Assembly (NCBI GenBank): GCA_016930695.1
Contig: JAFGGD010000055.1
Location: 1 to 64,000, forward strand
Length of the DNA stretch: 64,000 bases
Direction of reading: 5' to 3'
From: Candidatus Eisenbacteria bacterium
GTDB taxonomy: Bacteria; Orphanbacterota; Orphanbacteria; Orphanbacterales; Orphanbacteraceae
The stretch's first letter is position 1; the number at the start of each line of letters is the position of its first letter. The notes under the pieces are model-generated. The model did not search any database. It saw only the letters and a program-made list of their open reading frames with translations, and was not told the origin of the DNA. Position numbers and translations under genes: made by a program. Shown piece after piece: positions 1 to 64,000 of this stretch.

Positions 1-1716
1 CTGGGAATTCACGACGGCCACAACGCCGCCGCCTGCCTCCTCGAAGACGGGGAGGTGCGCGCCGCCCTGCAGGAGGAACGCCTCACGCGGGTGAAGAACG
101 AGAACTGTTTCCCCGCCCGCGCCATCCGCAAGGTGCTGGAGATGACCGGCACCGACCCGGGCGACATCGACTTCGTGGCGATGCACTCCAGGCACATGCC
201 CTACGGCATGACCCGCGACGAGATCCTGAAGGAGTTCGCCGAGTCCCAGACTTTCAAGAGCGCGGTGAAGCAGCTCATCAAGAAAACACCCGCCAACGAA
301 TGGTTCCGCGGGAAGCGGCGCAAGGTGCGGTTGGAGGAGATGGCCGCCGCCGGGCTCCCCCTGGACCGGGCGCTCTTCGTCGACCATCACACCTGCCACG
401 CCGCCGCCGCCTATCACGGCTCCCCGTGGAAAGAGGGGAAGGTCCTTGTCCTCACCAACGACGGCGCCGGCGACGACTTGTGCGCCTCCGTACGGATCGG
501 CGAGAACGGCCGGCTCGGCCCGCCGATCGCGACGGTGGACTGGTCCCACTCCCTCGGCCTCATCTACGCCCAGGCGACCTTCGTCATGGGGATGGTCCCG
601 AACGAGCACGAATACAAGCTGATGGGGATGGCCCCCTTCGCGCCGGAGAGCGGCGCCCGCGTCGCCTACGACCGGTTCAAGGCGATGCTCGCCTTCGACG
701 GCGGCAAGGGGCTCACCTGGCGGCGGCGCCCCGGCGTCCCGCACACCTACTACAGCTACAAGTACATCCGCGACCTGACCGAGCGGCTCCGCTTCGACTG
801 GATCTGCGCCGGCCTGCAGCAATACACCGAGGAGCACCTCGCCACCTGGACGCGCAACGCGATCAAGGAAACGGGCGTCCGCCGGGTCGCCCTCGGCGGC
901 GGCGTCTTCATGAACGTGAAGGCGAACCAGCGAATCTACGAACTCCCCGAACTGAACGAGCTGTTCGTCTTCCCCTCCTGCGGCGACGAGATGAACGCCG
1001 TCGGCGCCGCTTTCCAAGTCTACGCCGAGGAGCGCGCCAAGAAGGGTGAGCCGGCGGACATCCCCGCGATCGGACCGATCTACTGGGGGCCGGAGCCGAC
1101 CGACGAGGAGCTGGAATCGATCGCGCCGTCGCTCCGCTCGAAGGGATACAGCGTGGAGCGCCCCGACGACCTGGAGACGACGGTGGCGGACATGATCGCC
1201 GACGGGGCGGTGGTGGCGCGCGCCTGCGGGCCGATGGAGTTCGGCGCCCGCGCCCTCGGCAACCGGTCGATCCTCGCCGACCCGACCCGGAACGACGTGG
1301 TCCGGATCATCAACGACATGATCAAGAACCGCGACTTCTGGATGCCCTTCGCGCCGGCCATGCTCGCCGAGCGGAGCGACGAGTACGTGGTCAACCCGAA
1401 GAAGATGGACGCGCCCTACATGATCATGACCTTCGACACCACCGAGCGGGTGGTCGACTTCCCGGCCGGCACCCAGCCCTACGACCGGACCGCTCGGCCC
1501 CAGTTCGTCCACAAGGAACAGAATCCGAAATTCCACCGGCTCATCTCCCGGTTCGCGGAGAGGACCGGCCGCGCCGTGGTGCTCAACACGTCCTTCAACC
1601 TGCATGGCTATCCGATCGTCTGCACCGCCGCCGACGCGGTGGACGTGCTCGAGAAATCGGGCCTGGAGAACCTGGCGGTCGCGAACCACCTGATCCGGAA
1701 GTCGAAGGGAAGCTAA
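1..1716 (+). CDS. Carbamoyltransferase (NodU/CmcH family), 5' truncated by window edge
   Basis: The reading frame is open from base 1, so the start lies outside the window. The visible 571 residues begin with LGIHDGHNAAACLLEDG, the N-terminal Kae1/TsaD-like nucleotide-binding fold of this family. They continue through DHHTCHAA (metal/active-site histidines) and GGGVFMNVKAN. The C-terminal domain carries FGARALGNRSILADP and KNRDFWMPFAPA. The family transfers a carbamoyl group from carbamoyl phosphate, via carbamoyl-AMP, to sugar or antibiotic hydroxyls. Glycosyltransferase genes follow at once, so decoration of a surface polysaccharide or glycolipid is the likely role. The actual acceptor cannot be read from sequence. 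Confidence 0.93.
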   Translation: MGIHDGHNAAACLLEDGEVRAALQEERLTRVKNENCFPARAIRKVLEMTGTDPGDIDFVAMHSRHMPYGMTRDEILKEFAESQTFKSAVKQLIKKTPANEWFRGKRRKVRLEEMAAAGLPLDRALFVDHHTCHAAAAYHGSPWKEGKVLVLTNDGAGDDLCASVRIGENGRLGPPIATVDWSHSLGLIYAQATFVMGMVPNEHEYKLMGMAPFAPESGARVAYDRFKAMLAFDGGKGLTWRRRPGVPHTYYSYKYIRDLTERLRFDWICAGLQQYTEEHLATWTRNAIKETGVRRVALGGGVFMNVKANQRIYELPELNELFVFPSCGDEMNAVGAAFQVYAEERAKKGEPADIPAIGPIYWGPEPTDEELESIAPSLRSKGYSVERPDDLETTVADMIADGAVVARACGPMEFGARALGNRSILADPTRNDVVRIINDMIKNRDFWMPFAPAMLAERSDEYVVNPKKMDAPYMIMTFDTTERVVDFPAGTQPYDRTARPQFVHKEQNPKFHRLISRFAERTGRAVVLNTSFNLHGYPIVCTAADAVDVLEKSGLENLAVANHLIRKSKGS

Positions 1717-1761
1717 CCCGCACGGGCCGCCCGGCGCGGCGGTCCGGCGACGGAGGGACCC

Positions 1762-2766
1762 ATGAGCCGTGAACCCTACCTGATCTTCGAGGACCCCGAA
1801 TGGGACCGCCGCCCGGGGCGGCGGGTCCTGGTCTTCGCCAACCTCTACCCCCATCCGGGCGCGGAGAACTACGGCACCTTCGTCTACGACGAGGTTCGGA
1901 TGCTCCGCCGGCTCGGTGTCGCGGCGGACGTCTTCTACCTGAACGGCCGGGCGAACCGGGCGAACTATTTCCGCGCCGTGCCCGGGTACTTCCGGCGCCT
2001 CCGGGAAAAGCGGTACGAAGTGGTGCACGCCCACCACACGCTGAGCGCGGCGGTGGCGGCGCTCCAGCGGCGGCTGCCGCTGGTGATCACCTTCCACGGG
2101 CCCGAGGTCTCCCAGTCCTACACCGCCCCCCTCTCCCGTTACCTGGCGCGGCGCGCCGAGGGCGCCATCGCGACGAGCCGCTGGGTGGAAAGCCACCTCG
2201 GCCGGAAGGCGGACGCCATCATTCCTCCCGGCGTCGACTACGACCTCTTCCGCCCCATGGACCAAGGCGAATCGAGGGCGAAGCTCGGCCTTCCGCCGGA
2301 CCGCCGGCAGGTTCTCTTCGTCGGCCTCGACCGTCCGGAAAAGCGGGTCTGGGCGGTCCGGGAGGCGACGGAGAAGCTCCGCGCCGCCGGAGAGCCGGCG
2401 GACCTGCTCCTCGCTCAAAACCTCGCGCATGAAGAAATCCCTCTCTACATGAATGCTGCGGACGTGCTGGTGCTCGTCTCTGAAGCGGAGGGGTCGCCGA
2501 TGGTGATCAAGGAGGCGATGGGCTGCAACCTCCCGATCGTCGCCAGCGACGTGGGAGACATCCGGGAGGTGATCGAGGGGACCGAGGGGTGCTTCCTCTG
2601 CGAAAAGACGGTGGAGGGGACCGTGGAGGCGATCCGGAAGGCGCTCGCCTTCGGCCGGCGCACCGACGGGCGGACCCGGACCGCGCCGTACTCGCTGGAG
2701 ACGAGCGCTCGCAGGGCGATGGAAGTGCACGAGAAGGCGCTGGCGAAGAGGGAGGGCGGCCGGTGA
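1762..2766 (+). CDS. Glycosyltransferase family 4 (GT-B fold)
   Basis: This 334-residue retaining GT-B glycosyltransferase is probably cytoplasmic and acts in polysaccharide assembly. The N-terminal domain has VFANLYPHPGAENYGTF and the acceptor-side HAHHT and TFHGPE motifs. The C-terminal domain has VLFVGLDRPEKR and the donor-binding EGSPMVIKEAMGCNLP (the E-x7-E element of GT4 enzymes). ATG 1762 is preceded by GGAGGG about 5 bases upstream. The TGA stop overlaps the GTG start of the next gene, so the two are translationally coupled. Donor and acceptor sugars are unknown. Confidence 0.9.
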   Translation: MSREPYLIFEDPEWDRRPGRRVLVFANLYPHPGAENYGTFVYDEVRMLRRLGVAADVFYLNGRANRANYFRAVPGYFRRLREKRYEVVHAHHTLSAAVAALQRRLPLVITFHGPEVSQSYTAPLSRYLARRAEGAIATSRWVESHLGRKADAIIPPGVDYDLFRPMDQGESRAKLGLPPDRRQVLFVGLDRPEKRVWAVREATEKLRAAGEPADLLLAQNLAHEEIPLYMNAADVLVLVSEAEGSPMVIKEAMGCNLPIVASDVGDIREVIEGTEGCFLCEKTVEGTVEAIRKALAFGRRTDGRTRTAPYSLETSARRAMEVHEKALAKREGGR

Positions 2767-3272
2767 CCGACGGCGGCGAAAGCGATCGGCGGATCCGGAT
2801 TCTGATTCCCCTCGGCGAGGGAGGGCACTCGAAGGAGATCCTCCACTTGGTCAGCCTCCTCGGAGACCGGTACGATTACCATTACATGATGGTCCGGGAG
2901 GACCCGATGAGCACGGACCGGCTTCCCGTGAAGGGGCGGGTACACCGCTGCCACCGCCCCCACCTGAAGGAGCGCCACCAGTGGAAGGCGCTCCTCGGCT
3001 ACGGCGTGCTCGCCCTCCATTCCGCGGGGATCCTCCTCCGCGCCCGCCCGCACGCCCTGGTCCACGCCGGCCCGGCGATGACCATCCCCGTCTCGGTGCT
3101 CTGCAAGATCTTTCGCATCCCGATCGTTTTTATCGAAACCGGTTCCCGGGTCCACACCGCCTCCCGGACCGGCCGTTTTCTCTACGGTTTGGCGGACCTG
3201 TTCCTGGTCCAGTGGCCCGAACTGCAAGAGGAGATTTTTCCCGATGCCTGCTACGCCGGCCTCCTCCTCTGA
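2763..3272 (+). CDS. Alg14/PssD-like glycosyltransferase acceptor subunit
   Basis: GTG 2763 overlaps the upstream stop as GTGA and gives 169 residues; a longer open frame upstream is only a shadow. The N-terminus IRILIPLGEGGHSKEILHL carries the GGH motif of Alg14/PssD proteins. KIFRIPIVFIETGSRVHTASRTG matches their conserved centre, in two pieces IPIVFIETGSRV and HTASRTG. In the family this subunit binds the lipid-linked acceptor at the membrane and recruits an Alg13/PssE-like catalytic partner. That partner is the next gene, overlapping by 29 bases. Confidence 0.85.
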   Translation: MTDGGESDRRIRILIPLGEGGHSKEILHLVSLLGDRYDYHYMMVREDPMSTDRLPVKGRVHRCHRPHLKERHQWKALLGYGVLALHSAGILLRARPHALVHAGPAMTIPVSVLCKIFRIPIVFIETGSRVHTASRTGRFLYGLADLFLVQWPELQEEIFPDACYAGLLL

Positions 3273-3801
3273 GCCGCGCGGCGAAGGCGGCATCGTCTTC
3301 GTCACCGTGGGAACCACCGACTTCGATCCGCTCCTCCGCGCCGCCGACGAGGCCGCGCCGCGGCTCGGCCTACCGGTGGAGTTCCAGATCGGCATCGGCG
3401 CCTACGAACCACGCGGCGGCGCCTGGGTCCGGCACGTCCCCTCCCTCGACCCTTACTACGACCGGGCGGCGGTGGTGGTCGCCCACGGCGGCGCCGGCAC
3501 GATCCTTGAGGTCCTCCGGCGCGGCATCCCCCTCGTCTCGGCGGAAAACCCGGACCGCCCGGACCGGCACCAGCGCGACCTGATCGGCCACATGGCGGAG
3601 CGGGGCCGGCTGATCTGGTGCGAGGACCTCTCCCGCTTGGACGACGCGGTGAAACGGGCACTTGCCATGCCCCGCCCGGAACCGCTCGTCACCCCTCCCC
3701 CGCGAGTGCACGAGGTGGTGGGAGATTTTCTCGGCGCCATCGCCCGACGCGAGGATCGGCGCGCCGCCGCACGGCGCTGGCGGGGCAAGCGGCTGGAGTA
3801 G
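3244..3801 (+). CDS. Alg13/PssE-like glycosyltransferase catalytic subunit (GT28 C-terminal domain)
   Basis: This 185-residue protein resembles the C-terminal nucleotide-sugar-binding half of GT28 enzymes (MurG, Alg13). It starts IVFVTVGTTDFDPLLRA and carries the donor-site signature VVAHGGAGTILEVLRRGIP. The conserved DRPDRHQRDLI also fits. Its first 29 bases overlap the Alg14-like gene, as expected for two halves of one enzyme. Together they probably add a UDP-sugar to a lipid carrier during exopolysaccharide assembly. The Ala/Arg-rich tail (about residues 165-185) is poorly conserved. Confidence 0.87.
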   Translation: MPATPASSSEPRGEGGIVFVTVGTTDFDPLLRAADEAAPRLGLPVEFQIGIGAYEPRGGAWVRHVPSLDPYYDRAAVVVAHGGAGTILEVLRRGIPLVSAENPDRPDRHQRDLIGHMAERGRLIWCEDLSRLDDAVKRALAMPRPEPLVTPPPRVHEVVGDFLGAIARREDRRAAARRWRGKRLE

Positions 3802-3806
3802 TCCGG

Positions 3807-3822
3807 CAACCAGATACCTTTT
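3807..3822 (+). repeat. Half-copy of a REP-like palindrome
   Basis: A single arm of the repeat family described at 21808-21858, here CAACCAGATACCTTTT, lies just after the stop of the Alg13-like gene. Confidence 0.6.
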
Positions 3823-3872
3823 CTGCTCAGATCTCTTTTCTGCTATCGGCATCGAACCGATCGGACCAATCG

Positions 3873-3928
3873 GTAACCAGATACCTTTCCGCCCTTGGAA
3901 GACGAGGACAGAACAAGCATCTGGTTAC
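3873..3928. repeat. Degenerate REP-like inverted repeat
   Basis: Arms GTAACCAGAT (3873-3882) and ATCTGGTTAC (3919-3928) are perfect 10-base complements around a 36-base loop that has lost most of the inner stem. It lies between two convergent genes. It belongs to the same family as the copies near 20.2 and 21.6-21.9 kb. Confidence 0.7.
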
Positions 3929-3992
3929 GAGCGCCCAGACTCCCTCGTAGTCTTCGTAGTGAAGGAAACCGTGCAAGAAAAAGAAGAGGGCC

Positions 3993-4937
3993 CTACGCCT
4001 TCCGGTGATACCCGAAACAGAGAATCAACGGCCAGGCGAGGATGGCGTAGAGCGCTCGGTAGCGCCCGGGGAGGTTCTCCTTCCACGCCCGGTCGGGCCG
4101 GAAGGTGAGGGTCTTCGACTCGGCGGCGAGGAGAATGCTGCCCGACACGTTGTGCCCGAAGGAGAACGGCTCGCCCCGCTCGATCCGGCCCGCCATCTCC
4201 GAAAGATCGAGATCGAGGAATCGGCCGAGCCGCTCGATCTCTCGCCGGGGGTTCTCGCACAGATCCTCGTAGAACAACCGGTGGACCCGCCCCGGATTCA
4301 TCCACCCGTAAAGGATCGACAGCGAATTGGAGGCGGCCCATGCCCATGCGGTCAGGGCCATCGCCGGCGCGTGGTGCTTCGGATGGGTGTCCCGCCGGAG
4401 CACCTGGAACGGCTTGCCCGCGCGGAGCCGCTTCAGCCGGGACCACAGTTCCCCCCGGCCGTCGCGGACCATGTGGATCACCTTCGCCTTCCGGAAACGC
4501 TTCAGGAGGAGCGCCGCCCGGGCGAGGTCCTTCGAGGAATCGACGACGAAGCGCGCGCCGGCGCGGCGGGCGATCGTCGCGTAGAGGTCTCGGTTCATCG
4601 GCAGGTACCGGTCCTTCACCCAGGCCGGAAGCCCGACGCCGGTCAGGATCGCCGGGATCCGCTGGGGCATGTCGATCCGGCCGAGCATCCGCCCGAACTC
4701 TTCCCAGCTCGTATCGGGATGGCGCTCCCCCAGCTCGCGCCGGACCGGACCCCAGAAAGGGCACTCGTCCAGTCTGGCGCCGCAGGTGCAGGGACAGTCC
4801 GGCACGCGGAACCCGTTGGTGATTTCCCCGGCGGTGACCACCTCCGGGTGGTTGCCGAGCACCAGGTCGAGGGTGGTCGAACCGCTGTGGCCGCGGCCCA
4901 TGATGTAGAGGATCGTCGGATCGTCCGTACCGTTCAT
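3993..4937 (-). CDS. Sulfotransferase family protein
   Basis: This 314-residue protein has ILYIMGRGHSGSTTLDLVL at residues 9-27. That is the PAPS 5'-phosphosulfate loop (RGxSGST) of sulfotransferases. The 3'-phosphate binding region is represented by VDSSKD and VIHMVRDGRG. Such enzymes move sulfate from PAPS to sugars or other hydroxyls. Four cysteines in PDCPCTCGARLDECPFW may bind metal or form disulfides. It faces the glycan genes convergently and may modify the same polymer, but this is inference from position only. Confidence 0.85.
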   Translation of the reverse strand: MNGTDDPTILYIMGRGHSGSTTLDLVLGNHPEVVTAGEITNGFRVPDCPCTCGARLDECPFWGPVRRELGERHPDTSWEEFGRMLGRIDMPQRIPAILTGVGLPAWVKDRYLPMNRDLYATIARRAGARFVVDSSKDLARAALLLKRFRKAKVIHMVRDGRGELWSRLKRLRAGKPFQVLRRDTHPKHHAPAMALTAWAWAASNSLSILYGWMNPGRVHRLFYEDLCENPRREIERLGRFLDLDLSEMAGRIERGEPFSFGHNVSGSILLAAESKTLTFRPDRAWKENLPGRYRALYAILAWPLILCFGYHRKA

Positions 4938-5048
4938 CGACCGCGCTCCCTGAGTGAAATCTTTCGGGAAGGCGTCCGGGCAAGCCTTCGTCGGTTCGTC
5001 GACAGGTGATTCTATCAGCCGGTCCCGGAGGGGACAAGGAACGGGCGG

Positions 5049-7298
5049 TCAGTCCCCCACCGGCCGCCACCGTTTCAGGTCGATCGAGTTCAGCACCACC
5101 GAGACCGAGGAGAGGGCCATGGCGAGCCCGGCGATCTCCGGCGGCAGGAGGAGACCCCAGCGTGCGAAGAGACCCGCCGCGAAGGGGATCATCAGCACGT
5201 TGTAGAGGAGGGCCCAAAAGAGGTTGATGCGGATCTTGCGCAGGACGGCGCGTCCCAGCTCGACGGCGACCGCCGCGTCCGCCGGATCGCCGTGGACGAG
5301 CACCACGTCCCCCGCTTCCTTCGCCACGTCCGTGCCGGCGCCGATGGCGATCCCCACGTCCGCTCGGGCCAGGGCGGGGGCGTCGTTGATCCCGTCCCCC
5401 ACCATGGCGACCGGCCCGCCCGCTTCGCGGCGCGCCTCTTCGACGATCTCCGCCTTCCCTTCCGGCAGCACCTCCGCCCAAACCCGGCCGACGCCGATCC
5501 GCGATCCGATCGCCTCGGCGGTGGCGCGCCTGTCGCCGGTGACGAGACCGGTGGAGATCCCCATCGCCCTGATCCGCGCGATGGCGTCCACGGCCCGATC
5601 CTTCGGCTCGTCCCGGAAAGCGAAGAGCGCCCGCGCCGCGTCGTCCACGGCGAGCCAGAGCGTCGTTTTCCCTTCCCGCTCGAGCCGCGCCGCCTCCGCC
5701 GCGAGCGCCCCCGGGTCGATTCCCTCTTCGCGCAGGAGCCTCTCCGAGCCGAGTAGACCGCGCCCCCCGTCGACCGCGAAACGGATCCCCCGCCCGGCCA
5801 GTTCCATCCCCTGCCGGGCCGGCTCCCCCGCCGTCCCCTCCGCCGCGGCGCGCCGGACGATCGCCAGCGAGAGGGGATGCGTGCTGACGGCGGCCGCGGA
5901 GGCGGCGAGGGCGAGGACGTCTTTCTCGTTCGTCCCCTCCGCCGGCAGGATGTCGGTGAGCGAAGGAACACCGCGGGTGATCGTTCCGGTCTTGTCGAAG
6001 AGGACGGTCCGCACACGGGCGATCGCCTCGAGCGCCGAGCCGCGTTTGAAGAGAACGCCGCGGCCGAGAGCGACGCCGGACCCGACCAGAATCGCCGTCG
6101 GCGTGGCGAGGCCGAGCGCGCAAGGGCAGGCGACGGCGAGCACCGCCACCGCTCGGGAGAGCGAAAAGGAGGCGCCGGCGCCGAGCGCGACGAGCCAAAC
6201 CAGGAAGGCGATCGCCGCCACGGCGACCACCGCCGGCACGAAGCGGTGCGAGACCCTGTCGGCGTAGCGCTGGATCGGCGCGCGGTCGAGCTGGGCCTCC
6301 TCGGTCATGCGGACCACGCGGGCGAGGAAGGTGGCGTCCCCGACGGCGACGGCCCGGAGAACCAGATTTCCCTCCAGGACGAGGGTGCCGCCGGTCACCT
6401 CTTCGCCGGGGCGATGCCAGACCGGCACCGATTCGCCGGTCACGTACGCCTCGTCCACCGCCGCCTCTCCCTCCTCGATCACGCCGTCCACGGCGACCCG
6501 CTCTCCGGCGCGCGCGCGGACTCGATTCCCCACGGCGAGTTCCGCCGCGTCCACTTCCCTCTCCCCCCCGGCGTCGACAAGGAGCGCTCGGTCCGGCCGC
6601 CGCCGGAGGAGGGCGCGCATCGCGTCGCCGGCGCGCCCCTTGGCCCTCGCCTCCAGATAACGGCCGAAGCGGATGAAGAGGATCAGCATGGCGGCGGTTT
6701 CGAAGAAGGGTCGCTCCCCCGGGGAGAGGTCGGGGAAGAGGACGAGAAGCGCGCTGTAACCCCAGGCGGCGGTGATGCCGAGCGCGACCAGCACGTCCAT
6801 GCCGGCGAAACCGACCCGCATCGAGCGGAAGGCGCCCCGGTAGAAGCGAAGCCCGCCCGTGAACTGGAGGATCGTGGCGAGGGCGAGCATCACCCAGGGA
6901 GCGCGGGGAACCGAGGCGGCTCCTTGATGAATCAACAGAATGGGAAGGGCGAGGGCGGCCACGCCGAGGAGCCGCATCCTCTCGTCGGTCGGGTTTCCCT
7001 CCTCCGCCTCGTCCGCCGGCACGGCGCGGTAGCCGGCGCGCTTCACCGCCTCCAACAGGTCTTCCACGCCGGCGCGGGCCGGATCGTAACGGACCGACGC
7101 GGCCTCCGCGGCGGCGTTCACCACCGCGCCCGCCACCCCCGGCACGGAACGGAGCGCCTTCTCCACCGCGCGCGCGCAGTTGGCGCAGCTCATCCCCCGC
7201 ACGGCGAGCCGGGCCCGCATCAACTCCTCCGGGCCCGCCTCGGGCGCGGGCGCCTCCGGCGGCGGAGCGGACGTCGCGCGGCTCTTTCCGCCCTTCAT
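5049..7298 (-). CDS. copA: Copper-translocating P1B-type ATPase
   Basis: The protein has 749 residues from ATG 7298, chosen because AGAGGG lies 6 bases upstream; an in-frame ATG at 7328 with GAGG nearby is possible. An N-terminal heavy-metal-associated domain has GMSCANC (about residues 36-42). Eight membrane segments are expected. The actuator loop has TGES, the metal site is CPC in VACPCALGLATPTA, the phosphorylation site is DKTGT and the hinge is GDGINDAPALA. HMA plus CPC indicates Cu(I) export across the inner membrane. It lies 87 bases downstream of an unknown gene on the same strand, probably co-transcribed. Confidence 0.95.
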   Translation of the reverse strand: MKGGKSRATSAPPPEAPAPEAGPEELMRARLAVRGMSCANCARAVEKALRSVPGVAGAVVNAAAEAASVRYDPARAGVEDLLEAVKRAGYRAVPADEAEEGNPTDERMRLLGVAALALPILLIHQGAASVPRAPWVMLALATILQFTGGLRFYRGAFRSMRVGFAGMDVLVALGITAAWGYSALLVLFPDLSPGERPFFETAAMLILFIRFGRYLEARAKGRAGDAMRALLRRRPDRALLVDAGGEREVDAAELAVGNRVRARAGERVAVDGVIEEGEAAVDEAYVTGESVPVWHRPGEEVTGGTLVLEGNLVLRAVAVGDATFLARVVRMTEEAQLDRAPIQRYADRVSHRFVPAVVAVAAIAFLVWLVALGAGASFSLSRAVAVLAVACPCALGLATPTAILVGSGVALGRGVLFKRGSALEAIARVRTVLFDKTGTITRGVPSLTDILPAEGTNEKDVLALAASAAAVSTHPLSLAIVRRAAAEGTAGEPARQGMELAGRGIRFAVDGGRGLLGSERLLREEGIDPGALAAEAARLEREGKTTLWLAVDDAARALFAFRDEPKDRAVDAIARIRAMGISTGLVTGDRRATAEAIGSRIGVGRVWAEVLPEGKAEIVEEARREAGGPVAMVGDGINDAPALARADVGIAIGAGTDVAKEAGDVVLVHGDPADAAVAVELGRAVLRKIRINLFWALLYNVLMIPFAAGLFARWGLLLPPEIAGLAMALSSVSVVLNSIDLKRWRPVGD

Positions 7299-7385
7299 CG
7301 GTTCCCTCTGTGGACAGTGTTGGACCATAACCTCAACATAATGGATCGGGAAACGCTCATCGAGAACGGCGGGCGCGGCCCCTCC

Positions 7386-7937
7386 TCACTCCCCCCGCTC
7401 CTCTTCCGCCCAAACGGCGAGGGCGCGGGCGAAAAATCGCAATTGGCCCCGCTCGCTCAGCTCCGCGATCCGCCCGAGCGCTTCCTTATAGAGGCGCGAA
7501 CGCTCCGCGGGGGAAAGCGACTCGCCGAGCCGTCCCGGATCGCCTCCCTTTTCCCGGTCCGAGCCCTCAAAAACCGGGCGGGTCTCCTCGGCGGCTTGGA
7601 GCGCCTCGAACAGTTTGCGCGTGGAGGATCGTTTCGACATGGCGTAACGGAACACGCCGTCGGCGGCGCACCACGATTCGAGCACGTGCATCGTCCGCCC
7701 GCGCGACTCCTCGTCCATCCCACCGAGGAATTCGGCGAGACGATCGAAGAGGAGCTTCCGCCGCTCCTCTTTCAGCATCTTGCCGAACGCCTCCGGCCGC
7801 ATTCCCATCCAGGGCTCCTCCGGATCCTCGCCGACCGACTCGATGAAGATCGGCCGAAGCTCCGGCAGCGCGTGAAAGGCGGCGAAGGCCGCGTCGGGGT
7901 ATCGATCGGCGAGGCGCACCAGGTTTCTTCGAATCAT
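7386..7937 (-). CDS. Unknown protein upstream of copA
   Basis: ATG 7937 is preceded by GGAGGAG about 4 bases upstream, giving 183 residues; the longer open frame to 8138 is not used. I do not recognise the family. It is predicted cytoplasmic, rich in charged helices (for example KMLKEERRKLLFDRLAEFL), with one cysteine (ESWCAADG) and no signal peptide or membrane segment. The only contextual clue is its place ahead of copA. A role in metal stress is conceivable but unsupported by any motif. Confidence 0.72.
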   Translation of the reverse strand: MIRRNLVRLADRYPDAAFAAFHALPELRPIFIESVGEDPEEPWMGMRPEAFGKMLKEERRKLLFDRLAEFLGGMDEESRGRTMHVLESWCAADGVFRYAMSKRSSTRKLFEALQAAEETRPVFEGSDREKGGDPGRLGESLSPAERSRLYKEALGRIAELSERGQLRFFARALAVWAEEERGE

Positions 7938-8092
7938 CTTCTCCTCCGATGCGCGCGGCGGGACGGGGCGACGCCGACCGGCGCCCGCCGCCGCGGTCCA
8001 TTCGTCGGCCCCATTGTGATCGGACGGGCGGGCCGATCCAAGCCGAATCGTTCCGGCCTCCATCGCGCGGGGGAGGGGCGGGGCGGAAAAAC

Positions 8093-8121
8093 TGGACAGG
8101 CCGCCGCGCGGGGCGTAGTCT
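8093..8121 (+). promoter_or_regulatory. Weak sigma70-type promoter for the 8.2-12.0 kb glycan operon
   Basis: TGGACA (8093-8098) and TAGTCT (8116-8121) are separated by 17 bases. They lie about 60 bases before the first glycosyltransferase start, in a 245-base divergent intergenic region. The -10 is a poor match. Confidence 0.3.
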
Positions 8122-8182
8122 AACGTATTCAATCTCAACGAATAAGACCTTCCCCTTCGGGGGCGGGGCGGAGATTACGAAG

Positions 8183-9334
8183 GTGCGCGTCCTGCAGATC
8201 AGCCGATCCCTCGAGCCGACCGGAGGCATCGCCCGTGTCGCCCATCACCTGGCCAGGGAGTTCCGGCGCGCGGGCGTGGCGGTGGAGAACATCGGCTGGT
8301 ATCCGCGCGAGCTTCCCGCCGAAACGGACCTCGGCGCGCGGCGGGCTCCTCCGGCGATCGCGCGCGTCGCCGGTGCCGCGCGGAACCGCCGCCTCCGTGT
8401 CTTCCTCGAGGTGGTTCTCTTCTCGCTCTGGTCGGGCGGCGCGGCGCGGCGCGCCCTGCGCGAAGGGGACATCATCCTCTCCCACGGTGATTCCTTCATG
8501 GGTGACGTTTTCGTGGCGCACAGCTGCCACCGCGCCGCGGTGGAGGCGAAACGCGCCGCGGGGGAGCGGCGCTGGATGCTCTACCCCCTCCACTGGTTCG
8601 TCCTCTTCCGCGAGGCGTTGGTCTTCCGCCGGCGGCGGCCCCATCTGATCGCCATCAGCCGCGGCGTGGCGGACGAGTTTCGCCGTTTCCACCGCTATCC
8701 CGACGACCGCATCCACTTCATCCCCAACGGCGTCGATCGGGAACGTTTCCGGCCCGCCGCCGACAAGATCGCTCTCCGCCGCGAGCTGGGGCTCCCGGAG
8801 GAGAAAACGCTCCTCCTCTTCGTGGGGCACGAGTTCGCGCGTAAAGGTCTTTCGATCATCCTGGAGGGGATGGCGGGGTGCGCCGCCGCGGAAGGCGCGC
8901 TCCTCCTCGTCGCCGGCGGCGACGACCCCTCTCCCTACGTCGAAAGAGCGCGCGCCCTCGGGATCGCCGGGCGGGTCCTTTTCCTCGGCGCGCGCAGTGA
9001 CGTGCACCGCCTCTACGCCGCGGCGGACCTCTTCGTCTTCCTCTCCAACTACGAGTCCTGCCCGCTGGTCGGGCTCGAAGCGCTCGCCTCGGGACTTCCG
9101 GTGATCACCACGCGGGTGAGCGGCATGGAGGATTTCATCCGCCACGGCGAGAACGGTTTCTTCGTCGAACGGAACGAAGCGGCGTTCACCGCGACGCTCG
9201 GACGGGTGATCGGCGACGCGGATCTCCGGGCGAGGATAAGCGCCGCCGCCCGCCCCTCCACCGAGCCCTACGCTTGGGCGAAAATCGCGGCGCGCACCAT
9301 CGAAACGATGGAGAGGATCGGAGGGATGCGATGA
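8183..9334 (+). CDS. Glycosyltransferase family 4 (GT-B fold)
   Basis: I chose GTG 8183 (383 residues) because the fold begins at VRVLQISRSLEPTGGIARV and GGAG lies about 10 bases upstream. The longer open frame from 7949 runs through the divergent promoter region. The C-terminal half has LLLFVGHEFARKG, the nucleotide-sugar binding NYESCPLVGLEALASGLPV and ITTRVSGMEDFI, typical of GT4 enzymes. The stop overlaps the next start (ATGA). With the following flippase and second glycosyltransferase it forms a compact operon for assembly and export of a lipid-linked glycan. Confidence 0.88.
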   Translation: MRVLQISRSLEPTGGIARVAHHLAREFRRAGVAVENIGWYPRELPAETDLGARRAPPAIARVAGAARNRRLRVFLEVVLFSLWSGGAARRALREGDIILSHGDSFMGDVFVAHSCHRAAVEAKRAAGERRWMLYPLHWFVLFREALVFRRRRPHLIAISRGVADEFRRFHRYPDDRIHFIPNGVDRERFRPAADKIALRRELGLPEEKTLLLFVGHEFARKGLSIILEGMAGCAAAEGALLLVAGGDDPSPYVERARALGIAGRVLFLGARSDVHRLYAAADLFVFLSNYESCPLVGLEALASGLPVITTRVSGMEDFIRHGENGFFVERNEAAFTATLGRVIGDADLRARISAAARPSTEPYAWAKIAARTIETMERIGGMR

Positions 9335-10818
9335 GGCGGGACTGGGCGCGCCTGAGCGCGGGCGGCGCGGTGGGAAAAGGGATCGGCGCGGCGCGGGAGA
9401 TCCTTCTCGCCCGCTTCTTCGGGACCGGCGCCGTGGCGGACGCCTACCGCGGCTCTCTCACCCTCACCCTATCGCCGGTCCACCTGCTCACCACCAAGGC
9501 GGTGCAGAACTGCTTCGTTCCCCTCTACGCGCGCTACGCATCCTCGAACCCCGCGAAGGGGCGCGCCCTCTTCCAGTCCCTCCTCCTCTTCTTCGTCGCC
9601 CTCGGCCTCCTCCTCGCCGGCGCGCTCGCCCTCTTCGCCGGCCCGCTGGTGGAATTCGTGCTGCGCGGTTTCGACCCCGAGCGTTCTCTCTTGGCGGAAC
9701 GGATGCTCCGCATCTTCGCCGCCGGAGTTCCTTTTTACATATACTGTTCCGTCCTGGGCGCGCTCGGAGCGGCGCAAAAGGATTTCCTCATCCCCTCGCT
9801 CCGGCCGGGGCTGCAGAACCTCGGCATGACGGCGCTGATCGTCGTCGCCGCCCGGCGGGGCGAGCCGGCGCTGGCGGCGTACGGGTTCACCGCCACCTAC
9901 GCGGCGCTCGCCCTCTGGGCGACGGCGCATCTCGCCCGCCGCGGCCTTCTCCCCCTCCGGCCGGCGTTGGACCGCGAACTGGCCCGCGAAGCCTGGGCGC
10001 GCCTCTGGGTGCTGCTCCGGCCCCTCGTGGTCCTCTCCCTCCTCGTGGAAGCGAACATCCTGATCGAGCGGAACATCACATCGCGCATCGGCCCCGGGAG
10101 CGTCGCCGGCGTGGACTACGCCCGCTTCCTGACCGAGTCGGTCCACTTCCTCCTCGCCGTCCCCCTCGGCCTTCTCGGCCTCGCCTACTTCGCCGACCTG
10201 GGCGACCGGGAGACGTCGGAGAGGGCGGACCGGATGGTCGCGCTTCTTCTTCTCGCGACGGTTCCCATCTCCGTCTTCCTCGCGATCAACGGGCGGGACG
10301 TGCTTTCGATCCTTTATCTACGAGGAAAGTTCGACGAGCATTCCCTGGCGATCACCGGCCGCGCGCTGATCGGCCTCGGCGCCGGGCTCTGGGCGTTCAG
10401 CGCGAGCCACGTGCTGCAGCGCGTGTTGAACGCGCGCCTCAGGAACGGCGAGGTGCTCCGCGGCGAGGCGCTTTCGGTGGCGCTGAACGTGGCGTGCAAC
10501 GTCCTTCTCTACCGGTCCCTCGGCGTGCTCGCCATCGGAATCGGCGCGGCCGTCGGCCCGCTCGCTTCCTTCCTATACTATCTGCGGCGTATCGGGCCGG
10601 GGGACGGAACGCTCCGACGGACCGCCCTCCACCTGCTCGCCGCGGCGCCGTTCTACGCGTTTCTCTCCCTCGCCGCCGGGCGCCTCGCGGGAGGAGGCGC
10701 GATCGGACTCGCGACGCAGTGCGTTCTCGCCGCCGGATTCTGGGCGGCGGTTTTCTCGGCGCGCGCCGAAACGCGCGGCCTGATCCTCGAAAAAGCGGGC
10801 CGGAGGGACCATCGATGA
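9331..10818 (+). CDS. MurJ/MviN-like lipid flippase
   Basis: ATG 9331 overlaps the upstream stop and gives 495 residues. The sequence is a string of hydrophobic segments (about 12-14). The MOP-superfamily start AVGKGIGAAREILLARFFG and GTGAVADAYRGSLTL closely resembles MviN/MurJ proteins. These flip lipid-linked saccharides across the inner membrane. Its place between two glycosyltransferases suggests a dedicated glycan flippase. It could equally be a MurJ paralogue acting on lipid II; sequence alone cannot separate these. Confidence 0.85.
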   Translation: MRRDWARLSAGGAVGKGIGAAREILLARFFGTGAVADAYRGSLTLTLSPVHLLTTKAVQNCFVPLYARYASSNPAKGRALFQSLLLFFVALGLLLAGALALFAGPLVEFVLRGFDPERSLLAERMLRIFAAGVPFYIYCSVLGALGAAQKDFLIPSLRPGLQNLGMTALIVVAARRGEPALAAYGFTATYAALALWATAHLARRGLLPLRPALDRELAREAWARLWVLLRPLVVLSLLVEANILIERNITSRIGPGSVAGVDYARFLTESVHFLLAVPLGLLGLAYFADLGDRETSERADRMVALLLLATVPISVFLAINGRDVLSILYLRGKFDEHSLAITGRALIGLGAGLWAFSASHVLQRVLNARLRNGEVLRGEALSVALNVACNVLLYRSLGVLAIGIGAAVGPLASFLYYLRRIGPGDGTLRRTALHLLAAAPFYAFLSLAAGRLAGGGAIGLATQCVLAAGFWAAVFSARAETRGLILEKAGRRDHR

Positions 10819-11981
10819 GGCGCGGGCGGATCTGGTTCGTCACCCGCGCCCTGCCGGAGCACGGCGGCGGCGGGATGGAGCGGGTGGTCCGGGAAACCGC
10901 CTTCGGGCTCGCCGCGCGCGGTTGGCGGATCGACCTCGTCGTTCCTCGTCCTCCGATCCCGGTGGACGCCCCCGAGGGAGTGGAGATCCATCCGCTGGAC
11001 GCTCCCCACCACGTTCCCACCGCCCGCCTCGGCCGCGCCCTGCTCGGCTGGGCGGCGGACCGGAAGGAGACGCCGGACCTTCTCTTCTCCGCGGTTCTGT
11101 CGGCGGGAACGCTCGCCGCGCGCCGCCCCGAAATCCCCTCCCTCTTCCAGGCTCACGGAAGCTCCTGGGCCGAAGCGACGACCAAGCTCCGCGCCGGAGA
11201 CCCGCGCGGGCTCTTTCGGTTTTGGCTCTGGGCGGGCGCGGAGCGGCGCGCGCTCCCCCGCTTCGACCGGATCGTCGCGGTCGGGCCGGCGGTGCGCGCC
11301 TACTTCGAATCCCGCGCTTATCGGTTCCTCGATCCGGCGCGGATCGTCGAGATCCCGAACGGCATCGACCTCCGTCTCTTCGCGGACGGCGAGGCGCGGC
11401 GGCGGCGGGTACGGCAAGAGTTCGCCGTCGGCGCGGAGGAGCGGGTGATCCTCGCCGCCTGCCGGCTCATTCCGGAAAAGGGAGTGGGCGATCTTCTGCG
11501 CGCTTTCGAGAGGATGGAGGGGCGGGAGAGAACGCGTTTGTGGATCGCGGGGAGCGGGCGCGACGAGACGAGGCTCCGCGCCTACGTCCGCGAAAAGGGG
11601 CTGGACCGCGTCGCTTTTTTCGGCGCGCTCCCCCGGGAGAGGGTGATCGACCTCGTCCACGGCGCGGACCTGACCGCGCAGGTCGGGACGCGCCCCGAGG
11701 GGCTCCCCCTTCTCGTGCTGGAGTCGCTCGTCGCGGGAACGCCGGCGCTCGTCTCCGAGCGGATGCCCCTCCCCCTCTTCGGCGGCGAGTCATCGGTAAT
11801 GCGCGCCCGCCCGGGAGACGCGGACTCCATCGCCCGCGCCGTCGCGGAGGGGCTCCGCCTCGGCGCGCCCCGGCCGGACACGGCGGCGGCCGCGCGGGAG
11901 CGCTTCAGTCTGGAGCGCACCCTCGACGACTATGAAAAGGTGATCGCCGAAATATTAGAGGAACGAAGAAAACCGGGCTAG
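10815..11981 (+). CDS. Glycosyltransferase family 4 (GT-B fold)
   Basis: ATG 10815 overlaps the flippase stop (ATGA), giving 388 residues; the open frame extending upstream to 10494 is a shadow within the flippase. Start motif: IWFVTRALPEHGGGGMERVV, the Gly-rich N-terminal loop of GT4 enzymes. FQAHGSSWAE, EIPNGIDLRLF and RPEGLPLLVLESLVAGTP follow, the last being the donor-site E-x7-E region. It probably adds a sugar to the same glycan as its two upstream neighbours. The last 4 bases overlap the convergent SDR gene. Confidence 0.88.
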   Translation: MRRGRIWFVTRALPEHGGGGMERVVRETAFGLAARGWRIDLVVPRPPIPVDAPEGVEIHPLDAPHHVPTARLGRALLGWAADRKETPDLLFSAVLSAGTLAARRPEIPSLFQAHGSSWAEATTKLRAGDPRGLFRFWLWAGAERRALPRFDRIVAVGPAVRAYFESRAYRFLDPARIVEIPNGIDLRLFADGEARRRRVRQEFAVGAEERVILAACRLIPEKGVGDLLRAFERMEGRERTRLWIAGSGRDETRLRAYVREKGLDRVAFFGALPRERVIDLVHGADLTAQVGTRPEGLPLLVLESLVAGTPALVSERMPLPLFGGESSVMRARPGDADSIARAVAEGLRLGAPRPDTAAAARERFSLERTLDDYEKVIAEILEERRKPG

Positions 11982-12754
11982 TGGGTTTCCGCGCCGCCGG
12001 TGACGTTGATCGCCTGGCCGGTCATCCCGGTTGCGCGGGTCACGAGGAAATAGACCACCTCCGCCACCTCCTCCGGGGTTACCGCCCGCCTCAGCATGCT
12101 CTTTTCCGCGAGCAAGCGCTTGACGTCCTCGGGTGTCCTGCCGGTGACACGCGAGGCGGCGGCTATGGAGTCGCTCAGCAGCTTGGTCTCCACGTATCCC
12201 GGGCAGACCGCGTTCACGCGAATCCCGTCCCGGGCGGCCTCGGCGGCGAGGGATACGGTGAAGGCGTTCAGCGCCGCCTTGGAGGCGCAGTAGGCGCTGT
12301 TCAGCGCCGCCGGCGATTTTCCCATCCGCGAGGAGATGTTCACGATCTGGCCGTTACGCGAGCGGGCGAGGTGGGGGAGGCAGGCCTTGCTGAAGAAGTA
12401 CGCGCCGAAGATGTTGACGCGAAAATCTTCAATCCAACGTTCGGTCTCGGACAGGGCGACCGGCGAGATGTACTGCGCGCCGGCGTTGTTCACCAGGATG
12501 TCGACGCCGCCGAATGTGTCCGCGCAGGCGTCGACGCACTCCCGAACCGACCGCTCGTCCGAAACGTCGACGGGAACCGCGACGGCGCCCCCGCCGAGGG
12601 GGGCGAACTCGTCGGCGAGGCGGGCGATCTCCGCTTCGGTGCGGGCGGCGAGCACAAGCGACGCCCCCTCCCGCGCGAAACGGCGGGCGATGGCGGCGCC
12701 GATCCCTCGACCGGCGCCGCTCACGATCGCCGCGTGTCCGCTCAGTTCGCCCAT
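11978..12754 (-). CDS. Short-chain dehydrogenase/reductase
   Basis: This 258-residue classical SDR has the NAD(P) loop GAGRGIGAAIARRF, the NNAG motif, catalytic Ser in NISSRMG and YCASK (Tyr/Lys). Residues VDVSDERSV place the adenine-binding Asp. The family ranges from FabG to alcohol and sugar dehydrogenases, and the substrate is not evident. It lies 6 bases downstream of the aminotransferase, so the two are probably co-transcribed. Confidence 0.92.
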   Translation of the reverse strand: MGELSGHAAIVSGAGRGIGAAIARRFAREGASLVLAARTEAEIARLADEFAPLGGGAVAVPVDVSDERSVRECVDACADTFGGVDILVNNAGAQYISPVALSETERWIEDFRVNIFGAYFFSKACLPHLARSRNGQIVNISSRMGKSPAALNSAYCASKAALNAFTVSLAAEAARDGIRVNAVCPGYVETKLLSDSIAAASRVTGRTPEDVKRLLAEKSMLRRAVTPEEVAEVVYFLVTRATGMTGQAINVTGGAETH

Positions 12755-12760
12755 GGCCTC

Positions 12761-13924
12761 CTACCCGGCCAGATAATTACCGATCCGCTCCAGCGCCTTC
12801 CGGATGTTCTCCACCGAGTTGGCGTAGCTGAGGCGCAGGAAACCTTTGCCGTTGGACCCGAAGGAGGTGCCGGAGAGGGTGGCCACGCCGGCCTTCTGGA
12901 GAAGATCCCCCTCGAGCTCCTTGGAGGTGCGCCCCGTCCCGGTGATGTTCGGGAAAGCGTAGAAGGCGCCGCCCGGCATCCGGCAGGAGACGCCCGGAAG
13001 GTCGTTCAGTCCCTTCACGATCACTTCGCGCCGCCTGGCGAACTCGTCGCGCATAGTGGCGACCGCGTCCTGCGGCCCCGTGATCGCCTCGAGGGCTCCC
13101 CATTGGCTGAAATGGGACGTGCAGGAGATGGTGTTGATGTTCAGCCTCGTGATGTGCTCCACCAGCTCCTCGGGGAAGTGGCCGTAACCGAGCCGCCATC
13201 CCGTCATGGAGTAGGACTTGGAAAAGCCGTCCAGCAGGATGGCGCGCTCCGCCATCCCCGGGAAGGAGAGAATCGACTCGTGCTTTCCGTCGTAGATGAT
13301 GTTGATGTAGACCTCGTCGGTCAGCACATAAACATCGTGTTCGACGGCGACCTCGGCGATCGCCTCCAGATCCTTCTTGGAGAGGACGCCGCCGGTCGGG
13401 TTCTGGGGAGAGTTGATGATGATCAGCTTGGTTTTATCCGTCACCAGCGACCGGAACTCCGCCGGATCGAAGCGGAAATCCCTCTCCTCGCGAAGCATCA
13501 TCGGCACCGGCTTGGCGCCGACGAACTTGATCATCGATTCGTAGATCGGGAAGCCCGGGTTCGGGTAGATCACCTCGTCGCCGGGCTGGGCGACCGCCTG
13601 GATCAGGTGGCTCATCACCGGCTTGGCGCCGGGGGTGACCACCACGCGCTTCCAGTCCAGCTCCACCCCGCGTCGCTTGCCGGCGTCGGCCGCGATCGCC
13701 TTCCGGAGTTCGGGGATCCCCGGCGCCGGGCAGTAGCCGGTCTTGCCGTCGCGGAGCGCCTTGATCGCCGCTTCCTTGATGTTGTCGGGCGTGGTGAAAT
13801 CGGGCTCGCCGATCTCGAGGTGGATGATATCCTTCCCCTCCGCTTCGAGGGCCTTCGCCTTGGCCAGCACCTCGAAGGCGGTCTCGGTGCCGAGCCGCGA
13901 CATGCAGTCCGCCAGCTTCCTCAT
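12761..13924 (-). CDS. PLP-dependent class I/II aminotransferase
   Basis: ATG 13924 follows AAGGAGAAGG and gives 387 residues beginning MRKLADCMSRLGTET. It is a fold-type I aminotransferase. GEPDFTTPDNI and YCPAPGIPELR are typical of the aspartate/aromatic Igamma group. NPTGG contacts PLP, TDEVY holds the pyridine-binding Asp, SKSYSMTGWRLGY carries the Schiff-base Lys and LRLSYANS the carboxylate-binding Arg. It probably interconverts an amino acid and a 2-oxo acid with 2-oxoglutarate/glutamate; substrate unknown. Confidence 0.93.
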   Translation of the reverse strand: MRKLADCMSRLGTETAFEVLAKAKALEAEGKDIIHLEIGEPDFTTPDNIKEAAIKALRDGKTGYCPAPGIPELRKAIAADAGKRRGVELDWKRVVVTPGAKPVMSHLIQAVAQPGDEVIYPNPGFPIYESMIKFVGAKPVPMMLREERDFRFDPAEFRSLVTDKTKLIIINSPQNPTGGVLSKKDLEAIAEVAVEHDVYVLTDEVYINIIYDGKHESILSFPGMAERAILLDGFSKSYSMTGWRLGYGHFPEELVEHITRLNINTISCTSHFSQWGALEAITGPQDAVATMRDEFARRREVIVKGLNDLPGVSCRMPGGAFYAFPNITGTGRTSKELEGDLLQKAGVATLSGTSFGSNGKGFLRLSYANSVENIRKALERIGNYLAG

Positions 13925-14028
13925 CGTCCTTCTCCTTCTATCGATGGATGGGTGTGCCTCGCGTTTCAAGCGTCCATTGTGTCATTCGCCGGCGCCGAGG
14001 GTCAAGACGGATCGGGGGCGGCCGGCGC

Positions 14029-15759
14029 TCATCCCCGCCGCCGCACCTCCAAAGAGCGGAGCCGATTCAGCGCGGCGGCCAGCTCCAGGGAGCGAAAGGC
14101 GGCGTGGTCGCCGGCGGGACGCGGGGAGAGGAGTGCGAGCCCCTCCCGCGCCAGATCCTCCTCGACGGCGTCCAGGATCTCTTTCACGGTGCGGCGCCCG
14201 TCCATGTAGCGCTCTCGGGCGTAGAGGATCGCCTCGGCGATCGCCCGCGTCTGACTCGGGTCGACGATCTGCGAGACCGCCGAAAGGTCCACCGTTTCCT
14301 CGCCGAATTGGATGGTCCGAAGGCCGCGAATTTTGACGCTCATCTCCCGGCGGCCGCGGCTCGGGTCGACGCTCGCCCGGCTCGGGATCCTCTCCGCCAC
14401 GTCGCCGAAGCGATCTCCCCCTTCGGGGCGGCGCTCGGCGCGGTGCCTCTCGGCGATGGCGCGCGCGTCGGCCGTGGCGTCCCGCGGGAGATACGCCTCC
14501 ATGGCGATCACCGTGTCCGCCGCGTCGAAATAGTCGCCGCTCCCGCCGGCGACGATGACGGACGAAACGCCCCGCTCCTCGAAGAGCTGCCGCACTTTAT
14601 CCACGAAGGGAGTGATCGGCTCCTTCTCCTTGGCGATCAACTCCTGCATGCGGTGGTCGCGGATCATGAAGTTGGTCGCCGCCGTGTCCTCGTCGATGAG
14701 AAGGACCGACGCGCCCGCCTCGAGCGCCTCCAGGATGTTCGCCGCCTGAGAGGTGGAGCCGCTGGCGTTGTCGGTGGTGAAGTCGTCGGTGCGGCGGCCG
14801 TAGGGGAGTTCACCGATGAAGGGGGAGATGTCGGCGCCCGCCACGCGGCGGCCGTCCTCGGCGCGGATCTTCATCGCCCGCCCGTCGGCGACGACCCGTT
14901 CGCGGCCGTCGCCGGGAAGATGGTTGTAAACGCCGCGCTCCAGCGCGTGCAAGAGCGTCGACTTCCCGTGGAAGCCGCCCCCGACGATCAGCGTGACGCC
15001 GCGCGGGATTCCCATGCCGGTGACGGCGCCGGCGTTCGGCAGGCCGACGGAGACGCGGAGCGATTCGGGCGAGCGGAAGGGGACGGCCCCTTCGACGAGG
15101 GGGCGGTCGTCCACGCCGGAGCGGCGCGGCAGAACGGCGCCGTCGGCGACGAAGGCGATCAGGCCGCGCTCCGCGAGCGCCCCGCGGAGATGGTCCGCGT
15201 CCTCGTTCGTCCGAACCGCGCGGTCGATCGCCTCCGCGTCGAGGGCGGCGTACAGGAGGGAGGCGTCCACGATCTCCGGGAGGTCGCCGAGGAGCATCGC
15301 CTCCGCTTGGCGTCCGAGGACCCGGCGCCCCGCCGCGGGAAGACCGACCACGAAACGCGCCTCCACCCGGTCCCCGCCGACGATCACGGCGGTCCTCTCC
15401 AGCACCTCCTGGCCGGGCCGATCGATCTCGATGAGACCGCTCTTGCCGGACCCGCGGCGCTCGGCGGCGCCCCGGGCGGCGCGGGCGAAAGCGCGGGCGA
15501 GGACGCCGGCGAGGGCGATCGCGCGGCTCCTGTTCCGGCGCGTCGATTCCGGAAAGGCGGCGCGCGCCATGGGAACGAAGACGCGGAGCCTGCTCGGCGC
15601 CGCGAAGGGATCGCCCTGTACGTGGTCGATGGAGAGTTCGAATCCGGGGAAGGCGTACCGCCCGCGGATGTCCTTGTACGCTTTGTATCCCCGGCCGTCG
15701 ATGCGGCGGAGGAGGTCTCGGAGGGTTTCGCGGTCTTGGGTTCTCATGGATGGTTCCAT
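14029..15759 (-). CDS. ABC-class ATPase (PF09818-type predicted ATPase)
   Basis: This 576-residue protein resembles the stand-alone predicted ATPase of the ABC class. The N-terminal region has GRGYKAYKDIRGRY and FELSIDHVQGDPFA. The P-loop is IVGGGFHGKSTLLHAL (about residues 314-329), followed by FTTDNASGSTSQAANI (signature-like). Walker B is VLLIDEDTAATNFMIRD. No membrane segments or transporter partner are present. The role of the family is unknown to me. It starts 31 bases after lipA on the same strand. The exact start (15759 or 15747) is uncertain because neither ATG has a clear ribosome site. Confidence 0.85.
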   Translation of the reverse strand: MEPSMRTQDRETLRDLLRRIDGRGYKAYKDIRGRYAFPGFELSIDHVQGDPFAAPSRLRVFVPMARAAFPESTRRNRSRAIALAGVLARAFARAARGAAERRGSGKSGLIEIDRPGQEVLERTAVIVGGDRVEARFVVGLPAAGRRVLGRQAEAMLLGDLPEIVDASLLYAALDAEAIDRAVRTNEDADHLRGALAERGLIAFVADGAVLPRRSGVDDRPLVEGAVPFRSPESLRVSVGLPNAGAVTGMGIPRGVTLIVGGGFHGKSTLLHALERGVYNHLPGDGRERVVADGRAMKIRAEDGRRVAGADISPFIGELPYGRRTDDFTTDNASGSTSQAANILEALEAGASVLLIDEDTAATNFMIRDHRMQELIAKEKEPITPFVDKVRQLFEERGVSSVIVAGGSGDYFDAADTVIAMEAYLPRDATADARAIAERHRAERRPEGGDRFGDVAERIPSRASVDPSRGRREMSVKIRGLRTIQFGEETVDLSAVSQIVDPSQTRAIAEAILYARERYMDGRRTVKEILDAVEEDLAREGLALLSPRPAGDHAAFRSLELAAALNRLRSLEVRRRG

Positions 15760-15790
15760 CCGGAATGGGTTGCGATCCCATTTCCGATTC

Positions 15791-16675
15791 TCACAAGCGC
15801 CCGCTCTCTTTCAGCACTCCCACGATCGCTTCGGCGCGGTAGCTGCTCCGCACGAGCGGGCCGGATTCGGCGTGCAGGAAGCCGAGCGATTCGGCGTAGG
15901 CGCGCCACGCCTCGAAGCGCTCCGGCTCCACATAGCGGACCACGTCGGCGTGTTTGCGATCCGGCCGGAGATACTGGCCGATGGTGACCGCCTCGCAGCC
16001 GGCGTCACGCAGATCGCGGAGCAGCTTCTCCACCTCGTCGTCCCTCTCGCCGAGGCCGACCATGAGCCCGGACTTCACCACCTGCCGCGGCCGTTTGATG
16101 CGCACCGCCGTCCGGAGCACGCCGAGGGAACGCGCGTAGGTATGCTTGAAGCGGACCGTCGGGTAGAGGCGCTCCACCGTTTCGGTGTTGTGACCGATCA
16201 CGAGCGGGCCCGCTTCGATCACCGGGCGAAGGAGATCCTCCTCGCCGTCGAAGTCGGGGATCAGCACCTCCACCTCGGCGCCGGGAATCCTCTCCCGGAT
16301 CCACCGGACCGTCTCGGCGAAATGTCCCGCCCCTCGGTCCGGAAGGTCGTCCCGGTCCACCGAGGTGACGACCACGAAGCGGAGGCCCATCTCGGCGGCC
16401 GCGCCCGCGACCCGCTCCGGCTCCGCCGCGTCGGGAGGCGCCGGCCGCCCGCTGGTCACGGCGCAGAAGGCGCAGGCGCGCGTGCAGATCTCCCCCAATA
16501 TCAAGAAGGTGGCGGTCCCGGCGTTCCAGCACTCCTGGTGGTTCGGGCAGCGCGCCTCCTCGCAGACCGTGCAGAGTCCGCGGCTCCGGAGGGCGCCGCG
16601 CACCGCGCCGTAGGATTCCTTCACGCCGAGGCGGATTTTCAGCCAGGGAGGTTTGGGGGTCGGCCGTTCAGCCAT
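15791..16675 (-). CDS. lipA: Lipoyl synthase
   Basis: This 294-residue radical-SAM enzyme inserts two sulfur atoms into protein-bound octanoyl groups. The auxiliary cluster cysteines are in CTVCEEARCPNHQEC (CxxxxCxxxxxC pattern). The radical-SAM cluster is CTRACAFC. The conserved C-terminal RSSYRAE supplies the serine ligand. The start overlaps lipB by 8 bases. It completes a local lipoylation pathway with LipB and serves the E2 protein encoded upstream. Confidence 0.97.
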   Translation of the reverse strand: MAERPTPKPPWLKIRLGVKESYGAVRGALRSRGLCTVCEEARCPNHQECWNAGTATFLILGEICTRACAFCAVTSGRPAPPDAAEPERVAGAAAEMGLRFVVVTSVDRDDLPDRGAGHFAETVRWIRERIPGAEVEVLIPDFDGEEDLLRPVIEAGPLVIGHNTETVERLYPTVRFKHTYARSLGVLRTAVRIKRPRQVVKSGLMVGLGERDDEVEKLLRDLRDAGCEAVTIGQYLRPDRKHADVVRYVEPERFEAWRAYAESLGFLHAESGPLVRSSYRAEAIVGVLKESGRL

Positions 16676-17339
16676 GATGCGTTTCCTCGCGCGCGGCGCG
16701 GTCGAAGACCTCGGCGAAGCGCTCCGTCAGGCGGTCCGCCGCCTCGTCGACGGCGATCGGGCGGCCCGCGAGACGGGAGAGGGTGGTGACGCCGCGGTCC
16801 GAGATGCCGCAGGGAACGATGTGGCCGTAGGCGTCCAGATCGCAGCAGACGTTGAAGGCGAAACCGTGTGACGTGACCCAGCGGGAGATGCGGACGCCGA
16901 TGGCGGCGACCTTCTCCTTCCCGGCCCAAACGCCGGTGAGCCCCTTCACCCTCTCGCCAGCGACGCCGAAGTCCGCCATCGTCCGGAGGATCGCCTCCTC
17001 CAGGTCGCGCACGTAGCGCGCCACGTCCTTCCGGTCCGGCGCGAGATCGAGGATCGGATAGCCGACCAGCTGCCCCGGCCCGTGCCAGGTGACGTCCCCG
17101 CCCCGGTCGGTGTGGACCAGCTCGATCCCCAACTCTCGCCGCCGCGCCTCGCCGATCCTCACATGACCCAGGTCGCCGCGCCGCCCGAAGGTGTAGACCG
17201 ATCGGTGCTCCAGCAGGAGAAGCCGGTCTTCGATCTCGCCCGCCTTCCGGCGGCGGACCATCTCGCGCTGCAGGTCCCAAGCCTCCTCGAAACCGACCGT
17301 CCCGAGGCGGCTCACGACCAGGGGCCGCCGATCCTTCAC
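16668..17339 (-). CDS. lipB: Lipoyl(octanoyl) transferase
   Basis: This 223-residue protein starts at GTG 17339, which overlaps the E2 stop codon as GTGA. It moves octanoyl from acyl carrier protein to lipoyl domains. RGGDVTWHGPGQLVGYPIL is the family signature, KVAAIGVRISRWVTSHGFA includes the catalytic-site Lys, and IVPCGISDRGVTTL has the catalytic Cys. It lies between the E2 and lipA genes, consistent with co-expression of the complex and its cofactor machinery. Confidence 0.96.
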   Translation of the reverse strand: MKDRRPLVVSRLGTVGFEEAWDLQREMVRRRKAGEIEDRLLLLEHRSVYTFGRRGDLGHVRIGEARRRELGIELVHTDRGGDVTWHGPGQLVGYPILDLAPDRKDVARYVRDLEEAILRTMADFGVAGERVKGLTGVWAGKEKVAAIGVRISRWVTSHGFAFNVCCDLDAYGHIVPCGISDRGVTTLSRLAGRPIAVDEAADRLTERFAEVFDRAAREETHHG

Positions 17340-18637
17340 ACCATGACCTCCTCGGGGAGGTTCTCGATGCGCTCTTGGAAGCGGGCCATGAAACGGTCCG
17401 CCACGGCGCCGTCGATCAGACGGTGATCGAAGGTGAGCGAGAAGTACGCCATCTCGTGGACGGCGATCGCCTCCTCGCAGGTCACCACCGGGCGTTTCTT
17501 GACGCCGCCCATGCAGAGGATCGCCGCGTTCGGCTGGTTGATGACGGGTGTGCAGAAGAGCGCCCCGTAGGGCCCCGGATTGGTGACGGTGAAGGTGGCG
17601 CCGCGCACCTCTTCCGGCTTCAGCCGCCCGGCGCGGGCGCGGCCGCTCAGGTCCGCCAGAGCGCGCGCGACATCACCCAGCCCCATTCGTTCGGCGTTCC
17701 GGATCACCGGCACGATCAGGCCGTCCTCGAGGGCGACCGCCACGCCGATGTTCACCGATTTATGGAAGCGGATCGCGTCCCCCTCCACCGAGGCGTTCAT
17801 TACCGGGAACTCGAGAATCGCCGGCACCGCCGCATGCGCCACGAAGGCGGTGATGGTCGGCCGCGCGCCGTGCCTCTCCTCGAAGATCTTCTTGTATTTC
17901 GCCCGCAGGCTCTGCACGCGGGTCATGTCGATCTCGAACACGGTGGTGACATGCGGCGACGTCTGCTTGCTCCGAACCATATGCTCGGCGATCAGCTTCC
18001 GCATCTTCGTCATGGGAACGAGGCGGGAGCCCTCTTCGTCGGAAACGGAGGGTGGTGTGGGGGTCGACGCTTCCTCCGGTTTCGACGGAGGCGCGGGTGC
18101 GGGCGGCGCATCCCCCTTCGGCGGCTGGGCGGCGGCCCCGCTCTCGCCGGAAGGCCCGACCCGGGCGAGCACGTCCTCTTTGGTGATCCGACCGGCCCGC
18201 CCCGTTCCGGAGACGGCGGCGAGGTCGACCCCGTGCTCGCGCGCGACGTTCCTCGCGAGAGGCGAGGCGTGCACCTCCTCGGCGGGTTTCGGCGGGGCAT
18301 CCTTCTTCGCGACCGGCGCCTCGGACGGTTTCTTCTCCGGCGGCGCGGGCGCGGGCCCCGCCCCCTTTTGGGGCGCTTCCGCGGGCCCCTCCGCTTCCTC
18401 CGCCCCCTCCGTCTTCAGGGCCGCCACCCTCTCCCCCACCTTCACCTCCGCCCCTTCGGCGACGACGATCTTCCCCATCACGCCGGCGGCGGGGGATGGG
18501 ATCTCCGCGTCCACCTTGTCCGTGGAGATCTCGAAGAGAGGATCGTCCTTTTCGACACGGTCCCCCTCCTTCACGAGCCACTTGATCAGCGTCGCCTCGG
18601 TGACTCCCTCGCCGAGTTCCGGAAGCGTCACGTCCAT
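17336..18637 (-). CDS. Dihydrolipoamide acyltransferase (E2) of a 2-oxoacid dehydrogenase complex
   Basis: ATG 18637 has GGAG six bases upstream, giving 433 residues; an ATG four codons earlier is less well placed. A single lipoyl domain (about residues 1-75) has the modified Lys41 in STDKVDAE. It is followed by Pro/Ala/Glu-rich linkers, an E1/E3-binding domain (ASPLARNVAREHGVDL) and the catalytic domain ending FDHRLIDGAVADRF with the active-site His. The acyl specificity (pyruvate, branched-chain or 2-oxoglutarate) is not certain. No E1 gene lies within the window near this locus. Confidence 0.93.
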   Translation of the reverse strand: MDVTLPELGEGVTEATLIKWLVKEGDRVEKDDPLFEISTDKVDAEIPSPAAGVMGKIVVAEGAEVKVGERVAALKTEGAEEAEGPAEAPQKGAGPAPAPPEKKPSEAPVAKKDAPPKPAEEVHASPLARNVAREHGVDLAAVSGTGRAGRITKEDVLARVGPSGESGAAAQPPKGDAPPAPAPPSKPEEASTPTPPSVSDEEGSRLVPMTKMRKLIAEHMVRSKQTSPHVTTVFEIDMTRVQSLRAKYKKIFEERHGARPTITAFVAHAAVPAILEFPVMNASVEGDAIRFHKSVNIGVAVALEDGLIVPVIRNAERMGLGDVARALADLSGRARAGRLKPEEVRGATFTVTNPGPYGALFCTPVINQPNAAILCMGGVKKRPVVTCEEAIAVHEMAYFSLTFDHRLIDGAVADRFMARFQERIENLPEEVMV

Positions 18638-18690
18638 GTCGCTCTCCATCCTTCCCCGAAGGACGCCGCTCGCCGGCGCCCGCATTCGAT

Positions 18691-20097
18691 TTAGATGTGA
18701 ATCGGTCCCTCGCCCGCGGCGTCCAGCGCCGCCTCGTGAATCGCCTCGCTCAGCGTCGGGTGCGGGTGGATCGTCCGGGCGAGCCCGTCGATGTCCCCCT
18801 CCGCTTCCATGAGCGCCGCGAGCCCCGACACCATCTCCGTCACGTGGTGCCCGATGAGGTGCGCCCCCAGAATCTCGCCGTACTTCGCGTCCGCGATCAG
18901 CTTGACGAAACCGGCCGGCGCGCCCGCCACGGACGCCTTGGAGTTCGCAGAGAAGGGGAAACGCCCGATCCGGATCTCGCGGCCGCCCTCTTTCGCCTGC
19001 TCCTCGGTGAGACCCACCCACGCCACCTCCGGCGTCGTGTAGACGCAGGCGGGGACGCGGTCGTAATGGATCGGTTTCGGGTCGCGGCCGGCGATCATTT
19101 CCACCGCGACCACACCCTCCTCGCTCGCCACGTGGGCGAGAGCCGGTGTGGGAACGATGTCGCCGATGGCGTAAATCCCCTTCACGGCCGTCTCCATCCG
19201 CGGGCCGACGGAGACGAATCCCCGCTCGATTTTCACTCCGGCTTCTTCAAGGCCGATCCCTTCCGTCACCGGGCGGCGGCCGACGGCGACGAGGAGTTTC
19301 TCGGCGCGGACCGTCTCCTTTTCGCCCCCCTCCTTCTCCATCACCACGTCGAGGGGCCCTTCCGAGCCGCCGGAGAGGGAGGCGAACTTGGTGCCGACGC
19401 GGACGTCGATGCCCCGTTTCTTGAGGGCGCGGCCCAGTTCGGCGCCCACTTCGGCGTCGCCGAGGGGGTTCAGCGTGGGGAGCATCTCCACGAGAGTGAC
19501 CTTCACGCCGAAACCATGGAAGAGCGAAGCGAACTCGACCCCCACCGCGCCGCCGCCGAGGACGACCATCGACTTCGGGAGTTCTTCCAGCATGAGCGCG
19601 TCGTCGCTGGAGATCACGCTTTTCCCGTCGAAGTCGGCCCCCCGGATCGACGCGATCCGCGAGCCGGTGGCGACGATGATCTGCTTCGCCTCGACCTCCG
19701 ACGCTTCGCCCCCGGCGGGCGTGACGGCGATCTTTCCCGGTGAGGCGATACGGCCGGCGCCGCGGATCACGTCGACGCCGTTCTTCTTCATCAGAAACTC
19801 GATACCCTTGGTGTTCTTGGTCACCACCGCCTTCTTGCGGCGTTGCAGCGCGGACCAGTCGAATGCGTGCTCCTTCACGCTCACGCCGTAGGGCTTCATC
19901 CCGCCGATCCCCTCGACCATCTCCGCGGCGTGGAGGAGCGCCTTGGTGGGGATGCAACCCCAGTTGAGGCAGGTCCCGCCGAGGCTCTCCTCCTTCTCGA
20001 CGATTACGGCGCGCATGCCCAATTGCGCCGCCCGGATCGCGGCGACATACCCGCCAGGCCCGGCGCCAATTATCGCAATATCATAAGGTTGGCTCAT
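18691..20097 (-). CDS. lpdA: Dihydrolipoyl dehydrogenase (E3)
   Basis: ATG 20097 follows GGGGAGGAGAG, giving 468 residues; the longer frame to 20220 enters a repeat. FAD loop IIGAGPGGYVAAIRAAQLG, redox disulfide GGTCLNWGCIPTK, NAD loop VVLGGGAVGVEFA and the C-terminal HPHPTLSE His-Glu pair identify it. It reoxidises dihydrolipoamide using NAD+. It heads the operon lpdA-E2-lipB-lipA-ABC ATPase. Confidence 0.97.
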   Translation of the reverse strand: MSQPYDIAIIGAGPGGYVAAIRAAQLGMRAVIVEKEESLGGTCLNWGCIPTKALLHAAEMVEGIGGMKPYGVSVKEHAFDWSALQRRKKAVVTKNTKGIEFLMKKNGVDVIRGAGRIASPGKIAVTPAGGEASEVEAKQIIVATGSRIASIRGADFDGKSVISSDDALMLEELPKSMVVLGGGAVGVEFASLFHGFGVKVTLVEMLPTLNPLGDAEVGAELGRALKKRGIDVRVGTKFASLSGGSEGPLDVVMEKEGGEKETVRAEKLLVAVGRRPVTEGIGLEEAGVKIERGFVSVGPRMETAVKGIYAIGDIVPTPALAHVASEEGVVAVEMIAGRDPKPIHYDRVPACVYTTPEVAWVGLTEEQAKEGGREIRIGRFPFSANSKASVAGAPAGFVKLIADAKYGEILGAHLIGHHVTEMVSGLAALMEAEGDIDGLARTIHPHPTLSEAIHEAALDAAGEGPIHI

Positions 20098-20152
20098 CCG
20101 TTCTCTCCTCCCCACGTCGCCTCCCCGGGGGGAAATGGAGGCGCGGCTTTTT

Positions 20153-20161
20153 AGTTTAGCA
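20153..20161 (-). promoter_or_regulatory. Extended -10 promoter candidate for the lipoate/E3-E2 operon
   Basis: On the minus strand TGC directly precedes TAAACT, about 56 bases before the lpdA start. No good -35 is visible. A nearby CCCCGGGGGG tract may form a small leader hairpin. Confidence 0.3.
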
Positions 20162-20210
20162 CAGGGAGGGATCGCGTTCCCGTCCGGCGGGACGGGGCGG
20201 GACGGAACAC

Positions 20211-20261
20211 GTAACCACACACCTTTTCCCTCGCTTCACTCGGGAAAAGGTATCTGGTTAC
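20211..20261. repeat. REP-like inverted repeat
   Basis: GTAACCACACACCTTTTCCC pairs with GGGAAAAGGTATCTGGTTAC across a short loop. One arm has diverged (CACAC for AGATA). It lies between the lpdA start and the lipoprotein stop and marks the left flank of the lipoprotein gene. Confidence 0.8.
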
Positions 20262-20277
20262 GGATCGGTTCCGGATC

Positions 20278-21558
20278 TCACTCGTTGGTGAGAATCACGT
20301 CGAGGTAACCGGTGGGATCATCGCCTCTCCCGCGGATCTCGTAGCGGTCCGGTTCGGCGATCCACGCGGTGATTGCGCCGCAGATCGTTTCCGCCTCTTC
20401 GTTCCAGGAAAAGGGGCTGGAAAGAAATACATGACCATCATCCAGGTGGTATGGATTGTAGGGGATATGCGCGCCGGGAAGGAGATCGACCACCCGCCTC
20501 CCGTCGGAGAGGGTATCGGCGGCGGCGGTCGGATAGATTCCCCCGTTCGCGTCGGCATAGGCTTCGAAAGCCTTTTGGATGGTCCGCATGTTCCGGGCGA
20601 GTTGATCATTCAAGGGAGGCGTGGTCACCATGGTGTCGATGAGTCCAGAGGATTCCCTTCCTCTCCCGCGAATGGTGTACTCGTCGATCCTGGCTGTCGT
20701 CGCGGCTATGCTGCCTGAACTGGCCGCGGGTGCTGCGTTCCAGTTGAATACCGTCGTACACCCCGTGTACGGATCTATGGGATATACCGTTCCCGGCAGA
20801 AGATCCACAAGACAGTCTCCCTCGTACGTCGGGTCGGCCGCGGCCGTCGGATAGACTCCTCCCGACAGCTCCGCGAAACGCTCGAAAGCCCTTCCAATGA
20901 GAATCATATTCTCGACCACCGCGGCTTCCATGTCGGCCCATCTTTCGTCGATGTAGATCGTGTGCAGGGTAGCCGTCCCGGTTAGATTTATTTCGTAATA
21001 CAGAAGATCCTTCGGACAGAAACCAAGAAAGGCTGTCTCCCCAGGAGGAGCGATCGCGGTGAATTCGATCCTCTGACGAATCCACGTTCTGATCCATACA
21101 AACCCCTGAAGCGTGTCTTCATACTCGATCAGGATGGACCGCCCCGATTGCCGAGGCCGGATTTCTCCTTCCTCTTCCAGAACGAGAACGGTGTTCTCCG
21201 GATCATGCGTGGTCATGCAGACTGGACTGGACAGCCGGCACCAATCCGGAAAGTAAATTGTGCTCGGAAGCTCGGCGATTCCCGAGTCCCCCTCTTCCGG
21301 GAGACAGCTGGAACCGGGCGTGGGAAGGGATTGAAAATCGAAGACGGCCAATGTTCCCGCGACGGCCCGGAACGCGTCCGGATCGCGGGTAATCATAATG
21401 TGCCGTGTGTTCGGTTCGAAGTCCTCCCCCGCGATCGAGGGGGGAGAGAGCTGAAGGGAAGGATCGGGCGCGGAAACAAGATCCTCTTCGCCCCCGCATC
21501 CCGCGAGAGAGAGAACCACCACCGACGCCGACGCGAGAAACACCCAGAACCATCTCAT
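20278..21558 (-). CDS. Secreted lipoprotein with two pseudopilin-like (GspG-type) domains
   Basis: The 426 residues start with a lipoprotein signal peptide ending LSLAGC (Cys about residue 21), preceded by AAGGAG. The central part (to about 210) is unrecognised. Two homologous blocks follow. The first begins NMILIGRAFERFAELSGG with VYPTAAADPTYEGD, the second NMRTIQKAFEAYADANGG with IYPTAAADTLSDGR. Each contains VDLLPG and ends near RY/YTIRGRG. The helix-x-YPT pattern is that of GspG-like pseudopilins, but the prepilin leader is replaced by a lipid anchor. Base composition is visibly lower in GC than its neighbours, and palindromic repeats flank it on both sides. Confidence 0.8.
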   Translation of the reverse strand: MRWFWVFLASASVVVLSLAGCGGEEDLVSAPDPSLQLSPPSIAGEDFEPNTRHIMITRDPDAFRAVAGTLAVFDFQSLPTPGSSCLPEEGDSGIAELPSTIYFPDWCRLSSPVCMTTHDPENTVLVLEEEGEIRPRQSGRSILIEYEDTLQGFVWIRTWIRQRIEFTAIAPPGETAFLGFCPKDLLYYEINLTGTATLHTIYIDERWADMEAAVVENMILIGRAFERFAELSGGVYPTAAADPTYEGDCLVDLLPGTVYPIDPYTGCTTVFNWNAAPAASSGSIAATTARIDEYTIRGRGRESSGLIDTMVTTPPLNDQLARNMRTIQKAFEAYADANGGIYPTAAADTLSDGRRVVDLLPGAHIPYNPYHLDDGHVFLSSPFSWNEEAETICGAITAWIAEPDRYEIRGRGDDPTGYLDVILTNE

Positions 21559-21578
21559 CGATCGACTCCTTCATATGG

Positions 21579-21595
21579 GTAACCAGATACCTTTT
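21579..21595 (+). repeat. Half-copy of the REP-like palindrome
   Basis: GTAACCAGATACCTTTT with no nearby complementary arm lies upstream of the lipoprotein start. Confidence 0.6.
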
Positions 21596-21702
21596 TCAGG
21601 ATTCCTATATCTCAATCATCGGCATTCCTGGCGGGTGAAGTGAGAGACATCGCAATCGGTTCCGAGGGGCCGATGGGCAAGGAATGAACAGGCCTTCATT
21701 TC

Positions 21703-21720
21703 GTAACCAGATACCTTTTC
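21703..21720 (+). repeat. Half-copy of the REP-like palindrome
   Basis: GTAACCAGATACCTTTTC, followed by GCTCGCC, is the left part of the full unit at 21808-21858. Confidence 0.65.
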
Positions 21721-21732
21721 GCTCGCCATCCC

Positions 21733-21786
21733 GGTACCGGACACCTTTTTCCCTCCCTGTGGTCGGGAAAATGAGAGTCAGGTACC
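21733..21786. repeat. Variant REP-like inverted repeat (GGTACC type)
   Basis: Arms starting GGTACCGGACACC and ending GAGTCAGGTACC enclose TTTTTCCC/GGGAAAA. The layout matches the GTAACCAGATACC family, but with different outer bases, so it is a sister subtype. Confidence 0.65.
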
Positions 21787-21807
21787 GGGGGCTGTTCCGG
21801 CTTCCTC

Positions 21808-21858
21808 GTAACCAGATACCTTTTCGCTCGCTGCGCTCGCGAGAAGGTATCTGGTTAC
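21808..21858. repeat. Complete REP-like palindrome
   Basis: Perfect 15-base arms GTAACCAGATACCTT and AAGGTATCTGGTTAC enclose a 21-base centre rich in TCGC/GCGA. This is the best-preserved member of a family with copies at 3.8-3.9, 20.2 and 21.6-21.9 kb. Such units are usually mobilised by RAYT-type transposases encoded elsewhere; none is present here. Confidence 0.85.
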
Positions 21859-21909
21859 GATAGGCACACCTCTTCGCCTCGATGGGGAGCGCCGGTGGCG
21901 GAAGGGGCA

Positions 21910-21938
21910 ATCGATTTCGATTTCGATTTGGATTTCGA
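21910..21938 (+). repeat. Short hexamer tandem repeat
   Basis: About four copies of TTTCGA/TTTGGA lie in tandem between the REP cluster and the B12 riboswitch. Nothing else is recognised in 21859-21985. Confidence 0.5.
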
Positions 21939-21985
21939 CACCGATACTGATAGGTCTGCTCCTGGATGATGGTTGCGAATGAACC

Positions 21986-22014
21986 TTGACGCACCCCCTC
22001 GTCACCCCTACACT
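21986..22014 (+). promoter_or_regulatory. Sigma70-type promoter of the B12 riboswitch-btuB operon
   Basis: TTGACG (21986-21991) and TACACT (22009-22014) are spaced by exactly 17 bases. A start near 22021 would place the whole aptamer in the transcript. Confidence 0.65.
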
Positions 22015-22020
22015 CCCCTC

Positions 22021-22175
22021 CCGACAACCCATCTTCTCCGGCCCGAGGGAAGACGGTGCGAATCCGTCGCGGGCCCGCCGCTGTAACCGGCGACGAAACC
22101 CACGAAACGCCACTGCGGGATCGACCCGCGGGAAGGCGTGGGCGGTAGGACGACCCGGGAGCCAGAAGACCTCGT
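22021..22175 (+). promoter_or_regulatory. Cobalamin riboswitch aptamer
   Basis: The conserved core is clear: GAGGGAAGACGGTGCGAATC, GCCCGCCGCTGTAACCGGCG, CGCCACTG and GGGAAGGCG. They are followed by the B12 box GAGCCAGAAGACCT (22159-22172). These match the adenosyl/methyl-cobalamin aptamer that normally turns off B12 uptake genes when cobalamin is plentiful. It lies directly ahead of btuB. The usual upstream GGTGCTT segment is weak or absent, as in shortened classes. Confidence 0.93.
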
Positions 22176-22230
22176 TCCGGAGACGAGAACCGTCGGCTCG
22201 AGGAAAAGCCGTAGGCGGGGCTCTCTCCTC

Positions 22231-22266
22231 GACCCGTTGCGCGACGCGCGCCCGGGTCTTTCTTTT
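22231..22266 (+). terminator. Riboswitch expression-platform terminator
   Basis: GACCCG (22231-22236) pairs with CGGGTC (22253-22258), with inner GCGCG/CGCGC pairing, followed by TCTTTCTTTT. It lies between the B12 box and the btuB start, so B12 binding probably promotes premature termination. Confidence 0.65.
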
Positions 22267-22307
22267 CCCCCGACTCCGCGTTTCCTTCCGCCGGCAGCGA
22301 GATCGCC

Positions 22308-24449
22308 ATGTCGATTCGCGCCATCGCGCGCCCGGCGGCGTGGGCCCCGTCGGGACAGTGGATCGCCCGCGTCCTGATCGCGTCGGCCGCCCTTCTGGCC
22401 GCCGCGGTCTCCGCATACGCCGAGCCGTCCGCGCAAGCCGCCCAAGCCGAGCAATCCACCGAGCCGGAGCCGGTCTACGGACCGGTCGACACGATCCGCG
22501 TCGAGGGCGCCCCCTGGACCGTCGAGACGGAAGCGCTCCGCCTCCCCTACTCCTCCGAGACGCGCGGCGTCGACGCCGGGACGGAGCGCCTCATCACGCT
22601 TGCCGACGTGCTCGAGGAGGCGGCGGGAGTGCGGGTGCGGCGTTACGGCGGCCTCGGCTCCTACGCCGTCGCCACCATCCGCGGAGGCTCGCCCGGCCAG
22701 GTGGAGGTCTACCTCGACGGCGTCCCTCTGAACAGCGCCCAGTGGGGAGCGACGGATCTCGCCGAACTCCCCATCGGCGACCTCGCCCGCGTCGAGGTGT
22801 ACCGGAGCGGCGCGCCGGCCCGCTTCGGCGTCGCGGGAGTCGGCGGCGTGGTGAACCTGGTCACACGCCCCGCCGGCCCGGCCCGCTCCCTTCTCTCCCT
22901 TTCGGGAGGCAGTTACTCCACATGGAAAACATCGGCGCTCCGCTCCGGCTCCTACGGCGGCGCCGGATACCTGATCGCCTATCACCACATGCAGAGCCGC
23001 GGCGACTTCTCCTTCCTCTACGACCCGGGCACGTCGGTCGCGAACACCGAGGACGACACGACGATGACCCGCGAGAACAACGCCTTCCGGGAGCACGCCG
23101 TCCTCTTCAAGGCGGAGGCGCCGCCGGTCCGCGGCTGGCGTCTGTCGATGCAGGACGATTGGTTTCTGAAGAGAAGCGGCAACCCCGGCCACGGCAACCT
23201 CCTCTACGAAGAGGCGAGCTTCGACGGCCTCTCCCACCGGGCGTCTCTTTCCGCCCTTTCCCCTCGTTTCGCCGGCGGGCGACTGCGTGCCGACCTCACC
23301 GCCCACGCCCGCCGGCGCCGCGACCGCTGGCGGAACCCGGGCGCGGAGCCGACGCTCCACCTCTCCGACTACGAACACCGCATGGAAGGCGAGGGGGCGA
23401 GGGGGATGCTCACCGGATACTGGACCGAGGCGCGGCACGTGATCCGCCTCGGCGCGGAGATCGGCCGGGAATCCTTCATGCCCGTAGATTCCGACCCGCG
23501 GATCGGCGAGGGATTCCGCCGGGAACGCCGATCCCTCGCCCTCGCCGCCGAGAGGGAGATCGTCCTTTGGGGAGGGCGTTTCGTCTGGCTCGACGCCTAT
23601 CGCTATCGCGAGACGCGGGACAACTACCACGGGACCAACCCGTACCACCCGGACCCGTCGGCGCTCGAGGAACCCCATTGGACCGCCTGGCACGGTCCGA
23701 CCTTCGGCGCGACGCTCCGGCCTGCGCGCGGCCTCGCGCTCCGGGCGAACCGCGCCGCCGCCTCCCGGGCGCCCACGCTCTTCGAGCTTTTCGGGACCAG
23801 CGCGCAGGGCTCGATGTCGGACGTGAACCCCAACCCCTCCCTCGTGCCGGAGGAGTCCGTCACCTGGGAGACGGGAATCCGCATGGAGAGACGGCGCGGC
23901 GGAACATGGAACGGGTCGATCGACCTCACCGCCTACCGCGCGACAAGGGATTCGCTCATCTATTTCGTCCAGAACGCGCAGGGGAACTTCACCGCCAAGA
24001 ACCTGGAGCGTTCCGTCGCCGAGGGGATCGAGGCGCGCTTCGACGCGGACCTCCTGCGCGCCCTTTACTTGGAGGGGAGTTTCACCGTCCAGGACGCGCG
24101 GCACACCGGCGATGTGCCGCACTGGAACGGCAAGCGACTCCCCTACGTCTCGCCGCGCGAGCTGTTCCTGCGGGCATCGGCCCGGCGGGGACGCGTCTCC
24201 TTCCGGTACGAATATTTCTGGTACGACCGTTACTACACCGACCGATACAACTCGGAGGAGACGCGCGCCGGGGAGAAGCGACTGCACAACATGGGAGCGC
24301 GCCTTCGCCTCTGGAAGAACCGCGCCTCTCTCGATATCGAGGTCAAAAACATTACGAATCAAACGATCGCCGACGTGTACCGCTATCCCATGCCGGGGAG
24401 AAGCCTGTACGTGACGGCGGAGATCGATTGGACGGAGGGACCGCTCTAA
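22308..24449 (+). CDS. btuB: TonB-dependent outer-membrane cobalamin receptor (BtuB-like)
   Basis: The protein has 713 residues. A signal peptide (about residues 1-41) ends at AYAEP, and a TonB-box-like DTIRVEGAP follows. The plug domain has LADVLEEAAGVRVRRYGGLG, TIRGGSPGQVEVYLDGVPL and RFGVAGVGGVVNLVTRP, typical of BtuB/FepA receptors. The rest is a beta-barrel rich in aromatic, alternating strands. The last strand ends SLYVTAEIDWTEGPL. Control by a cobalamin riboswitch makes corrinoid import across the outer membrane the likely function. No BtuCDF or TonB gene is nearby. Confidence 0.92.
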   Translation: MSIRAIARPAAWAPSGQWIARVLIASAALLAAAVSAYAEPSAQAAQAEQSTEPEPVYGPVDTIRVEGAPWTVETEALRLPYSSETRGVDAGTERLITLADVLEEAAGVRVRRYGGLGSYAVATIRGGSPGQVEVYLDGVPLNSAQWGATDLAELPIGDLARVEVYRSGAPARFGVAGVGGVVNLVTRPAGPARSLLSLSGGSYSTWKTSALRSGSYGGAGYLIAYHHMQSRGDFSFLYDPGTSVANTEDDTTMTRENNAFREHAVLFKAEAPPVRGWRLSMQDDWFLKRSGNPGHGNLLYEEASFDGLSHRASLSALSPRFAGGRLRADLTAHARRRRDRWRNPGAEPTLHLSDYEHRMEGEGARGMLTGYWTEARHVIRLGAEIGRESFMPVDSDPRIGEGFRRERRSLALAAEREIVLWGGRFVWLDAYRYRETRDNYHGTNPYHPDPSALEEPHWTAWHGPTFGATLRPARGLALRANRAAASRAPTLFELFGTSAQGSMSDVNPNPSLVPEESVTWETGIRMERRRGGTWNGSIDLTAYRATRDSLIYFVQNAQGNFTAKNLERSVAEGIEARFDADLLRALYLEGSFTVQDARHTGDVPHWNGKRLPYVSPRELFLRASARRGRVSFRYEYFWYDRYYTDRYNSEETRAGEKRLHNMGARLRLWKNRASLDIEVKNITNQTIADVYRYPMPGRSLYVTAEIDWTEGPL

Positions 24450-24478
24450 GCGACCCGTCCGGAAAGGAACCCCCTTCC

Positions 24479-25897
24479 ATGCGCCGAACCCTCTTCGCCG
24501 TCGCCGTCCCCGCGGCGCTCTCCCTCGCCCTCGCCGCCGGCGCGTCCCGCGCCGAGGACCGCCTCTTCGCCGTCACCACCGACTATGAGACGATCGGGAG
24601 CTGCGCCGAAATCGACCTGGACCCGCCCTTCCCTGCCGCCACCGGCCTGGAGCCGGTCGGCGCCGATCCCCTCGTTCGCTTCTGGCGCAACGAGGTGTAT
24701 GTGATCAACCGCCTCTACGCGGACAACATCCAGGTTCTCGATCCGGACTCGGGATATGAAACGACGCTCGAGTTTTCGGTCGGCGCCGGGAGCAACCCGC
24801 AGGACATCGCCTTTCTCGCGCCGGACCGCGCCTACGTCAGCCGCTTCGAATCGGCTTGGCTCTACGAGGTGAATCCCGCGACCGGCGCGATCCTCGATTC
24901 CATCGACCTTTCCCTCTTCGCCGACGCCGACGGCCTGCCGGAGATGTCGTCGATGGCCGTTTGGGACGGCTTCGTTTTCGTCCAGATCCAAAGGATCGAG
25001 AGGCCCTACTGGACGCCCGTCTCACCGGCGTGGCTCGCCGTGATCGACCCGTCCACCAACGCGCTCGTCGATGTCGACCCGGGAACGCCGGGCGTGCAGG
25101 GGATCGAGCTGACGGGGTTGAACCCGCGGGGGCAGATGATCCTGGACGAAGAGAACGGCGACCTGTACGTCGCCGAGATGGGGGAGTACTTCTCTCTCGA
25201 CGGCGGCGTCGAGAGGGTCGATCTGAACGGATGGACGGCGGAGGGTTTCGTGGTCACCGAAGCGGCGCTCCACGGCGACCTGGGGCCGATCGCCCTGTCC
25301 GGAGGCGCGGGATGGGCGGTCGTCTCCGACGACTGGTTCTTCACCAACCACCTGGTCGCCTTCGACCCTTCGACCGGCGCACTCCTCGACACGCTATACA
25401 CCACGACGGGTTATGTGTCCGATCTGGAGGCGGACGCGCCGACCGGCCGTCTCTTCCTCTGCGACCGAAAGGAGACCGCGCCGGGGGTGCACGTCTTCGA
25501 CGCCGCCTCGGGCGCGCGCCTCACATCCTCGCCCGTGAACACCGGGCTCCCCCCCGCCGACGTGGTGGTTGTCCGGCCCATCACGGCCGGCGTGGCGACG
25601 CCCGGCGAGGAGGATCGCTTTCCCGCGGGCCGCGCCGCACGGGCCCTTCCCAATCCCTTCCGTTCCGGGACGACGATTCTCTTCCACGCGGGCGCGGGAG
25701 CATCCCCGCCGGCCGCCGCGTCGATCTACGACATCCGGGGCCGTCTCGTCCGCGACATCCCGATCCCGCCTGGCGCCGGTTCGATCGACTGGGACGGCCG
25801 CGACGCCTCCGGCCGCGACGCCGCGCCGGGCGTCTACTTCTACAGGATCGATGCGACCCCCGCGCTCCTCACCGGCCGCATGGTCCGCGTCCGGTAG
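24479..25897 (+). CDS. BtuG-like secreted beta-propeller protein with FlgD-like tail
   Basis: ATG 24479 follows GGAAAGGAA; 472 residues. It has a signal peptide to about residue 23 (GASRAED). Repeated propeller blades follow, with motifs such as PQDIAFLAPDRAYVSRF, LYEVNPATGAIL, VIDPSTNALVDV and VAFDPSTGALLDTLY, typical of YncE/DUF5074 proteins. The last 90 residues (RALPNPFRSGTTILF to PGVYFYRIDA) form a FlgD-like secretion/anchoring domain. It starts 29 bases after btuB and is riboswitch-controlled. In Bacteroides, BtuG propellers bind B12 at the cell surface and cap BtuB; an analogous role is inferred here. Confidence 0.8.
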   Translation: MRRTLFAVAVPAALSLALAAGASRAEDRLFAVTTDYETIGSCAEIDLDPPFPAATGLEPVGADPLVRFWRNEVYVINRLYADNIQVLDPDSGYETTLEFSVGAGSNPQDIAFLAPDRAYVSRFESAWLYEVNPATGAILDSIDLSLFADADGLPEMSSMAVWDGFVFVQIQRIERPYWTPVSPAWLAVIDPSTNALVDVDPGTPGVQGIELTGLNPRGQMILDEENGDLYVAEMGEYFSLDGGVERVDLNGWTAEGFVVTEAALHGDLGPIALSGGAGWAVVSDDWFFTNHLVAFDPSTGALLDTLYTTTGYVSDLEADAPTGRLFLCDRKETAPGVHVFDAASGARLTSSPVNTGLPPADVVVVRPITAGVATPGEEDRFPAGRAARALPNPFRSGTTILFHAGAGASPPAAASIYDIRGRLVRDIPIPPGAGSIDWDGRDASGRDAAPGVYFYRIDATPALLTGRMVRVR

Positions 25898-26121
25898 GCG
25901 GAGGTCATCCGCCCTGTTTCCCCTCGCGCATCGAGGGCACAACTCGAGCTTCTAGAAGAAGTTCACGGATGGACGGCGCCGGAGGATTTCAAGAGAGCAA
26001 GTGAGATCGCCGCCGCCGTACGGTTCCCACGGGTTTTTTCTTCTTTAATCTTCAACTTCTACGCACGCGCGCGCTCGATGCGGGGATGGGTTCGTGGCGG
26101 GGACGGATGGAGGGGAAAGAG

Positions 26122-26152
26122 AAAAGGACCGACCATCGCGGCCGGTCCTTTT
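26122..26152. terminator. Bidirectional terminator between the btuG-like gene and nrdJ
   Basis: AAAAGGACCG (26122-26131) and CGGTCCTTTT (26143-26152) form a 10-base stem. T-runs occur on both strands. It lies 42 bases after the nrdJ stop. The rest of 25898-26193 shows nothing else recognisable apart from a T-rich stretch at 26033-26045. Confidence 0.85.
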
Positions 26153-26193
26153 CTTGCCCGAGAGAGTTTTCCGTCCGAAAAAACCTCTCGATA

Positions 26194-29004
26194 TCAAGAA
26201 CACCCCGACGTGGACCCGCAGTTCATGCACTTGTAGCAGGCGCCGTTTCGGACCATGAAAGAGCCGCACTCATAGCAGGTCGGCGCGTCCGCCTGCCCCT
26301 GGATCACCCACGCCTCTCGGAACATCGGGTCTTCTTCCGGAGCGCCCGGAAGGGCGGGCGGGGACTGGGCCGACTCGGTCCGGGGCGCCGCGCCCGGCGG
26401 GAAAAGCTCGGTCTGCAGCTCGCTCTCGTCGGCGCACGCCGGACGATCCTTGAAAAACTTGAGGGTCAACCAACGGAAGATGTAATCGAGCACCGACTTG
26501 GCGATCGGGATCTCTTTGTTCCCGGTGAAGCCGGCCGGCTCGAAACGCATGTGGCTGAATTTATTGCAGAGAACCTCCATGGGGACGCCGTACTGCAACG
26601 CCATGGAAACGCTCGTGGCGAAGGCGTCCATCAGCCCCGAGACCACCGAGCCTTCCTTGGACATGGTGATGAAGATCTCGCCGGGCATGCCGTCTTCATA
26701 GAGACCGACGGTGATGTATCCCTCGTGGCCGCCGATGTTCATCTTGTGCGTGATGGCGCGCCGCTCCATGGGGAGTCGATGCCGGATCGGCTCGTAGCTC
26801 TCCTTCGCCTTCTCCTTCTCCCTTTCGGTGCTGAGCGGCTGGGTCCTCTTCGATCCGTCCCGGTAGATCGCCACCGCCTTCACGCCCATCTTCCACGCCT
26901 CGAGGTAAGTGGTGAAGACGTCGTCGACGGCCGCCTCGCTCGGCATGTTGACCGTCTTGGAGATCGCCCCGGAGATGAAGGGCTGCACCGCGCCCATCAT
27001 CCGCAGGTGGCCCATGTAGGGAATCGAGCGGACGCCGTCACGAGGTTTGAACGCGCAATCGAACACCGGTAGATGCTTCTCTTTGAGGCCCGGCGCCCCC
27101 TCGATCATGTCGTTTTTATCGATGTAATCCAGAATTTCGGCGACGTGCGCGCCGTCGTAGCCGAGCGCCTTGAGCGCCTGCGGCACCGTCCGGTTCACGA
27201 TTTTCATCATGCCGCCGCCGACCAGCTTCTTGAACTTCACCAGCGCGATGTCCGGCTCGATGCCTGTGGTGTCGCAGTCCATCATGAAACCGATCGTGCC
27301 GGTCGGGGCGAGCACGGTGACCTGCGCGTTCCGGAAACCGTGGCGCTCGCCGGCGCGGTACGCGTCCTGCCACACCTTCTCGGAAGCCTCCCAGAGAGCG
27401 CTCGGCAGGTGGTCGGCGGAGATCGCCTTCGCCGCCTCCCCGTGCTTCTTGATCACCCGAAGCATGAACTCCCGGTTCTTCGGATACTCCTCGAAGGGAC
27501 CCATCCGGTCGGAGACGCGGGAGGACTGCAGGTACGCCCGTCCGGTCAGGAGAGAGGTAATCACCGCCGCGTAAGCGCGGCCCTGCTCCGAGTCGTAGGG
27601 GAGGCCGTTCGACATGAGGAGCGCGCCCAGGTTGGCGTACCCGAGACCGAGGGGCCGGAAGCGGCCGGCGTTCTCGCGGATCGCTTCGGTCGGATAATTC
27701 GCGGCGTCGACGATGATCTCCTGCGCGGTGGTCAACACATCGATGGAATGGAAGAAGTGTTCCACGTCGAAGGAGCCGTCTTCACGGCGATAACGCATGA
27801 GGTTGAGGGACGCCAGATTGCAGGCCGAATCGTCGAGGAACATGAACTCGGAGCAGGGATTCGACGCGTTGATCCGCCCGCTCATCGGGCAGGTGTTCCA
27901 GTCGTTGATCGTGGTGTCGAACTGGATGCCCGGGTCGCCGCAGATGTGGGCCGAATCGGCGATCAGCCGCATCAGGTCTCGGGCGCGGTGGGTTTCCATC
28001 ACCTCGCCGTTCGAAACCGCCCGGAGCGCCCAGTCGCGGTCTTCCTGAACGGCGCGCATGAAATCGTCGGTCACCCGCACGCTGTTGTTCGAGTTCTGGA
28101 AAAAGACCGACCCGTAAGCCTCGCCGTCGAGCGAGCCGTCGTAGCCGTTGTCGATCAGGATCCAGGCCTTCTTCTCCTCCGCCGCCTTGCAGGTGATGAA
28201 CTCCGTCACGTCCGGGTGGTCGATATTGAGAATGACCATCTTGGCGGCGCGGCGCGTCTTGCCGCCCGACTTGATCACGCCGGCGAATGAGTCGTACCCC
28301 TTCATGAACGAGACCGGTCCGGAGCAGCTGCCGCCGCTGGAGAGGACCTCCTTGGAGGAGCGGATCGGCGACAGGTTGGTCCCCGTCCCGGAGCCCCACT
28401 TGAAGAGCATCCCCTCGGTCTTGGCCAGCTCCAGGATCGACTCCATCCGGTCCTCCACCGAGTTGATGAAGCAGGCGGAGCACTGGGGCTTCTCCTCGAT
28501 CCCCACGTTGAACCAAACCGGGCTGTTGAAGGAGGCGTTCTGATGGAGAAGGAGATAAATCAGTTCATGGTGAAAGATGTTCCGGTCTTCCTCGGTGGCG
28601 AAATAGCCGGCCCGCCAACCCCACTCGGCGAGGGTTCCCGCGACGCGGGTGATCAGCTGCTTCAGGCTTCGCTCGCCCTCCGGGGACGGCCGTGTTCTAT
28701 GAAAATACTTGGACACGGTGACGTTCGTGGCGAGCTGGGACCAAAAGGTGGGAAACTCCAGGTCCTTCTTTTCGAAGACCAGTTCCCCCTTCTCGTTGAT
28801 GATCGACGCTTCCCTCTTCTCCCACTCCACCTCGTCGAAAGGATGCACGCCGGGGGTCGTGTAGACCCGCCGGAAGGAGAGCCCACTCCGCGCAGGTCCG
28901 TTCGCGTGGCTCCTCGCCGCGCTCTCATCCGCGAACACGTCGGCGTCCCCCTTCTGTTCTTCCGGCACGGCGGCCCCGCCCGCGGGAATCCTATGCGCCT
29001 CCAT
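26194..29004 (-). CDS. nrdJ: Adenosylcobalamin-dependent (class II) ribonucleotide reductase
   Basis: ATG 29004 has GGGGGAGGT just upstream, giving 936 residues. It reduces ribonucleotides using B12 radical chemistry, without oxygen. The N-terminal domain has SFNSPVWFNVG and CSACFINSVED (redox Cys). NPCSEFMFLDDSACNLAS carries the active-site Asn/Cys/Glu loop, and VLAPTGTIGFMMDCDTTG the PTGT substrate loop. A NrdJ C-terminal domain (RAITHKMNIGGHEGYITVGL) and a zinc-ribbon tail CYECGSFMVRNGACYKC follow. Its need for B12 fits the adjacent import genes. Confidence 0.96.
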   Translation of the reverse strand: MEAHRIPAGGAAVPEEQKGDADVFADESAARSHANGPARSGLSFRRVYTTPGVHPFDEVEWEKREASIINEKGELVFEKKDLEFPTFWSQLATNVTVSKYFHRTRPSPEGERSLKQLITRVAGTLAEWGWRAGYFATEEDRNIFHHELIYLLLHQNASFNSPVWFNVGIEEKPQCSACFINSVEDRMESILELAKTEGMLFKWGSGTGTNLSPIRSSKEVLSSGGSCSGPVSFMKGYDSFAGVIKSGGKTRRAAKMVILNIDHPDVTEFITCKAAEEKKAWILIDNGYDGSLDGEAYGSVFFQNSNNSVRVTDDFMRAVQEDRDWALRAVSNGEVMETHRARDLMRLIADSAHICGDPGIQFDTTINDWNTCPMSGRINASNPCSEFMFLDDSACNLASLNLMRYRREDGSFDVEHFFHSIDVLTTAQEIIVDAANYPTEAIRENAGRFRPLGLGYANLGALLMSNGLPYDSEQGRAYAAVITSLLTGRAYLQSSRVSDRMGPFEEYPKNREFMLRVIKKHGEAAKAISADHLPSALWEASEKVWQDAYRAGERHGFRNAQVTVLAPTGTIGFMMDCDTTGIEPDIALVKFKKLVGGGMMKIVNRTVPQALKALGYDGAHVAEILDYIDKNDMIEGAPGLKEKHLPVFDCAFKPRDGVRSIPYMGHLRMMGAVQPFISGAISKTVNMPSEAAVDDVFTTYLEAWKMGVKAVAIYRDGSKRTQPLSTEREKEKAKESYEPIRHRLPMERRAITHKMNIGGHEGYITVGLYEDGMPGEIFITMSKEGSVVSGLMDAFATSVSMALQYGVPMEVLCNKFSHMRFEPAGFTGNKEIPIAKSVLDYIFRWLTLKFFKDRPACADESELQTELFPPGAAPRTESAQSPPALPGAPEEDPMFREAWVIQGQADAPTCYECGSFMVRNGACYKCMNCGSTSGCS

Positions 29005-29114
29005 GAGACCTCCCCCAACTCGGGGCAGGGCGAGCGGGAGCGCTGCACATGGGAAGTAACTTCCGCCCATCCTGCCGGATTACTACACAATCGTCAAGTA
29101 GAAAGACGGACTTC

Positions 29115-29210
29115 TCTCTGTCCCCGCGGGCACGGGGGATCTCAACACCATCTACCACAGGGGGTTAGCGCCCCAAGGTTAGGTTTCGGCTCACGAGGAG
29201 GCTCGAAACG
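29115..29210 (-). promoter_or_regulatory. Structured nrdJ leader (candidate regulatory RNA)
   Basis: The leader of about 255 bases contains GTTTCG/CGAAAC (29183-29209), GGGG/CCCC (29161-29174) and TCCCC/GGGGA (29121-29139) stems. A 7-base TGTGGTA at 29153-29159 can pair with TACCACA at 29220-29226. That segment could instead pair with GTGGTA at 29252-29257, an arrangement suited to a switch. No cobalamin aptamer was found here. Confidence 0.4.
29142..29159 (-). promoter_or_regulatory. Third NrdR-box-like element in the nrdJ leader
   Basis: TGTGGTAGATGGTGTTG on the minus strand nearly repeats box 1 (GTGGTAGATGTTGTG). It lies about 99 bases further downstream, so it may be RNA-level pairing material rather than an operator. 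Confidence 0.3.
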
Positions 29211-29226
29211 CTTCAATATGTGGTAT
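29210..29226 (-). promoter_or_regulatory. NrdR-type box 2
   Basis: Minus-strand TACCACATATTGAAG matches the core CwAtATaTwG of the NrdR consensus at 8 of 10 positions. Its centre lies exactly 31 bases from box 1, the usual three-helical-turn spacing of paired NrdR boxes. Confidence 0.55.
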
Positions 29227-29241
29227 CTAGAGAAGCCGGAA

Positions 29242-29258
29242 ACACAACATCTACCACT
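29242..29258 (-). promoter_or_regulatory. NrdR-type box 1
   Basis: Minus-strand GTGGTAGATGTTGTGT matches the right half of the NrdR consensus. It begins a few bases after the predicted transcription start, a suitable position for repression by NrdR-ATP/dATP. Confidence 0.55.
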
Positions 29259-29265
29259 ACTCGGC

Positions 29266-29295
29266 ACTATAGAGGCCGGTCGGAGGGGCTGTCAA
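29266..29295 (-). promoter_or_regulatory. Sigma70-type promoter of nrdJ
   Basis: On the minus strand TTGACA (29295-29290) and TATAGT (29271-29266) are spaced by 18 bases. An A/T-rich stretch (29296-29340) upstream resembles an UP element. It is the best sigma70 promoter in the window. The rest of 29341-29580 is GC-rich with no gene or clear terminator. Confidence 0.8.
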
Positions 29296-29580
29296 ACAAA
29301 AAGATAAAAAAAGTCGATTTAGCCTAAACACAATATTTTTAAGTGGTTGCGGGTTTTGACCGGTCCAAATGGGCCCATTCGGGCCCCGGGAACCTCCTCC
29401 GCCCCACCGGGAGGGGGAACCGGGGGACGCCGGGGGGCGAAAAGAGGGGAAAAGGGGCCGCGCGCCACCCGAAACGAGGGACGCGGTGCCCTAAAACGGG
29501 CCATGGGATGCCTTGTTCGGGGGAAGCGGAGGGTCGAGGGGACGGGAAAGCGGCTCGGGCCCACGCGCCGTCCCCCGCCG

Positions 29581-30933
29581 TCAGAAACCGTGATCGGAGA
29601 GCCAGAGGCGGACCAGCCCCTCCCGGGAGGGGTCGGCGCCGGCGGCGATTTCCAGATAGACGCGGAACGACGCGGCCGCCTCTTCGGCGCGGCCGGCCGC
29701 GTCGAACGCAAGCGCACTGTTGTAGTGCAACTCGGGTCTGTCCGGCGCGAGTTTCACCGCGCGAATGTAGGCCTCGACCGCGTCCGCGGCGCGACCCGTC
29801 TCCTCCAGCGCGGCGGCGAGGCCGGCCCAAGCGCGCCAGTCACGCCGATCTCGGCGCACCGCCCCTTGGTAGATCCTCACCGCCTCCTGCGCGCGTCCCG
29901 TCTCGACCAACGCGGCGCCCAAGTTGGTTCGGGCGCCGACATGGTCGCGATCCGCGGCTATCGCCGAACGGCTCCAGCGCTCCGCGTCTTTCCACCTGCC
30001 GAGGCGAAGCGAGAGGGAAGCGATCTGGTTCGCCGCCCGCGCCGACGTCGGGTCCTCCCGGAATGCGCGCATCGCGTCCTCGATCGCGCCGGCGGTATCG
30101 CCCCGGCGGGAACGTTCGATGGAGCCGGCGAGATCGCGTATCGATCGATTCCTCTCCGCCTCGCCCGCCTCGGAAATCCGCGCGGCGCTCCTGACCCGCC
30201 TCTCTCCCAGCGGCCGCGGAGCGGCGGGGGTTTCCGCGGTCGACCGCTTCGGCGCGGGAGCGGCCGGCTCCCGAACGGTGATTTCGGCCGCTTCGACGGC
30301 GGCCGGTGGCGTCCGGTCGATGCTCCCGGCGGGCCCCTCGGAGGAAGGTCCCGGTGCGACCGCTTCTTCCACGACCGGCGCGCCCTCCGCGGGGAGCGCC
30401 TCATCCGGAAGAGGCGGGCCGACGAGCGCGGGCGCAGCGGGCGCCGGGCGTGCGGAGGAAACGCGGATCGCGAACCCCTCGTCGTCGATCTCCGGAAGGA
30501 GCATGTCGCCCAAGGGACCCTGCCAGAGTCGCCAACCGATCCCCCATCCGACGGCGAGGCCGACGACGCACACGATCAACACCAGCGCGCGCCGCCGGAA
30601 CCGTTCCCGCCGGTTCTCCCGAAACCGGATCGGCTCCGCGAAGCGAACCCGGTAGAGAGCGCCGGCCGGCGCGGCTTCCTCCGCCCCCGGTCCGGGCGGC
30701 GGCGCGGCCGCGGGAGAAGGCTGTGAGGCCGGCGGACTCGTCGTCCGGGCGCCCTCCTCGGCCGACGGGGAAACCGACTCCCTCGCGTCCCCTTCCCGCT
30801 CCAATCCTTCCCGCTCGCTCTCCTTGAGAGCCGAAGCGATCCCCTCTACGTCGTCGTCGGGTAGGAGGCAACGATCCACCCGCTCCGGCCCCTCCCGAAC
30901 CATGGTCTCCTCGCGGCTCCGGTCCACGATCAC
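29581..30933 (-). CDS. Membrane-anchored TPR protein (MshN-like)
   Basis: GTG 30933 overlaps the secretin stop (GTGA); 450 residues, although an ATG 10 codons in is possible. A cytoplasmic Pro/Ala-rich N-terminus leads to one membrane helix (ALVLIVCVVGLAVGWGIGW, about residues 115-133). A low-complexity linker and about four TPR units in the last 180 residues follow (for example AGLAAALEETGRAADAVEAY). This architecture resembles MshN of the MSHA pilus system. It is the last gene of the pilus operon and probably a periplasmic assembly factor. Confidence 0.75.
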   Translation of the reverse strand: MIVDRSREETMVREGPERVDRCLLPDDDVEGIASALKESEREGLEREGDARESVSPSAEEGARTTSPPASQPSPAAAPPPGPGAEEAAPAGALYRVRFAEPIRFRENRRERFRRRALVLIVCVVGLAVGWGIGWRLWQGPLGDMLLPEIDDEGFAIRVSSARPAPAAPALVGPPLPDEALPAEGAPVVEEAVAPGPSSEGPAGSIDRTPPAAVEAAEITVREPAAPAPKRSTAETPAAPRPLGERRVRSAARISEAGEAERNRSIRDLAGSIERSRRGDTAGAIEDAMRAFREDPTSARAANQIASLSLRLGRWKDAERWSRSAIAADRDHVGARTNLGAALVETGRAQEAVRIYQGAVRRDRRDWRAWAGLAAALEETGRAADAVEAYIRAVKLAPDRPELHYNSALAFDAAGRAEEAAASFRVYLEIAAGADPSREGLVRLWLSDHGF

Positions 30934-32540
30934 TTACCCCCCAGGCGATCCATTTCGCTCCGCGCATATCGATCCGCGTCCTCGCCCACGACAAGCTGCG
31001 GCCGGAGCGTGATGACCAGTTCCACCCGAGTCGTGACCTTGTCGGTACGGCGGAACAGGTGCCCCAGCACCGGGATCTTGCCGAGGAAGGGGACCATGCT
31101 CACCTGTTCCGTGGCCCGGTCCTTCATCAGCCCGCCGATGATCAGCGTGTTATTGTTTCGCACGCGAACGACCGTGTCCACTTCGCGGATGTCGAGAACC
31201 GGCGCGTTGGCCAGCACGTCCGCGCCGGTCGCGCCGGGCGGGAAGACGTCCTCGCCGACCAGTTCGGTGAGCGACGGGTGGATGTTCATCATGATCTCGC
31301 CGTCGGCGCTGATCTGGGGAGTCACGTCGAGCACGAGGCCGATGGTCACCCGCTCCGGCTCGACGGTGAAGATCGGCGTCGTGGTGCCGTCGGAGTTCGT
31401 CTCGTAATCGATCCGCTGGGAGAAGAAGCTCTCCTCCCGGGCCACCTTGATGATCGCCTTCTGGTTGTTCATCGACGCCAACCGCGGCGAGCTGACCACC
31501 TTCACGTCTCCCTGGCTGGCGAGCGCGTCCAGGACGATGTCGAAATCCCCCTCGGACCAAGCGATCTCGAAAACCGCGTTCTGCGGGCTGAGCCTCTGCG
31601 CCGCCGCGCCGTCGTCGTTGCCGAAAACGCTCTGCACGTTGTTGCCCGTCCCGGGGATCCGGCTCCAGTCGATCCCCTGGTGGAACTCCTCGCTGAGGGA
31701 CACCTCGAAGATGCGCGCCTCGATCAGCACCTGCCTGTGGGCGCTCCCCTCGATTCGTTCGAGGAAATCGGCGACCCGGTTCAGCTTGGCGAAGGGGGCG
31801 GTCACCATCACGATGCCGGAGAGCGGATTCACGACGAGCCGCTCCGCGCCCGCCCGCCCTTCATAACGCCCCGCGCCGAGAGGAAGACCCGGCGCGGTAT
31901 TGATCACCACGCCCGTTTCGGCGTCGTCGAACACGATTTTCTCCAGCCCGGCGATGATGTCCGCCCAAGGATCGGCGGAGGTCTCGAGGTCCACCTGGAC
32001 CCGGCTCTCTCCGTCCGACCCGCCGGAAGAGGAGGTCTGGGCGTCTTGGCTGCCGCCGCTCGACGCGGCGAGCCGCGTCTGGCCCGTCCGCACGCCCGTC
32101 ACATAGTCCACGGTGAATATGCGGGTCTGCAGGCCGTCGCCATGCACGCGGAGAAGCCCGTTCCGAATGGTATAGGTAAAACCCGCCTGCTCGATGATCG
32201 CGTCCAAAGCTTCTTGGATCGGTATCTTTTGTACTTCGAGCGTCACCCGCCCCTGCACGTCCGAGTCGAGCACCAGGTCGAGGCCGGCCTGTTCGGCGAC
32301 GGCGAAGAGCACGTTCCGGATCTCCGCCTCTCGGGCCACCACCGACACGGGCCGGTGCTCGGGGAGCGGAAGCGGCTCCTCCGACTCGGACGCGGTGATC
32401 CGAATCCGCTCCATCGGTTCCCGCTCTTCCGCGGGCGTTCCTCCCCCGGCCCGGTCCGGCGGCGCGGGAGGCGGCGCCTGGGATGCGCAACCGGCGAGCA
32501 GCGCCGCCGAGAGGACGGTCCAAATCATTTTATGTTTCAT
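30930..32540 (-). CDS. Secretin (MshL/GspD/PilQ-type outer-membrane channel)
   Basis: This 536-residue protein starts with a lipoprotein signal ending LLAGC (Cys 18), so it may reach the outer membrane without a separate pilotin. Short N-domains follow (VSVVAREAEIRNVLFAVAEQ and GRVTLEVQKIPIQEALDAI). The C-terminal secretin domain includes RQVLIEARIFEVSLSEEF, VVSSPRLASMNNQKA and the terminal NNTLIIGGLMKD. The compact N-terminus is closest to MshL. The start overlaps the upstream stop (ATGA). Confidence 0.93.
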   Translation of the reverse strand: MKHKMIWTVLSAALLAGCASQAPPPAPPDRAGGGTPAEEREPMERIRITASESEEPLPLPEHRPVSVVAREAEIRNVLFAVAEQAGLDLVLDSDVQGRVTLEVQKIPIQEALDAIIEQAGFTYTIRNGLLRVHGDGLQTRIFTVDYVTGVRTGQTRLAASSGGSQDAQTSSSGGSDGESRVQVDLETSADPWADIIAGLEKIVFDDAETGVVINTAPGLPLGAGRYEGRAGAERLVVNPLSGIVMVTAPFAKLNRVADFLERIEGSAHRQVLIEARIFEVSLSEEFHQGIDWSRIPGTGNNVQSVFGNDDGAAAQRLSPQNAVFEIAWSEGDFDIVLDALASQGDVKVVSSPRLASMNNQKAIIKVAREESFFSQRIDYETNSDGTTTPIFTVEPERVTIGLVLDVTPQISADGEIMMNIHPSLTELVGEDVFPPGATGADVLANAPVLDIREVDTVVRVRNNNTLIIGGLMKDRATEQVSMVPFLGKIPVLGHLFRRTDKVTTRVELVITLRPQLVVGEDADRYARSEMDRLGGK

Positions 32541-33076
32541 CTACCCGCTCCGTTCACCCGTACTCCGCGATTAAGGGGGACGATCTCGATCCATTCCCTG
32601 CCGTTTTCGCCTTCCACCAGAACGCGGCGGCCGTCCACGCCGATCACCCGGACGCCCCCCGCTTCCTGCCCGATCCGCGCCGCCCCTCCGCCGAGGAGGA
32701 TCACCGGCTTCCCGCCGGCGTTGATCAGCGCGCGCACGTCGGGAGGGGAATGCTCCGCTCCCCCGGGGGCGGACGACGCCGTCGCGCGCGCTCCGATCGA
32801 CCGGTGCTCCGGCCCGTAGCGTGCTTCCTCCGGGGCGGTGAGAAAGGGGGTGTTCCCCCATGGCCGCCCGGCGAGCGTCGGCGCTCCCATTTCTCCCCCC
32901 TCCGCGGCGGGGCTGAAAGAGGGAACCGGGTCCTGCATGCTCGCATCGGCGGCGATCTCCTCGAGCAGGGAGACGGGAACCGCCGTGAACCGTTCGCCCC
33001 AGAACCCATAAGAGGCGACGGCGAGACAGAGCGCGGCCGCGGCCCAGAGAGGAGCGGCCTCCCGCTTAAAGAGCAT
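32537..33076 (-). CDS. Small periplasmic pilus assembly protein (MshK/PilP/GspC-like position)
   Basis: This 179-residue protein has one N-terminal membrane helix (PLWAAAALCLAVASYGFWG). After a disordered Pro/Glu linker comes a short C-terminal domain, VRALINAGGKPVILLGGGAA to VEGENGREWIEIVPL. That resembles the small HR/PilP beta-domains that contact secretins. Sequence recognition is weak; position between the PilO-like gene and the secretin is the main evidence. It overlaps its upstream neighbour by 11 bases. Confidence 0.65.
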   Translation of the reverse strand: MLFKREAAPLWAAAALCLAVASYGFWGERFTAVPVSLLEEIAADASMQDPVPSFSPAAEGGEMGAPTLAGRPWGNTPFLTAPEEARYGPEHRSIGARATASSAPGGAEHSPPDVRALINAGGKPVILLGGGAARIGQEAGGVRVIGVDGRRVLVEGENGREWIEIVPLNRGVRVNGAGR

Positions 33077-33722
33077 CGGGATCCCTCCCGTAGGTGGCGA
33101 TCTCCATCTCCACGTCCAGCCGCGGATCGCCGCGCCGAATCTCCGCCGCGCGGATCTCCACGATGCGCGGCATCCGCTCCAACCCGTCCAGGAAGCGGAC
33201 CAACGACCGGTAGGACGCGGCGAACCGCACCTCGTAGCTGTAGCGCGAACGGTCCGCCCTCACGCCGGCGGGGACGGCGTCCTCTTCCCAGGGATCCTCC
33301 CAACCATCCCCACCACCATCCTCGTCCTCCTCGACGTCGCCCGAGATCGCCCGCGTCTCCTCGAAGAGGGGCGTGGGCGGCCTCTCGACCAGACTGAAAC
33401 CATCGAGGTCCACTTCGTCGGCCAGCTCGTTCAGCGCCGAGGAGAAGGAGAGACGTGTCTCGCCGGCGGGCACCGCTCCCTCGTAGGCGACGCGCACCGC
33501 CACCCACGCTTCCTCCTCCGTGTCCGACGGCTCGTCCCATTCGGCGATCCAATCGGCGAGCAGGCGGGTCTCCCTTTCCAGAGAAGCCCAGGCCGCTTTG
33601 TGGGAAGCGAGACGCGCGCGCTCCGCCCCCGCGCCCATGAGAAAAATCGCGAAAAGGACGACGCCGGCCGCCAGCGCGACCCTCGTGATTTTTCGTCCCT
33701 CCCCGTCGCGATGCACGCGCAC
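33066..33722 (-). CDS. PilO/GspM-like inner-membrane assembly protein
   Basis: GTG 33722 lies 4 bases after the previous stop, with GGAGG upstream; 218 residues. One membrane helix (VALAAGVVLFAIFLMGAGA) near the N-terminus is followed by a predicted coiled segment. The C-terminal ferredoxin-like domain (YSYEVRFAASYRSLVRFLDG then MPRIVEIRAAEI) is typical of PilO. An acidic insert VEEDEDGGGDGWEDPWEED near residues 135-155 is unusual and might bind calcium. Confidence 0.75.
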   Translation of the reverse strand: MRVHRDGEGRKITRVALAAGVVLFAIFLMGAGAERARLASHKAAWASLERETRLLADWIAEWDEPSDTEEEAWVAVRVAYEGAVPAGETRLSFSSALNELADEVDLDGFSLVERPPTPLFEETRAISGDVEEDEDGGGDGWEDPWEEDAVPAGVRADRSRYSYEVRFAASYRSLVRFLDGLERMPRIVEIRAAEIRRGDPRLDVEMEIATYGRDPDAL

Positions 33723-33726
33723 CTTC

Positions 33727-35238
33727 CTACACCTCCGGTTCCGCGAGGACCACGAAGGAGAGTTCGCTCTCCCCCTCCGTATCCCCCCGAATCTCGATCG
33801 GCTCCACTTCGGCGTTCGCGAAGACCGGGCTCCTGCGGATCGCCTCATAGAAGCGGTTGAACTGCCGCTGCGCCTCGGTGCCGCTCGGCGCGCGGATCAT
33901 CCCCTCGACACGGAGCAGAAGCGGCCCCTCCTCGTCATCGTAGGCGACCCGCTCCAACGCCAGCCCGTCGGTGGCGGCGAGGGACAACACGCGAAGCGCC
34001 TCGCCCAGGTCCTGGAGCGGCCGGCGACTCTCCTCCAGGAACGCGAGCCGGCGAAGCGCCTCGGTCCGGGCGGCGCGGATCTCATCCAACTCGATCGCCT
34101 CCCGGTTCGCCAGCTTCTGCCGGAACGCGTAGGCGCGGATCTCCGCGGCGAGCCCACGCTCGTGCGCCAGATGGACGCCGTGGAAGAGCGCCATCGCGCC
34201 GGCGAGGACGAGAAGCGCGGTCGCGCCGATCCGCACGGTCCGCCGCCGGGCGCTCCGCAGAATCGATGCTTCCGGCCGCAGGTCGATGTCCGGCGAGGCG
34301 GTCAGCCCCGAAACGGCGGCGGCGATGGCGCTCACCCAGCGGCCCGCCTCGCACTTCGCCTCCTCTCCCCCGCCGAAAAGTGAGGGGTCCAGGCCCACCG
34401 CGTCCGCCGTCCGCTCCACCCGCGCGTCGAAACGCTCGGCGCAGGCCGGAAGGATCGCATCGAAGCCCTCCAGGTCGCCGGAGATCAGGATCCGTCCGAC
34501 CCCCTTCCCCTTCAATTGATGATTGAAGTAAAGAAGGGAGCGGCCGATCTCGCCGACGAGGTGATTGGACCAGGCCGGATCGAAGCGGAGAGGGCCGGCC
34601 GCGTCGTTCCCCTCCCGCGGAGAGGCGGGCATGCGGAATTCGCGGGCGAGAAGCAGGTCGCCGGCGAGCGTGAAGCCCACCGTCCCGATGGTCTCGCCGA
34701 AGTGGACGATCACCGTCCCGTGGTCGCGGTCCGTGTCGGACAGGGTCTCCCGGAGCAACCCGACGATCGCCGCCGCGGGGCTGATCAGCCGCTCCACCCG
34801 GAAGCCCGCTTCGCGTAGGCGGTTCACGATCCGCTCCGGCGCCTCCTTCTCGACGGAAACGGTGAGCAGGTCGCCCGACTCCTCTTCCCGGTAGGGGGCC
34901 CAGCTCACCTCCTGCCCCTGGGTCTTGCCGGAGGCGGGGGAGAAGTGCTGCTCCAGCGCTCGCCGGAGCCGGGCGCCCTTCATGGGCGGAAGCTGCAGCC
35001 GTTCGTGGCGGAGCGACAGGTCGGAGAGGATCGCCGTCACGCCGGGCCGGGCCGACCCCGTCGCGGCGCGCCCCCCGGCCTCCGGCTCGATCGACTCCCG
35101 GGCGACGGAGATCACGATCGCGGTCCCGTCGCGCCGGGCGCGGACCAGGCGGTCTTCTCCGGCTACATGCGCCAGTCCCCAGGCGCCGGCGTCCCGCGGG
35201 TGTCTCTTCTTCGTGTCGCGCGATCCGCCCATCATCAC
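33727..35238 (-). CDS. PilM-PilN fusion (GspL/MshI-like) assembly protein
   Basis: This 503-residue protein starts at GTG 35238 (GTGA overlap); ATGs at 35235 and 35232 are alternatives. The first 320 residues resemble the actin-like PilM fold (VIVHFGETIGTVGFTLAGDL; RILISGDLEGFDAILPA). A membrane helix (VRIGATALLVLAGAMALFHG) and a PilN-like periplasmic domain follow. PilM and PilN are separate in type IV pili, while GspL-like proteins combine them. It likely links the ATPase to the inner-membrane platform. Confidence 0.82.
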   Translation of the reverse strand: MMMGGSRDTKKRHPRDAGAWGLAHVAGEDRLVRARRDGTAIVISVARESIEPEAGGRAATGSARPGVTAILSDLSLRHERLQLPPMKGARLRRALEQHFSPASGKTQGQEVSWAPYREEESGDLLTVSVEKEAPERIVNRLREAGFRVERLISPAAAIVGLLRETLSDTDRDHGTVIVHFGETIGTVGFTLAGDLLLAREFRMPASPREGNDAAGPLRFDPAWSNHLVGEIGRSLLYFNHQLKGKGVGRILISGDLEGFDAILPACAERFDARVERTADAVGLDPSLFGGGEEAKCEAGRWVSAIAAAVSGLTASPDIDLRPEASILRSARRRTVRIGATALLVLAGAMALFHGVHLAHERGLAAEIRAYAFRQKLANREAIELDEIRAARTEALRRLAFLEESRRPLQDLGEALRVLSLAATDGLALERVAYDDEEGPLLLRVEGMIRAPSGTEAQRQFNRFYEAIRRSPVFANAEVEPIEIRGDTEGESELSFVVLAEPEV

Positions 35239-36467
35239 CCTCGGCCGTTGCCGTTCCCGTTGCCGTTGCCGTTGTTCCCTCCGCCGCCGGGCGGGGAATC
35301 CCCACCACCATCGTCCCCGCCGTCGTCGCCCCCGTCGTCGCCCCCCCCACCCGAAGGAGACCAGAGCAAAGCCTCGTACAGGTCGTCCCCCTCCCCCTCG
35401 TCATCCTCGCCGTCGGCGCCGAAGGAGTAGACCCTCCCCGAGTAGGCCGATTCTTTCTTATATCGATAGTCGTTGTCCCACGGGTCGGCGCGATCCAGCC
35501 GCTTCGAGTCGGGAGAGAGAAGGGGGTTGTCGGCGTAGACCGAACCGGCGAGCAGTCTCAGCTCCCGGAGCGCTACCACGGTCCTCTCCCGATCGAGAAG
35601 CCCCCGGAGGGACGCTTCGGGAATCACCCGCACCAGGTCGTTGGCGCCGGTCCGCCAGACGTCCTTCTTCACCGTCGCCGCGGGCTCCCCCGGCCCGTCG
35701 CTCAGCAGGATCCGGCCCTCCACGGCTTCGCCGTCCACCTTCTCGCATGCGCGGAAGACGATGCGGCCGCCCCAGGGATCGGCGAGCACGCACGACGCCG
35801 TGCCGGAGAGGTAGGGTCCGTTCCAGTCGTCCTCCTTCGAGGCGAGCAGCTCCGCCAACGCCTTGTCGTCCGTGCCGCCGGGGAACCCGCCCGTGTCGAG
35901 GTAGTAGCGCTCCACCCCATCGACGATCTCGTCGAAAAGCTCTTCCGTCTTCGCGCGCCACCCCTCATCCACGTCCTTGGTGCTGCCCGTCCGGACCATG
36001 TCCCGGTCCGTGTCGAGGACCCACCCCTTCTTGGTCCAGCGCGAATCGAGAATTCGGTCGTCGCCGGAACTGATCAGGACGAAATCCACCGGCGCGTTCA
36101 TCCCCTGGACCGCCGCGGCGGGCTGGTAGGTGTAGGCCGCGCCCCAAGCGTCGAGAAGCACCTCGCGCGACAGGTTCCCGCCGCCGTTCACGTAGGGCCC
36201 ATCCCATTCGGGCAGCGTCTCGGCGTTCACGACCAGCGCCGCGAGGCCGATCTTGGCGTCCGGGAGGCGGCCGCAGTCACGGTAGTAGGAGGCGAGCCCT
36301 TCCTCGAGAAACTCCATCTCCCGCTCCGTCGATTCCGAGCGGGACTGCTCGATCTGGCGGACCACGTAAGGGGTCATCGCTCCGGCGAGGATGCCGATCA
36401 CCGCCAGCACCACCACGATCTCGAGGAGCGTGAAGCCGCCGGTCCTTTCCGTCCGTTTCCGTTTCAT
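35235..36467 (-). CDS. Multi-module pseudopilin (three GspG-like repeats, acidic Gly-rich tail)
   Basis: The 410 residues start with a prepilin leader, RTGGFTLLEIVVVLAVIGIL, with Glu at +5 after the G/F cleavage site. Three GspG-like modules follow. Module 1 runs from EFLEEGLASYYRDCGRLPDA to FVLISSGDDRILDS. Module 2 starts IVDGVERYYLDTGGFPGGTD. Module 3 is shorter and ends RVYSFGADGEDDEGEGDD. The last 50 residues are Gly/Asp/Asn repeats (GGDDGGDDGG, GNGNGNGN). Usual GspG proteins have one module of about 140 residues. Confidence 0.85.
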   Translation of the reverse strand: MKRKRTERTGGFTLLEIVVVLAVIGILAGAMTPYVVRQIEQSRSESTEREMEFLEEGLASYYRDCGRLPDAKIGLAALVVNAETLPEWDGPYVNGGGNLSREVLLDAWGAAYTYQPAAAVQGMNAPVDFVLISSGDDRILDSRWTKKGWVLDTDRDMVRTGSTKDVDEGWRAKTEELFDEIVDGVERYYLDTGGFPGGTDDKALAELLASKEDDWNGPYLSGTASCVLADPWGGRIVFRACEKVDGEAVEGRILLSDGPGEPAATVKKDVWRTGANDLVRVIPEASLRGLLDRERTVVALRELRLLAGSVYADNPLLSPDSKRLDRADPWDNDYRYKKESAYSGRVYSFGADGEDDEGEGDDLYEALLWSPSGGGGDDGGDDGGDDGGGDSPPGGGGNNGNGNGNGNGRG

Positions 36468-36489
36468 TCCTTTGCTTCCTCGCTGCCGC

Positions 36490-37689
36490 TCAGTGGATCG
36501 CCGAGGTGACCTCCATGAGCGGCATAAAAACCGCGAGCGCGGCGAATCCGACCATCACCACCAACCCCACGATCAGGAGAGGCGTCATGGCCGCGATCGT
36601 CTTTCGGAACAGATTCGGCATCTCCCGGTCGTAGTGCTGCGAAAGGTTCGACAGCATGCCGGGCAGGTCGCCGCTCGATTCGCCCACCATCGCCATCCTC
36701 ACCACCACTTGCGGGAAACGCCCCGACCGCGCGAGGGCGCCGGAAAAGGTCTCCCCCGCGCGGATCCAGTCGAGCACGGCGCCGATTGCGCGCCCGATCA
36801 CTCGGTTTCCCGTGCTGCTCTGGGAGAGGTCGAGTGCGCGCTCCAGCGAGATCCCCGACGCGAGGAGCGTGGCGAGCGTCCCCGCCATGCGGGAGAAGGC
36901 CGCCATCTTCACGATCCTCCCGAGGATCGGGAGGTTGAGGGCGATCCGGTCCGTCAGCATGCGGAAAGGGGGGTAGCGGCGGAGCCGTGGCCAGCCGATC
37001 GCTCCCAGGAAGACCGCCGCGAGAACGGCCGGCAACAGCCGCGAGCCGACGCCTCCGACGGCGAGAAGGATCCGCGTCGGGAGCGGGACCCCCACCTCCA
37101 GCGTCTCGAAGAGTCCCTCCAACCGGGGGAAGACGAAGAAGGTGAGGAGGGCCGCGAAGCCGAGAAGGGCGGCGAGCACCGTGACCGGGTAGGAGAAGGC
37201 GCGGCGCAGTTCCTGTTTCATCGCCTTGGACCGCTCCAGATGCTCCGTCAGCGAATCGAAGGCGAGAGGGAGCTTCCCGCTCTCCTCGCCGGCGCGCACT
37301 ATGTTTATGTATAAATCGTCGAAAATCTCCGGGTGGGCGGCGAGGGATTCCGAAACCGAACCTCCTCCCTCGATCCGAACGATCACGTCGCCGAGGAGGT
37401 CCCGATAGGTCCGGCTCTCGCTCTGGCCGCGGAGGTCTTCCAGCACCTGAAGAAGCGGGATTCCGGCGTTGACCAGGCTCCCCATGGAGCGGGTGAATTC
37501 GATCCGTTCGTCTTCGCCGCCTCCCCGTCGCCCCAGGTCGATCCGGCGGCGTTTTCGCTCCTTCAACTCCAGAAGGGTCAGGGCGCGCTCGCCGAGAGAC
37601 GCGCGCACCGTCGAGTCGTCCCGCGCGGCGATCTCCCCCCGCACCGGACTGCCGTCTGTCGCCACCGCCTCGTACCGGAATACTTTCAT
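36490..37689 (-). CDS. Inner-membrane platform protein (GspF/PilC/MshG)
   Basis: This 399-residue protein has the duplicated T2SF domain. The first half has FTRSMGSLVNAGIPLLQVLE and GEESGKLPLAFDSLTEHLE. The second has FSRMAGTLATLLASGISLE and GESSGDLPGMLSNLSQHYD. Three membrane segments are expected, the last near MTPLLIVGLVVMVGFAALAV. The ATG overlaps the ATPase stop (ATGA). It is the cytoplasmic-side platform on which the assembly ATPase acts. Confidence 0.95.
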   Translation of the reverse strand: MKVFRYEAVATDGSPVRGEIAARDDSTVRASLGERALTLLELKERKRRRIDLGRRGGGEDERIEFTRSMGSLVNAGIPLLQVLEDLRGQSESRTYRDLLGDVIVRIEGGGSVSESLAAHPEIFDDLYINIVRAGEESGKLPLAFDSLTEHLERSKAMKQELRRAFSYPVTVLAALLGFAALLTFFVFPRLEGLFETLEVGVPLPTRILLAVGGVGSRLLPAVLAAVFLGAIGWPRLRRYPPFRMLTDRIALNLPILGRIVKMAAFSRMAGTLATLLASGISLERALDLSQSSTGNRVIGRAIGAVLDWIRAGETFSGALARSGRFPQVVVRMAMVGESSGDLPGMLSNLSQHYDREMPNLFRKTIAAMTPLLIVGLVVMVGFAALAVFMPLMEVTSAIH

Positions 37690-39431
37690 GATTCAACCGA
37701 ATTCGTCTTGGCCATCAAGAGACCTTGGTCGTTATCCCATGTGTGGCGGAGCGCCTCCGCGACCGACGTCTCACCGCTGATCACCATGCGGCGCGCCTCG
37801 TCGAGCATGCTCACCATCCCCTCGCGCCTCGCCGCCGCGCCGATCGCCTCCGCCGCACCGCCGGCCACGAGAGCGTGCCCCACCGCGGGGGTGACGGTCA
37901 GCACCTCCGCCACGGCGCGCCGGCCGCGGTATCCCGTTCCGCCGCACCGTTTGCAGCCGCGGGCGCGATAGAGAGCGGTCGCCTCTCCCTCCGAAAGGCC
38001 GAGGGCGCTCAGCAGGATCGGATCCGGCGCGGGATCCGGCTCGCGGCAATCGACGCAGAGACGGCGGACCAGCCGCTGCGCCACCACCGCCACCAGCGTG
38101 CTGCCGAGCAGGAAGGGTTCCACCCCCATGTCGAGCAGCCTGGCGATCGCCCCGATCGCCGAGTTGGTGTGCAGCGTGGAGAGCACCAGGTGGCCGGTCA
38201 TGGCGGCGCGGAGCGCGGTTTCCACCGTCTCGGCGTCGCGCATCTCGCCGACGAGAATCACGTCCGGGTCCTGGCGGAGCAGCGCCCGGAGCCCTTTGGC
38301 GAATGTGAAACCGGCCTGCACGTTCACCTGCGACTGGCGGACCACCGGCAGTTCGTACTCCACCGGATCCTCGAGGGTGGCGATCTTGCGATCCATCGTG
38401 TTGATCGCCTTGAGCGCCGCGTAGAGCGTGGTGGTCTTCCCCGATCCGGTGGGTCCCGTCACCAGGATGATCCCGGACGCGCGCTGGATGGCGGAGGAGA
38501 AAGCCCCCAGGTTTTGATCGGCGAAGCCCAGGTCCTCGAGACCGACCACGACCTTGCTCTTGTCGAGAAGGCGCATCACCACGTTCTCGCCGTGGATCGT
38601 GGGGAGCGTGGAAACCCGGATCATGATCTGGCGCCGGTCCACCTCGGCGGTGATCTTGCCGTCCTGGGGAAGGCGCGTTTCGGCGATATCCAGATCGGCC
38701 AGCAGTTTGATCCTCGCGGTCACGGCGGTCCGGAGTTCCAGAGGGAGGGTGATCGCCGAGACGAGGACGCCGTCGATCCGGTTCCTGGTGCGGACGATCC
38801 GCACCTCCGGCTCGACATGCACGTCGGTCGCCCCCCGGCGCACCGCCTCGCGGATGATGGCGTCCACCAGGCGCACCACCGGTTGCTCGCTGACGATGCC
38901 GTGGATCTCTTGATGGCGGGAGGAGCGGCTCGCCTTCGCCGCCTCCTCCACGAGCGCGTCGAGAGACTTGCGGACGTCCACGCCGAAGGCCCGGTCCAAC
39001 GCCGCCAGCACCTCCGACTCCGGCGCCGCCAGCGCCTCCACCGCCCTCCCGGTGAGTTGGCTCACCTCGTCCACGGTCAACACGTCGAAGGAGTTGGCCA
39101 TGGCGACGCGGAAGAGATTGGCGTCCACGTCAAGCGGGAGAAGGGATCGCTCCCGGCAGAAGGACTCGTCGAGAAGGGCGAGCGCCTCCTTGTTCGGCTC
39201 GAACTCGCTCAGCTGCACCTGTTCCAGGCCGGCCTGGTTGGCCAGACTGGAAGTGATCTCCTGTTCGGTGGTGAAACCGAGCGCGACCAGGATCTCGCCG
39301 ATCCGGCCGCCCGTTCTCTCTTGCTCTTTCAGGGCAAGCGAGAGCTGCGCCTCGGAGATGCAGCCCCGTTCGACGAGCCGCTCCCCGAGGCGTCCCCCGC
39401 CCTTCGCCGTAATGGTGCGCCGTTCCGTCAT
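37686..39431 (-). CDS. Pilus/type II secretion assembly ATPase (GspE/PilB/MshE)
   Basis: The 581 residues begin MTERRTITAKGGG; the longer open frame is not used. An N-terminal MshEN/GspE domain (LGERLVERGCISEAQLSLAL; ILVALGFTTEQEITSSLA) precedes the ATPase core. Walker A is GPTGSGKTTTLYA, Walker B is PDVILVGEMRDAETVE, and the Asp/His boxes are present. A zinc tetracysteine motif is CVDC with CKRC. It powers pseudopilus extension from the cytoplasm. No PilT retraction ATPase is nearby. Confidence 0.96.
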   Translation of the reverse strand: MTERRTITAKGGGRLGERLVERGCISEAQLSLALKEQERTGGRIGEILVALGFTTEQEITSSLANQAGLEQVQLSEFEPNKEALALLDESFCRERSLLPLDVDANLFRVAMANSFDVLTVDEVSQLTGRAVEALAAPESEVLAALDRAFGVDVRKSLDALVEEAAKASRSSRHQEIHGIVSEQPVVRLVDAIIREAVRRGATDVHVEPEVRIVRTRNRIDGVLVSAITLPLELRTAVTARIKLLADLDIAETRLPQDGKITAEVDRRQIMIRVSTLPTIHGENVVMRLLDKSKVVVGLEDLGFADQNLGAFSSAIQRASGIILVTGPTGSGKTTTLYAALKAINTMDRKIATLEDPVEYELPVVRQSQVNVQAGFTFAKGLRALLRQDPDVILVGEMRDAETVETALRAAMTGHLVLSTLHTNSAIGAIARLLDMGVEPFLLGSTLVAVVAQRLVRRLCVDCREPDPAPDPILLSALGLSEGEATALYRARGCKRCGGTGYRGRRAVAEVLTVTPAVGHALVAGGAAEAIGAAARREGMVSMLDEARRMVISGETSVAEALRHTWDNDQGLLMAKTNSVES

Positions 39432-39472
39432 GTGGATGGACGCCCCCGGGCGCGCATCGCGCGCCGTCCGCG

Positions 39473-40075
39473 CTAACGCTTGATCAGGAAACCCACGTCG
39501 TCCCCCTGGACATCCGTGTCGTCCGTGTCCGTGTCGAGCACGCCGTCGGGACCGGCCGAGATGATCCAGACCGGAGCGTTTCCGGCCGCCATAACGGTCG
39601 GATGAAGGCTGGCGACGTTGCACCAGTACTGGCGCCCCCACGGATCGGTCTTCATCTTGATCGCATAGGGACCGTTCCAGCGGTTTTCACCGGTGACGTC
39701 GTACTTGTTCTTGTTCTTGCCGCCCGGCTTGTTGTCCACGAGCTGGTTGTCATAGCTGTCCGTGACGTTCAGCTTCCCCCAACCCGTAACCTTCGTGCCG
39801 AGGGTGGGCGCGGTGCCGTTGGCGTTCTGGAGCAGTTCCACCTCGTACTCGCCCTTGGTGTTCCGGGTCGGCCAACGCCCCGTGTCCTTGTAGAAATCGG
39901 TGACGGACGTGGCGATCATCTCCGCGTCCTTCTGGGCCCGAACCGTTTTGGAATCCTCGAGATGCTTGACGATGGTGGGGACCATCACCGCGGCGAGGAT
40001 CGCGATCACGCCGATCACGGCGACGATCTCGACAAGAGTGAAACCCTGGCTTCGACGCACGCTCCTGCTGCGCAT
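39473..40075 (-). CDS. Major pseudopilin (GspG/MshB-like)
   Basis: ATG 40075 follows AGGAGG, giving 200 residues. The leader cleaves at G/F in RRSQGFTLVEIVAVIGVIAI, with Glu at +5. The C-terminal domain has VTDFYKDTGRWPT, NRWNGPYAIKMKTDPWGRQ and WIISAGPDGVLDTDTDD, close to the GspG calcium-binding loop. It is the first gene of the operon, as expected for the most abundant subunit. It requires a prepilin peptidase, which is not encoded in this window. Confidence 0.92.
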   Translation of the reverse strand: MRSRSVRRSQGFTLVEIVAVIGVIAILAAVMVPTIVKHLEDSKTVRAQKDAEMIATSVTDFYKDTGRWPTRNTKGEYEVELLQNANGTAPTLGTKVTGWGKLNVTDSYDNQLVDNKPGGKNKNKYDVTGENRWNGPYAIKMKTDPWGRQYWCNVASLHPTVMAAGNAPVWIISAGPDGVLDTDTDDTDVQGDDVGFLIKR

Positions 40076-40119
40076 ACTTTCCTCCTTGATCTTTGATAAG
40101 TTGCACAACACACCGGAGA

Positions 40120-40139
40120 CGCGGCTACCCGTAGCCGCG
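40120..40139 (-). promoter_or_regulatory. Leader hairpin ahead of the pseudopilin operon
   Basis: Perfect 9-base arms CGCGGCTAC and GTAGCCGCG with a 2-base spacer lie about 45 bases before the first start codon. It could stabilise the abundant pilin mRNA or be a protein site. No known riboswitch core is visible. Confidence 0.5.
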
Positions 40140-40183
40140 CCGCCGGAGACAATCGCTCTCGACCGGTGGTCGGTCTAAGTGAA

Positions 40184-40211
40184 TGATCGGCAACCTTTAA
40201 GCGGGACTTGA
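40184..40211 (-). promoter_or_regulatory. Sigma28-like promoter candidate for the pilus operon
   Basis: Minus-strand TCAAGTCC (40211-40204), 12 bases, then GCCGATCA (40191-40184) resembles FliA-type promoters (TAAAGTTT-N11-GCCGATAA). It lies 108 bases before the first pseudopilin start. Region 40212-40399 is GC-rich with T-runs and no gene. Confidence 0.4.
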
Positions 40212-40399
40212 TTCGCAGGGCTTTCCGGGGCGGGCCCGGCGGCCTCGACCGGTGCGTCGAGGGACAGCTTCGTCGTTTTTTGCGGTTTTTCGCGGTTTCT
40301 CGCGGCCGGGCGGGAGCGGGATGGGGCGCGCCGCCGCCACGGTCGAGAGGGGGCTCCTCCCTCTCGTCCCGTCCCGTCCTGTACATTTTAATAGGAAAG

Positions 40400-40435
40400 A
40401 AAAAGCCGGGGCGCCCGGCGTTCCGGGGCCCCGGC
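40400..40435 (-). terminator. Intrinsic terminator of the thioredoxin-TPR gene
   Basis: On the minus strand GCCGGGGC and GCCCCGGC pair around a 15-base loop and are followed by TTTTTC. It lies just after the stop at 40444. Confidence 0.8.
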
Positions 40436-40443
40436 GGCGGGGA

Positions 40444-42237
40444 TCATCGCGAGAGGAGTCTGTCCAACCTCCAGCGAATCGTGTTCCGAAACGCGTGTCC
40501 GTTTCCGTCGTACTCATCCGACACGAAACGGATCCTCCCCTCTTCATCGATCCAGTAGACCGTGGGGAGGGCGCTCAGCCGGAAGGCGCGCGCCGTCTCT
40601 TCCCAGTCGGGCTCGCCGGCGGTGAGAAGCGTGGTGATGCCGATCTTCTCGTCCCGCAGGTAAGGACGCACGAGCCAGAAGTCCCGGTCCGTGTCGATCG
40701 TGAGGAAACGGACGTTCCGGTCCCGGTACTCGTCGGCGACCGCCTGCAGGTGCGGGAGCATCTCCCGGCATGGTTCGCACCAAGTGGTCCAGAAGACGAT
40801 CACCGCCGCTCCGCCGCGAAGGTCCTCGAGAGCGACCGTTTCGCCGTCCAACGAAACGAGAGAGAAATCGGGCGCCGGACGAGGATCCGGCTCGGCGAGT
40901 GCGTCCCGTTTGCGAACCGCTTCCGCCCGCGTAGTCCGGTGTTCCACCTCCTCGCGGAGGGCCGAATCCCTCTCGACGATCCGATCCAGAAGCGGCCCCG
41001 CCTCCTCCTCGCCGCCGTCCCGCGCGCGGACGAGAGGATCGACGGCGTCGAAAGCCTTCCCCGCCTCGAGAAGCGCCGCGCCGTAATGATAGAGAACGCG
41101 CGGGAAATCGCTCTCCGCCGCGGCCCGCAGTTCCTCCAACGCCTCACCGGTCCGGCCGTCTCGGAAAAGCGCCCAGCCGTAACCGTCGCGGATCATGAGA
41201 TAGGCGGCGTTCAGATCGGGCAGGACGGACGCCTCCGTGCCCGGGTCCTGGATCCACTCCCGGAGGGTCTCCTTGGCGCGCGCGCCCAGACGAACCGCCT
41301 CCGCCGTCCCTTGCCCCGACTCGGCCAGAAGGAAACAGAGGGCCGAAAGCACCTCGGGATCCTCGGTCTCTCCGGCGATGCGCGTCGCCAAGGCCACGCC
41401 CCGGTTCGGCGCCGGCGTGCCCAGATAATCCTCGACGAGACGGATGCCGATCTCCGTCGCTTTCGGACCGTCCGGATGAAGAAGCAAATAGCGTTCGAAG
41501 TTTTCGATCCGCTCCGTCGCGTCCTCCGCTCCGATCGCCTCCATGGCGGCGGTGCGCTCGTCCAAAAGATCCTCCGGCCTCATCCCGACCCGGCCGAGGG
41601 CGACCAGCGCGCGGGCGTACTCCTCACGGAAACGGGGATCGCTGCGGAACACGTCCTCGGCGAGCCGGAAAGACTCGGCCGCCGCGTCGTAATCGTCGCG
41701 CGATACTTCGGCCAAGCCGGCCAGATAGTGGGAGCGGGCGATCCGTTCCCGCTTCATCCGCCCCCATGAGCGGAGCGGTATGTCGGCGGGCCTTTCCGAC
41801 TCCTCGGCGAGGGCACCCCCCCGCCGGGCGAGGGCGAGCGCCTCTTCGGCGCGAACGCCGGAGCGGAGGTACGCCTCGGCGACGATCAACACGCGATCGG
41901 GATCGTTCCCGTCTTCGGCGAGGAAAGCCGCCGCCTCGCGCTCCACGGCGCGCTGGAGAGAACCGTCCGCCGGCCGGTTCTCCGACTCCCGCCAACCGCC
42001 GCTCGCCGCCACACCGAAGAGCAGGGTGCGCACGCGGTCGCTCCAGGGGCCATCCGGGTATTCCTCCAGAAAGCCGATCATCGCGCGGGCGCGGGCGCCG
42101 GGATCCGGCTCCGCGCATGCCATGTAGAAAGCGACCCTCTCTCCGTCCTCCGCCGCGCAGACGGCCGCCGGTGCGCCCGCCGAAACGACGAGGACCAGGA
42201 AAAGGACCGACGCCGATCCCGCGATTCTCCCTCTCAT
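40444..42237 (-). CDS. Secreted TPR protein with C-terminal TlpA-like thioredoxin domain
   Basis: ATG 42237 follows GAGGAGGAG, giving 597 residues. A signal peptide (about residues 1-28, ending CAAED) leads into about 390 residues of alpha-helical TPR-like repeats (for example HYLAGLAEVSRDDYDAAAES). The last 150 residues form a TlpA/ResA domain: APDFSLVSLDGETVALEDL, active site FWTTWCEPCREMLP and cis-Pro LSALPTVYWID. It probably acts in periplasmic thiol-disulfide exchange or redox sensing. It is monocistronic. Confidence 0.88.
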   Translation of the reverse strand: MRGRIAGSASVLFLVLVVSAGAPAAVCAAEDGERVAFYMACAEPDPGARARAMIGFLEEYPDGPWSDRVRTLLFGVAASGGWRESENRPADGSLQRAVEREAAAFLAEDGNDPDRVLIVAEAYLRSGVRAEEALALARRGGALAEESERPADIPLRSWGRMKRERIARSHYLAGLAEVSRDDYDAAAESFRLAEDVFRSDPRFREEYARALVALGRVGMRPEDLLDERTAAMEAIGAEDATERIENFERYLLLHPDGPKATEIGIRLVEDYLGTPAPNRGVALATRIAGETEDPEVLSALCFLLAESGQGTAEAVRLGARAKETLREWIQDPGTEASVLPDLNAAYLMIRDGYGWALFRDGRTGEALEELRAAAESDFPRVLYHYGAALLEAGKAFDAVDPLVRARDGGEEEAGPLLDRIVERDSALREEVEHRTTRAEAVRKRDALAEPDPRPAPDFSLVSLDGETVALEDLRGGAAVIVFWTTWCEPCREMLPHLQAVADEYRDRNVRFLTIDTDRDFWLVRPYLRDEKIGITTLLTAGEPDWEETARAFRLSALPTVYWIDEEGRIRFVSDEYDGNGHAFRNTIRWRLDRLLSR

Positions 42238-42351
42238 CACGCTCCTCCTCTCGGGGGCGGCCGGCGCCGTCCGGCCCGGCCGTCTCCATTGACACCAGGG
42301 TAACCCGCCGGCGGTTCCGGGGCCACCGGATCCGACGGACCCGCACGCGCC

Positions 42352-42381
42352 TTGACCACTCTACCGCCGGAGGGCTAGCCT
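42352..42381 (+). promoter_or_regulatory. Sigma70-type promoter of sppA
   Basis: TTGACC (42352-42357) and TAGCCT (42376-42381) are spaced by 18 bases, 43 bases before the start codon. Confidence 0.45.
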
Positions 42382-42423
42382 GGGGACGCGGAGACCCTTC
42401 CCCGTCCACGACGGAGGTGCCCG

Positions 42424-44178
42424 GTGTCACGACGGAAAACCGTTCTGATCGTTCTCGTCCTCGCCGCCGTTCTCTTCATCCTCGCCGCCGGCGCCGTGGG
42501 CGCTCTCTATGTGGTATTTTTCCGCCCCTCCGCGCCGGGGATCAGCGACGAATCGGTGCTCGTCATCGACCTGACCGAACCGATAGAGGAGAGAGCGGAA
42601 GAGACGCTCTGGGCCGCCCTTCACCGTTCACGACCGGTGAACCTGGTCGCGGCTTCCCGTCTGATCCGGCGGGCGGCGGACGACGACCGGATCGGGAGGG
42701 CGGTGCTTCTGGTCGGTCCGTCCCCCGGCTTCGGCTGGGCCGCCGCCGCCGAGATCCGCGGAGCGGTCGCCTTCTTCCGCGATTCCGGCAAACCGGTAGA
42801 CGCCTACATCGACGCCGCCGACGACCTGGGCTATTCCATCGCCGCCGAGGCGGATCGGGTGTTCCTCTCTCCGAGCGGCCTCCTGCTCGTGGACGGCCTC
42901 TACGGCCGCGTGTTCTTCTACAAAAACCTCCTCGGAAGGGCGGACATCCGGTTCGACGAGATTCACGCCGGATCCTACAAATCCGCGCCCGAAAGCTTTA
43001 CGCGCGAATCGATTTCCGGGCCGGCGCGTGAGCAGATGGACGCGCTTCTCGACGATCTGTTCGATGAATACCTGGGGGCGATCGCCGGGGCGCGGGGATC
43101 GGACGCCGGATGGGCGCGCAGGGCGGTGGACGACGGGCCCTACCTTCTCCCCGAGCGAGCGGTGGAGGCCGGGCTGGCCGACTCGGTCCTCGCCCTGCCG
43201 GATTTCGAGCGGGCCGCAGGCATCGACGAAGAGGGGAAATCCCTCACCCTCGCGGAGTACGGGAAGGGGTCGGCCGACGGTTTCCGCTTCGGAGGCGCGG
43301 AGTTCGCGTTGATCCACGTGGTCGGCGAGATCCTCCCCGGGCCGGACCGCCGGGAACCGGTCGGCGGTCCGATCGCCGGCGCGGAAACGATCATCGGGGC
43401 GATCCGGGAGGCCGCCGAGAACGACCGTTACGACGCGATCCTTCTCCGAGTCTCCAGCCCGGGAGGATCGGTCGGCGCTTCCGACGCGATCCGCGAGGAA
43501 GTGGTCCGCGCGAGGGAGAAGAAACCGGTGGTGGTCTCCATGGGAGACGTGGCCGCCTCGGGCGCGTATTGGATCGCCTCCGGCGCCGACGGGATCGTCG
43601 CCCAACCGGCCACCATCACCGGGTCGATCGGCGTTTTCCTCCTCCGCCCCGTCCTGGAACGCTTTTATGAGCGTTTCGGCGTGGGGCGAGAAGAGTTCCT
43701 CCGCGGGGAGCACGCCGATATCTTCTCCACGCCCCGGGCATGGAACGAGGAGGAGAAGGAGAGGATCGGCCGCGGAATCGACGGAATGTACTCTCTCTTT
43801 CTCGAGCGGGTCGCCGAGGGGCGCGGGATGAGCGTCGCGCGGGTCGATTCTCTCGCCGGCGGAAGGGTTTGGAGCGGCAAGGCGAGTTATAACAACGGGT
43901 TAGTGGACAGAATCGGCGGATTCGACGTGGCGGTCCGTTTCGCCGCCGAATTGACGGGGATCGATCCGGACGCCCGCGTGCGTCTCCATCTCCTCCCCGC
44001 GGAGCGGTCGCTGATCGAACGCATCCGTGAGGGGGACTGGGGGATCGCGCGCGCCGGCGAAGACGCAACCATATCTATATTAGAAAGTTATGGTCTGCCC
44101 TCCGCCGAAATCCTCCCATTCGGGCCGGAGGGTGGGCCCCTTCGGGCCCGCATCCCCTACCGCATCTCGATCCGCTGA
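42424..44178 (+). CDS. sppA: Signal peptide peptidase SppA, long (67K) type
   Basis: GTG 42424 with GGAGG upstream gives 584 residues. One N-terminal membrane helix (VLIVLVLAAVLFILAAGAVGA) is followed by tandem S49/ClpP-like domains. The catalytic Lys is in the N-terminal half (HAGSYKSAPESF). The nucleophile Ser is in the C-terminal half (MGDVAASGAYWIASG), as in E. coli SppA. It degrades cleaved signal peptides in the membrane. The following 301 bases hold a promoter for the next gene and no gene. Confidence 0.95.
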   Translation: MSRRKTVLIVLVLAAVLFILAAGAVGALYVVFFRPSAPGISDESVLVIDLTEPIEERAEETLWAALHRSRPVNLVAASRLIRRAADDDRIGRAVLLVGPSPGFGWAAAAEIRGAVAFFRDSGKPVDAYIDAADDLGYSIAAEADRVFLSPSGLLLVDGLYGRVFFYKNLLGRADIRFDEIHAGSYKSAPESFTRESISGPAREQMDALLDDLFDEYLGAIAGARGSDAGWARRAVDDGPYLLPERAVEAGLADSVLALPDFERAAGIDEEGKSLTLAEYGKGSADGFRFGGAEFALIHVVGEILPGPDRREPVGGPIAGAETIIGAIREAAENDRYDAILLRVSSPGGSVGASDAIREEVVRAREKKPVVVSMGDVAASGAYWIASGADGIVAQPATITGSIGVFLLRPVLERFYERFGVGREEFLRGEHADIFSTPRAWNEEEKERIGRGIDGMYSLFLERVAEGRGMSVARVDSLAGGRVWSGKASYNNGLVDRIGGFDVAVRFAAELTGIDPDARVRLHLLPAERSLIERIREGDWGIARAGEDATISILESYGLPSAEILPFGPEGGPLRARIPYRISIR

Positions 44179-44321
44179 AATACCGCAAGAGAAACAGTCG
44201 CATGAAATCTCCCCCCCCCGAACCGGCCGTTCATTATCCGTGTCGGCCGAAAGGAAACGCCGCTCGATTCACGTCAAGAATCGTAACTTCCGCCGGAAAA
44301 AATAGATCCCACCTCTTTTTA

Positions 44322-44350
44322 TTGCAATTCGTTATGCGATATGGTAAACT
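44322..44350 (+). promoter_or_regulatory. Sigma70-type promoter for the tagged secreted-protein genes
   Basis: TTGCAA (44322-44327) and TAAACT (44345-44350) are spaced by 17 bases. The local region is A/T-rich. About 130 bases of leader would follow. Confidence 0.55.
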
Positions 44351-44479
44351 GCGTCCGAGTCAAGGTAGCTCTGGCCGATTGTTCCATTGTTGGAGGTTAT
44401 TGGTAATTCCTTTTGCGGGTAGCCGTTATGGGGTACCTGTCCCCGGTTACGGCCCGCAGAAAAGGGAGGAAGGGAATCG

Positions 44480-45160
44480 ATGAGATTGCTAACGATCCTG
44501 GCTACGCTCGCCGCGCTTGGACTCCTTTTCGTTCCGGCGGCCGAGGCGGACCTGCTGCTGCTCGACTACTTCGGGTATGACTACACCACCCCCGCCCCCA
44601 GGGACTTCACTGCCGATGGACAGGAGTACATCGCCGTCGGTGATGTGACGGACATCAACCCGGCGGCGCTTGCGACGGACCCGCTGAACAACCAGTACAC
44701 CTTCGTGCTCCGCGCCGGGACGCTGACCTCCGCGGATACGGTGTGGACCCCCTTTGGAGACGTCGCCACCTACCAGTTCAATGACGGCGACGGTACCTTC
44801 CACATCTACGAGGACCCGATCGCGACCGGCACGGACCGGGATTGGGGATCCTATCCGCCGAACGTCACCGCCCCCGCCTATTTTGAAGACGGAACCTTGA
44901 TTCTGGGCGCCACTTTCACTAACTTGACCATTAAGGTGAAGCTGGCCGATTGGACCGCGAACCTGAACGGCACCCTCCACTTCTACTGCGGCGAGGGGTG
45001 GGGTTCGCTTCCCTGCTACGAGGGATGGACCTTCGCGGGTGAGACGATCGAGCCGGGACAGCCGGACGGCTACATGTGGACCATCGACGGTCTGGTTTAC
45101 GTCGAGGAAATCTCGACGGAAACGACCAGCTGGGGAGACCTGAAGGGCCTCTTCCGCTAG
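44480..45160 (+). CDS. Small secreted protein 1 with C-terminal W-[GS]-D-[LV]-K tag
   Basis: ATG 44480 follows GGGAGGAAGGG; 226 residues. It has a signal peptide to about residue 23 (VPAAEAD). The body is rich in Thr, Asp and aromatic residues, predicted all-beta (for example YTFVLRAGTLTSADTVW). I do not recognise the fold. The extreme C-terminus is ETTSWGDLKGLFR. The body resembles the next gene product (QYTFVLRAG versus EYTFIFQGL; FHIYEDP versus FAIYQDP), indicating an old tandem duplication. Confidence 0.85.
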   Translation: MRLLTILATLAALGLLFVPAAEADLLLLDYFGYDYTTPAPRDFTADGQEYIAVGDVTDINPAALATDPLNNQYTFVLRAGTLTSADTVWTPFGDVATYQFNDGDGTFHIYEDPIATGTDRDWGSYPPNVTAPAYFEDGTLILGATFTNLTIKVKLADWTANLNGTLHFYCGEGWGSLPCYEGWTFAGETIEPGQPDGYMWTIDGLVYVEEISTETTSWGDLKGLFR

Positions 45161-45187
45161 AGATGATCCGGGTTTTTAAGTACGATA

Positions 45188-45215
45188 GCGCCGGGTTCCA
45201 TGCCGGACCCGGCGC
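45188..45215 (+). terminator. Hairpin between the two paralogous secreted-protein genes
   Basis: GCGCCGGGT (45188-45196) pairs perfectly with ACCCGGCGC (45207-45215). No T-run follows, so it may be a processing or mRNA-stability hairpin rather than a terminator. Confidence 0.5.
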
Positions 45216-45251
45216 GGACTCAGGGCGTTCAGGATAGGGGGGTATCAACTT

Positions 45252-45968
45252 ATGCGAGATTTGCTAAGGCCGATCTTGCTGGGGGCGGTTTGCCTTTGGG
45301 CCGTCGTCCCGGCGTTCGCGGTGCAAGGAGTCATCATGGATTGGGCTCCGGACAGTTATGGATGGGAGACCATCTATAACCCCGTAACCCACATCAGCAC
45401 CGTGGGATCCGAGTTGACCGTTGTCGGCAAGATCGACGTGTTTTACGAGCCGTTCTTGGATCTCGACCCGGTCGCGACCGAATACACGTTCATTTTCCAG
45501 GGTCTCGTCTCCGACGGCACCCAAGATATCGGTAGCGGCATGCTGTACACGACCTACAGCGGCGGCTCCTTCGCCATTTATCAGGACCCGGCCAATAACG
45601 CCGATTTCGGCACGAATCCGCCGAACGCGGTTTCCCCGGCCACCTTCGTCGACGGCGATCTGATCCTCGAGGGGACGCTCTCCGGCTTCTTTGTCTGGGG
45701 ATCGACGGGTCCCGGCGGTTATGCCGCGACCTATCAGGCTGATTTCGAGTTCACCGGACCGATGGGCGACGAGAAAGCCCGCGGCGAGTTCTACGACCGC
45801 GTGCAGGGCTGCTACGGCACCACCGGCGGCGCCATTTCCGACGATCCCGGCATCGGGATTCCGATCGGATACAGCTATGTCGTGGATGGCCATCTGACCG
45901 TGGATGACTGCCGTCCCATCGGCACGGAAGACAGCAACTGGGGCGATGTGAAGCAGCTCTTCCGCTAG
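45252..45968 (+). CDS. Small secreted protein 2 with C-terminal W-[GS]-D-[LV]-K tag
   Basis: The protein has 238 residues; ATG 45252 has a GGGGGG site upstream. It has a signal peptide to about residue 23 (VPAFAVQ). A beta-rich body is homologous to the previous protein: TVVGKIDVFYEPFLDLDPVA, EYTFIFQGLVSDGT, GGSFAIYQDPANNADFGTNP and TFVDGDLILEGTL. Two or three cysteines are likely disulfide-bonded. The C-terminus is EDSNWGDVKQLFR. Function unknown; probably extracellular. Confidence 0.86.
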   Translation: MRDLLRPILLGAVCLWAVVPAFAVQGVIMDWAPDSYGWETIYNPVTHISTVGSELTVVGKIDVFYEPFLDLDPVATEYTFIFQGLVSDGTQDIGSGMLYTTYSGGSFAIYQDPANNADFGTNPPNAVSPATFVDGDLILEGTLSGFFVWGSTGPGGYAATYQADFEFTGPMGDEKARGEFYDRVQGCYGTTGGAISDDPGIGIPIGYSYVVDGHLTVDDCRPIGTEDSNWGDVKQLFR

Positions 45969-46006
45969 CACGAATACGCAGCAGCAGCATACAGGATCGT
46001 TGATCG

Positions 46007-46039
46007 GCCCCGGGGCTCATCCCGGGGCCGGTTTTTTTG
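46007..46039 (+). terminator. Intrinsic terminator after secreted protein 2
   Basis: GGCCCCGGG (46007-46015) and CCCGGGGCC (46022-46030), followed by GG and seven T bases. Confidence 0.93.
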
Positions 46040-46093
46040 CCCGCCGGCGGGCGGTGCGCCCGCTCGCCTCTCCTTGTCGTGTGCGTTCTAACC

Positions 46094-46122
46094 TGGTCTT
46101 TCGGGAAAAAATACGGTATAAT
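46094..46122 (+). promoter_or_regulatory. Promoter for secreted protein 3
   Basis: A perfect TATAAT at 46117-46122 has a weak -35 (TGGTCT, 46094-46099) at 17 bases, about 80 bases before the start. Confidence 0.5.
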
Positions 46123-46200
46123 GGTCGACATCTCGCCGGGTGGAAACCAGCCGGTTTTCATCGAGTCGTTGACGTGAAACATGTAAGAGGTCTTTCCGAC

Positions 46201-46746
46201 ATGCGGATTGCTGTGATTAGCCCCCTGGTCATTGGTCTGCTCATCGCCGCGCCGATCTTCGCGCAGACGGCGGTGATCGAACTCGATATAGACGGCGTAT
46301 CCGGAAACGGCCCCGACCTGTGGATGCCCTCCATCGGTGATTCGGTGGACGTGGATGTCCTCCTGTACGGCGACCCGCCCCCCGACGATGTCTGCTCCTT
46401 TTTTATCTCGGTCTTCGCGGCGGGTGACGTGGAATGTGCCCGTTGCGTCTACCGGACCCCTCCGGGATGGAGAACCACCACCCCTCGGAACGGCGACGGC
46501 CTCCTTCTTCAGGGGATGGACCCCACCTTCACATCCCCACTGCAGATGCCGGCCGTGATCGCCACGCTCACCCTCCGGGCGAGCGTCGTCGCCTCGGGGA
46601 GCGGGCTCCACATCGACGAGTCCAGCTGGTTCGCCACGGCGACCGGGAACCGCATCTACCCGGCCGTGGACGGCGGAGCGATCGAAATCGAGGCGCTCGC
46701 CGCCGAGAAGAGCTCCTGGAGCGACCTGAAACGCGCCTACCGTTAG
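46201..46746 (+). CDS. Small secreted protein 3 (cohesin-like body) with C-terminal W-[GS]-D-[LV]-K tag
   Basis: The 181 residues start at ATG 46201 (MRIAVISPLVIGLL), the only start followed directly by a signal peptide (ending IFAQT). The body differs from the two upstream proteins. MPSIGDSVDVDVLLYGDP and AVIATLTLRASV resemble cohesin or Ig-like secreted domains. Even so, it ends EKSSWSDLKRAYR, the same tail pattern. Three cysteines lie in VCSFF and VECARCVYR. Function unknown. Confidence 0.82.
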   Translation: MRIAVISPLVIGLLIAAPIFAQTAVIELDIDGVSGNGPDLWMPSIGDSVDVDVLLYGDPPPDDVCSFFISVFAAGDVECARCVYRTPPGWRTTTPRNGDGLLLQGMDPTFTSPLQMPAVIATLTLRASVVASGSGLHIDESSWFATATGNRIYPAVDGGAIEIEALAAEKSSWSDLKRAYR

Positions 46747-46845
46747 GCGCCGAAGCCGTTATTCGCCCAGGCTCGGATGCACCCGGTGACTCTTCCCCTC
46801 CCTTCGTTCCGCGAGGGTGCTTCTTGATCTTCGCCGTCCTTCGTC

Positions 46846-46874
46846 TGGATATCCGCTCCAACTTGTGCTATAAT
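46846..46874 (+). promoter_or_regulatory. Promoter of the first M28 peptidase gene
   Basis: TATAAT (46869-46874) with TGGATA (46846-46851) at 17 bases, about 55 bases before the start. Confidence 0.55.
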
Positions 46875-46928
46875 TTTAACTTACTGCTCCCCCCCACTTT
46901 GCCCGATCCTTCAATTCAGGAGTAAGAC

Positions 46929-49430
46929 ATGAGACGATGGCTATCGCTGTTCATCGGAACCATCCTTCTGGTTCTCGGCGCGACCGCCACCGCGGCGATC
47001 GCGTCCGACGCGGACCGCGCGTTGCTCGCGGTCGAGGATCCGGCGCCCGAGTGGAAGGCGACACTTCTCCATGCCGGCGTGCCGGTGGTGCGCGATCTGG
47101 GCGGGTTCCTCCTCGTCGTCGCCGGTCCGGAGGAGGCCGCCCGCGTGAAGGCGCTCGGCATTCCCTCCGTGACGCTCGATTCCTCGACCGAGGGAAAGAC
47201 CTACTTCGTCGCCGGCCTCAGGGACGGCGCCCTCGTCGAGACGATCGAACGGCGCGTGCGGGTTCTCTATTTCGACGGCGGCAACGCCGTGATCGAGGCC
47301 TCGCCCGACGAGGCGGCCGCCATCGCCGAGCGGGGCATCGAACTCGCCCGTGTCTTCTTCCGGCCCGTCCGGCTCCCGTCGGAAGAGAAACCGGCCGCGG
47401 CGGCCCGCTCCCGCGCCGCGGATCCTTTCATCCAGCAAATGGTCGACTCGGTCGACATCGACGTCTTCGACGCGAACGTCCAGCGCATGCAGGATTTCGT
47501 GACCCGCTACTGCACCAGCGACAGCGGCGAAGCGGCGATGCACTGGATCAAGGCCGAGTACGAGTCCTACGGCATCGACAGCGTCTACATCCACGATTTC
47601 AACGCCTCCTACAACGGGAACGTGGTCGCCACCATCCCCGGCAAAGGGGACCCGAGCAAGATCGTGCTGATCGGCGGCCACTACGACTCCATCAACCCGA
47701 GCAACAACAACAACGCCCCCGGCGCGAACGACAACGCCACCGGCACCGCCTGCGCCATGGAGTGCGCCCGGGCGCTCGCCGGCTACGACTTCAACTACAC
47801 CCTCGTGTTCATGGCTTTCGGCGCCGAGGAGATCGGGCTCTACGGGAGCGACGGCTACGCGAGCATGGCCGCCGCCCGGGGGGATGACATCATCGCCGCC
47901 GTCGCGGTGGACATGATCGGCTATGTCGCCTCGGGCGATGCGATGGACCTGGACATCGTGGACAACGCCTCCTCCGAATGGATCCGCGATCTGGTCTTCC
48001 AGGCGGCGACGGACTACGTGCCCGGTTTCTCGGTCGTGGACGGCTACATCCCCTCCGGCGCGAGCAGCGACCACGCCTCCTTCTGGGACGCCGGTTACGA
48101 CGCCGTCCTCTTCTTCGAGGACAGCGACAACTACAGCCCCTACATTCACAGCGCCGACGACGTGGTGGGGCTCTCCTACAACTCGCCCGCGCTCGCCGAG
48201 AATTCGGTGAAGCTGGCGGTGGCGACCATCGCTTCCATCGCCGAACCCTTCACCCTCGGCATCGTGCATGAGCCGCTCACGGACACGGAAAACACCTCCG
48301 ACCCGTACACGGTGACGGCGACGGTCAACGCCGCCGGCACGCTCGACACCGACTCGCTCCTGGTGCGCTACGATATCGGCTCCGGCTGGAACGAGATTCC
48401 CCTCGAGCCGTCGGGAGGGGCGGGCGAGTACGAGGCGGAGATACCGGCCCAACCGGGCGGCACCTTCGTGGATTACTATCTGCTCGCCTCCGACGAGAGC
48501 GGCAACCGAAAGACCCATCCCGCCGGCGCCCCGGCGGAGACCCACTCCTTCTTCGTCGGCGCCATCACGTCCTTCTACTCCGACGACTTCGAGAGCGATC
48601 AGGGATGGACGGTGGGAGCGGAGGGCGACGACGCCACGACGGGGATCTGGGAGCGGGGGGATCCGCAGGGGACGACCAGCGGCGGCCAGGTGCAGCCCGA
48701 GGACGACCACACTCCGGCGCCGGGCGTGAATTGCTACGTCACGGGCCGCCTCGCCGGGACGAGCGCCGGCTCCTACGACATCGACGGCGGCATAACGACC
48801 CTCCTCTCACCCGTCTTCGATCTCTCCGCCTACAATCGCGCCGGCGTCTCCTACTGGCGTTGGTACACGAACAGCATGGGAGCGAGCCCCGGCGAGGACG
48901 ACTGGCGGGTCTCGGTGAACGACGGCTCCGGTTGGGTCGATCTGGAAAACACCACCGAGAGCCGGAACAGCTGGACCGAGATGGTCTTCCGCCTGGACGA
49001 GGTGATCGATCTCACCTCTACCGTACAGTTCCGCTTCATCGCCGGCGACGAAGGCTCCGGCTCGTTGGTCGAGGCGGCGCTCGACGATTTCGCGATTTTC
49101 CTCTACGAGGAGATCTCCACGGGCGTCGCCGGGAACGGGACGGGGGCGCCGGCACGCGTCGCCATCACGGGCAACGCGCCGAACCCCTTCAACCCGACCA
49201 CCGTCATCCGTTACACCCTTCCGGAGAGGAGCGACGTGCGGCTCGATCTCTACGACGTGAACGGACGGCTGGTGCGTGCGCTCGTCCGCGGCGCGCGGGA
49301 CGCCGGCGATCGGGAAACGGTTTGGGACGGCCGCAACGACCGGGGGGAACCGGTCGCCTCCGGCGTCTACCTCTGCCGCCTGCGGGCGGGCGACCGTGGG
49401 GACAGCCGCAAGATCGTGCTTCTCCGGTAA
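46929..49430 (+). CDS. Secreted M28-family zinc aminopeptidase with FlgD-like tail
   Basis: The protein has 833 residues; ATG 46929 follows AGGAG. A signal peptide ends near residue 25 (AAIASD). The M28 catalytic domain (about residues 170-440) has the zinc ligands in VLIGGHYDSINP, GANDNATGTA, FGAEEIGLYGSDG and YSPYIHSADD. A beta-sandwich domain (Ig-like, about 450-550) and a jelly-roll/MAM-like domain (FESDQGWTVG) follow. The final FlgD-like domain is ITGNAPNPFNPTTVIRYTLP to SGVYLCRLRAG. It is probably a secreted or surface peptidase feeding amino acids to the cell. Confidence 0.92.
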   Translation: MRRWLSLFIGTILLVLGATATAAIASDADRALLAVEDPAPEWKATLLHAGVPVVRDLGGFLLVVAGPEEAARVKALGIPSVTLDSSTEGKTYFVAGLRDGALVETIERRVRVLYFDGGNAVIEASPDEAAAIAERGIELARVFFRPVRLPSEEKPAAAARSRAADPFIQQMVDSVDIDVFDANVQRMQDFVTRYCTSDSGEAAMHWIKAEYESYGIDSVYIHDFNASYNGNVVATIPGKGDPSKIVLIGGHYDSINPSNNNNAPGANDNATGTACAMECARALAGYDFNYTLVFMAFGAEEIGLYGSDGYASMAAARGDDIIAAVAVDMIGYVASGDAMDLDIVDNASSEWIRDLVFQAATDYVPGFSVVDGYIPSGASSDHASFWDAGYDAVLFFEDSDNYSPYIHSADDVVGLSYNSPALAENSVKLAVATIASIAEPFTLGIVHEPLTDTENTSDPYTVTATVNAAGTLDTDSLLVRYDIGSGWNEIPLEPSGGAGEYEAEIPAQPGGTFVDYYLLASDESGNRKTHPAGAPAETHSFFVGAITSFYSDDFESDQGWTVGAEGDDATTGIWERGDPQGTTSGGQVQPEDDHTPAPGVNCYVTGRLAGTSAGSYDIDGGITTLLSPVFDLSAYNRAGVSYWRWYTNSMGASPGEDDWRVSVNDGSGWVDLENTTESRNSWTEMVFRLDEVIDLTSTVQFRFIAGDEGSGSLVEAALDDFAIFLYEEISTGVAGNGTGAPARVAITGNAPNPFNPTTVIRYTLPERSDVRLDLYDVNGRLVRALVRGARDAGDRETVWDGRNDRGEPVASGVYLCRLRAGDRGDSRKIVLLR

Positions 49431-49467
49431 CGGAGCGGCGGGTCCGAGATTGATGTCTAAAAGACCG

Positions 49468-49500
49468 AGGGCCCGGGGGAAAGCGTCCCCGGGCCCTTTT
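49468..49500 (+). terminator. Intrinsic terminator after the first M28 peptidase
   Basis: AGGGCCCGGGG and CCCCGGGCCCT (49468-49497), followed by TTTT, between two convergent genes. Confidence 0.85.
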
Positions 49501-49523
49501 CGTCGCGCGCGCCGGACGCAGCC

Positions 49524-51017
49524 TCAGCCCCGGGGCGGCGGAACGCCGAGCGCCGGGCCGATGATGAAGTCGCGGATCATGCGGACCGGCGCGAAGTGCA
49601 TGTCGTTCTCCATGTTTCCGCCGGTGGTCACCACCACCATCCGCAGGTCGGGGATTACGAAGATGAACTGGCTTCCCCAGCCGTTGGCGAAAACGACACG
49701 GAGGGTATGGTCGCCGATGGTCCGGTCGGCGATCCACCAGAGGTAGCCGTAGTCCTCCTCGGCGCCGGTCGAGACCCGCCGGCCCGTCGCCTCGTCGATC
49801 CACTCCTTCGAGAGAACGCGCCCGTCCCGCCAGACACCGCCGTCCAGCACCAACCGGCCGATCTTCCCCATGTCCCGCGGACGGAGGCGGAGCGTGCCGT
49901 CGCAGCGTGGATCCTCGCCGCGCTTCATTTCGGACCAGTCCCACCGTTCGATGCCGAGAGGGGCGAAGAGCACCTCCGCGGCGAAGCGGTCCGCCGGGAC
50001 GCCCGTGGCGCGCCGGATCACCGTCGCGAGCAGCGCCATGTTCTGGCTGTCGTAAGCCCAGAGAGAGCCCGGTTCGCCAGCCACCGGACGGGAGAGGGGG
50101 ACCGAGTACATGTCGTCGCTCTCCCGGAAAGCGGCGAGAGAGGATTCGTCCCAACGGAGCCCGGCGCTCATGGTGAGAATATGGCGGAGCCGCACCTTCT
50201 CCCATCCCTCCCCGATCGGGCCGGCGAATTTTTCGAAGAAAGAGAGGACCGGCTCGTCCGGACCGGCGATTCGGCCACGGTCGGCGGCGGCGCCGATCAG
50301 AAGGGCGGTGACACTTTTCGTCACCGACTGCACGGAGTGGAGTTTTTCCCGGTCGTATCCGTAGAAATAGTCCTCCGCCGCCAAGCGCCCATCACGGATG
50401 ACCAGAATGGAGTGCACCTCGCCGTAGGCGCCCTCCAGGAGCGCGGCGATCCCCGCGGCGTAGGCGTTCTCGTCCAGGCCCGCTTCGGCGAGCGTCGTGG
50501 CCTCCCAGCCGTCGCCGGTCGCCTCCGGCGGGCGATAGGTCCAGGACGCCCCCTTCGGCAAGGGACGGAGGCCGCCGGCCGCGTCCGCGGGAAGACGGAC
50601 CATCCATACTCCCTTTCCTTTCTCGCCCTTGATGATCAGCGCGCCCCGGACCGTGTCCCCCGAGGCGCCCCACTCCCCTTCGAAACCGACTCCCGTCGAC
50701 GGGAGCCGCCACACGAACCGGCCTCCATCGGATCGAACCCGGTCGAGCGGTTCCGCCATCCGGCGGACTCCATCTTTATACGTGTGAACCTCTCCCGTCA
50801 TTTCCCCTTTCGCGTCAAGGCCGAACTCGAGAAGGAAACGATCGCCGCCGCCGTCCGCGGCGTCCGGGAACACCAACTCCCACACTCCCGCCGCGCGGTC
50901 GGCGCCTCCCTTCCCGTTCTTCTCCGCGGCGACCGGATGGACGGACAACGCGACGGCGACAAGGGCGATCGCCGCCCACGGCACGGCCCCATGAAAATGA
51001 TGTCGTAATGTTTTCAC
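49524..51017 (-). CDS. Secreted serine hydrolase of the beta-lactamase/class C esterase family
   Basis: GTG 51017 follows GGAGAGG at 6 bases; 497 residues. It has a signal peptide to about residue 32 (HPVAAEK). An N-terminal lipocalin-like beta domain (WELVFPDAADGGGDRFLLEF) precedes a beta-lactamase/transpeptidase-like domain. The catalytic SxxK is SVQSVTKSVTALL, and the second motif is YDSQN. Such proteins include D-aminopeptidases, esterases and EstB-like enzymes; substrate unknown. It is last in the PadR-HAAS-ExbB-like operon. Confidence 0.87.
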   Translation of the reverse strand: MKTLRHHFHGAVPWAAIALVAVALSVHPVAAEKNGKGGADRAAGVWELVFPDAADGGGDRFLLEFGLDAKGEMTGEVHTYKDGVRRMAEPLDRVRSDGGRFVWRLPSTGVGFEGEWGASGDTVRGALIIKGEKGKGVWMVRLPADAAGGLRPLPKGASWTYRPPEATGDGWEATTLAEAGLDENAYAAGIAALLEGAYGEVHSILVIRDGRLAAEDYFYGYDREKLHSVQSVTKSVTALLIGAAADRGRIAGPDEPVLSFFEKFAGPIGEGWEKVRLRHILTMSAGLRWDESSLAAFRESDDMYSVPLSRPVAGEPGSLWAYDSQNMALLATVIRRATGVPADRFAAEVLFAPLGIERWDWSEMKRGEDPRCDGTLRLRPRDMGKIGRLVLDGGVWRDGRVLSKEWIDEATGRRVSTGAEEDYGYLWWIADRTIGDHTLRVVFANGWGSQFIFVIPDLRMVVVTTGGNMENDMHFAPVRMIRDFIIGPALGVPPPRG

Positions 51018-51099
51018 GTCGAACCTCTCCGCCGGGGATAAAAGACCCCGTCGCGGCCGGAAGGCCGGCCGCATCGCTCTTCCGCCTTTCCCTCGCGCT

Positions 51100-51486
51100 C
51101 TAGTCGACCGGCGCCGTGAGCCTCCGGAATCGGCTGTAGAGCACGAACCAGAAAAGCGCCGCGAAAACCAGCGTGGTCAATCCGAAAAGGGTGCTGGTGA
51201 ACGACTCGGCGAGACCCATGGCGATGACGCGCGGGCTGATCGCCTCGGCGCGGACGATGATGTTGACGGCGTTGTAGATTCCGGAGATCTGCCCGAGAAC
51301 GCCGGTGACGGCGCTCAGACATCCCCAGAACAAAATGGAATGGAGTCCCCTTTCGAGCCGGGCGCGGCTCCGCCCGGCGCCGCCGAAAAGGTCCACCGCC
51401 TTCTTGATCGAGAGAATCAGAACCGCCACGGCCATGGCGAGAAGGGGCCATCCCCAGAAACCGCAACAGAGGAAGAAACGCAGCAT
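51100..51486 (-). CDS. MotA/TolQ/ExbB-like proton-channel protein
   Basis: This 128-residue protein is shorter than ExbB (about 240). It has three predicted helices: FWGWPLLAMAVAVLILSI, the segment around SAVTGVLGQISGIYNAV, and FTSTLFGLTTLVFAALFWFV. AMGLAESFTSTLFGLTTLV matches the core ExbB/TolQ signature. There is no ExbD/TolR partner beside it. It may work with a distant partner, or be a reduced stand-alone member. Confidence 0.8.
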   Translation of the reverse strand: MLRFFLCCGFWGWPLLAMAVAVLILSIKKAVDLFGGAGRSRARLERGLHSILFWGCLSAVTGVLGQISGIYNAVNIIVRAEAISPRVIAMGLAESFTSTLFGLTTLVFAALFWFVLYSRFRRLTAPVD

Positions 51487-51538
51487 GATCGTTCTCCTGT
51501 TGAAGCGGGCCCGAAAGAGCCCGGCGACATTCCGTTCG

Positions 51539-52291
51539 CTAAACGGCGGGGCGATCCCCCAAGAGGGCCGACGCGGCCGCCGTCTCGATTCGCTCCACTT
51601 GTAAAGTGAGCACGTACCAAAGAATCGCGGTGAAGAGCGCGGCGAGCAGGCCGGCGATCAGCATCGGACATACCCGGAGGAGATACTCCGCCAGATAATA
51701 GGATGCGTTCCCCGCGTCACGCGCCGCCTTTTCCGCCGAGAAACGCGACTCCGCCGCCGCGCCGAAAAAACCGACGAGGAGATTCGCGCCGGTGAGCGCC
51801 AACAGCGTGCCGAGACCGGACCGGAGACGGCGCGGGGCGTGATCGGCGCGGATCCAGAGCGCGTACGCCTTCGCCGCCGATAGAGCGGCGACCACGAAGG
51901 AGAGACCGAGGACCGGCCAGATGAACACGCTCGACTCTGTGAAGAAACGGGCGGAAACCGCCCCCCGGCCGGCGAAGGCGACGAGAAAGAGGAGAAGCGC
52001 CGCGAGGGCCGCCCTCTCCCAACGGGATCGCGCCTGCTCCGAGAGGCCGCGCATGAAGCGGCGGAGCGGGTTCTCGTGGATCCGGATCAACTCGGCGATC
52101 GCCTCCTCGGTAACGGCGAATCGCTCCTCCACGAGGCGGACCGCCCCTTCCTCGTCCTCCCCCCGAGCGACGTATACGTCGAACAGGTCTTCCAGGTCGG
52201 CGGCCATTTCCAAGATGATGCGGGATTTCGCCGGCTGGGGAAGATCCAGCTTGCCGTCGATCTCCCGGAGAATCCGCTGGAACCGTCTCAT
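51539..52291 (-). CDS. HAAS-domain membrane protein
   Basis: ATG 52291 with GGGGAGGTG upstream gives 250 residues. The N-terminal 90 residues (KLDLPQPAKSRIILEMAADL, EDLFDVYVARGEDEEGA) resemble the HAAS/DUF1700 helical domain often encoded next to PadR regulators. About four membrane helices follow (ALAALLLFLVAFAGRGAV, VFIWPVLGLSFVVAALS, LGTLLALTGANLLVGFFG, MLIAGLLAALFTAILWYVL). The start overlaps the padR stop (ATGA). It is probably a sensor or transducer in the same regulatory unit. Confidence 0.75.
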   Translation of the reverse strand: MRRFQRILREIDGKLDLPQPAKSRIILEMAADLEDLFDVYVARGEDEEGAVRLVEERFAVTEEAIAELIRIHENPLRRFMRGLSEQARSRWERAALAALLLFLVAFAGRGAVSARFFTESSVFIWPVLGLSFVVAALSAAKAYALWIRADHAPRRLRSGLGTLLALTGANLLVGFFGAAAESRFSAEKAARDAGNASYYLAEYLLRVCPMLIAGLLAALFTAILWYVLTLQVERIETAAASALLGDRPAV

Positions 52292-52680
52292 GGGTCCACC
52301 TCCCCGACGATGGAAAAGAACGTGCCGAAGAACCGGCGCCACGCCTCCCGCTGCGCGACCGCATGCTTCCGGCCCCGGTCGGTGAGGGCATAGCTACGGC
52401 GCTTCCTCTTTGAATCCTCCTTCCGCCAGTTCCCCCGGATCCACCCCTCCTTTTCCAGCTTGTGCAGAATGGGGTAGAGGGTGCCGTGGTTGAAACGGAA
52501 GAGGCCGCCGCTCCTCTCCTCGATCTCGAGGGAAAGCTGGTAGCCGTGCTTGTCGCCGTCGACGAGGATGAAAAGGATCAGCGTCTCGTTGCACTGGCGC
52601 GTGAGGTTCTGTATCTCCAACTCTTTCAAATCCAAGCTCTTATACTCCCCTGTCGCCGCCGCATCCTCGCGGCGCCCCAT
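52288..52680 (-). CDS. PadR-family transcriptional regulator
   Basis: This 130-residue winged-helix repressor has LFILVDGDKHGYQLSLEIEE, FNHGTLYPILHKLEKEGWI and RKRRSYALTDRGRK, the PadR signature. ATG 52680 lacks a clear ribosome site; a TTG near 52630 preceded by GGGGAG is an alternative that would lose about 15 residues. A palindrome in its own leader suggests autoregulation. Confidence 0.9.
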   Translation of the reverse strand: MGRREDAAATGEYKSLDLKELEIQNLTRQCNETLILFILVDGDKHGYQLSLEIEERSGGLFRFNHGTLYPILHKLEKEGWIRGNWRKEDSKRKRRSYALTDRGRKHAVAQREAWRRFFGTFFSIVGEVDP

Positions 52681-52687
52681 ACATCTG

Positions 52688-52705
52688 GTCTCGACATATC
52701 GAGAC
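52688..52705. promoter_or_regulatory. Palindromic operator candidate for PadR
   Basis: GTCTCGA-CATA-TCGAGAC has perfect 7-base arms and covers roughly +1 to +18 of the padR transcript. ACAT occurs twice on the plus strand nearby, fitting the ATGT/ACAT half-sites of PadR regulators. Confidence 0.6.
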
Positions 52706-52712
52706 TCTACAT

Positions 52713-52741
52713 ATTATCGTCCGAGCCGCACGATTCGTCAA
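52713..52741 (-). promoter_or_regulatory. Sigma70-type promoter of the padR operon
   Basis: Minus-strand TTGACG (52741-52736) and GATAAT (52718-52713) have 17-base spacing. The predicted start falls at the edge of the palindrome. Confidence 0.65.
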
Positions 52742-52766
52742 GCCCTTTTCCCGGGAGGGGGCCTCC

Positions 52767-52795
52767 TTGCCGATTCCGCTGAAACCGCCTATCCT
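52767..52795 (+). promoter_or_regulatory. Promoter of the second M28 peptidase gene
   Basis: TTGCCG (52767-52772) and TATCCT (52790-52795) at 17 bases, divergent from the padR promoter. Confidence 0.45.
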
Positions 52796-52865
52796 TATGA
52801 CATCGCTCAAAAGCAACCTCCCCAGACCCCGGACCCGATCGCCCACCATGAGGAGACGACCGTCG

Positions 52866-54551
52866 ATGAAACGATCCGCCCGCATGCCGTTCTTAATCCT
52901 TTTCTTTTTTTCCGCCCTTTCCGCGGCCGCATCCTCCTATCCGGAGGAGATCTGGATCGCCCCACTGGACGGCGGCCGATCCATCGAGGACGCCTGGTCC
53001 GCCGGCGTGGAGGCCCTCGATCTCTTTCCCGACGCCCTCGTCCTGAGCGACGCCGCCTCCGCGCGTGTCCTCCGTGAGGCGGGATGGACCGTCGAGGGCC
53101 CCGTCACCCTCGCCGGGAACGGAGCGTTCTATCTGCTCCGCCCTTTCGGTGACGAGCGGGTCGCCGCCGGCGCGGACGTGGGAGCCGTCCAAGCCCTCGA
53201 TGGCGTGGACGTTCTCTGGAGCGACGGCGTGAACCTGGTCGTCCGGGCCGACGGTCCGCTCCCGCGGGAGCTTCCGGTGATCGACATGGAGAAGAAGGCG
53301 CTCCGGAGCCGGCCGGTCCGGCGCCCGGCCGCCGGGGAGGAGGGCGGATCGGTACGGACCGGGGCCACATCCTTCCCGCCGATCCTGGACGGACTCACGG
53401 CGGAGGTCGACTCGGCGACCTACATGCGGTGGATCGGAAACCTGGCCGGCGCGAACGAGGTGCTCCTCGGCGGCCATCCGTTCACATTCACCACCCGGTA
53501 CACTTCCAACGCCGAGTGCGACTCCGCGGAAAAGTATGTATACGAACGGTTCCTGGACATGGGCTTCACCGACGTGGAGTACGATTCCTTCTCGTTCAAC
53601 GGCATCGACGCGCGGAACGTGATCGCCACACTGCCCGGCACGGAGACGCCGGACCGGATCTACATCCTCTGCGGGCACGTGGATGCCACGTCCGTCAACG
53701 CCACGCTGCCGGCGCCGGGCGCCAATGACAACGCGAGCGGCGTGAGCGTGGTGCTCACCACCGCCGAGATCCTGCGGCGTTTCGACTTTCGCTCCACCAT
53801 CAAGTTCATCGCCTTCACCGGCGAGGAGCAGGGACTACGCGGCTCCGAACACTACGCCGCCGCCGCCGCCGCCGCGGGCGACGACATCCGCGGTGTGATC
53901 AATTGCGACATGGTCGCCTGGTGGAACACGCACTACGAGGTGATCATCGAGGGACGGACCTTCGCCGGTTCCCTCATGCAGGTCTTACACGACGCCTTCG
54001 CCGAATACACGAACATCGGCACGCAGCTCGACTACAGCGCCTCCGGCTCGGACCACGTCCCCTTCCTGAACGAGGGATTCCCGGCGCTGCTCGCCATCGA
54101 AACCGATTACGCATCCTATCCGTGCTATCACCGGAGCTGCGACCGGACCGACCAGAACGACGGCGTCTTCGGGATGCAGGTGACCCGCGCCTGCCTCGCG
54201 ACCATCGCCTACCTCGCCGAGCCGACCGACCAGGCCACCGGCATCGAAACGGCCGGCGTCGTCCCCGTTCCCCCATTATTCGCGTTGGAAGAGAACCGGC
54301 CCAACCCGTTCAATCCGGCCACTCGAATCGCCTTCACCCTCCCCGGCGCGGAGCTGGTGCTCCTCACCGTGTACGACGCCACCGGAAGACGGGTCGCGGT
54401 GTTGGAAGAGGGAGCGCTCGGCCCCGGCAGGCATGAACGGATCTGGAACGGACGGAAATCGGACGGCCGCGAGGCCGACTCGGGTGTCTACTTCGCCCGT
54501 CTCGTCGCCGGCGAGAGGAGCGAAACCCGCAAAATGCTGCTGCTCAAGTAA
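52866..54551 (+). CDS. Secreted M28-family zinc peptidase with FlgD-like tail
   Basis: ATG 52866 (AGGAG upstream) gives 561 residues starting directly with a signal peptide (MPFLILFFFSALSAAASS). After a propeptide of about 150 residues comes the M28 domain: ILCGHVDATS, GANDNASGVS, FTGEEQGLRGSEH, INCDMVAWW and YPCYHRSCDRTD carry the expected metal and catalytic residues. The tail NRPNPFNPATRIAFTLP to SGVYFARLVAGERSETRK is a FlgD-like sorting domain. It is smaller than, and only partly similar to, the 833-residue peptidase upstream. Confidence 0.92.
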   Translation: MKRSARMPFLILFFFSALSAAASSYPEEIWIAPLDGGRSIEDAWSAGVEALDLFPDALVLSDAASARVLREAGWTVEGPVTLAGNGAFYLLRPFGDERVAAGADVGAVQALDGVDVLWSDGVNLVVRADGPLPRELPVIDMEKKALRSRPVRRPAAGEEGGSVRTGATSFPPILDGLTAEVDSATYMRWIGNLAGANEVLLGGHPFTFTTRYTSNAECDSAEKYVYERFLDMGFTDVEYDSFSFNGIDARNVIATLPGTETPDRIYILCGHVDATSVNATLPAPGANDNASGVSVVLTTAEILRRFDFRSTIKFIAFTGEEQGLRGSEHYAAAAAAAGDDIRGVINCDMVAWWNTHYEVIIEGRTFAGSLMQVLHDAFAEYTNIGTQLDYSASGSDHVPFLNEGFPALLAIETDYASYPCYHRSCDRTDQNDGVFGMQVTRACLATIAYLAEPTDQATGIETAGVVPVPPLFALEENRPNPFNPATRIAFTLPGAELVLLTVYDATGRRVAVLEEGALGPGRHERIWNGRKSDGREADSGVYFARLVAGERSETRKMLLLK

Positions 54552-54580
54552 GCCGCCGGTCGCGAAGATCGACCCTTGGG

Positions 54581-54607
54581 GGGCGCGGGCCGAAACCCGC
54601 GCCCTTT
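54581..54607 (+). terminator. Terminator after the second M28 peptidase
   Basis: GGGCGCGGG and CCCGCGCCC form a 9-base stem followed by TTT. Confidence 0.7.
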
Positions 54608-54708
54608 CCCGTGCTCCCCGCCTCTGGCGTCCCCTCCGTTCTTCCGGTTACACTCATGGTCACGGCGGGCCGCAAGGAGTCGGAAACCGGCCCGGGAGGA
54701 GAAAGCGC

Positions 54709-55065
54709 ATGGAGAAGGAATCGATACGCGACTGGAAGGAAAAGCGGAACAAGCTGAACGAACTGGTCCTCGAATCTTGTGGCTTGCCCGTAAAACGTTT
54801 TTATGGGATCGACGATCAAGCCTACCGGGAGGGAGCGCTGCCGGCGAAGACCAAGGAGCTGCTCGGCCTGATCGCCTCCTTCGTGCTCCGCTGCGACGAC
54901 TGCATCCGCTGGCACGCGATCCGCTGCCACGAACTGGGCGTAACCGACGAGGAGTTGAACGAGGCGACGGCGATCGGACTCGTCGTCGGCGGGAGCATCA
55001 CCATCCCGCACCAGCGCCGGCTTATGAGGGATTGGAAGGCGCTGAAGGAGGGAGACGACGCCTGA
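54709..55065 (+). CDS. AhpD-like carboxymuconolactone decarboxylase family protein
   Basis: ATG 54709 with GGGAGGAG upstream gives 118 residues. The core KTKELLGLIASFVLRCDDCI followed by RWHAI has the CxxC-x3-H motif of AhpD-like thiol peroxidases. In this family the cysteines cycle between thiol and disulfide. The exact substrate is unknown. It is monocistronic and convergent with the HEAT gene. Confidence 0.9.
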   Translation: MEKESIRDWKEKRNKLNELVLESCGLPVKRFYGIDDQAYREGALPAKTKELLGLIASFVLRCDDCIRWHAIRCHELGVTDEELNEATAIGLVVGGSITIPHQRRLMRDWKALKEGDDA

Positions 55066-55122
55066 TCCCGCCCCGGGGGGGCGGCGCGCCACCCCTCTCC
55101 ACGACCCCGTCGCCTATTCCTC

Positions 55123-56538
55123 CTACTGCTCGAGCAGCTCCAGGAGGACGCTCTCGGCGTTTTCGTGGCTCGATTTTCCGATCCAATAAATCGCCGTGCT
55201 CTTCAATCCCGGATCCGTCTCCTCACGTGCGATCCGCGCCATCTGCTCCAACGCCGCCGCGTCTTCCTTCCGGGAGAGGGCGTAGAGCGATTGCTCCTTG
55301 AGCCCGCGATCTTCGTACCGGTCATAGAGGGCGCCCAACTCCTCGGATTCGATCCAGTTCCTCTCGGAGGCCATGAAGAGGGCGGTCTGCCGCGCCTCGA
55401 CGGGCTCCTCCGGATCGTCGATCCGGCCGAGCGTCCAAGCGCGCGCCTCCTCCACGTCGGATCGCACGACGGCGAGCACGATCTCCTCGCGCAAGCCCGG
55501 ATCATCGATCTCCCCATAGGCGTCCATCAAGAAACGGACCTGTTCATCCCCGCCCTCCGACGCGAGCACGAAGGTCACGTAAGCACGATGGGCCGTTTCA
55601 GCATCCCTGTTCCGTAGCCGCTCATGGAGTGCGGGCCAGGCCCGCGCGTCTCCCGATCGAGCGAGGGCGAAGACCGCCGATTCCAAAATCTTGGGATCCT
55701 CGGTGGAGCCGAGCAAATCGACGAGGTAATCGAAGGCGCGGGCGGAGTTCATGGTTCCGAGCCAGAGGATCGCCTCTTCACGGACATCCGGGTCCGGATC
55801 TTCGCGGACCACATCCAGCATGACCTCCGCCGCTTCTTCCCCCTCCTGCCGGGCGAGGAGGTAGAGCGTCTCCTTGCGCAAGCGCGCGCTGCCGGAGTCG
55901 CGCTCCGCGAGCACCTTGCGGATCGCCGGGAACGCCATTTCCGATTCCATCGCCAGAAGCGCTTCGAGGGTGGCGAGCTTGATCCGGTTCTCCCCGATCG
56001 CCTCCTCGCTCTCCTCGTCGAGAGCCTGCACGGCGCGCGCGTCTCCCCGAACGGCCAGCTCTTTCCGCACGCGCGCGAGAAGCGCCTCCGCCTCTCCATG
56101 GGTGGGCGCCCAATCATACTGTTTCGCGTGAAGCTCGAGCGCCTCGCGCGCATAGCGCAGATCCCTCGTCGAACCCTCTCGGTAAAGGGCGAAGGCGCGC
56201 CAGTAGAGCGCTTCGGCGCCCCGCGCCGAGTCGAGTTCCTCGCGGAAGAGTCGCTCGAACAACTCCGCCGCCCGCTCGTATTCCCCGCCCTCAAGCGCGC
56301 GCTGCGCCTTTTCATAGAGCTTCCCGCGCTCTTCCGCCGTCTCCTCGTCCGCGCCGGCTCGGGCGAGGAGGATCTCGACTCGTCGCTCCCTCTCGTCGCG
56401 GCGCGTCTCTTCCCGTTCCGTATTCCGGATCGTCTCCGCCGGCCCGCCGGAGGAAACGCGCGCCTCCGCCTCGGACGCGACGATTGCGATCCAAAGAATC
56501 GCCGCGACCCACCGCGCCCACCTTTTCGGTCCCATCAT
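55123..56538 (-). CDS. Secreted HEAT-repeat protein with N-terminal TPR-like region
   Basis: The protein has 471 residues. A signal peptide (about residues 1-27, ending SEAEARV) leads to a charged helical segment and a TPR-like unit (YEKAQRALEGGEYERAAELF). About eight HEAT-like repeats follow (for example DPDVREEAILWLGTMNSARA; LKSTAIYWIGKSSHENAESV). It is likely a periplasmic protein-interaction scaffold. It starts 11 bases after the anti-sigma-like gene, so it is probably under ECF-sigma control. Confidence 0.82.
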   Translation of the reverse strand: MMGPKRWARWVAAILWIAIVASEAEARVSSGGPAETIRNTEREETRRDERERRVEILLARAGADEETAEERGKLYEKAQRALEGGEYERAAELFERLFREELDSARGAEALYWRAFALYREGSTRDLRYAREALELHAKQYDWAPTHGEAEALLARVRKELAVRGDARAVQALDEESEEAIGENRIKLATLEALLAMESEMAFPAIRKVLAERDSGSARLRKETLYLLARQEGEEAAEVMLDVVREDPDPDVREEAILWLGTMNSARAFDYLVDLLGSTEDPKILESAVFALARSGDARAWPALHERLRNRDAETAHRAYVTFVLASEGGDEQVRFLMDAYGEIDDPGLREEIVLAVVRSDVEEARAWTLGRIDDPEEPVEARQTALFMASERNWIESEELGALYDRYEDRGLKEQSLYALSRKEDAAALEQMARIAREETDPGLKSTAIYWIGKSSHENAESVLLELLEQ

Positions 56539-56549
56539 CGTTCCGCTCC

Positions 56550-57236
56550 TTATATGCCGGCGGTACGAGGCCGCCTAGGAACTCGTTCGCGAAGCCGGGT
56601 CAAAAGCATCTTCTCCTCCAGGCCGTTCCGGATTCCCTCCCGGTCGACTCCGTCGGCGGCGCCGACAAGGACGAGACGCGCGAGCGCCAGCTCGAGATCG
56701 CGCAGGAGCGCCGCCGTCTCGGGATCGTGGGCGGCGGGGGAGTCGAGGAGGAGCCTCGTCTCGGCCAGTAACGACGCCGCGCGCGAGGGAAAGTCGCCCG
56801 CGTCCTCCAGGGCGCCCGGGCCGATGCGAAAATCGGTGAGGAGGATCTCCGCGCGCCCGAAAAAGGGACCGGCGGCGCGGCGGAACGCCTCGGCGCGGCG
56901 ATCCGCCGAAGGGGGCCGTCCCTTGGAACCCTTCGCCGCCGCCCCGCCGCGATCCGCTTTCTTCTCCACGGTCGCGACCCGTGCTTCCTCCTCCGGCGCC
57001 GGAGCCGTGAGCCGCCCGATGCCGACACCGAGGAGGAGAACCGCCGCGGCCGCGGCGGGCACCCAGGTCCGCACCCTTCGGAGAAGACCCCGGCTGCGCG
57101 GCGCGCGGCGCTCCGCCCCCGCGGCTCCCCGCCCCGCCCGGATCCGTTCCCAGATCTCTTCGCGGGGCGTGTCGGGCGGCTCGTGGTACGACCGGACCGC
57201 ATCCTCGAATCGCGTGTTCCGCCCTTTCTCGCTCAT
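56550..57236 (-). CDS. Anti-sigma-factor-like single-pass membrane protein
   Basis: ATG 57236 overlaps the sigma-factor stop (ATGA); 228 residues. A short cytoplasmic part (FEDAVRSYHEPPDTPREEIW) precedes one membrane helix (TWVPAAAAAVLLLGVGIGRL). A periplasmic helical domain follows. No zinc-binding HxxxCxxC motif is present, so this is not a ZAS-type anti-sigma. The assignment rests on gene order and topology. Confidence 0.7.
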   Translation of the reverse strand: MSEKGRNTRFEDAVRSYHEPPDTPREEIWERIRAGRGAAGAERRAPRSRGLLRRVRTWVPAAAAAVLLLGVGIGRLTAPAPEEEARVATVEKKADRGGAAAKGSKGRPPSADRRAEAFRRAAGPFFGRAEILLTDFRIGPGALEDAGDFPSRAASLLAETRLLLDSPAAHDPETAALLRDLELALARLVLVGAADGVDREGIRNGLEEKMLLTRLRERVPRRPRTAGI

Positions 57237-57817
57237 GATTCCTCCGCGCGGTTGAAAGCGAAGCCCGCCTCGGCCAGACCGTCGCGGAGAGCCGCGCGAG
57301 CCCGGTGAAGCTTCGCCTTCGACGTCCCGACCGGCATGTCCAGAATCCCTCCGATCTCGCGGTGCCGGTAGCCCTCCACGTCGTGCATGACGAAAACGAC
57401 GCGGAGGTCCTCCGGCAAACGATCCACGAGACGCTCGATGGCGATGCGAAGCTCCTCGCGGCGCGGCGCCGCCGACGCGCTCCGGGCGATTCCCTCGCTC
57501 ATCTCCCCCTCCCGCTCCCGAATCCGCTTCCACCGCCGGAGCCCGTTCAGGATCACCGAGAGGGCGATTCGGTGGATCCAGGTGGAGAGCGCGGATTCGC
57601 GCCGGAACCCCGCCAGGCGGTCGAACACGCGGATGAACGTTTCCTGCGTGAATTCTTCCGCCAGGGATCGGTCGCCGGTCATGCGGAAGGCGAGACGGAA
57701 GACGCGGTCCACGTGGGAGTCGTATAACGCCCGCTCCGCTCCCGCGTCGCCGCCGAGCGCGGCCTCGATCATCCGTTGCTCGTCCAAACGCCCCCTCCCG
57801 GCACGACGTTCATTCAT
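57233..57817 (-). CDS. ECF-family RNA polymerase sigma factor
   Basis: The protein has 194 residues from ATG 57817. Region 2 has RVFRLAFRMTGDRSLAEEFT and QETFIRVFDRLAGFRRESAL with STWIHRIALSVILNGLRR. Region 4 has LPEDLRVVFVMHDVEGYRHR and EIGGILDMPVGTSKAKLHRA. No ribosome site precedes the ATG, but the predicted transcription start is next to it, so the mRNA may be leaderless. It probably autoregulates and drives the divergent DUF5916 gene. Confidence 0.93.
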   Translation of the reverse strand: MNERRAGRGRLDEQRMIEAALGGDAGAERALYDSHVDRVFRLAFRMTGDRSLAEEFTQETFIRVFDRLAGFRRESALSTWIHRIALSVILNGLRRWKRIREREGEMSEGIARSASAAPRREELRIAIERLVDRLPEDLRVVFVMHDVEGYRHREIGGILDMPVGTSKAKLHRARAALRDGLAEAGFAFNRAEES

Positions 57818-57824
57818 ACGATTG

Positions 57825-57848
57825 GACACACGCGCGAACCATAAGGTT
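57825..57848 (-). promoter_or_regulatory. ECF-type promoter of the sigma-factor operon
   Basis: Minus-strand AACC (in GCAACCTT, 57848-57845) and TGTC (57828-57825) are spaced by 16 bases. The geometry is identical to the promoter on the other side. Confidence 0.55.
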
Positions 57849-57942
57849 GCCCCCGACGGAAACGAAGTGAAAAGAGGAGCGCGGCGCGGCTCCACCCGCC
57901 GGCGGGGCGGGGACGTTTTTCACGGGTCAGCCATTATTTTCC

Positions 57943-57969
57943 AACCTTTCCCCCGCCGGGATCGTCTAA
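57943..57969 (+). promoter_or_regulatory. ECF-type promoter of the DUF5916 gene
   Basis: AACC (in CCAACCTTT, 57943-57946) and CGTC (in CGTCTAA, 57963-57966) are 16 bases apart, a typical ECF layout. Confidence 0.65.
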
Positions 57970-57990
57970 GGAAATACAGAGAGTGACCGA

Positions 57991-58027
57991 TCCGGACCGA
58001 CCCCCGAACCCACCACCCCGGTCCGGA
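57991..58027 (+). promoter_or_regulatory. Leader inverted repeat before the DUF5916 gene
   Basis: TCCGGACCG (57991-57999) and CGGTCCGGA (58019-58027) form 9-base perfect arms, just after the predicted start site. Confidence 0.45.
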
Positions 58028-58072
58028 TAACGACAAAAACAAAACCGAACGTTTCGATCGAGGAGCCGTGCG

Positions 58073-60817
58073 ATGTCTGCCCACCCCCCGTTGCGTTCCT
58101 GTGCCTTACACCGTCCCGGATGGACGGCATGGATCGATTCGCGCGTCCGGATCGGGGCGGCCGTTTCCCTCCTGGTTCTCTCGGCCGCCCTCCCGGACGC
58201 CTTCGCGGAAAACGGGAGCTGTCTTCCCGTGTCCGTGGATTTGGTCTCCCGGATCACCGCCGCCCGATTGCTTTCGCCGATTCGCCTGGACGGCGCGCTC
58301 GACGAAGAGAGCTGGCAGCGCCCCGCCGCGGCCCCGCTCGTTCAGAACGAGCCGGACAACGGTTGCACGCCGCGGCAGGACACGGAGTGGTGGGTCGTCT
58401 ACGACGACGAAGCGCTCTACATCGGCTGCCGAATGCTCGACTCGCAACCGGATTCGATCGTCTGCGGTCTCGGCCGCCGGGACGCTTATCCCGTGTCGGA
58501 CTGGATCTACCTGAACCTGGACACCTTCAACGACGACCGGAACGGTTACTCCTTCTCCTTCAGTCCCGCCGGATCGATGAACGACGCCGTCATCTACTGC
58601 GACGGTGCGACGGACGACTCCTGGGACGGCATCTGGGACGTGGCCGCTCGCGTCGACGACGGAGGCTGGTCCGCCGAGGTGCGGATCCCCTTCGCCCAGC
58701 TCGCCTTCCCCGACGCGGAGGAGCAGGTGTGGGGGATGAACTTCAGCCGTCGCATCTGCCGCTATCAGGAGAGGGACGAGTTGTTCCATCGTCCCCGGGG
58801 CGAATCGGGATACGTCGGCCGCTTCCCCGATCTGGTCGGCATCCGGGGCGTGAAACCGGGCAAGCGCGTCGAGGTGCTCGCCTACGGCGCCGGCAAGGCC
58901 GATTTCACCGACGCCGACGGCGGCGATCCCTTCCGGGACGGCTCGGACTGGAGCGGCAACACCGGCGCGGACATCCTGTGGGGGCTCTCGAACGACCTGA
59001 ACCTGAACGCCACCTTCAACCCGGACTTCGGCCAGGTCGAGGTGGATCCGGCGGTGGTGAATCTCGGCGACTTCGAAACTTACTTCCCCGAAAAGCGCCC
59101 CTTCTTCGTGAAGGACAGCGGCGTGTTCCGTTTCGCCCGCGAAGGAACCAACAACAACTGGAACTTCAACTGGATGGACCCAATGCTCTTCTATAGCCGC
59201 CGGATCGGACGGACGCCGACGTTGTCGCTGGGCGACAATGACTACGCCGACGCCCCGGAGGCGACCACCATCCTCGGCGCGGGAAAGATGAGCGGGAAGA
59301 TCGGCGACAACACGATCGGCTTGCTGCACGCCGTGACCGCCCGCGAGGAGGCGCGCCTCGAGTACGAGGGAATCCGTTCCGAACAGACCGTGGAGCCGCT
59401 CGCCGGCTACACCGTGGCCCGGCTCTCCCGGACCACCGCCAACGGCGACCACGGCGTCGGCTGGATGCTGACCGATGTCCGGCGCGATCTCGATGATCCG
59501 CGGGGGCGGGAAGAACTCACCGGCGCCGCCTCGGCGATCGGCATGGACGGCTGGACCACCCTGGACGACGACGGGGTTTGGGCGCTCCGCGGTTATCTGA
59601 GCGGGAGCCGCGTCACCGGATCATCGGAGGCGATCGACGAAGTCCAGCGCAACTCGCGGCACTACATGGACCGGCCCTGCGCGGACCACCTCGACTACGA
59701 CCCCAACCGCACGCGCCTGGACGGTTGGAGCGGCCGGCTCATGTTGAACAAGCAATCCGGCGCGTTCACCCTGAACACCGCGGTCGGCGTCGCCTCCCCC
59801 GGATACGAAATCGGCGATCTCGGCTACCAGACCCGAAGCGACAAGATCAACAGCCATCTCGTCCTCAGTTACGCATGGCATGAACCGAGAGGCGTGTTCC
59901 GTAATCGCGCGATCAGTCTCGGGACTTACAAGCTGTGGGATTACGGCGGCGCCCCCGACAATTACGGGAGCTGCGTCTTCTGGAGCGCCGGTTTCCGCAA
60001 TTTCTGGGAAGCCTGGGGAAACGTCTTTTACGAACCGGAACGGACCGGCCGCTGGACCACGTGGGGCGGCCCGCCGATTCGCCTCCCACGGCATCGAAGC
60101 GCCGAGGCCTACCTCGAATCGGACGGCCGGGGTGTGTGGACCGTGGGGGGCGGCGGCCGCGTCTGGGACATCGCCGACGGTTCCAGGGGAGCCAGCGCGG
60201 AGATGTGGTTCACGATTCGCCCGAGGAGCGGGCTGCGTCTCTTCTTCGACCCTTATCTCAGCTGGGGACACGACAAGGTCGGCTGGGTCGGCACCGAAGA
60301 AGACTCGACCATGACCGACACCTACGGGAGCCGCTACCTCTTCGCGGACTTCACCGAGCGCCGGTTCATGATGACCACCCGTCTGGACTGGACCTTCACG
60401 CCGGGGCTCACGCTACAGACCTACATCCAACCCCTCTTCGCCGCCGCGCGTTATCGAGACATCAAGGAACTCTCCCGGCCGAACAGTTATGACTGCAACG
60501 TCTACGGCCGGGACAACGGATCGACGATCGTCTATAGCGAAGAGGACGGCGCGTACGAGATCGATCCCGACGGCGCCGGCCCGATCGAGGCGTACTCCCT
60601 GGACGATCCGGACTTCAATTTCAAATCGCTCAAGCTGAACATGGTGCTCCGCTGGGAGTTCCGGCCCGGCTCGACCTTCTATCTCGTTTGGACGCAAAAC
60701 CGAACGGATGAGGGGCATGCGGGCGATTTCGAGTTGGACCGGGACGCGCGAAATCTGTTCGGATCACCGGGCGACGACATCGTGATGGCGAAGATCGCCA
60801 CCTGGTGGAACTTATAG
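58073..60817 (+). CDS. DUF5916-type outer-membrane protein with N-terminal CBM9-like domain
   Basis: The protein has 914 residues; ATG 58073 has GAGGAG upstream. A long signal region cleaves near AFAEN (about residue 45). Residues 60-260 form a CBM9-like beta-sandwich: ARLLSPIRLDGALDEESWQR and YSFSFSPAGSMNDAVIY. The remainder is DUF5916: NPDFGQVEVDPAVVNLGDFE, TYFPEKRPFFVKDSGVFRF and a probable beta-barrel ending MAKIATWWNL. The family is common in Bacteroidota and FCB relatives and is thought to act in the outer membrane; substrate unknown. Confidence 0.9.
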   Translation: MSAHPPLRSCALHRPGWTAWIDSRVRIGAAVSLLVLSAALPDAFAENGSCLPVSVDLVSRITAARLLSPIRLDGALDEESWQRPAAAPLVQNEPDNGCTPRQDTEWWVVYDDEALYIGCRMLDSQPDSIVCGLGRRDAYPVSDWIYLNLDTFNDDRNGYSFSFSPAGSMNDAVIYCDGATDDSWDGIWDVAARVDDGGWSAEVRIPFAQLAFPDAEEQVWGMNFSRRICRYQERDELFHRPRGESGYVGRFPDLVGIRGVKPGKRVEVLAYGAGKADFTDADGGDPFRDGSDWSGNTGADILWGLSNDLNLNATFNPDFGQVEVDPAVVNLGDFETYFPEKRPFFVKDSGVFRFAREGTNNNWNFNWMDPMLFYSRRIGRTPTLSLGDNDYADAPEATTILGAGKMSGKIGDNTIGLLHAVTAREEARLEYEGIRSEQTVEPLAGYTVARLSRTTANGDHGVGWMLTDVRRDLDDPRGREELTGAASAIGMDGWTTLDDDGVWALRGYLSGSRVTGSSEAIDEVQRNSRHYMDRPCADHLDYDPNRTRLDGWSGRLMLNKQSGAFTLNTAVGVASPGYEIGDLGYQTRSDKINSHLVLSYAWHEPRGVFRNRAISLGTYKLWDYGGAPDNYGSCVFWSAGFRNFWEAWGNVFYEPERTGRWTTWGGPPIRLPRHRSAEAYLESDGRGVWTVGGGGRVWDIADGSRGASAEMWFTIRPRSGLRLFFDPYLSWGHDKVGWVGTEEDSTMTDTYGSRYLFADFTERRFMMTTRLDWTFTPGLTLQTYIQPLFAAARYRDIKELSRPNSYDCNVYGRDNGSTIVYSEEDGAYEIDPDGAGPIEAYSLDDPDFNFKSLKLNMVLRWEFRPGSTFYLVWTQNRTDEGHAGDFELDRDARNLFGSPGDDIVMAKIATWWNL

Positions 60818-60824
60818 TACGGAC

Positions 60825-60860
60825 GACGCGCGGAGTCCCCCTCGCGGGACTTCGCGCGTC
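60825..60860 (+). terminator. Hairpin after the DUF5916 gene
   Basis: GACGCGCGGAGTCCC and GGGACTTCGCGCGTC form a 15-base stem with one G-T pair. Only a weak T-run follows. A TAAACT -10 candidate for the kinase gene lies at 60939-60944 without a clear -35. Confidence 0.7.
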
Positions 60861-61088
60861 ATCCGGGCCGATTTCCTCATGCCGCAGTCGCGGATCCGCC
60901 GGAGAAACGCGCCTCTCGCCTCCGCCCCGTCGAGGTGGTAAACTGTACATAGCGCGTAGATAGCCGCGCACCCCGGCGACGCGAAACATCACGAACCGCT
61001 CCCTCGACCGGCAACACCGCAGCGCAGCGCGCCCTCCACGCGGGCGGCCGGGATCTCCCCGTCACTCCTCTCCTCCGGGGGGCCCGCG

Positions 61089-63644
61089 TTGATCGGCAGA
61101 ACGGTCTCTCATTACCGAATCGTCGAGAAAATCGGCCGGGGCGGCATGGGGGTGGTGTACAAGGCGGAGGACCTTCGCCTCGGCCGCCCGGTGGCGTTGA
61201 AATTTCTCCACGCCGACCTTCTTCGCCACATCGACGCTAAGTCCCGGTTCCTCACCGAGGCGCGCGCCGCCTCCGCGCTCGATCACCCGCACATCTGCAC
61301 GGTGTACGAAATCGGCGAGTCCGAAGAGGAAGGACTCTTCCTCGCGCTCGCCTGGTACGACGGCGAATCGCTCCGCGAACGGATCCGTCGAGGTCCGCTC
61401 CCCACGGAGGACGCGGCCCGCTTCGCCCGCCAAATCGCCGAGGCGCTCGCCGCGGCGCACGACAAGGGGATCGTCCACCGGGACGTGAAACCGGCCAACA
61501 TCATGCTCGCCGAGGACCGGTCCGCGAAGCTCCTCGACTTCGGTCTCGCCAAATTGATCGGAAGCGACGGACCGACCCGGACCGGAACGACCGTCGGCAC
61601 CGTCTCCTACATGGCGCCCGAACAGGTGCGCGGCGAAGAGGCGGACCATCGAGCCGACATCTGGGCTCTCGGCGTGGTCCTCTATGAAATGCTCGCCGGA
61701 CGCCTCCCCTTCCGTGGCGGGAACGAGCGGGCGGTCTTCCACTCGATTTTGGAAGTTCCCCACGAACCGGTCGAAAAGATCCGACCGGATGCGCCGCCGG
61801 ATCTGGTGCGCGTCGTAAACCGTTGTCTTGTAAAAAATCGATCGGGGCGATGCTCCGACGCGCGGGAAGCGGCACGGGACCTCGCCCTCGCCGAAGGATC
61901 GTCGGAGGCCACCTCGATCTGGAGGAGGCCGGGCGGCGGCGGGCGACGGCGACTCGCGCCGGTCATCGCCCTCGCGGCCGTCGCGGCGATCGCCCTCGGA
62001 CTCTGGGCGGGCCGGGGGACGATCCGCTCCCTCGCCGGCGGCGGACCGCTTCCGGAAAACCGTTACACCGCCGTTCTCCCCTGCCGCTCCGATGAGGAGG
62101 ACCGTGCGCTCTGTCTCGGCCTCTCCCGATATCTCGCCTTCGGTCTCGAGCGCGTCGAGCCTTTCACTTCCGAATTCCGCGTCTTCTTCGGCGAGGACAC
62201 GCGGACCCTGGAATCGGCGCGACGCCTGTTGGCCGTCGATCTCGCCCTGGACGGCGAGTTGCGGCGCGCGGGCGGCGGGATGGAGATCTCGGTTCGCCTG
62301 CGGGACGCGCGAACCGGCCGCTCGCTTCGCTCCTTCACCCTCCGTGGCGCGGCCGGCAATCTCGCGGTGCTTCAGGACACGCTTCTGCTCCGGACGGTGG
62401 AGATGCTCGGCCTTCCGACGGGCGCGCCGGCGCGGGCGGCGCTCGCCGCGGGACGCACCTCCGTACCGGCCGCCTTCGAGCCCTTTCTGCGAGGCATCGG
62501 CTTCCTCTCCCCTTCCGATGGGGAGGCGGAACCGGATTCAGCCGTCCGCTGGTTGGAGACGGCGATCGCCGAGGATCCGGGCTACGCCCTCGCTCACGCG
62601 GCGATCGCGGAAGCGGGTCGGCTGGCGGCGGAAAACGCCGAGGACCCCATCGCGCAAGTCGGCGCGGCCGCCCTCCGCGCCGAAAGGGCGATTCGTCTCG
62701 ACGACCGCCTCACGCTCCCTCGGATCACTCTTGCGCGGATCGCGATCCACGCCGGAGACGAGGAAACCGCGATCCGCCATCTTACGGACGCGCTGGATAG
62801 AAATCCGGCGGACGACCAGGCGCTCCGCCTCCTCGCCTACGTCCGTGAAATCACCGGCGATCCGACCCGCGCGGAACTCGTCTACCGGCGCGCCGTCGAA
62901 CTCCGCCCCGGGGACCATTGGATGCGATGCAATCTCGCCTTCTTCTTCCTGAGCCGGGGACGCTACGAGGAGGCCGCCGAGGAGTATCGCCGGGTCGCGC
63001 GGATCGCCCCGGAGAACCCCTCGGGCTACAGCCACCTCGGCGTGGCGTACAACGCCCTCGGCCGTTGGGAGGAGGCGCGGGACGCCTTCCTTCGCTCCAT
63101 CGAGATCGAACCGAACTACGGGGCGCTGGCGAACCTGGCGACCCTTTATTTCACGGCGGAACGATACGCCGATGCGGCGGAGACGTACGGGCGAACCCTC
63201 GCGATCGACAGCACCGACTACCGGGTCTGGGGAAATCTCGCCTCCTGCCTCTCCCTGCTACCGGACCGAGAGGAAGAGAAGCGTCTCGCCTACGAGCGGG
63301 CGGCCCGGCTCGCCGAGGAACGGCGGCGGAAGCACCCCAAGGACGCGCGCCTGATCGCGCACATCGCCGAGTACTACGACGCCCTCGGCGAACCGGAGCG
63401 GGCGCTCCCGCTCGTCGAGAACGCGATCGCCCTCGCTCCGGACGATGTGGAGGTGATGTTCCACGCCGCTCACACCTACGAAAAGCTCGGCCACCGGGAT
63501 CAGGCTCTCGAGTGGATCGGCCGCGCCGTCCGTAACGGATACGATGTCTCCCTCATCGAGGAAACGCCGGGGCTGCGCGACCTGACGGCGGATCCCCGCT
63601 ACCGCGAAATCGTGGGGGGCGCCGCCAAGATCCATGATCCATAA
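61089..63644 (+). CDS. Receptor-type Ser/Thr protein kinase with TolB_N-like and TPR domains
   Basis: TTG 61089 is the best start (GGGGGG upstream); 851 residues. The kinase domain (residues 8-270) has IGRGGMGVVYKAED, VALKF (Lys), GIVHRDVKPANIML, DFGLA and SYMAPEQ, so it should be active. One membrane helix (LAPVIALAAVAAIALGLWAG, about 290-310) is followed by a domain starting YTAVLPCRSDEEDRALCLGL. That resembles the TolB-N-like domain seen in kinase/cyclase-TPR proteins. Eight or more TPR units complete it. It probably senses or scaffolds outside the inner membrane and signals inward. Confidence 0.93.
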   Translation: MIGRTVSHYRIVEKIGRGGMGVVYKAEDLRLGRPVALKFLHADLLRHIDAKSRFLTEARAASALDHPHICTVYEIGESEEEGLFLALAWYDGESLRERIRRGPLPTEDAARFARQIAEALAAAHDKGIVHRDVKPANIMLAEDRSAKLLDFGLAKLIGSDGPTRTGTTVGTVSYMAPEQVRGEEADHRADIWALGVVLYEMLAGRLPFRGGNERAVFHSILEVPHEPVEKIRPDAPPDLVRVVNRCLVKNRSGRCSDAREAARDLALAEGSSEATSIWRRPGGGGRRRLAPVIALAAVAAIALGLWAGRGTIRSLAGGGPLPENRYTAVLPCRSDEEDRALCLGLSRYLAFGLERVEPFTSEFRVFFGEDTRTLESARRLLAVDLALDGELRRAGGGMEISVRLRDARTGRSLRSFTLRGAAGNLAVLQDTLLLRTVEMLGLPTGAPARAALAAGRTSVPAAFEPFLRGIGFLSPSDGEAEPDSAVRWLETAIAEDPGYALAHAAIAEAGRLAAENAEDPIAQVGAAALRAERAIRLDDRLTLPRITLARIAIHAGDEETAIRHLTDALDRNPADDQALRLLAYVREITGDPTRAELVYRRAVELRPGDHWMRCNLAFFFLSRGRYEEAAEEYRRVARIAPENPSGYSHLGVAYNALGRWEEARDAFLRSIEIEPNYGALANLATLYFTAERYADAAETYGRTLAIDSTDYRVWGNLASCLSLLPDREEEKRLAYERAARLAEERRRKHPKDARLIAHIAEYYDALGEPERALPLVENAIALAPDDVEVMFHAAHTYEKLGHRDQALEWIGRAVRNGYDVSLIEETPGLRDLTADPRYREIVGGAAKIHDP

Positions 63645-63694
63645 AGGGTAATGGGATGAACACCTCTGACGGATCGAACCGCGAGGAGAGAATC

Positions 63695-64000
63695 ATGATC
63701 GAAAAGGATGTCATTCTGTTGAAGGAAGACGAGAACGACGATTGGTGCGCCGAGCCCGACCCGGCCGGCGTCCGGTCCGGCGACTCGGTCATCTGGAACA
63801 ACACGGGGAGCCGCCCGGTGAAGATCCACGACCCTTCCGATCGACTTTTCCAGGAGGGAGAGGTGGAGATCAGCGCCGGTGAAGAGGGCCAGATGACGAT
63901 CCGGAACGACTTGATCCCCGGCGAGAGCTACGCCTACGAGGTGGTGTGCGCCGAAACGGCGAGGAGCACGCCGCCGATCATGATCGTCGACCGGGACGGC
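63695..64000 (+). CDS. Cupredoxin-like protein, 3' truncated by window edge
   Basis: ATG 63695 has GAGGAGAG four bases upstream; an ATG at 63656 with no good site would add 13 residues. The 102 visible residues have no signal peptide and contain VRSGDSVIWNNTGSRPVKIH and the beta-rich EVEISAGEEGQMTI. GDSVIWNN is the pattern of plastocyanin-like folds. One Cys (VVCAET) and one His are visible, so a full copper site cannot be judged. It may be the next gene in the kinase operon. Confidence 0.65.
   Translation, partial: MIEKDVILLKEDENDDWCAEPDPAGVRSGDSVIWNNTGSRPVKIHDPSDRLFQEGEVEISAGEEGQMTIRNDLIPGESYAYEVVCAETARSTPPIMIVDRDG

Follow-up and report, generated by a model that had tools for sequence, protein, structure and literature searches.

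A short conserved C-terminal tail on secreted proteins of unrelated bodies, a candidate sorting signal in bacteria with SprA

The window (the whole stretch of Candidatus Eisenbacteria DNA that was analysed, 64,000 nucleotides) contains three adjacent genes for secreted proteins that share a C-terminal tail, directly followed in all three by a TAG stop codon (Table 1). The coordinates and ends reported in a first-pass annotation of this DNA were confirmed, and a simple script likewise recovered Sec-type signal peptides on all three proteins. The start of protein 3 was set at ATG 46201, although its longest open reading frame begins at a TTG (46000), because the signal peptide arises from the ATG. 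Proteins 1 and 2 are homologues by BLAST and were therefore counted as one body family. Protein 1 has no Pfam or NCBIfam match, and among the 106 tailed proteins described below its body has BLAST homology to protein 2 only. Protein 3 was annotated as having an unrelated body, and it does belong to a separate, cohesin-like family with homologues in its own and related genomes. Its structure model has low confidence and is too poor for use, with an isolated helix at the tail. The body of protein 2 (45252-45968) very weakly resembles PepA (E 0.004), a flocculation-associated PEP-CTERM protein; this is once more a body seen with a different C-terminal tag. The neighbouring M28 peptidase matches TIGR04183, the sorting domain of type A in the type IX secretion system (T9SS), with 25.9 bits against an NCBIfam cut-off of 23, and its FlgD-like tail is indeed of a different kind, as had been noted.

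Table 1. Positions of the tailed genes, their tails and the adjacent peptidase gene in the window.
Feature	Positions	Strand	Details
Tailed secreted protein 1	44480..45160	+	226 aa, signal peptide ~44480-44548
Protein 1 C-terminal tail and stop	45119..45160	+	ETTSWGDLKGLFR
Tailed secreted protein 2	45252..45968	+	238 aa, signal peptide ~45252-45320
Protein 2 C-terminal tail and stop	45927..45968	+	EDSNWGDVKQLFR
Tailed secreted protein 3	46201..46746	+	181 aa from ATG 46201, cohesin-like body, signal peptide ~46201-46263
Protein 3 C-terminal tail and stop	46705..46746	+	EKSSWSDLKRAYR
Neighbouring secreted M28 peptidase	46929..49430	+	FlgD_ig / T9SS type A tail ~49206-49388, other tail class

For the anatomy of the tail, 106 tailed proteins were gathered from 10 genomes. 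Their logo from -13 to -1 reads E x x [ST] W G x [VIL] K x [LM] [FY] R, and the consensus of the proposed signal is accordingly E-x-x-[ST]-W-G-x-[VIL]-K-x-[LM]-[FY]-R-COOH. The invariance of W, [VIL], K, [FY] and R is built in, as these were preset by the search pattern; E(-13), [ST](-10), G(-8) and L/M(-3) were not. G occupies -8 in 90 of the 106 proteins and the remainder have S or T. No membrane helix is visible in the logo, in agreement with the first reading of the three window proteins. The tail matched no Pfam or NCBIfam model and no description of it was found in a literature search covering open-licence papers. A helix is weakly predicted for it, and its amphipathicity is suggestive only: column shuffles equalled the observed hydrophobic moment in 29 of 200 cases.

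The bodies in front of the tail are diverse. With signal peptide and tail removed, the 106 proteins fell into 57 BLAST clusters, 16 of which include proteins of the own genome, and the earlier claim that the tail is conserved beyond duplication therefore holds. Body families include beta-helix, FN3, LTD, X25/CBM20, PPC, plastocyanin, NHL propeller and choice-of-anchor A, J and X domains (the last group was named by NCBI for its co-occurrence with varied surface anchors). In an alignment of 99 tailed proteins W, K and R are invariant in the tail, the mean column identity is 7%, and the bodies have almost nothing in common besides the tail. No longer folded domain that includes the tail is common to all carriers. 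A signal peptide was found by a simple script filter in 98 of the 106 proteins (24 of 25 in the own genome); the tail is nearly confined to such proteins, and none of the outcomes that the first-pass annotation had named as refuting came about.

The abundance of the tail was determined by searching DNA for the pattern W-x-x-[VIL]-K-x-x-[FY]-R-stop, with the same pattern reversed as a control. This is one exact form of the motif and the tail counts are therefore lower bounds. The own genome (G000, 3.78 Mb) has 25 matches, far above the roughly 0.3 expected by chance (a uniform-base estimate), and the reversed control has 0. When the WG form was searched in the same genome without the stop codon, 24 of the 27 matches were found at a stop, and the motif is therefore tied to the C-terminus. 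One of the WG matches ends ...WGKIKSLFRD-stop. A single internal copy, GGASWGGIKALFRGSGTRK in L131 (G000 C27:2318-2343, - strand), lies in an open reading frame that continues further, and it is the only clearly non-terminal copy seen in this genome. G045 (L090, L051), in which SprA gives a weak match, has FN3 and LamG-like proteins with variant tails, ...LTTRWGELKSQD and ...VTTTWGNVKEAYR. The variants, TTTWGNVKEAYR and TTRWGELKSQD, suggest that the motif may have wider forms than the pattern searched.

The tail is not limited to the three window genes or to their genome, and hundreds of copies occur elsewhere. Among 98 genomes scanned, each of the six further members of this family has 23-76 tails (controls 0-2). 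Three other phylum-level lineages are represented by G031 with 38 tails, G072 with 18 and G075 with 34 (controls 0-2), and all 20 genomes examined from the phylum of G075 have 23-82. A separate scan of a contig collection for the tail pattern gave 4 matches, which is below the chance estimate, and that scan therefore appears insensitive.

In other genomes the tail is found on one protein only. G007, G013, G051, G057 and G080 each encode one clear tailed protein of 130-148 aa, with a signal peptide, an FN3-like body and the ending ...TWGSIKA[ML]FR. The bodies in this set are 31-38% identical to the first, and the nearly invariant tail is the most conserved part of the protein. Of 40 genomes from the phylum of G080, 25 carry a single match, none carries two and those of family f96 have no match; the consensus of the 25 orthologues is PNISGIFRTWGAIKAMFR. 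In an AlphaFold model of the single-copy protein the FN3-like body is confident and the last ~14 residues have a pLDDT of ~53 with a hint of helix; the tail is thus a linear element outside the fold. In G007 the gene adjoins porD, with a porV/Q-like gene close by, and in G057 it is near porQ-like and C25-peptidase-like genes. Most of the single-copy loci examined have no T9SS neighbours.

The distribution of the tail falls within that of SprA, the T9SS translocon pore. SprA was scored in 80 genomes with TIGR04189 at the cut-off of the model and exceeded it in 23, including all 15 genomes with a clear tail. Counted by lineage, the tail is present in 9 of 17 SprA-positive lineages and in 0 of 57 SprA-negative ones (Fisher p 2e-7). 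If SprA is counted by E-value instead of the cut-off, the numbers are 10/28 and 0/46 (p 2e-5). Each of the 15 clear-tail genomes has 10-23 PorV_fam matches, and FlgD_ig tails are also abundant in tailed genomes, with 124 matches in G000. The presence of SprA does not demand the tail: G009, G059 and family f96 (7 genomes) are among the SprA-positive lineages without it, and in the phylum of G080 SprA was found in 30 of 30 genomes tested, the tail-less f96 included. The correlation may partly stem from the shared ancestry of the SprA-bearing phyla.

After the counts, the most telling result is a swap of tails on related bodies. The cohesin-like protein L185:85-2463 (G002), which has a FlgD_ig tail, is homologous to window protein 3 (E 7e-8). 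The beta-helix protein L189:533-2320 has a FlgD_ig-type tail and matches a tailed protein of G075 with E 1e-40, and the FN3 domains of L111, L112 and L088 stand before type-A-like tails. The beta-helix and FN3 swaps are weaker than the cohesin-like one because both are common repeats or domains. The tailed proteins themselves have no match to TIGR04183 or PF18962. As homologous bodies carry FlgD_ig-type tails, the short tail sits in the slot of the T9SS sorting domain.

A sorting role of the tail is well supported. The first-pass annotation had likened it to tags such as PEP-CTERM or type IX tails, and its picture of a fixed tail on variable secreted bodies is strongly supported. The co-occurrence with SprA and the tail swap argue for an alternative signal in T9SS-bearing bacteria more than for a free-standing PEP-CTERM-like system. 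The explanation that is favoured here, with restrained confidence, is that the tail acts as a short linear C-terminal sorting signal, either feeding T9SS or running parallel to it. A tailed protein would first be exported by Sec. Its tail, which probably forms a capped mini-helix ending in a free Arg, would then dock in the periplasm or the SprA pore with a PorV/PorP-type T9SS shuttle barrel or a similar outer-membrane receptor, and the docked protein would be carried across or onto the outer membrane. About 13 residues would take the place of a folded C-terminal domain (CTD) of 70-100 residues.

Known T9SS signals of types A, B and C have ~70-100 residues or more (PMC10994853, PMC10202324), and a signal of 13 residues would therefore be unprecedented. 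Type A CTDs are read by PorV and those of type B by PorP/SprF-like proteins (PMC10994853, PMC12618676). The tail resembles type A CTDs (PF18962 / TIGR04183, and the PF13860 FlgD_ig tails) in its C-terminal position on diverse Sec-exported proteins, dozens per genome, and it occurs on the same bodies and in the same SprA-bearing genomes. Both also have a conserved Lys near the end and the last residue of type A CTDs is often basic. In type A structures a Lys near the C-terminus is the one near-invariant contact residue, and it touches PorV (PMC10994853); by analogy, the Lys at -5 of the tail may be comparable. However, the type A CTD is a folded beta-sandwich, whereas the tail consists of ~13 residues, W-G-x-[VI]-K-x-x-[FY]-R, outside folded domains. 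Type B and C CTDs are likewise alternative C-terminal T9SS signals, and type B has its own PorP/SprF-like shuttles (PMC12618676, PMC9143113), but these CTDs contain several motifs over ~100 residues or more (PMC10202324) and the tail matches neither. A more specific proposal, a minimal T9SS signal class of ~13 unfolded residues with a free Arg end and its own outer-membrane shuttle, carried by the single-copy FN3-like protein in several phyla and by dozens of proteins in others, is more tentative. The tail is probably a new C-terminal sorting signal, and there is a fair chance that it represents a T9SS signal class of its own.

The strongest competing explanation, although an unlikely one, is that the tail serves for docking or anchoring and not for export. 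Tailed proteins would arrive at the cell surface or in the periplasm by some other route, and the tail would then bind a fixed partner such as an outer-membrane barrel, a scaffold or an S-layer-like protein. The tail is short, with a charged free C-terminus and fixed W, K and R, and in this it is like a peptide ligand; the bodies resemble adhesive, carbohydrate-binding and choice-of-anchor modules, and a processing enzyme was not found. However, T9SS-type tails on the same bodies and the restriction of the tail to SprA lineages point to the export pathway itself. T9SS shuttles also determine the final place of a protein (PMC12618676), and the docking and export readings are therefore close.

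It is improbable that the tail is instead the recognition site of a dedicated protease or transpeptidase that would act independently of T9SS and would trim or modify the C-terminus as exosortase, rhombosortase or PorU do. The likeness to many-to-one CTERM/sortase systems speaks for it, with the targets numbering dozens per genome in certain phyla and just one in others. PEP-CTERM/exosortase and GlyGly-CTERM/rhombosortase substrates are likewise numerous unrelated secreted proteins that share a constant C-terminal sequence, with choice-of-anchor bodies among them, and MYXO-CTERM/myxosortase tags dozens of proteins at the C-terminus throughout a phylum (PMC11980579). In PEP-CTERM and GlyGly-CTERM, however, a signature is followed by a transmembrane helix and a basic cluster and is served by a membrane protease, while the tail has no transmembrane segment ahead of its basic end. 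MYXO-CTERM has three parts and includes an invariant Cys and a transmembrane segment, both of which are missing from the tail. The annotation had expected one co-occurring processing enzyme, an expectation that was disappointed: no cognate receptor or dedicated enzyme for the tail was found in the tailed genomes. Exosortase (PF09721) is encoded in only 2 of 15 tailed genomes and not in G000; missing from the other 13, it was rejected as the partner. In the neighbourhoods of the single-copy gene no recurrent enzyme is common to all, and the neighbours that do recur (an RND-adaptor-like gene, a 202-aa secreted protein and patatin-Omp85) were rejected as clade-specific. Genes for PMT_2-TPR glycosyltransferases seemed to recur near tailed genes but were also rejected, because their proximity was unconvincing (p 0.04 for 3 kb and 0.66 for 10 kb) and the own genome has 40 PMT_2-type glycosyltransferase matches, some of them in TPR-repeat proteins.

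Very little speaks for the tail as a leftover of common ancestry, that is, one gene family which duplicated and whose bodies diverged past recognition. Tandem paralogues do occur among the carriers (window proteins 1 and 2, cohesin-like genes in L128), but clearly different bodies, among them beta-helix, FN3, plastocyanin, NHL propeller, LTD and choice-of-anchor A, refute this reading and leave only local duplications; the tail is also conserved across phyla against the low overall identity of the alignment. A chance or composition artefact of GC-rich DNA, which only the shortness of the tail would favour, is practically refuted by the controls (0-2 reversed matches per genome against 18-82 tails) and by codon differences, as other lineages encode the same amino acids with different codons.

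If the favoured reading of a short sorting signal linked to T9SS is true, the signal is far smaller than any known for T9SS and is located in little-studied phyla whose surface proteins now escape prediction. Hundreds of hypothetical proteins could then be assigned to the cell surface, and the tail could provide a minimal tag for display. It would also raise the question of what the SprA/PorV machinery actually reads. The single-copy FN3-like carrier would be a clear entry point where it is the sole tailed protein in the genomes of a phylum.

Several observations on gene content accompany these results. The exosortase genes of the two tailed genomes that have them are G072:C3:91125-91895 and G075:C11:18346-19098, and two tag systems may coexist there. 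An M28-type (glutaminyl-cyclase/aminopeptidase-like) gene, L114:9008-9997, lies directly beside sprA. Such a gene is found beside sprA in 6 of 7 tailed genomes viewed, from three phylum-level lineages (homologues L115, L116, L118, L119 and L120). In one clade (L225, L226, L232, L233) the single-copy gene comes after a conserved run of genes for a 170-200-aa membrane protein, a ~220-aa GGGDWYGNRTTF protein and a ~1140-aa membrane protein, then patatin-Omp85.
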